This document shows, one piece after another, positions 1 to 25,980 of a stretch of 25,980 nt of DNA (positions are counted from its first letter, which is position 1; each line of letters starts with the position of its first letter). The notes under the pieces are model-generated. The model did not search any database. It was not told where the DNA came from and worked only from the letters and a program-made list of their open reading frames with translations. The position numbers and the translations under genes are program-made. The DNA is from Salisapilia sapeloensis (lineage: Eukaryota; Oomycota; Peronosporomycetes; Peronosporales; Salisapiliaceae). The stretch covers positions 1 through 25,980 of the forward strand of contig JAADVB010000244.1 of assembly GCA_023334545.1 (NCBI GenBank), written 5' to 3'.

Positions 1-1616
1 TACAGGATGCTTAAATACTGCCCACAAGCGAATACAATAGTTCTTTCATGCGGTTGCCGATTGTCCTACCTAAAACAGTAGCGCTTTTCGTTATCGATCA
101 GCCTAGAGATAAAGATTTGAAACGCACACAAAACGCATACCACCTTTTGATTAGCTAAGAAAGCTTACGTATCTCGGCTTCAGTGTAATATGATCACAAG
201 TCTGGAGCAGGTAATTTGCGGCTCAAAAGCCTTGTTTAATTTACGACAGCACCTTTTCATAGCCGCGACCTCAAGTTACCCATCAGTATGCGTAGGGGTT
301 TAGAAAGCATAGCGCAGCTATGTCATATGTGCTGACAAATCAAAGGAAGGTTCTCGTTATCAATACTTAGACGATCTTTTATTAAGATAGCTCTTGTCCT
401 CGGCATACCAAGTTCGTGATGAAGCGGAAAGTCGGAGCTCTACGTCGCAGTGCCATAGTTCTGAACAGTAATTAGACGAATGCATTCAAAGGGTAGCTCA
501 TGCGAAGTGTATGTTTTGCATTTCCATATGACGATACTCTTCATATTCACTTATCAGATCCGCTGTGCAGGTAGATAGTGAAGATCTACTTCGGATTACT
601 TCGAGCTTTATCAGCTGCAGACTATCAAGACAATGTCAAAGCTTTCAAAAATTTCTTCTTGTTTGGTCTTAAATGGTCTTTTCAGCACATGCATACTATT
701 TTGTACATTTATTTCGTTTTGATTTCGTCGCTAGAGACAAAAGGTGTACATATGGTATAGCTTGATCTGATTGTTGTTCTCCATTTAAATGTCAGTATCC
801 ATCTCAAGATTTAAAAAATGCTTAGACTGGAAGATCAGCAACGCATTAGTTCAACATGATGAAATGACCATGTGGCCTGCGGCCATCAGTTTTTCTTTCG
901 AAGTTTCATTTGTGAATGCATCCGCTTGAGGAGCATACTTCTGTTCTTTTGAAATGATACCAGTAGAAGTTTGCCTCGTGTTTCGATCATAAAGTAGGAG
1001 GTACCAAGTTTTAACAGAAACTCTTTGATAGCAGGATAAAATTCGATTTGTGTACATTAAAAGGGTTTTAGTTATGTGCTTTCCTCCTCATCATGCACTC
1101 GCAAGTTCTTTGCGTAATAAGCACGGTCTATTTGATAGCATCGTTACCTAGGTCTAGTCACTTGCAAGGTTAATGCACAGTTGTTGCAATAGCTTACAGT
1201 AAAAAGCTGATTTGCTCACGAGCAGTTAGACGCCACTAGGTGCAGAAGTTTAGTACATTTGAGACACAGCTTGATCAAACAAAAGAAGTTATTTATGTAA
1301 TGATTGGCTTAAAGCATTCTTGGTAAGTTTACTTGAGATAACTTGAACTCTAGCTTTAGCAGCTATTCTAATAGCTGATTTGAAGTGTGGCCAAAACAAC
1401 CATTGCCCAAATTCTTGCGTGAGCATTACGAAATGGCTATGCATACTACTTTGCTCATCAATTAAGAAATTGAAGACGGTAACAGGAGAAATGCTTAGCA
1501 ATCTTTCAAGTTTTTTTTCTAGGTATAAGTTTTATTGGTTGGCATTAACGCACCTTTGCTTTTGTTATGTTGCCGATGTAAGCAAAATCGTGTAAATTAT
1601 GTTGAGATATGCTGCT
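1..1616. other. gene-free AT-rich stretch
   Basis: I see no supportable gene here. Open frames are short (60-71 codons), overlap one another on both strands and show no recognisable motif or splice structure. The stretch lies outside the decayed transposon and ends at the first phased repeat array. Confidence 0.6.
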
Positions 1617-1738
1617 ACTATGACGATCTATGTTGCCACTATGTTGCTCTGTGTCGCCGCTGTGTTGAGGTAAGCTAGTAGGCCATAACGACAACATAGG
1701 TCACCATAGCGACGACATAGGCCGCCACAGAGCACCAC
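1617..1738. repeat. phased CATAG-type repeat array, inverted halves
   Basis: About 120 bp of degenerate 10-11 bp units. The left half reads CTATGTTGCC-like on the + strand; the right half reads CATAGGTCAC, CATAGCGACGA, CATAGGCCGC in the opposite orientation, with a short AT-richer spacer between. The same unit occurs in one orientation in arrays at about 3362-3466, 4895-4968 and 7330-7500. It sits beyond the 3' end of the transposon gene and could be part of an element terminus, but no clean terminal inverted repeat was found. Confidence 0.75.
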
Positions 1739-1838
1739 AAGTTTGTAGATGTATTCAAGCAAAGTCGAAGCTATAAGGTTGAATCTTACACGGATTTAGT
1801 AGTTTACTGGTAATCTACACTCATCACGATTGACACCC

Positions 1839-2274
1839 ATGACTAAAACAACGATATTAAATGCAAGAGCAAACATCACAGACACTTCGACCACAATGAA
1901 GAGCCAACAAGATCACAGCGCCTGCAGCACGCGCGACACAAGATCACAGCGCCTACAGCACGCGCGACAACAGCAAGGCGCTTGAAAGTATGCAGTTTCT
2001 ATTACAACAGCTTCTATGGGTCCGTCTGACAGAAAACGAAGTGCTCACGGACCTCATGAGACTTGCATCAAGTAGCGTACGCGAGCTCGTCGACATGATG
2101 GATGCTCTTCGTACGAAGATTATGGAATTTGACGAAGAAGCGTTGAACGTGGCATCGAGACAAGGCTACGGAGCAACCATCGACGACAGCGAGACTACCC
2201 ATGAACTCCTGGACCCGCTTGCCAATGAAATGAAGCAATTAAATAAAGGACAAGATGAAGGAAGCGTAAGGTAA
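1839..2274 (+). pseudogene. small unknown gene disrupted by a 31-bp duplication
   Basis: Not a family I recognise. An ATG at 1839 opens a frame that runs into the first copy of a 31-bp direct repeat (1908-1969). After the second copy the frame is shifted and ends at TGA shortly before 1990. Counting only one copy, the ATG frame is continuous with the open frame from 1990 to the stop at 2274, giving roughly 135 residues. The downstream part is acidic and helix-prone (SVRELVDMMDALRTK, then EFDEEALNV) and richer in G+C than its surroundings, which supports real coding. It is convergent with the Ulp1 end of the transposon gene (stop at 2414), so it may be element-associated or an independent small gene. 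If translation starts at 1990, a 94-residue product would survive. Confidence 0.4.
1908..1969 (+). repeat. 31-bp direct tandem duplication
   Basis: Two adjacent 31-bp copies, 1908-1938 and 1939-1969, each beginning CAAGATCACAGCGCCT and ending GCACGCGCGACA. They differ at one base (G or A at unit position 17). As 31 is not a multiple of three, the second copy shifts the reading frame. Confidence 0.95.
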
Positions 2275-3361
2275 AGTAGTCCTGTTAGCTTCATTATGCA
2301 TTCCATTCGCTACTCTGATCGTCGACATGAATATGTATCTTTTGTACTTTCAACTGCACGAGAACGCCTTCTTTGTATAACTATGCCTTGTGATCGCTTC
2401 ATAGGCTGTGCATTTACTTCTTCGTCTTCTGTGACCCGTTTTGCAGCTTGTGATACTTTTTTCTTTCTTCAAATGTTGGTCCAATATCCGGATACTTGGT
2501 TTCTGACGACGTAGGGATGAGATTGAGGATCCGTATCCGCATCATATCCATCTGCTTGCTTCTCATACTAGCATGACTGAAGCTTTCGTTCTTGTTTACC
2601 TGCATGTCACACATCCCAATGATGTAGCATCCACAGTTACTTCCGTCTCGCTGAACTGGAAACTCGATCTCATCTACGATCGGTTCTGGCATGGGAATGT
2701 TCTCCATGTCACGTTCCCACCACGTACGTAGAGTTGTTAACAATTCCACCCGATCATGGTGCCTAATTTCGTCAATGTAATATTGACTACGTAATGGGTC
2801 ATAAAAACCCACAGCAAGACTGTATTCGTCGGGCATTGTCAAAATGTGCACAGTTGCCAAGCTCCAGTGTACGTTTCCAAAGCTTATTGAAACTTACAAC
2901 GTATCCACTTCCGTGATATTTTCGATTGGAGCCACGAAAGATTTTAAGACAGGATCGAGTAGACCAATTCGATCCTTGTGTCTGCAAATTGCAGCGATCC
3001 TAGCCGTAACTACTGTGTCATTTAACCACACAGATCCACAAATCCTTCCGCTCAACTCTTCCATGCTCAATCGTACCTCCCTTTCTGCCCCACGAACGAC
3101 TTTGGTGACGGCGATTGACGTCATACCTAGTGCTGTGGCGCACCTTGCAGCCATCTTCGTTATTAATTCTTTCGATAACAACGTTGAAGGCTACAAATGA
3201 TACCTCTTCTCGTCGACTCTGCTGGATAGCCACTTTATGTCGCGGTTTATCTCACGAATAAGATCCTTGAGCTGGTAAAACGTCTCCAATTGATCTACGT
3301 AAGCTCTATAAGTAGTAACCGATAGATTAGTATCAAATGCACTCATGTAAATGACTCATGT

Positions 3362-3466
3362 ACGACGACATAAATGCTAATAAAGCAACATAATTTTTCT
3401 CTAAAGACATAGTATTGCACTTGGCAACATAGTCCGCAACATAGTCGGCAAAACGACATGCAATAG
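3362..3466 (-). repeat. intronic phased CATAG array
   Basis: Lies within the predicted 148-nt intron 3342-3489 (donor GTACGT, acceptor ATGAG). On the transcribed strand the units read GACTATGTTGC, GGACTATGTTGC, then more diverged TTATGTTGC and TTATGTCGTC. Same orientation relative to the gene as the arrays at 4895-4968 and 7330-7500. Confidence 0.7.
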
Positions 3467-4894
3467 GTATTATAGAATGGAATACGTACTCCGACATTTG
3501 CATACTCCGTGGTCCTAGCTCAACTATAACTTGCTTGTCCTTCCAATCCTTGTCTTGCGTTTCCATACCACTGCTGTCCAAACGGACGCCTTCTCTTAGA
3601 CCCTTTTGCTGAAGGCGACGCTTAGCCTTTGACGCTTCAACAATTGCAGTTGAAAGCGGACGAGCCACGACGAAATTTGTCTTCCGCACGCGACCAAGAA
3701 CCCCGATGTAAGCTTTGACATCTTTGCGGCTCTTGTGCTGGTACTTTATTGGCATCATACCAAATACGGCTTGTATCTTTCTTCGTGCTGTTGACCTAAC
3801 ACACAGTATGAACGTGTCGAGCGACATTGCCGTGCCTACATGACTGCTCGAAAGTACACGACCGGCTGAAGGTTTCTTTTCCTTTCCAATAGAAACGATC
3901 GAAGGAAAGCCTGCCTCATAGGCAGTTCTGGAAACGTTGGAGCGTGCATTCTGTACGCGTGGCTCTGTCATATCAAACTCATTTAGCACTGAAGTGACTA
4001 ACGTTGACGAGCTTTCATCTGCTACCGAGCCCCGAGCATCACATCTTATACGCTTTCGTATGCTTTTGCTCTTTGTGCTGGAGTGCACTTGCTCCCTCGC
4101 CGGCAATATAACACTTTCTATCATATTAACTCTCAACTAAACGTAGAAGATAAGAATAAACTAGATAGGCATACCTTGCTTGTAGCAATCGGAAAGTGCA
4201 TTCATCGTTTTGCTCGTCCCATTAACTTCTGTAGCATCTTTTTTAATGTCTATCCAGCAAATTTGAGCATAAACGAAGATCTGGTAATCTAATGCTAACT
4301 TATGTCGGCAACGTTTTATTCTTACCATCCCTTTGGGCTAACATCGCAGTCGTCTCTTCGTCAGCAACGCTCTCTGAATCGTAGGATTTGCCGGAAGTGT
4401 CGTTACCAGCTACTTATGACGATTCTATGTCGATTTACAACACTCTGCTTAATATGTAGATCCAAATGTATATATGAAATCGTGTCAGCTTTTACCTTCC
4501 TCAAATTTCTTCACAAGCAGACGTCGAACTAGTTGAGCAACTTGATCTTCGTACAAGGAGCTTTCGCTTCGGCTAGACACTTGGGCTGATGACGAAGTCC
4601 GTCGATTCCACTCTATTGCACGTTTCCATAAGTTAGTAAGTGTCTGGAACGCTAAACGATATGTATGAGCGAGCAATCGCCAAGCTACTACTCATAACTA
4701 TGGTTAAATCTATTAAAACAAACGATAGAGTGAGCCGTACCTTGCGATTGTGGTCGAGTAGTAAGTTGACTTCCAGCATTTGGCAAACCTGGTGTTGCAT
4801 CTTCCCGACCAACCAGTGTACCTACACCAAATAGACGTGTGAGATGGCCAAAGCTTCATATCATTACAAAATTGTCAACAAAAGCTCCCCACAA

Positions 4895-4968
4895 CGTCGA
4901 TATAGAGCGCCATAGCGCAACATAGCTCGCCATAATGTCGACATATCTCACCATAGTTTGAGCACAGT
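4895..4968 (-). repeat. intronic phased CATAG array
   Basis: Occupies the middle of the predicted 176-nt intron 4822-4997 (donor GTAAAA, acceptor TGTAG), the largest well-supported intron of the gene. On the + strand the units are CATAGCGCAA, CATAGCTCGC, CATAATGTCGA, CATATCTCAC, CATAG: spacings of 10, 10, 11, 10. Neighbouring introns without the array are 28-89 nt. Confidence 0.8.
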
Positions 4969-5421
4969 AGCAAAAATAGATAATATACAAGTTTTACCTT
5001 TGTCCAAGAGCTTGTTCGTTTGCTGAAATACCTCTAGGGAGTGAGCCGACAAATTCAGATCCATTGCTAGCATCTGAGATGGAGGTGTTGCTGTCCCAAG
5101 AAGGAAGTACTCGTCGATATCCCCCAAGTTTCCGCCCATATGCATGTCCGTGTCGTCCTTTGCTGGAAAAGCGTTTTTTCAATCAGCGCTCTTACGTTGA
5201 TGAGGCACCTTTCCTTGGCTGCATGTCGGTGTCTTACGGCAAAGGTCACCATCGTCTTCATCCAGATAGCTTTCTTCATCAGACTCATGCCCTGTATGCG
5301 AAATAGCCTCCATGAGTACTTGACTTTCCGTTTCGTCTCTTTTATAAAGCTCATATCCAGCTTGCAGAGATTCAGCGCGAGGCGATGCGCTCTACTTCGA
5401 CGTAAATCGGGATAGAAACTG

Positions 5422-7184
5422 CTAAGTAAATATCACAACCGACGCAAATGCTGCTTTATGATCCTCGACTGACAGCTTAGATAGCAAGAGCACAAGCGGT
5501 TCAACTAAGTTGCGAAGTTGATTGTAACATATTTGTTGCTTTCCCTCATCACTAACAACATCTAAGGGCTTAGTGGTAATTTGGATCTCATCCAGATGGC
5601 AATGGCTAGATTGTGTTGATACTATATCATCGTTTCCGCTTACTGTCAATAAAGTAGAACCAGAATTTGGCAAGACTCGTGCTGCTGAGCGATAATCGTC
5701 CACCGCTTGCGCAAAGGCCGATATCATCTTTCTTGTCCTTGACATTTTCCACCGTGGGTTGAGACCATCTTCAGGATAAACACGTAGTCGCTCAGCTCCA
5801 TGTAAAATCAGCAACAAATGCTGGCATGGCAAATGCGTTGAGCAATAAAAGATACACATACACGTATACCGAGAGGTATCGACGGTCTGGACATTTGGAG
5901 ATGCTTCACAGCTTCGGATTTGGTAAGTCGTGCTATCGTCATAAGCTTCATGCCAGTTTTTGACTTGCTCCATTTTCCTTTCTGCGTAGCTCCATTGACT
6001 ATGCACAAGCCGAGCACAGTATTTGCTCAACTGATCGTTAAGATGCACCAAAAATATCGACGTCTGCCTTTCATGACGATAGGTACTATAGAAGGATATA
6101 ACCGAACTGTTGATTGTGTTTAGTACTGTGGCATTGTGCTCAAGGACGTCGGATATGTATTGTGCTAAAGATGTTTTCCGTTTAATACAGCCTTAAAATG
6201 CTTCCAATTACTTTCGATTCTGTTTGACGTCGTGTTTCCAACGGAAAAGTAGTTACCACGAAGATGCGTCGCCCATTTATTTGCACACGACATCCAATTG
6301 GTTTCGAAGTATCTGCGTAATGCGTGGTTCTCTCCAGAACACAGCTCGTACAAATCCACTAATGTGTTATCAAAATTGAACTTTGTTGAAGCGTGAACCA
6401 AACTGGAGCATAATGATTCAGCGCGCTTACGATCGACTCGTGGGATACCATACTCAATCTTTTCAACTCAAATTTAAGGAACTTGATAATGTGAAACTGA
6501 AATAGTAGAATTTTAGCGTCTGGAAACATGGACTCCAGAACATTCCATTCTTTAAAGTCCTTGTCGATAATGAAGGGCTGAACACGCTGTGCAGGAACTT
6601 TATAGGAACTAATAAATTGATTTAATAGCACCCTCATCATGTCCTTGCTATGCGAATCTGTTAACATATCGCAAACAGGCACTCCTCTTCCTGTTGGAAA
6701 CGTTGCAACCAACGTTGCCATCGAGTAACCTAGGTTGTTTGTCCCATGGGTAAAGTCGAAGATGAGAGACTCGCCGTACTTCGACATTACTTCTCGGTGT
6801 ATCTGCGATTGCATATATACCCCTCGTAAAATGTTTAAAGCCGATTTAACCAGTACCACGTCGCTGCCTTTTGCATGAAAACTGTCAAGCATTGCTACAA
6901 TTTTCTCTTCTGTTGTTCCTTTCATAATCTGCGCGAATAAAATTCGCGCCTTCTGGCCTGTATACGATACATCCATTCTCTCAGAGATAACTGATGGTAA
7001 GCTTCGAGAAGGAGTGCGCGCTTAAACCATAGCGCGAAGCTCGACTTGGAGCTTTTCGTCCGTAACGTTGGAGTTCAGGTGATACTGTGCAGCCCACTCT
7101 GGTGTCAACTCGTGGAAATGCGTTGTGCACTAGCATTGTCATAAAAGCATTTGTATGCAGGTAAGTAAATCTTCTACAACACAT
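5422..7184 (-). pseudogene. MULE transposase core and SWIM finger, frameshifted
   Basis: Three frame blocks that together follow a MULE transposase. Block 6976-6359 holds the first catalytic Asp region (LIFDFTHGTNNLGYSM) and the second (PFIIDKDFKEW), followed by FPDAKILLFQFHIIKFLK, the usual MULE signature after the second Asp. Block 6401-6165 continues with NWMSCANKWA and NTTSNRIES. Block 6051-5422 carries the SWIM finger, CMC followed by LPCQHL (CxC...CxH). Likely single-base shifts near 6400 and 6178 separate the blocks; the sequence between 6165 and 6051 is open in the frame of the last block. A further block 7184-6981, upstream, is shifted near 6985. The last block probably splices at 5439 (GTTGTG, an unusual donor) to the exon starting at 5391. 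It could only work if frameshifts were sequencing errors. Confidence 0.85.
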
Positions 7185-7329
7185 TGTGATGGTAGCGTTT
7201 AAGCTAAATACATATACTAGTCTTCATCTTTTGAAAACTTTAATGCTTATCCATCATTTAAGCAATAACACTTATTTAAAAATATGCATGATGCTATAGG
7301 GATATCTAAGCACCGAAAGCAACCTAGAT

Positions 7330-7500
7330 ACGATTCATAGGTCATATACGCTTCCCACAATGCACCACTAGACCTACATAGGTCACCATAGAGCAACTTT
7401 TGGTTAACATAAGTTGCCATAGGACGCCATTAGTCTGACATAGGTCGCCATAGGATGTCATTCGTCCAACACAGGTTACCGTTGAATGAAATTAAGCCGG
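7330..7500 (-). repeat. phased CATAG array in an inter-exon gap
   Basis: The longest and cleanest array: + strand units CATAGGTCAC, CATAGAGCAA, then CATAAGTTGC, CATAGGACGC, CATTAGTCTGA, CATAGGTCGC, CATAGGATGT, CATTCGTCCAA, CACAGGTTAC. Spacings alternate 10, 10, 11 and so average near one DNA helical turn. It lies between a good splice donor (exon end 7594, donor GTACAA) and the next transposase block (starting below 7200), so is probably intronic; the acceptor was not resolved. Confidence 0.8.
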
Positions 7501-7593
7501 CATTAGCAAGCATAACTATGTGGTAGATGTATGGGTGATAGCATCAAGCTCATTGTTCATGTAGGAACAATATATACATACAAATGGTTGTAC

Positions 7594-8218
7594 CTCACTC
7601 GTAGGGGTAATGTCAAAGTCTTCATGAACCTTGACGACTTTCATAAGGATGCGAACTGGACTTCCCACGAATCGATCACTTCTGCCCGGACGCTCGACAG
7701 TTGATCGACTATTTGCAAAACAACCGTGCGTAGAATTATAGCTGACCGAGGCGTAAGTAAAGCGGGCTTCCGGTAGCCGCTTCTCTTCTAATTTGACACT
7801 TTTTGTATGCCGCTATCCCCATTGACGCCCGTCGACGGTATTTCGAGAAGGTAACAGACTCATAAGCAGCAATAAATTTTTGTGCTTCCTCCCACGTATG
7901 AAAGGCTCGGTCTTTTACTGTTGTTACCGTTGAGCGCACTTCGGAAGCCTTAGCGGTAAACTCGGATCGATGCTTGTAGGTACTTGTCCGACGCATCCGA
8001 TTCAACGGCTTAAGTTGCTGCTGTGCATCATCAGATCGTCGCTTGGTCTTGCGTTGCCTTGCGCGCTCTTCTCTTCGTTTCTTATTGCCAAAGGTATTTT
8101 CCAGCACCAAATCATCGTCAGAGGTGTGCTCAGTACTGCTGGAGCTAGACTCATAGGCAGGATATGTTTTTGAAGCGTCATACGAGGATGCCGACGACGG
8201 AGATCGTGTGCGTTGCAT
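7594..8218 (-). pseudogene. N-terminus of the MULE transposase (Ser-rich lead, DNA-binding region)
   Basis: The frame opens at ATG 8218. It has a Ser-rich acidic stretch (about residues 7-35), then a basic Lys/Arg-rich stretch, then AFHTWEEAQKFIAAYE and KYRRRAS, the region that begins the DNA-binding module of oomycete MULE transposases. The frame ends at 7736, but from about 7760 a second frame continues with STHGCFANSRS and a hydrophobic/basic strand pattern up to exon end 7594. THGC is the expected next piece of the same module, so I infer a 1-nt frameshift near 7760. Start choice: first ATG after the stop of the upstream gene, only 12 bases away; a splice donor-like AAG/GTATCA lies directly before it, so joining to the upstream gene is possible. 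Confidence 0.65.
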
Positions 8219-8230
8219 TGATACCTTCCT

Positions 8231-9057
8231 TTATTTCTTTTGTTCCTGCTGTACTCTCGCTATTTCAACCGATGACTTGGGCGAGGATATATATCTAGTC
8301 GACTTAGAAGCGGATCCCGTCTTATCTTGACTTTTCAATTCACTTTCTGTTTCAGTCTTATTCTCATCCAATGTCGATGCAATTTCGGCGCGTTCCTTGG
8401 ATGCTGCTTTGCGTTCTCCTGGAATATAATCTTCCGGTGTGCTATCAGACAACAGCTCATCATCTATGAACCCCAGTAAAACGTCAGATGGGCACGTTAA
8501 AGCAAATAAAACAGCAGTTAAAGTGCAAGTTAAAACAAGCAAAGCGTTACCAAGCTTACTCTGATGTTTGATCTTCTTAGCTGCGTCTAGACCTTTTAGC
8601 ACACTTACCACGCCTGCTATCGATAAGATTTGTGTATGCATTGGCGGCTAGTACATAGCATGAGTTGTATATAAAGCATTCATATCAATATTAACGCACC
8701 ATTATTACTTACTATATACTTCTTTCTCTTTCCTCGCGCAACTTTTCCTGAAGGCTTCGCTGACTCAAGTTGTCGCTAAAGCTCGTAAGCAAATACTGCA
8801 TTTTGAACAATGCTAGTATAAATAGTGAGCCGAGATAAATATCCAAGTTATGCAGTACCGTTGCGTTGAACCTTCAAATCTTGAGCTTTCGCCAGCCTTT
8901 TAGCCTCCTGTCTTCTTTCTAGCCGCGCTTTGTTTCGAGATCGAGCTTGTTGAATCAATTCGTAGCCTGATATGCCGAGAAGAGTAGGCGCGAACGTATC
9001 CATCGTGTTCTCTTTGTCAACATGACCAGAACTCCGTAAATACGGCGGCGTCATCAT
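8231..9057 (-). CDS. unknown multi-exon gene, charged helical protein
   Basis: I do not recognise the product. Frames and splice sites suggest exons 9057-8859, 8812-8720, 8647-8609, 8580-8560 and 8463-8231, with introns of 46, 72, 28 and 96 nt, giving about 194 residues. All joins are phase 1. The spliced product is very rich in Arg/Lys/Glu, with a long helix (QARSRNKARLERRQEAKRL, then LREERER), and a Ser/Lys/Glu-rich tail ending VQQEQKK. An unspliced reading of 8641-8231 would instead give a transmembrane stretch; I think that stretch is the 96-nt T-rich intron (8464-8559). The gene lies on the same strand 12 bases before the transposase start, so it may be an accessory element gene. The 28-nt intron and 21-nt exon are unusual and could be wrong. 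Confidence 0.45.
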
Positions 9058-10262
9058 CCTCTACGTCGATGACTCGGAGCTCATTTGGAGTGCATGGAGA
9101 GCGCAGTTATAAAAAACGAATGGCTTAGAGTGAGTGCTGAAATGTGCTTCCAAGTGGGTTTCCACTTGTCTTCACTATGAAGATTTAAACGTGAATATGG
9201 AAACTTGGTATCTTTCTATGAACTTAACGCCTAAGGAAAGAATGCCTTGGTAGCTGCAAATCTGATTTATTGATTCTTGTTCTGTGTATGGACTTCGCTT
9301 TCTACATATACCTGGATCACCCATCACGACGCAGGTGCGTAGTTACCTCATCCGTGCTGTAATCGTTGGGAAAGCTAAAACCTACCTTTTAAAAACTAGA
9401 CTCTATAGCTTGCGCTTGAAACTTTCGTATATTAGGTTGAAGTTGTATTCATTTCTACCAAAACAATTTTTTTAATTATGGTGCGTTAACGCGTTAGACT
9501 TTTTATTTATGTATCTACTCTTAAGAAAGCTTTTTTGGAAGTGAGATACATTGATATCAAGTTATTTATAATGTCTAGTGTCCTTCCCGAGCATGCAACT
9601 AGCGCGTGCTCGCCTACCGGCCCAGCCATGCGCCGAAAAGGTCTTTACCTATGGTCTATATGTAGACTATATACTATGTATCCGTAAGCTCCATCCATCG
9701 TCCTCTTTCAGTCATCAATTGGTTTGAATATGGAAGCTAAGAAAGCTTCATCTTACGACAGACATACAATTAATGATGAGCGCTGTGCAAGGTAAAGCAT
9801 GTAAAGTTCTAGATATTTTCGTATATTTCCTATCGCTTCCATAATCTGGATATGTTTTTTTCTAATGATTGATCATTATCTGCTGTATGAAGCCTGTGTC
9901 TTCTTCGTAGCCATGAAACTTGCGTCAATATCATCAAATACTATGACCTAGTGTGGCATCTCAGCTACTTCATTTAAAAGTTTCACTAATGCATCACGTT
10001 TTCCAACCAGTTTCGAACAACTCACTGGCAAATATGTCTTCCTAGAGTGACTCTGATGATATGGTGCCATTATATGTTTCTAATAGTGTGTCTTCCTGGA
10101 TGCATGAGCCCAGAGGCTAAAAAGTAACTTATCAACCTAACCAAGCATCTTCAGTCGACAGCCTACACACTAACACAGGTTCTACCGAATTCTCAGCTAT
10201 ATCTAAAAATAAATTTTGATTTCGTTTTCCGCTAACACACTCGCAGCATCCTTTTTTGCCAA
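9058..10262. other. intergenic, no gene seen
   Basis: AT-rich, with only short unsupported frames. At its left edge (about 9030-9105, minus strand) a second frame reads ELRVIDVEDDDAAVF, which looks protein-like and might be a shifted or earlier exon of the 8231-9057 gene. Confidence 0.5.
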
Positions 10263-11014
10263 ATGGATGGCACGTCTCCACCAAGAAGCACAAGCAAATC
10301 CTACCGCCTTACAGCCAAAGTACCTGATGTACCGCTAGATTACTCGTTCATGGGTCTTTCATCACTTTCAGGTATGTATAGTACATTGTTTGAAGCAAAA
10401 AGTTCTCTCTTTAGATTTATAATTTTGGAACAGAGATGTTAAGGCAGGACCCAGTTGGAGGTAAACGAAAGACGGAAGATCTCTACCCGCTTGATATTGG
10501 GAACACGACGGATATCTATGAAGCTCCTGCAGCAACAGAGACCCCTGCTTTGTCACTAAGAGTGAACAATAACCAGATCTCACATCTGAACGATATTGAT
10601 AGCACTTTGGAAAAGTTATTTACAGATCCTTCTCGCTTGCAATGGATTGATTTATCTGGAAATGCATTGACGTCGATTACTTCGACTGCATTCGCCAAAT
10701 ACAAGGAGATCTTTACGTTGCATCTGCACGGAAATAAACTTAAAAGGTATTCTGACATTGATCATTTGGCTGCCTGCTTGCCAAATTTGCATTCACTTAC
10801 GCTTCATGGAAATCCGATTGAAGAGAGGAAACACTACAAGAACTATGTGATCTCTTCATTTCCAAAGCTTCAGCAGTTTAACTTTAGTCGAGTCACCAAA
10901 GGGGACAGATCGAAAGCCGAAACATGGGCTGCAATTTATCACAATGCCATTGAAGCTGCCAGAGAAAATAAGGAAATGCGAAGGTTGAATAAAGACCGTG
11001 AGTATCGGGACTAG
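10263..11014 (+). CDS. LRRC51: LRRC51-like leucine-rich repeat protein
   Basis: Two exons, 10263-10371 and 10434-11014, joined by a 62-nt GT-AG intron (GTATGT...ACAG) give 229 residues; human LRRC51 is about 190. Exon 1 encodes VPLDYSFMGL, matching the PPLDYSF signature near the N-terminus of LRRC51. Exon 2 holds tandem LRRs (LSLRVNNNQISHL; LQWIDLSGNALTSI; FTLHLHGNKLKR; LHSLTLHGNPIEE) and the typical C-terminal cap ending FNFSRVTKGDRSKAETW. The order and the end motif fit LRRC51 better than a generic LRR protein. Family members are kept mainly in organisms with cilia or flagella; molecular function is poorly known. The start is the first ATG of exon 1; a product starting in exon 2 alone would lack the PLDYSF motif. 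It appears intact. Confidence 0.85.
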
Positions 11015-11856
11015 AGCTATGACGAATAGACGAATTTTAAAGCTAAGCACTTTACATTTTATGAAAAATTGACAGTGAATCTCTGCATTGGACCGAAAAA
11101 CTAATGACTGGGTTTGATGACTAGCTTTATACACAAGGATCCAACCGAATACTTCATTCGCCTATCTACTAATTGTAGACAATACCGAGTATGACCGGAG
11201 AAGATTTTTTTGGTACAAGACAATAGCGACCTACTTTGCGCGGGCAAAAACCAGTATCAGATTTTGGTGATCGTGGAACTATAGCCAAACCAGATCACCG
11301 CGAGCTTTTATAAATGTAGATACACGAATGTGTTCTCGATAGTGCGATTACTCTTCGAAATATATTTGGTTATGCTGGAAGAGATAACCTCATAATCTGA
11401 GTAGTTTTTAATAACTCCTAGATTCGTAAGATGCAGAGAAGGCGTACATTCACCTCAACATCTTGCTCACGATGTCACATTCTAATATGTTTTCATGCGC
11501 ACGATTGCGGACGTGTCTGTGAACTTCTTTGCTTGTAATTAGATTTCAGAGAACTACCTGGTGGATAAATACAAGATGCAATTGATCAGCTTTCAGTAAT
11601 TCTTATGTCACTGCACAGACCTGGCGAGGAACTATTTCATTTAGTCTCTATAAACTAGGACACTAAACAAATGCAAGCCTTTTCAATTGTAGAACTTACC
11701 AAAGTATTTGTACACGAAGCGTTTCATTTCTACGTAAAAGTATATCTAATCGCTCATACAGAGTATGTGTAGAAACCTAGGAGTGACGGTGTTTGATTAC
11801 GCAACCTTGATAGAAAGTTAGATTTCAGCACGTTACGAACAGTTAAGGACACGAAT
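11015..11856. other. intergenic, no gene seen
   Basis: About 840 bases between the LRRC51-like gene and the promoter of the Rab escort gene. AT-rich, stops in all frames, no repeat or RNA gene recognised. Confidence 0.6.
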
Positions 11857-11876
11857 GCTCACTTTTATCCTTTTCG
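11857..11876 (+). promoter_or_regulatory. oomycete core promoter (Inr-FPR type)
   Basis: GCTCACTTTTATCCTTTT resembles the oomycete initiator plus flanking region (consensus about GCTCATTYYNCAWTTT) and lies 35 bases before the ATG of the Rab escort gene, the usual distance. Transcription probably begins inside it. Confidence 0.6.
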
Positions 11877-11891
11877 ACCAGCGAAGGGAGC

Positions 11892-13700
11892 ATGGATCCC
11901 GCTCTTTTGCGCCAAGAGTTTGACTTTGTCATCGTCGGTACTGGTCTTTCTGAATCCATACTTGCTGGTGCATTATCTAGAGCTGGCAAGAGTGTGCTAC
12001 ATTTGGACCAGAACGACTATTACGGTAGCAATTACGCCTCCCTTCCTCTAGAAGCTTTTCTTGATTGGACGCAGAATAAGAAGGCTGAACCATATATTCC
12101 AAGTGAAGATGAATTCCAGGGGCCTCTAATCTCCGATAATTCTCAAGAAGACCCGTCTGAGTCATCCAATGATGACATTTTCATCCCCATGACCTGTCCT
12201 CCATCCTGTACTCTTCTCTCCGAGGCCTTTCGTGACGACGAAACACGTCAGGAGCTCCTGTCCAAGTCATCCCACTTTAGTATCGATCTCCAGCCTCGGT
12301 TACTACTCGCTTCAGAAGACTTAGTCCAAGTCATGATCACCTCTGGCGTCGGTCGCTACTTGGAATTTGCATCTGTAGACCGTAGTTACGTGCACATGAA
12401 CCTATCAGACACTGGCGATAGTATAGTAGATAACGTATGGCAAGTACCTTGTTCGAAGAAGGACGTTTTCCAGTCAAAACTCTTGTCGCCAGTGGAAAAA
12501 CGTATGCTGATGAAATTTTTACAATTCGTAGCAGACTATGGCGAGACACAGATCCAGGGCAAAGACATTTCGACTGAGAATGAACGTGACCTATCTCTTG
12601 GTAGGTCTCTCAAACGTCCCCAGAATAAAGCTCATAAGCTTGAGATCGATTCGGAGCGACTAGAGGAACCTTTCCAACAGGTTCTAGCAGAAGAGTTTAA
12701 GCTTACGACTAAACTACAAGACATCATCGTTTTTAGTGTAGCTTTAGCATCCTTTCCCTATGCAGAAACAAATGCCCATCGGATGCAGATAACAGCAAGA
12801 GACGGACTCTACGCTGTCTACAAGTATGTTGCGTCCATTGGTCGATTCACAGGAGCTGCGTTCCTATCGCCATTGTATGGAGTGAGTGAAGTAGCCCAAA
12901 GCTTCTGTCGATTAAGTGCCGTATACGGTGGCATCTACATCTTACGTGCTCCTCTTCAGGACTTTAAGATCGATACGAAAGATCATATAGTGCGTGGCAT
13001 TCAGTGTGTAGATGGAAGTATGGTACGTACGAAGGAGTTGGTGGTGAATGGAGCGTATTTGAGTTCTTTACTACCGGAGAAACAAGTATGTAAGCAAAAG
13101 ATTCTTCGTGCTGTCTATCTTCTTGATCGACCGATTCGTCCAGATGTGAATCGATGTGTCTTGAGCATCCCACCAGACGATGCGGAGATTAAGAATCCAT
13201 ATGCGATTCAAGTCGTGCAGTTAGATGCTGGTGCATGTGTATGTCGATCTGGAGATTACGTGATCCATTTCGAAATGGTCGAGCCACAGGAGTGGGAAGA
13301 CGAGAGCAAGAAGGAACAAGTGATGATGAAAGCGATGGAACAGTTGCTGCAGAGTCAAGTGGACGATTGGAAGACTTGTGTCCAATGGTCAGCAGTCTTT
13401 AGTATCCCACAGGAATCTTCTGCGACAATTGTGGGAGGTTTGGAACCTACGGACTTGCCATCGAATGTACATGTGACAGAGTTATCGATGGAGAAGGATG
13501 GAATGGAACCTCTAGAGTTACATTTGGAACGAGCGACGTCCAATGCGAAGGAATTATTTGAGAAACTTTGTCCAGGAGAAGAGTTTTTACCAAAGAGTGC
13601 AAGTGCGGAACAAGCAGAGCGGATGGAATGGGCAGAAGAAGAAGGCGCAGTGTTGGAAGCAGCACAAAAGTTGGCCAAGGAAGCACATGTGGAAGAGTAG
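11892..13700 (+). CDS. Rab escort protein (GDI/CHM family)
   Basis: A single-exon gene of 602 residues. Rab escort proteins present newly made Rab GTPases to geranylgeranyl transferase II and deliver the prenylated Rab to membranes; they act in the cytosol as component A of that enzyme. The N-terminus FDFVIVGTGLSESILAGALS (residues 10-29) followed by GKSVLHLDQNDYYGSNYASL is the conserved dinucleotide-fold segment of the family. LDQNDYYG and SES fit escort proteins rather than GDI, which has TEC and MDRNPYYG. The length matches yeast Mrs6 (about 600) and exceeds GDI (about 450); the additional length includes an acidic insert near residues 75-95. Later blocks (SPLYGVSEVAQSFCRLSAVYGGIYIL) are also typical of GDI/REP. 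The start is the first ATG after a core promoter. It is convergent with the dehydrogenase, 97 bases apart. No damage seen. Confidence 0.93.
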   Translation: MDPALLRQEFDFVIVGTGLSESILAGALSRAGKSVLHLDQNDYYGSNYASLPLEAFLDWTQNKKAEPYIPSEDEFQGPLISDNSQEDPSESSNDDIFIPMTCPPSCTLLSEAFRDDETRQELLSKSSHFSIDLQPRLLLASEDLVQVMITSGVGRYLEFASVDRSYVHMNLSDTGDSIVDNVWQVPCSKKDVFQSKLLSPVEKRMLMKFLQFVADYGETQIQGKDISTENERDLSLGRSLKRPQNKAHKLEIDSERLEEPFQQVLAEEFKLTTKLQDIIVFSVALASFPYAETNAHRMQITARDGLYAVYKYVASIGRFTGAAFLSPLYGVSEVAQSFCRLSAVYGGIYILRAPLQDFKIDTKDHIVRGIQCVDGSMVRTKELVVNGAYLSSLLPEKQVCKQKILRAVYLLDRPIRPDVNRCVLSIPPDDAEIKNPYAIQVVQLDAGACVCRSGDYVIHFEMVEPQEWEDESKKEQVMMKAMEQLLQSQVDDWKTCVQWSAVFSIPQESSATIVGGLEPTDLPSNVHVTELSMEKDGMEPLELHLERATSNAKELFEKLCPGEEFLPKSASAEQAERMEWAEEEGAVLEAAQKLAKEAHVEE

Positions 13701-13797
13701 ACGTAAGGATTGGGTAGAGCTTTTGTACTTTATAAAGCTATCTTTGGATAGGAAAACACATTTCCACAAGGAAAAGAATCGACTAGTTGGATTCGTT

Positions 13798-14554
13798 TTA
13801 CCATGGTAGTTCCTCGCCATCATATTGAATGAACTTGCCAGACTCATTCATTCCTGCCTTCTCCAGGACTTGGACAAGTCCACTTGCTGATGCTTCTGGT
13901 GTAATCGCATCCGTCAAGTCTAGTGTATTCATCCCTGTTGCAACAAAACCTGGGCTTACAACGATAGAAGCAATGTTGCGATCTTTTAAGTCAATGCTCA
14001 AGGACTTGCCGAGCATACTCACGGCGGCTTTGGATGCTCTGCACGGATAGCTAGTGGACGTTGTATTCTTCGTGATGGATCCCATACCTGAGCCCATGTG
14101 AGCAATCACTGCGAAGCCATTTTGATTGGATTTAACAGCCAGTTCGAGACTTGGGAGCAACGCTCTGGATACGAGAAAAGGACCGACGACATTGATCTCA
14201 TAGTGACGCATCATCTCTGCCTTTGTCACGTCCTCTAAGCCGTCGCTGCAAAAGACACCAGAGTTATTCACCACGAGATGAATCGGTATATCCTGTAGCT
14301 CTCTTCCAGCTACAGATATCGAGACCTCGTCACTGACATCGATTTGTACGATACGCAGGGGGTTTAGCTCTTGTAGCTATCGTAATATCAATATGCATTC
14401 TATGAAGGAGAATTGAATATAGGAGTACATTTTGAACACTTGATGGGTGACGAACAGCAGCAATGAGGTTCCATCCTCTCTGAACGAATTCTTTTGCTAA
14501 AGCAAGTCCAATGCCGCGGTTGCAGCCCGTGATAAGTACATTCTTATTCGCCAT
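13798..14554 (-). CDS. short-chain dehydrogenase/reductase with Tyr-to-Cys at the active site
   Basis: Two exons, 14554-14429 and 14376-13798, around a 52-nt intron (GTACTC...GATAG, phase 0) give 234 residues, a normal SDR length. It has the cofactor motif TGCNRGIG (9-16), a NNSG motif (79-82), a Ser-rich strand (HMGSGMGSI) and the helix RASKAAV. The shape is that of C-factor-like, NAD(P)H-dependent SDRs. In that subgroup the catalytic motif reads YRASK; here the residue is Cys (codon TGC, 14043-14041), with the only nearby Tyr two residues earlier (YPCRASK). Activity is therefore doubtful unless Tyr152 substitutes. I chose the second ATG (14554): the first (14578) lies inside the promoter-like TCATTTGCATG block. 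The frame is otherwise intact, ending GEELPW, typical of the subgroup. Substrate unknown. Confidence 0.88.
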
Positions 14555-14575
14555 ATTGAAGATTCTTCCTTTTGA

Positions 14576-14586
14576 CATGCAAATGA
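14576..14586 (-). promoter_or_regulatory. initiator-like element of the dehydrogenase gene
   Basis: On the minus strand TCATTTGCATG matches the TCATTYYNCA core of oomycete promoters. It lies about 22 bases before the chosen ATG and overlaps an upstream ATG, which argues against that upstream start. Confidence 0.45.
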
Positions 14587-15661
14587 CTAATAGATGTGGA
14601 CCACACTAGCAATATTTCTTCCAACCAGACGACCTAGTTCGTTCTTGAAGTTTGGTAGATTGATATCTAGTAACTTGGACATCACTTGGCTGCTTTTGCA
14701 CTTGACTAGCATGCGCTAGCCTGTCGACCTAGTCATTCTTTTTATTCTGCAAGAATATGCATTACTGCTAGAAACAGCGATCTGTTCTCAATCTGTTTTA
14801 GCCAGTTATCGTTTTTAGTGACAACGATATACATTTGAATATTACTCTTTGGAATCCTTCCAAGGAAGGACCCAACTGCGTTACACGGAGTAATTCTATG
14901 GTTAGCCAGGCGCTTACGTCGTTGGCTGTTTCATGTCAAGAAGGTCGAGAACTTGGAGTATATCGCGGTAGCTGGCTGCCGCCATTTCATCCTGTGCATT
15001 CTAGCGTGGGCTGCATCCGGTGGCTTGAAGTTGGCTGCTAAGACGCGTCCAAATCTGAATCCGAGCGACTAGTATTGTCCATTCGTGTGATTGATTGATC
15101 CTGTCATTGCGCTGTAGCCAAAAGGTCGCCATCGGCACTATGACGCCTGCTCTCCATAAGTCCTAGCCAGTTATTGTAAATTGAGTAGATCGACGATGCT
15201 GGTATGAGGTTCCATTTGTACAATAAAATTTACTTGATTTTAGAGATGAATACCGTTAATTGTAGCTATACCTTCCTTCGGATAATCTTTCGATTCGAAT
15301 AGCGCCATCTGGCAATTTTGGATTCCAATACCGTTTTGTGCTGACATGTAACTTCACAAAGCTCACAAATAAACGTTACAAAGGCCCAAAATCATTTATT
15401 GTAGCCAAACATACTTTTTTTACTCATCCTTTTCTCCACAAATCAGTCGTGTACTTAATTCTAGTCAATATGTTCGTTTTGTGCCGGTTAGGACCATGAA
15501 CAGAAATCATAATATTAACCATTCACATGAAGACATAATGATGCCCTCCATTCGGACCAAGAGAAATGATACTACCGCTTATTGACACATTACAGCTGTG
15601 TATATTTCAATTAGATTAGCACACGAATAACCTCGTATTACTCTCCTAGTGGGTGGGCATA
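14587..15661. other. intergenic, no gene seen
   Basis: Divergent promoter region between the dehydrogenase and the first trypsin-like pseudogene. Frames are short and unconvincing; no repeat or RNA gene recognised. Confidence 0.6.
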
Positions 15662-15676
15662 GGTCATTTCCCTATT
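15662..15676 (+). promoter_or_regulatory. core promoter of trypsin-like copy 1
   Basis: GGTCATTTCCCTATT fits the TCATTYYNCAWTTT consensus with one or two mismatches, about 27 bases before the ATG at 15703. It suggests the locus was once, and may still be, transcribed. Confidence 0.55.
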
Positions 15677-15702
15677 AAACCAAGAGAGGAGAAAGTAACC
15701 CA

Positions 15703-16696
15703 ATGATGCAAAGTGCAAACGGACTTTACCTAAACTTATTTCAAATAATCTTGTTCTTGCTTTACCTTATTTTTGCTACTGCGCAAGGTACAAGCGGAAT
15801 AAATAGCAAGGTTTACAATTTTTCAGATGCAGACCTGCTGAGCACAGTCAATCCCATCTCGACACAGGTCGAGGAAAATAGAATTATACTCGGTGATACT
15901 ATTGAATGGGAGAATGCACGCTTCATGGTAGGCATATGTCTCTCAGAGGGTGCAGAAAATCATTGTGGCGGAACGCTTATAGGAAGTTGATTTGTGTTGA
16001 CAGCGGCACATTGCATTACAAATATCATCCTGAATAAAAATGGAGTCGTTAGAGGGCATAGATCTATACAAGGCTTGTATGTCTCTGTTGGGACAAATAC
16101 CACCGCCGGAACTGACTCCGGTGAGCAGGTTCAATTAATCGAAGTCAAGGTGCATCCTAAATTTGCTCCAAGAACTGATACGAGAGCTTTTATATATGAT
16201 GCAGGAATCATTGTTCTTCGTCATAATGTATCCGAACAGCATCGACATCTCGTTGACTATGAATCGTCGCTTGCTAGGCCAGAGGAGTGAGCACGATGGC
16301 ATTCATTAGTAGCAAACACATACGGATGGGGTCCAAACGAAAGCAGACAAGAGCGAAGGAGCATGCCGGTCTCTTATTCTTTTCCAAATCTATTACAACA
16401 TGCGGAACTGAAGCTTATGAGCAACAAAAGGTATCAAACGCTTTCTGCAAACAAAATCTATTACATATATATCTGTGCGGGTAAAATGAAGGAAGTTTTT
16501 AAAGTGTGAAGAAAGGAATATGTAAAAAAGATGCGGTCCATTGATGCTCAATGGAAAGCAACTTGGGATTGCAATAGCTTACGATGCAAAATGCGGAAGG
16601 AAACCAGGAATTCTTCTTCGTGTACCTTTGATTCACCCCTGGATATACCATACCGTGCGAGAAGCAAAAGAGAGACATAATGGCCTAAGTGATTGA
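15703..16696 (+). pseudogene. trypsin-like / glucanase-inhibitor-type secreted protein, copy 1
   Basis: Chymotrypsin-fold (S1) secreted protein of the type that in Phytophthora includes glucanase inhibitor proteins. An N-terminal signal peptide (hydrophobic residues about 9-27) precedes a short pro-region and the mature domain: CGGTLIGS, FVLTAAHC (catalytic His present), YDAGIIVLRH (catalytic Asp), ANTYGWG, YIYICAG. The frame is broken by TGA at 15988-15990, just before FVLTAAHC, and by TGA at 16288-16290. A third TGA at 16507 is followed by frame changes, one within the Ser motif at about 16535, where only part of GDSGGP remains. The last block ends at 16696 with the typical C-terminal helix (HPWIYHTV). 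Related to copy 2 at 21942, which keeps Arg codons at the positions of the first two stops. Non-functional unless stops are read through. Confidence 0.85.
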
Positions 16697-17797
16697 GCCA
16701 TGCCATTGTCACTGTTGGTGCTCAGCGTCAAACAAAAACTAAACTTACGAATGTAATGGAAATTTAGCCGATTACATGGATTCTTAGCGTGCTTTATCAG
16801 GGGTCAAAGTTTCGAGATGTGAATTTAGTATCAAGCAGGCGATCTCGTTCACTTTTACAAGGCTTGAACATTAACTGTCAGTCCCTTTAAAGCTACAAAT
16901 CAGAATACAGGTTTACTTATATTGGTTTTTTTGTTGGATTTTTGCTGAAGTAAGAAGCAAGATGTTGTTTGAAGAGCGAGTGTGCGCATAAGAAAATAAT
17001 CAAATATTCAAATTAAAAAGATTTTTTGGCAACTTTGATTCCTTCTTATAGTGCCATGACTCGTTAATATGGCTTGTAAGAAGCTTTTTGGATGGATTTA
17101 CTGTATGCATGATAAAGTAGAAGAGACGGCAGGCCCATCATAACAATCAAAACTTGTAATTATAAAGATTACGCATATGGCACCGTCAGAGAATTTATAA
17201 AAAGATTTTGCTTTGTTTTGAAAGGAACATTCATTGACGCAAATATACTTACGACATTTTATATTGCATATATTGCTGTAGTTGTTTGAGGAATATGGAC
17301 TGTATGTCTTGGCTTTGTCTGCATTCACCTCCGTCTCTGAAGTCGTTTTTGTTTGCAAATACAACCTATGCACTTTTCATTATAGAGGAGTATACAGCAA
17401 ATAGCATTCCAACTGACCTAATGATTTGCAAAACTTAAAGAAGGCTTTCCTTTACGATACAAATAGCCATAATGCACTTGAAAAGGCTCGTATAAAACAA
17501 AATTTGGGCACAATGCAACTTCGAAAAGCAAGCATGGCCAAAGCCACATCTCGGAAATAAGATTGGGATTGATTGACGCTCGGATAAATTAATACAGCTA
17601 AAGGATTAGATTCATTTAGGTAAAATGGCAATTTTGAAAGCTATGTGTTTTTGAAGCCCTTTTTGGTCCGAAATCGGTCATTTCGGCGACTACGCGAGCA
17701 CACTCCTAAATTATATGAAAATATCACTTTTATATTGTTAAGGAGATAAGAAATTCAAATGAGCACAGAGAAAACATTTTAATTTTGAATTGCTGGA
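16697..17797. other. no clear gene; possible Cys-rich remnant on minus strand
   Basis: About 1.1 kb, very AT-rich. The only frame of note is 17373-17098 on the minus strand, 91 codons, with a cysteine-rich middle (CNIKCRKYICVNEC) and KFSDGAICVIF. It has no signal peptide or good start and may be a remnant exon. A short piece of it recurs near 20764. Confidence 0.35.
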
Positions 17798-18464
17798 CTA
17801 CTGGAAAGCAATGAAAATTCCGGTCAAAAGTAGTTGATAATCAACTTTGAGGATATTTCCGCTATCACTTCCCGAATTTTCGCCTTCGTTGGGTTCGGTT
17901 ACAACCTGCGACTCATCGCCGCTTTGACTTGAAACCTCCGAGAATAAAGTAGAGCTATCAGCATTTGAGAAAGGTACCCCACTATCCGAAGACGATTCTT
18001 CTGTCCCTTTTAGTGAGTTTTCACCTTCATCCTTAAACAACGGAGACTTGTCCCCAGACTTTGATTCTTTAAAGAGAAAAATTGTGAGTGAATGATCTTA
18101 CGATAATACAAGCGAACGTACCTATGAGGTCAAATATGCTTGACGGTTCATCGAGATCCTTGAACGTTTTACACGTTTCCTCAAGGGGAATCTGATAGAT
18201 TTCCTTGGCCGCATTTTTAGAGTTCGATTGAATTGACTTGCAGTTTGGCATCTTTTTGACTACCTCCCTGTTCCTCTTTAGGCACTTTTCACTGCAATAT
18301 CCTTCATTATCCTGCCAATGAAAGCAATTTGCCATGCCATTTTCAAAAGCGAAGTCATTGTAGATATAATTCATCTTTAAGTAGTCATCTTCCGTGCACT
18401 GCCTCCCAAAAGCTTGACTTAGATGAAGGGATAAAATGAACGCAAAGAGAGTGCAGGCAAACAT
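17798..18464 (-). CDS. elicitin-like secreted protein, possibly GPI-anchored
   Basis: Two exons, 18464-18122 and 18066-17798, with a 55-nt intron (GTACGT...TTTAAAG, phase 1), encode about 203 residues. A signal peptide (residues 1-18, MFACTLFAFILSLHLSQA) is followed by six cysteines at residues 23, 47, 57, 61, 75 and 98. Gaps are 23, 9, 3, 13 and 22; canonical elicitins have 23, 23, 4, 14 and 23. The CSEKC...KKMPNC block is the elicitin helix-plus-PxC signature. Elicitins are oomycete sterol-binding proteins seen by plants; sterol binding here is untested and the C2-C3 loop is 14 residues short. Exon 2 is a Ser/Glu/Asp-rich, probably O-glycosylated stalk ending in a hydrophobic tail (LLLTGIFIAFQ), like GPI-anchored elicitin-like proteins, though the tail is short. 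Frame and splice sites are intact, unlike the trypsin-like neighbours. Confidence 0.65.
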
Positions 18465-18495
18465 CAGCGATCGATGATAGCTTTGCTTTCAAGGC

Positions 18496-18509
18496 AAGTT
18501 GTAGAATGA
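18496..18509 (-). promoter_or_regulatory. core promoter of the elicitin-like gene
   Basis: On the minus strand TCATTCTACAACTT matches TCATTYYNCAWTTT with one mismatch, about 32 bases before the ATG at 18464. Confidence 0.6.
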
Positions 18510-20334
18510 AAATTATTGCTCAATGCGAGATACCAAAAACGACGAAGGTTGAAGCAAACTGGGTACAAAGCACAAATAATCTCCAAATGATTACCACCTT
18601 TGCGTTGAGGCGCAATATTAGCAAAAGCGTATATCTCTATAACTGGATACAACTCATATATCCATTATAGAGTAAGTCAGGTGTACTGATGCTGTCATAA
18701 ACCGGCTACTTCAAGTTCGAATTTAAAGCTTTTGTTTCTATTTCACTATAGCTAGTGTATCAGAAGGGTTCCTATGGCTACAATGATTGACACAAGAACT
18801 TTAGAAATCAAGTCTGCCGCATGAAACGCAAAGGAAGACTGCTAGTCATAATATAGAGCGTAGACGGGCACGAGTTGATTACCGTAGTAGTTTTTGGACA
18901 ACTTCAGATAATATTGTGCACCGTTATAGCTACAGTGCACGCCTTGTGAATAGGTCTTCCACTTATTTGCTCTTAAAATTAAACAATTGTACTCTTTACT
19001 TGCATGCGAATAGCTATCAGACGTTAAAGACCACTCTGCTTCGAATTTGATAAGACTTGAGACAACAAGCGATCTTTAATCCTTTTGCTCTCCACTTCAT
19101 ACTAATCACGAGGTCAGCAGGCTGGCACACAGTCAATTGCGTGAATGAATAGCTATGTGATGTCGTAATTAGTTTTAAATCAATGTACCTTAATTAATAT
19201 TCAACATTTCGACTTGGTGGAGTCGAAAGTATCGTGCAATAACGTAGTGGTAGTAGCACTTATCTGTGCGAGAATAGGATGAAATCGACAGGTGACACCA
19301 CGACTCTAGTATGTGATGACCTTAACTTTACAATACTGAGTGTTCACAACTAGCTTAAAGAACAATTGCTGCTCATTTCGCCCAAGCTTTTTAGTCGCAT
19401 GATGGAACACTAGCAATCTTCATCTTTATTCTTCTACAATAAACTCTTCACCAATTTAAAAATTAAGCTTTATGGAGCGAATCAAAATACAATTTACAAT
19501 CTGCCCTACGTCGATGTTTCTATACGAAATTGTACGAAGATCTCTCTCGTGTGAAAAGACATGCAGGGATGCTCAAATCCTTATTGTGGCACCTCTATCA
19601 GTAAGCTTTGAGGGTGAGAATATTCTCGATACTATGCAAAAAAATGAATGTCACTTTGTCAGTGTTAAAATAACCGTCGATAGGAGCAGCAGTCGTGACC
19701 TGTAGATATAGTCAATACTAATTTTGATAGATCTCATATAACTTCAATTTGACGTCTATGTCTTCCGATTAACGTGCCATTTTAAATAATAGTATCGAGT
19801 TACGCGCACAGCTCTTCCATTCCGCCTACCTATGTATCATAGTGCATTTAGAAAAGTAAATCACATAGTTATTTGCATTTACATTTGCTCAGTGCTTTAA
19901 CCTTTTTCAAGTCAGAGACCTTGCTTATGGTAGAACCAGTAGTAGAGGTAATTCCAATGACTGCTCTAGATGTTTATCACCATCACTGCTTTATTTTCAA
20001 TCTGTGTGTTCAAGATGCACTAAAAATTTGCAATATGAGGTTTAAAGGCGCCATTCCTATCCTTACCTACACGAAAATATAGCTGATTTAAAGGAGAGCT
20101 GAACAATGATCTTGACAGAGGTAATGGTCTATAGTGGTGTCATCTGAGGCCCTGTCTCCAGATACCGAAACACCGTCGCAGTTGTCGAAGGATTGATAAC
20201 ATTATCGTCGGCATGTTACTATGTGTCGAAAAACTATAATATTCGACAGATAAGACAAAGCTATTGATAAGTTTCTATGCTTCTACAAAACACAAGCTTT
20301 TTGCTATTTCAATCCACCTAGTTAGTATGGTTCA
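18510..20334. other. intergenic, no gene seen
   Basis: AT-rich with short unsupported frames (for example 19472-19705 and 19873-20082 on +). No splice-consistent exon chain, repeat or RNA gene could be supported. Confidence 0.5.
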
Positions 20335-20690
20335 AGACGGCCAGGATTCCTCGTTTGAACCTTCCCAGATCCTCCCTCGCGGGTCTTATGCCGACCGACT
20401 CGTGACTGTGCATCGCCGTTTAATTGCCTGCCCGGATGCCGAAAGCGCATTAGGGTGCGGAGCCGCGGATTAGCCGTGGTCAAGGAAAACCCTGGTGGGG
20501 CGGCAGGAAGAATAAATGGCTCTCACACGCACTATTCGGGTATAGAGTGTTTGCAGCCTCCCTAGAAACATCATCCCAAAGCATAATCATGCCGGTTAGG
20601 TCATCCCAACTCAGGGCATCAGTGCGCTGAAGGTAGTTTAGGGCCCCCTGCTTAGACATCAAAGCGCACAGTTCGTGACCTCCGAAATAT
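20335..20690 (-). other. G+C-richer island with protein-like minus frame, unknown
   Basis: Base composition rises sharply against the flanks. On the minus strand a frame from about 20690 to 20480 reads like real protein (TYFGGHELCALMSKQ, LSWDDLTGMIMLWDD) and has no family I know. The opposite strand is also partly open (20264-20473). No start or splice context was found. It may be a fragment of a mobile or foreign sequence, or a gene remnant. Confidence 0.3.
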
Positions 20691-21524
20691 GTACCTAAAT
20701 AAAAGGGCCAAATGGCTCACATGAAAAGATAGTAAGGTTAAAGTACTTTCCATGTAATATTGCGCATATGGTACCGTCACAGAAGAATCATAATAAGTTT
20801 TTACAGAATACTAATGCGAGGTTTTGCCAGTGCTCACGAGTCTATGTTCCACGTATTCTCTTTTTTGTACCCATCGAATTTAAGAGCCCACTAAGTGTTT
20901 TATTCTGAATGTGCATGGCATCTTACATGATGATCAAGTTAGGCATCATATCTCATCTTAGTGAAAAGTAATGGTCAATAACCGCAGCTATTGACTAGCA
21001 TAGGCTTTCAAGGTTAATCAGTCATTTATTTACTCCTATTTAAATGCTCTGAAGCACACTCATTCAATTATAACACCTAGCGTCACAAGATACATGTTTT
21101 GGATATTGTAAAGGAGCATGGATTGTGAATATCATGGAGAATTACGAAGCAGGAAACCCGGCTAGTTGAAATGCTTCTTCTATTTACAATTTAATCAATG
21201 TATACAGGGTATATGCTCCATAACACAAAGTTCTTTATTGTCCACCAAATACTAATATCAGCGAATATGGAAACTTGGGCAACAAAAAGCGGGCTACGGA
21301 GTGAATAGAAGTTGTCTTGTGAATCAAGAATGACTTAAGCTAAAGGAGAAAAGCGCATGAAGGACGCTCTTTTCTCGATTAAAATCAAGTAGGTCGATCA
21401 TGATGGCATTAGATTCTTTTTTAAATCATTGGAAATCAATGGATGCTATCTTATAATCGATATTGTGGATCATAGAAGATATTTCTTTGACCATGCATCG
21501 ATTTAGGCAGCCTCGCGTTGCACC
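20691..21524. other. intergenic, no gene seen
   Basis: AT-rich. Contains, near 20764, a stretch (GCGCATATGGTACCGTCA) almost identical to one at about 17174 in the other intergenic region. Confidence 0.5.
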
Positions 21525-21722
21525 ATGCGACTGTATAAAGTTCCTATTGTGTTGGCATTATTTTCTTCTACTTCATTGGAGTGGTTTAATCGGAAGGGAG
21601 AGACTTCTGAATACACAAACACAAGTGTCTTGCTTTCCCTTATTTTATCCATCACTCGTGAACTCAATTTTATTGTCTACGCTTGCTCTTGCAGGGTAAA
21701 ATCTGCACCGAATATGACATGA
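21525..21722 (+). CDS. possible short secreted peptide
   Basis: A 65-codon frame beginning MRLYKVPIVLALFSSTSLEW, which has the shape of an oomycete signal peptide. The rest has a second hydrophobic stretch and no motif; there is no RxLR-type motif. It lies in the effector-like region about 220 bases before trypsin-like copy 2. It may be a chance frame or a truncated effector. Confidence 0.2.
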   Translation: MRLYKVPIVLALFSSTSLEWFNRKGETSEYTNTSVLLSLILSITRELNFIVYACSCRVKSAPNMT

Positions 21723-21941
21723 ATTCGATTAGGAACGAGAATCCCTAGAATTATTCGTCTCTAAAAAGGAATGATGTAAATTTCTATTCACATGCGACGG
21801 AAGTATGCTATCGCTGGTTAAAACGCTATACCCTAGGATATATCGCAGTTCTAATTTAAGATATACTACTTAGGCTATTCTCTGGCCAGAAAGTAGCATT
21901 TTACGTTATTTTTAAATTAAAATAGCAAAGACAACTGAACG

Positions 21942-22928
21942 ATGCAAACTGTGCATGAATTTCATCTTGACTTTTGGATTACCTTCTTTTCCACATTGTG
22001 TATGGGTGGGTGTACTGGCAATGCTACAAATGAACTGGACAGCAAGAAACTTTATAACGTTTCCGATGCAGATGTGCTGGATAATGTAAATCCAGACTCA
22101 GCAGAGCGTGTTCGAAATCGTATATTTCGCGGCGAGACAGCCAAATGGGAATATGCCCCTATCATGACTGGCATACGTCTCAACGCGGGAGGAAGAACCA
22201 CCTGTGGTGGATCGCTGATAGCAAGTCGACTAGTGTTGACCGCAGCATATTGTACAACAAATGTTCATAAAAATCAAAACGGTGTGGCAACGGGGTACAC
22301 ATTAATAGGAGGCCCATTGTATCCATCGGATCCAATGTCAAGTCCGGTGCAAATTCTGGTATTCAGGTTGAAGTGAGCGAAGTAAAATCAATGAGCATTT
22401 CGCTCCGGAAAGCAATGCGATTTCTGATAAATACGATGCAGGCATCTTTGTTCTTCGCCATGCTGTACCCAAACAATATCGTCATTTTCTCGAATATGAG
22501 TCTTCACTATGTAGACCAGTGGAGCGGTCACGGTGGCGTGGACCGGTGGCAGACTCATACGATTGGGGTGCGAGCTAACGTAGATGAGAGGGAAGAAACG
22601 AACTGATTCCCTGTTGTTATCCATTGCAGCTACAACATGTACAACTAGAGCTAGTGAGCAGGAAAACTTGTCAATCCTGGTATAAAGACAACATTTACTC
22701 CATGTACTTTTGTGCAGGTAAAGGCAAGCGCATGCTGCAAAGCGTCATAAAGGTATATGTAAAGGGGATTTAGTAGGCCCGTTAATATATGATGGAAATC
22801 AAATTGAAGTTGCTTCAAAAGTGGATGACATGTGTGAAAAGAAGTCCGGGGTATTCCTACGTGTATCACATATTTACCTCTCGATTTATCATATCATACA
22901 AGAAATAGAGAAGCAAAACGAGGGTTAA
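21942..22928 (+). pseudogene. trypsin-like / glucanase-inhibitor-type secreted protein, copy 2
   Basis: Paralogue of copy 1 in the same orientation, about 6.2 kb away. The first frame (21942-22376) has a signal-peptide-like start, the same pro-region (YNVSDADVLDNVNP), CGGSLIASRLVLTAAYC, and then shifts. Further blocks in other frames hold KYDAGIFVLRHAV, DSYDWG, IYSMYFCAG and a C-terminal block from GPLIYDG to the stop at 22926-22928. The catalytic His is Tyr here (TAT against CAT in copy 1), and the Ser motif is lost: the frame hits TAG TAG directly before GPL. Loss of triad residues is usual in glucanase inhibitor proteins, so the Tyr may predate decay, but the frameshifts make this copy a pseudogene. 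The promoter region (about 21893-21915) is only weakly initiator-like. Confidence 0.82.
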
Positions 22929-23395
22929 GTCTCTAAGCGATATCGCTTTACTTTATGGGGTCCAGCGTGGAATGTCAATACTTTTTATATCTCACTGGAA
23001 GCGTTAAAAACTACTTAGTATTTTGAAGCGGTAGATATGATAATGGGTGTAGTTAGATAGATTTAAATGCAACCTACAGTTGTATTTTATCTTCAAACAG
23101 ACACCAATTGACTTGAACTTACTTGGCATACTTGTGGTTGCAGAGTTTTGAATTGCATTAAGCCTGGACTCATAGATTCGGTAGGAATGTTGGCTATCGG
23201 ACGCCCAAAGTACTTGACAGCCACATGAAAAAATCGCTTATCAAATTAAATCAAGAAAAAAACTCATGTGCATTAAATGTGTAGTCACTACTGCCAACGA
23301 TCGGATCTTCGTTCACATCCTAATTATAGACGACGACTCTTTCTTGTCCATATCTCGTGCTGACATTCAGCAAAGGCTGGTTCATGCTTCTTGGG
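22929..23395. other. intergenic, no gene seen
   Basis: AT-rich spacer between trypsin-like copy 2 and the end of the ankyrin pseudogene; nothing recognised. Confidence 0.55.
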
Positions 23396-25353
23396 CTAAT
23401 GCGTTACTTCACTTTGGTAATTCGTTACACTTGCTGCAATATGCGACGATGAATATTGCTCTGATGGATTGTGATGGAGGTAGATTGAAACATTTAAATG
23501 GCCATTACTTGCCGCACCATGCAAGGCCTTTCGTGAGCATCCCTCTGCTCAATTTTCATTCAGAAACTTGACGATGTTGCAATGCCCGATTGGCTGGTTT
23601 TGTCCATCGCCCCGTGAGTGCATCCCTCTCGTCTATTTCCATGCAGCAATGGGACGACGTCTAGAAACCCGTTTGCATTCGCATCGTTCATCACTCTAAT
23701 AGTATATCCTTCCGTACGATGTTCGTGTAAGAACTGGACAATGTCTAGGTTACCACCACTACCTGCGTTGTCCATGGCGTTGGCAGTGCACCCTTCACTT
23801 CGGTTTACATACAGCCACTTGACCATTGAAAGCTGACCGAGATAGCATGCGGCATCCATAAATTTTACTGTGCATCCGTCTCCCGATTTACATGCAAACA
23901 CTTTACAACGTTTATATGCCCATAGACTGCTGCCGTGTTCCATTTTTTGGTACAATCAACACGTTGTGTCTCTAGAAGAAATTGGATGACATCTAGATAA
24001 ACATATTTAGCTGCTTTTCGAGTACATGACTTCACGTTCACTTCTCCTACATTCAAAAGATGTGAAAGTGTTTGAATGTCAGCATCTCGTACCACTGCTT
24101 TTTTGGCTGCATGCTCATTCGCATCCGGATACAAAGCATAAATAAGTTTCAACACCTCCACACGATAGTAAGTTTCAATATTTTTCTTTGTTATATTTAT
24201 GAGTTACACTGCAATGTGCAATTGACATTGGTCAATCGTAAGCGACAACATCTTCGGCTTACATCTCTCGAGTAGGACTGGACAGTACGCTTGAAACATG
24301 CGGATATGATCGATATCACCATCGCGAACTCTTCGAAGCAGTCCACATCTACCTTCATTATGATGGATAGGCGTATCGAACATGATCAAACGTACCGCAT
24401 GGGCACCTATCCTGAAATCTCCTCCATATAATAGCTTTGTCAGGATTTCCTTTCCGTCGCTCGCCACAATGGTCTAACATCCACTTGATCGTTTCTAGTT
24501 GTCCATCCCGAGCTGCTAGTTCAAGTAGCTTCTAAGACGCATCAGATGCCATCGCTACTGCCCGTTCTGATAGCCATTCGAGGATGTGGATGTGACCATT
24601 GAGAGCTGCGCCTTCTATAGCTTTGAAAGTGAAGCCTTCATTTCGGTTTTATTCTAGCCACTCTAACATTGGCAAGTGGCCATTTGCTGCTGCTTCATCC
24701 AAAGCATAGGTTGTACATCCTTCTGTACGATCGCAATGTAGCCATTGAGCAACTTCAAGATTACCTTGACCACATGCATTGCCCATGACATGGCATGTGG
24801 CATCACCTCTGATGTCATCTCCGAGCGAGTGGTGTCATTGGATTGTTTCTAATAAATCTCTCTTAGCTGCAGTATCCATGCATGGATATGTGCAAAATGC
24901 AGAAGGTCGATTGGCATAAATCCATTTGGCTAATTCTAAATGCCCATGCATGACAGCAACGTCGAGAGCTCAAAGCGGGAGGAACCATTCGGCACGAAAG
25001 ACATGGAGGGTTATAACTACTTTGAAATGACTATTTTTAGCAACGTTAATGACTGCATCAACCCATTCGAGACTAGGGACGGAACATTCTACGAGGGAAC
25101 ACCATCGCTGGAGAAGATGAGGTGAATCGAAATTAGCTCGTGAAATGGACATGCGTGGAGATTGATGGAGGAAAGAAGAGATGAACTCAGCGAAGTCATC
25201 TATAAGTGACAGAAAGTAGAGCTGTTTGCTTCGGATAACCACTCTCGTACAAATAAAGGGCGGAAGGGCCATTTTGGTGCTAGATTTGTCCCTCGCGGGC
25301 GATTGAAGAGCATATGAAAACTCAAGGGGACGACTGAACAGAATCTGGTCCAT
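23396..25353 (-). pseudogene. ankyrin-repeat protein, heavily interrupted
   Basis: Starts at ATG 25353 with a non-repeat N-terminal domain of the kind that precedes oomycete ankyrin arrays (FAEFISSFLHQSP, LEWVDAVINVAK). Repeats follow of about 27-33 residues with the oomycete pattern NGHLxxVxWLHxNRxEGCT, for example LEVAQWLHCDRTEGCTTYA and LDIVQFLHEHRTEGYT. In one constant frame stops occur at 24972-24970 (TGA), 24837-24835 (TGA), 24651-24649 (TAA) and 24534-24532 (TAG). The frame then shifts near 24470, again between about 24204 and 24161, near 23955-23870, and near 23580, after which another TGA interrupts. The last recognisable repeat ends around 23480 and the frame closes at 23396. Such families are large and turn over quickly in oomycetes; this member is dead. 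Confidence 0.82.
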
Positions 25354-25799
25354 TATTAATTGGAAGCGGGAAACTTTTCGAAAGGTTCGATCTGCCTACA
25401 TTTTTATGGAAGAGGAATCCAGTCGTACCAGAATTCAGTTCGTGATGCTTTGAGATGGCCCATAATGGTGGTACTCGCCAGTGTATCCGCTGGACATCGA
25501 TTGGTGTCAAAGTTAGGCTGCATGCAGCTGAGACGATACAAGATATGTCGTGATCTTATATTATGGAGGCTTCGAAAGGCGATATAAAATGATCAATGCC
25601 CACAAAAGACTATATATTTTGTAAGTAGCAAAGCTGGGAAGTTTTTAAATTGGAAGATCATAGGCGAAGCGGTAACCTAGTGCAGTTGCCGGTATATTGT
25701 CCGTGGGGTCAAAATGCTCAAAACCCGTTTTATAAGTTCATGTCTTGAGTACTGATGTTTTGATCGACCGATTCAAATAATTCTTTATCCTATAATCCA
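25354..25799. other. no gene seen
   Basis: Region upstream of the ankyrin pseudogene. Overlapping open frames on both strands (about 62-75 codons) have no recognisable content. Confidence 0.5.
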
Positions 25800-25829
25800 A
25801 TATCAGCTACCACCGGAGGTAGCTGATAT
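25800..25829. repeat. perfect 12-bp inverted repeat (hairpin)
   Basis: ATATCAGCTACC (25800-25811), a 6-base spacer ACCGGA, then GGTAGCTGATAT (25818-25829). It sits 4 bases before an ATG on the + strand. It could be a protein-binding dyad, an RNA hairpin in a leader, or a mobile-element end. Confidence 0.9.
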
Positions 25830-25833
25830 AGAA

Positions 25834-25947
25834 ATGTCGGACGTTGATCACCTGAATGGTGGGGTAATTCTGCAGGCCGATGAAGATAATCGTGCGCACA
25901 TACTATTGATAGCTTTTGCATGGTCTGCAAACTTTCACTCTCTCTAA
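25834..25947 (+). CDS. possible short ORF after the hairpin
   Basis: A 37-codon frame, beginning MSDVDHLNGGVILQADEDNRAHI, ends at TAA 25945-25947. The first half looks coding-like, the second hydrophobic half less so. It may be a first exon running off the window. No family recognised. Confidence 0.2.
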   Translation: MSDVDHLNGGVILQADEDNRAHILLIAFAWSANFHSL

Positions 25948-25980
25948 CGTATCCGTTTATGACGCGTTTCAGAACTGTGA

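Follow-up and report, generated by a model that had tools for sequence, protein, structure and literature searches.

CATAG-type repeat arrays in predicted introns and at the 3' end of a decayed Mutator-like transposon copy of Salisapilia sapeloensis

In the window, i.e., the whole stretch of 25,980 nucleotides analysed here (contig JAADVB010000244.1 of Salisapilia sapeloensis), short CATAG-type repeats lie within predicted introns of a transposon gene. This raises the question of what such repeats represent, for which a preliminary description of the DNA had offered introner-like sequences, binding sites on one helix face or transposon subterminal motifs removed by splicing.

Transposon copy and predicted introns

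The arrays belong to a decayed Mutator-like transposon copy (1537..9497, minus strand), recognized by homology to a second copy (C112:88298-95745) and with ends placed by eye at short inverted termini. The two copies share ~67 % identity (51 % at third codon positions) and both are damaged by stops, frame breaks or a deletion; comparisons of long copies comprise these two (n = 2). Terminal inverted repeats are present in the window copy, but are short and imperfect: the 3'-end repeat (1537..1554, plus strand) matches the other end in 12 of 13 bases, and the 5'-end repeat together with one adjacent CATA unit (9477..9497, minus strand) reads exactly GCGTTAACGCNNCATA, a sequence occurring twice in the 19.5 Mb genome, namely at the 5' ends of the window and C112 copies. 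Target-site duplications are imperfect as well, matching at 9 of 10 bp for the C112 copy and, by eye, at 8 of 10 for the window copy (1527-1536 vs. 9498-9507) and for a short relative, C71.

Three coding parts were recognized: (i) a MULE/ZSWIM RNaseH-like transposase part (6359..7021, minus strand; PF21056, E 6.8e-24; PF10551, E 8.6e-9), (ii) an Ulp1-type (C48) peptidase part (2414..2893, minus strand; PF02902, E 6.1e-7), and (iii) a small convergent ORF (1990..2274, plus strand) conserved in C112 as judged from third-position bias and translation. Since a MULE transposase domain, a target duplication of ~10 bp, within the ~8-11 bp expected of MULEs, and terminal inverted repeats are all present, the window element is, on sequence grounds, a Mutator-like element. 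Two pieces taken from the N-terminal region gave no named DNA-binding family. Comparison of the transposase with a protein collection yielded 59 candidates, none of them at E<=0.001, and comparison with viral contigs 12 pattern matches, none of which was confirmed.

Each of the three intronic arrays fits inside a frame-consistent predicted intron with GT and AG at the aligned positions of C112, acceptors and donors having been enumerated within short ranges only. Predicted intron 1 (7130..7593, minus strand, 464 nt, phase 0) has a GTA donor and the acceptor AATGCTAG in both copies, and accommodates the inter-exon gap formerly placed at about 7330-7500 with a donor at 7593. Predicted intron 2 (4822..4997, minus strand, 176 nt, phase 1) retains exactly the boundaries first drawn, with a GTAAAA donor and a GTRTAG acceptor in both copies. 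In case of predicted intron 3 (3306..3489, minus strand, 184 nt, phase 2; donor GTACGT and acceptor AG at aligned places of C112), the shorter version of 148 nt proposed earlier (3342-3489) keeps the frame, but its acceptor is missing in C112 by eye, whereas the acceptor at 3306 is present there; a TACTAA word precedes the latter in both copies (by eye). The frame indicated by codon-position bias shifts across every one of the three gaps, though weakly after the second.

Array structure and core conservation

The unit is approximately NCATAG followed by a linker of 4-5 bp, and units are mostly 10-11 bp apart. All three intronic arrays lie on the plus strand: array 1 (7377..7484) has a 31-bp higher unit made of three 10-11 bp units (lag 31, z 8.5), array 2 (4901..4967) consists of 7 units spaced 10-11 bp, and array 3 (3408..3444) has three exact CATAG at spacings of 20 and 12 bp. 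Two further arrays, absent from the preliminary description, occupy the 3' end: the outermost (1597..1664) has CATAG on the minus (transcript) strand, with 7 units spaced 10-11 bp (lag 21, z 6.8), and the inner one (1684..1730) runs oppositely on the plus strand, with 5 units of the same spacing (lag 21, z 4.1). The CATAG unit forms the 3' subterminal array of the window element and of its relatives, and the long copies carry end arrays in both orientations. Near the 5' end no array was found in any of the three copies examined (window, C112 and C71); the 5' end of the element has a single unit directly inside the terminal inverted repeat.

A chain score, counting CATAG-like words at distances of 9-12 or 20-21 bp against 2000 mononucleotide shuffles, gave p = 0.0005 for each of the three window introns and p = 0.0005, 0.0005 and 0.0015 for those of C112. 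The claim of CATAG-type arrays in introns of one transposon is hence largely borne out, the arrays being above shuffle level in all three predicted introns and recurring in the C112 copy. No opposite-orientation chain signal was detected in these six introns, three per copy (p 0.37-1.0). Their reported common direction is correct, yet three arrays would agree by chance in 1 of 4 cases; with n = 3 it is not significant and was dropped as an argument. Phasing, assessed as self-match at summed lags of 10, 11, 20, 21, 31, 32 and 42 bp against 500 dinucleotide shuffles, was found for array 1 (p = 0.002, peak at 31) and array 2 (p = 0.004); neither array 3 (p = 0.41) nor the corresponding C112 array (p = 0.49) exceeded the shuffles. 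The proposed helical phasing of ~10-11 bp therefore holds for two arrays (10/11/21/31 bp), but not for that near 3400.

Between the window and C112 copies, 83 of 97 core positions are identical as compared to 58 of 102 linker positions (p = 6e-6); the introns alone give 53/62 and 38/69 (p = 1.3e-4), and arrays 2 and 5, for which the full register was used, 53/60 and 33/58 (p = 1.1e-4). The core-linker difference is greatest at register zero among slides from -5 to +5. Taken singly, arrays 2 (p = 0.0018) and 5 (p = 0.019) are significant, while arrays 1 (p = 0.14) and 3 (p = 0.089) are not. The core test is not free of choice, since array 3 is represented by its three exact CATAG, array 1 was entered without one degenerate position and array 4 was excluded. 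Fresh whole-intron alignments yielded 59/64 identical positions for cores, 41/62 for linkers and 351/555 for the remaining intron, with poor alignment scores for introns 1 and 3 and an aligner that may favour cores. The equal divergence of all unit positions expected of a plain slippage satellite was not seen in the overall counts, with the caveat of the register choices.

C112 has a near-perfect inverted duplication, and its 3' arrays give a folding z of -13.4, as against z 0.06 in the window copy, -1.3 in C71 and -1.75 in the weak family member C234. The intron arrays alone gave z -2.5 (array 1) and -0.7 (array 2). A hairpin as common feature was accordingly discarded, being strong in C112 only.

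Distribution in the genome

Three three-unit patterns were searched in the whole genome. The first matched 8 times (reversed control 0), always in the window element or the C112 copy; the second 18 times (reversed control 4), 15 of these in members of a five-locus family; and the third 15 times (reversed control 2), 14 of these in the family. Since the matches outside the transposon family (0/8, 3/18 and 1/15) do not exceed the control level, the arrays are, within the sensitivity of these patterns, not introners, contrary to one of the initial proposals. Within pattern sensitivity, the CATAG arrays are confined to one transposon family and do not represent a host-wide intron feature. The exact triplet had 4 matches (control 0), none of them outside C112, C143 and the window. 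Exact doublets (CATAG-N5,6-CATAG) were not enriched genome-wide (45 matches vs. 110 for the reversed pattern), and two exact units alone are therefore uninformative. A loose pattern of the terminal inverted repeat (up to 2 mismatches) matched less often than its control (56 vs. 115); for this reason, only the two exact matches, the paired C71 matches and the C143 matches were used. When the 3.4-kb intron region, the window 3' end and the C71 element were compared with the genome at the DNA level, each recovered only itself; this type of search also misses C112.

The C71 relative, not mentioned in the preliminary description, is a non-coding element of 460 bp with inverted termini and an array at its 3' end. 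Retention of this array in an element without genes speaks for a role at the DNA level. C234 matches the model on either strand, with a chain score of p = 0.02 for one orientation and ~0.28 for the other. The sequence fetched for a C31 match of the second pattern contained no model match; pattern matches were also noted on C4, C65 and C113.

Possible roles of the arrays and comparison with known elements

In our favoured explanation, which we give an about even chance of being right, the CATAG units would be recognized by a DNA-binding protein of the element itself, and these sites would have been duplicated into the introns. Its computed basis comprises the position of the arrays, the predicted introns, the restriction to one family within pattern sensitivity, the two diverged copies and the conservation of cores over linkers. 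The unit would accordingly act as subterminal recognition repeat of a Mutator-like transposon family, and the cores would be bound, largely on one helix face, by a DNA-binding portion of the transposase or by an accompanying protein. At the 3' end, the bound array may help to assemble an end complex. Intron arrays may allow the element to bind its own transcribed region and so dampen transposase expression, or may alternatively substitute for the array missing at the 5' end; their direction is the one that a 5' counterpart to the outermost 3' array should have. They would sit in introns because these are non-coding places inside the element's genes. That the introns hold working end-recognition arrays, which when bound by the element's protein either restrain transposase expression or supply the 5' half of the end complex, is a more tentative suggestion. 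Of the initial proposals, subterminal motifs that splicing removes comes close, as the unit of the arrays in the predicted introns also forms the 3' subterminal array; binding sites on one helix face are plausible in view of the conserved cores, but one of the three arrays is unphased.

Alternatively, the arrays may be slippage-grown minisatellites, copied from the ends into introns by faulty gap repair, tolerated there and devoid of present function. The 21- and 31-bp higher units and the inverted duplication in C112 (z -13.4) indicate that array DNA duplicates easily, and both the lost phasing of array 3 and the 1-in-4 event of a single orientation in three introns would agree with such scatter. 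Conserved cores next to linkers resembling neutral intron, and arrays at corresponding places in two copies with third codon positions as diverged as these, make it somewhat unlikely. Rather improbable is a purely structural role, in which TA and G/C steps alternating each half turn bend the DNA or place nucleosomes with no specific binding protein: in most arrays the distances between TA steps do cluster near 10.4-10.7 bp, and G/C steps lie some 4-5 bp from them, but this periodicity, a figure without shuffled control, follows from the unit itself, array 3 is unphased, and the whole CATAG word is conserved, not just any TA step, which speaks for a factor that reads the sequence.

A role at the RNA level, with the CUAUG word in the pre-mRNA controlling splicing or pairing with opposite arrays to cause silencing, could profit from the single orientation in all six introns, by which pairing inside the transcript would be avoided; given that the non-coding C71 relative has the array at its 3' end, that the long copies carry both orientations at their ends and that n = 3, it is considered very unlikely. 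Least credible is the introner reading, with a family of mobile host introns: the arrays are intronic and transposon-derived, but the genome-wide patterns lack enrichment outside the transposon family and the introns lack a terminal-repeat remnant. Nested insertion of a small relative into the introns was rejected for the same lack of remnants, as the best 15-base match to the terminal inverted repeat in the three introns was no better than in shuffled sequence (fractions 0.14-0.90; true ends 0.00-0.04).

Occurrence of the CATAG repeat in three predicted introns of two strongly diverged copies, with conservation mainly of the core, points to cis-acting sites within transcribed transposon genes, which splicing would take out of the mRNA. 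If recognition by the element's own protein is true, splicing would let a transposon hide cis-acting transposition sites within its coding region, which would offer a simple means of self-regulation and would warn against taking repeats in transposon introns by default for either introners or junk.

In the Drosophila Foldback (FB) elements, tandem repeats of 10, 20 and 31 bp make up the inverted repeats, and FB-NOF has a MULE-related protein. FB arrays form both long inverted ends, unlike in the window element, and we know of no intronic array copies in FB elements. Among MULEs, Muta1 of Aedes aegypti has 8-9 bp target duplications and, next to a palindromic terminal motif of 10 bp, short subterminal tandem repeats in which 9 copies of a 12-bp unit are separated by spacers of 3-4 bp; 10 of 12 long-TIR MULE families of this mosquito have subterminal repeats of 9-15 bp, and its MULEs include non-autonomous relatives with variable repeat number (PMC5225508). 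The window element differs by its target duplication of ~10 bp, a unit every 10-11 bp, an array at one end only and intronic copies, which the portion of the Muta1 report available to us does not mention (PMC5225508). Tm1 Mutator/Foldback elements of root-knot nematodes, with a MULE-type transposase and 9-bp target duplications, carry at their ends 13-15 bp tandem repeats whose number varies; these lie within the inverted repeats at both ends, their unit exceeds one helical turn, and intronic arrays are, unlike in the window element, not described in the available part of the source (PMC3169594). Subterminal tandem repeats at both ends, the foldback-type trait of Muta1 and Tm1, are not found in the window copy, C112 or C71, which have 3' arrays only.

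Tandem repeats in the ends of the foldback-like Galileo (P superfamily) hold extra sites for the THAP domain of its transposase, a precedent for reading the CATAG arrays as binding sites; Galileo differs by superfamily, long TIRs and units of ~210 bp in one subfamily, and the accessible text describes no intronic arrays, unlike in the window element (PMC3688188, PMC3573991). Introner families, creating 5 to over 2,000 introns per genome, likewise place transposon-derived sequence in introns, whereas the CATAG arrays belong to one transposon family (PMC9860276). The earlier statement that none of the named families fits is correct for the exact arrangement, but MULEs such as Muta1 and Tm1, which bear short tandem repeats subterminally, have been described. 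The literature consulted, mostly outside subscription journals, contained no account of a transposon whose terminal repeats also occur in introns. Short subterminal repeats in MULEs are hence already known, and the new part appears, from these partly available sources, to be the intronic copies with conserved cores. Rehavkus and the aphid Phantom are MULEs with an internal minisatellite away from the ends, located, according to the available text, in the protein C-terminus or after the ORF as opposed to the introns of the window element (PMC6446971).

Structure and decay of the transposon copies

The window element is a Mutator-like transposon (MULE) on the minus strand, with MULE and ZSWIM RNaseH-like domains in its transposase part and a Ulp1-type peptidase part. 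Window positions 1598-9498 share piecewise DNA homology (66-75 %) with a second long copy on contig C112. The two transposases are 67 % identical at the protein level, third codon positions being 51 % identical (first 76 %, second 80 %). Both copies are decayed: the C112 transposase contains two stops and lacks ~1 kb, and stops and frame breaks also occur in the window copy. Short inverted termini around GCGTTAACGC are located where homology ends in both long copies. The C112 element is flanked by a 10-bp duplication (AAACTTTATT / AAACTTTCTT, 9/10 matching), while the flanks of the window element (limits 1537-9497, ends aligned by eye) match at 8/10 positions. The genome contains exact GCGTTAACGCNNCATA at two places, which are the 5' termini of the two long copies; 1-2 mismatches yield 54 further matches genome-wide (control total 115), including one end on C143 and an inverted pair on C71.

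A small ORF of 94 aa (1990-2274, plus strand), convergent with the transposase and well conserved in C112, shows the strongest third-position bias in the element, and a domain-family search retrieved no family above cut-off for it. In position it resembles the second gene that some MULEs carry. A table in PMC6446971 includes antisense second ORFs. Upstream of the ORF lies a 31-bp tandem repeat (1907-1968, two units, 97 % identical) with a sequence unlike the array.

Three introns are predicted on the minus strand (7593-7130, 4997-4822 and 3489-3306), chosen so that the frame is maintained and the corresponding C112 positions also carry splice sites. Codon-position bias versus C112 identifies coding stretches and reveals a change of reading frame across all three array-bearing gaps, the signal past the second being weak. 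The acceptor at 3342 proposed in the preliminary description keeps the frame, but is by eye absent in C112.

CATAG arrays in introns and at the 3' end

The arrays, i.e., runs of CATAG cores with 4-5 bp linkers, are located in introns 1-3 (arrays 1-3; 7377-7484, 4901-4967 and 3408-3444) and at the 3' end (1597-1664 and 1684-1730, between them arrays 4 and 5). An array is present in all three window introns and all three C112 introns (chain score, p 0.0005-0.0015), and the opposite orientation gave no array signal in these six (p 0.37-1.0). The array model had no match near 8.7-8.8 kb, the site of two likely short introns recognized by eye.

The preliminary description of helically phased units captured a real pattern, and the phasing is partial. 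Lag analysis (500 shuffles; C112 array 4 and C234 outside the test) revealed phasing in window arrays 1, 2, 4 and 5, C112 arrays 1, 2 and 5, C143 and C71 (p 0.002-0.004), but none in array 3 and its C112 partner (p 0.41, 0.49). In intron 1, the described 10, 10, 11 spacing adds up to a higher-order unit of 31 bp; in the end arrays the unit is 21 bp (11+10).

With regard to transcription, CATAG of the outermost 3' array is in sense orientation in the window copy, C112, C71 and, taking its terminus as a 3' end, C143. Intron arrays run opposite to it, so that both look alike when viewed inward from each end. Their arrangement matches that expected of two inverted ends, which is geometry rather than proof.

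Between the window and C112 arrays, 83/97 core positions are identical compared to 58/102 linker positions (p=6e-6; gapped positions excluded, 64 in array 1 and 17 in array 2; array 4 omitted, array 3 included via three exact CATAG, one degenerate place in array 1 skipped), a contrast that is based on one pair of copies and in which the aligner may draw cores together. Intron arrays alone yield 53/62 versus 38/69 (p=1.3e-4), and arrays 2 and 5 in full register 53/60 versus 33/58 (p=1.1e-4); individually, p is 0.14 (array 1), 0.0018 (2), 0.089 (3) and 0.019 (5). The difference is greatest at register zero. Fresh alignment of the three whole introns, poor for introns 1 and 3, gave 59/64 for cores, 41/62 for linkers and 351/555 for the remaining intron; thus, linkers resemble neutral intron and cores do not.

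Restriction to one transposon family

As far as the patterns used can tell, CATAG arrays are not a host feature, but specific to one low-copy transposon family, of which five loci were found (window, C112, C143, C71 and C234). Whole-genome searches covered 19.5 Mb in 452 contigs and used three-unit patterns with up to 3 mismatches, which more degenerate arrays could escape. The first pattern gave 8 matches, all on C112 or the window's contig, C162 (control 0), the second 18 (C162 5, C112 8, C143 1, C234 1, the rest on C4, C31 and C65; control 4) and the third 15 (C162 7, C112 6, C71 1, the rest on C113; control 2). The stretch around the C31 match contained no array-model match. At E<=1, array model R1 gave 25 matches across 18 sources. 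These matches lie in C112, C143, C71 and the window element, and 13 other stretches contained none; being built from arrays of those members, the model is informative only for absence elsewhere.

The C71 relative spans ~460 bp between inverted termini (32203-32662) and is devoid of the element's genes. Each of its end regions aligns to the long-copy ends better than 200/200 shuffles, and it retains the array at the 3' end only. C143 has a single such terminus, with array. C234 is a weak member, a foldback-like relic (~195-500 of the stretch examined) with array-model matches on both strands, whose left part resembles the C143 relic by eye. C112 also contains a near-perfect inverted duplication of the array (95535-95680; -51.7 kcal/mol, z -13.4) not seen in the window copy.

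Possible function and neighbouring genes

The three options of the preliminary description (introner-like sequences, helix-face binding sites, subterminal motifs) include one, the subterminal motifs, that is close to right. The arrays most likely represent the element's own recognition repeat. A DNA-level recognition site is favoured by the unit adjoining the TIR, the array in the gene-less relative and core conservation. A putative protein would recognize the arrays at the DNA level; a domain-family search of two N-terminal pieces named no protein family. Alternatively, the array may act through DNA structure, which has some support in that TA and G/C steps are roughly out of phase; however, this phase, read from the arrays alone, follows from the unit itself. 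For the recognition repeat, Galileo provides a tested precedent of binding sites within such repeats (PMC3688188, PMC3573991), and Aedes (PMC5225508) and Meloidogyne (PMC3169594) MULEs one for the array architecture. The intronic placement of arrays with conserved cores appears to be new. Candidate roles of the intron copies are self-repression, a 5' partner array or none.

Elsewhere in the window, a Rab escort protein (11847-13700) has its nearest relatives, among the top matches, in Phytophthora and Pythium (identity 50-51 %, query coverage 97-98 %), which places the host in or close to the oomycetes. A short cysteine-rich reading frame (18069-18488, minus strand) that, by eye, may contain a signal peptide matched no Pfam family above cut-off. 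Two related trypsin-type protease-like fragments (15679-16290 and 21939-22606, plus strand) display an LTAAHC-like motif by eye.
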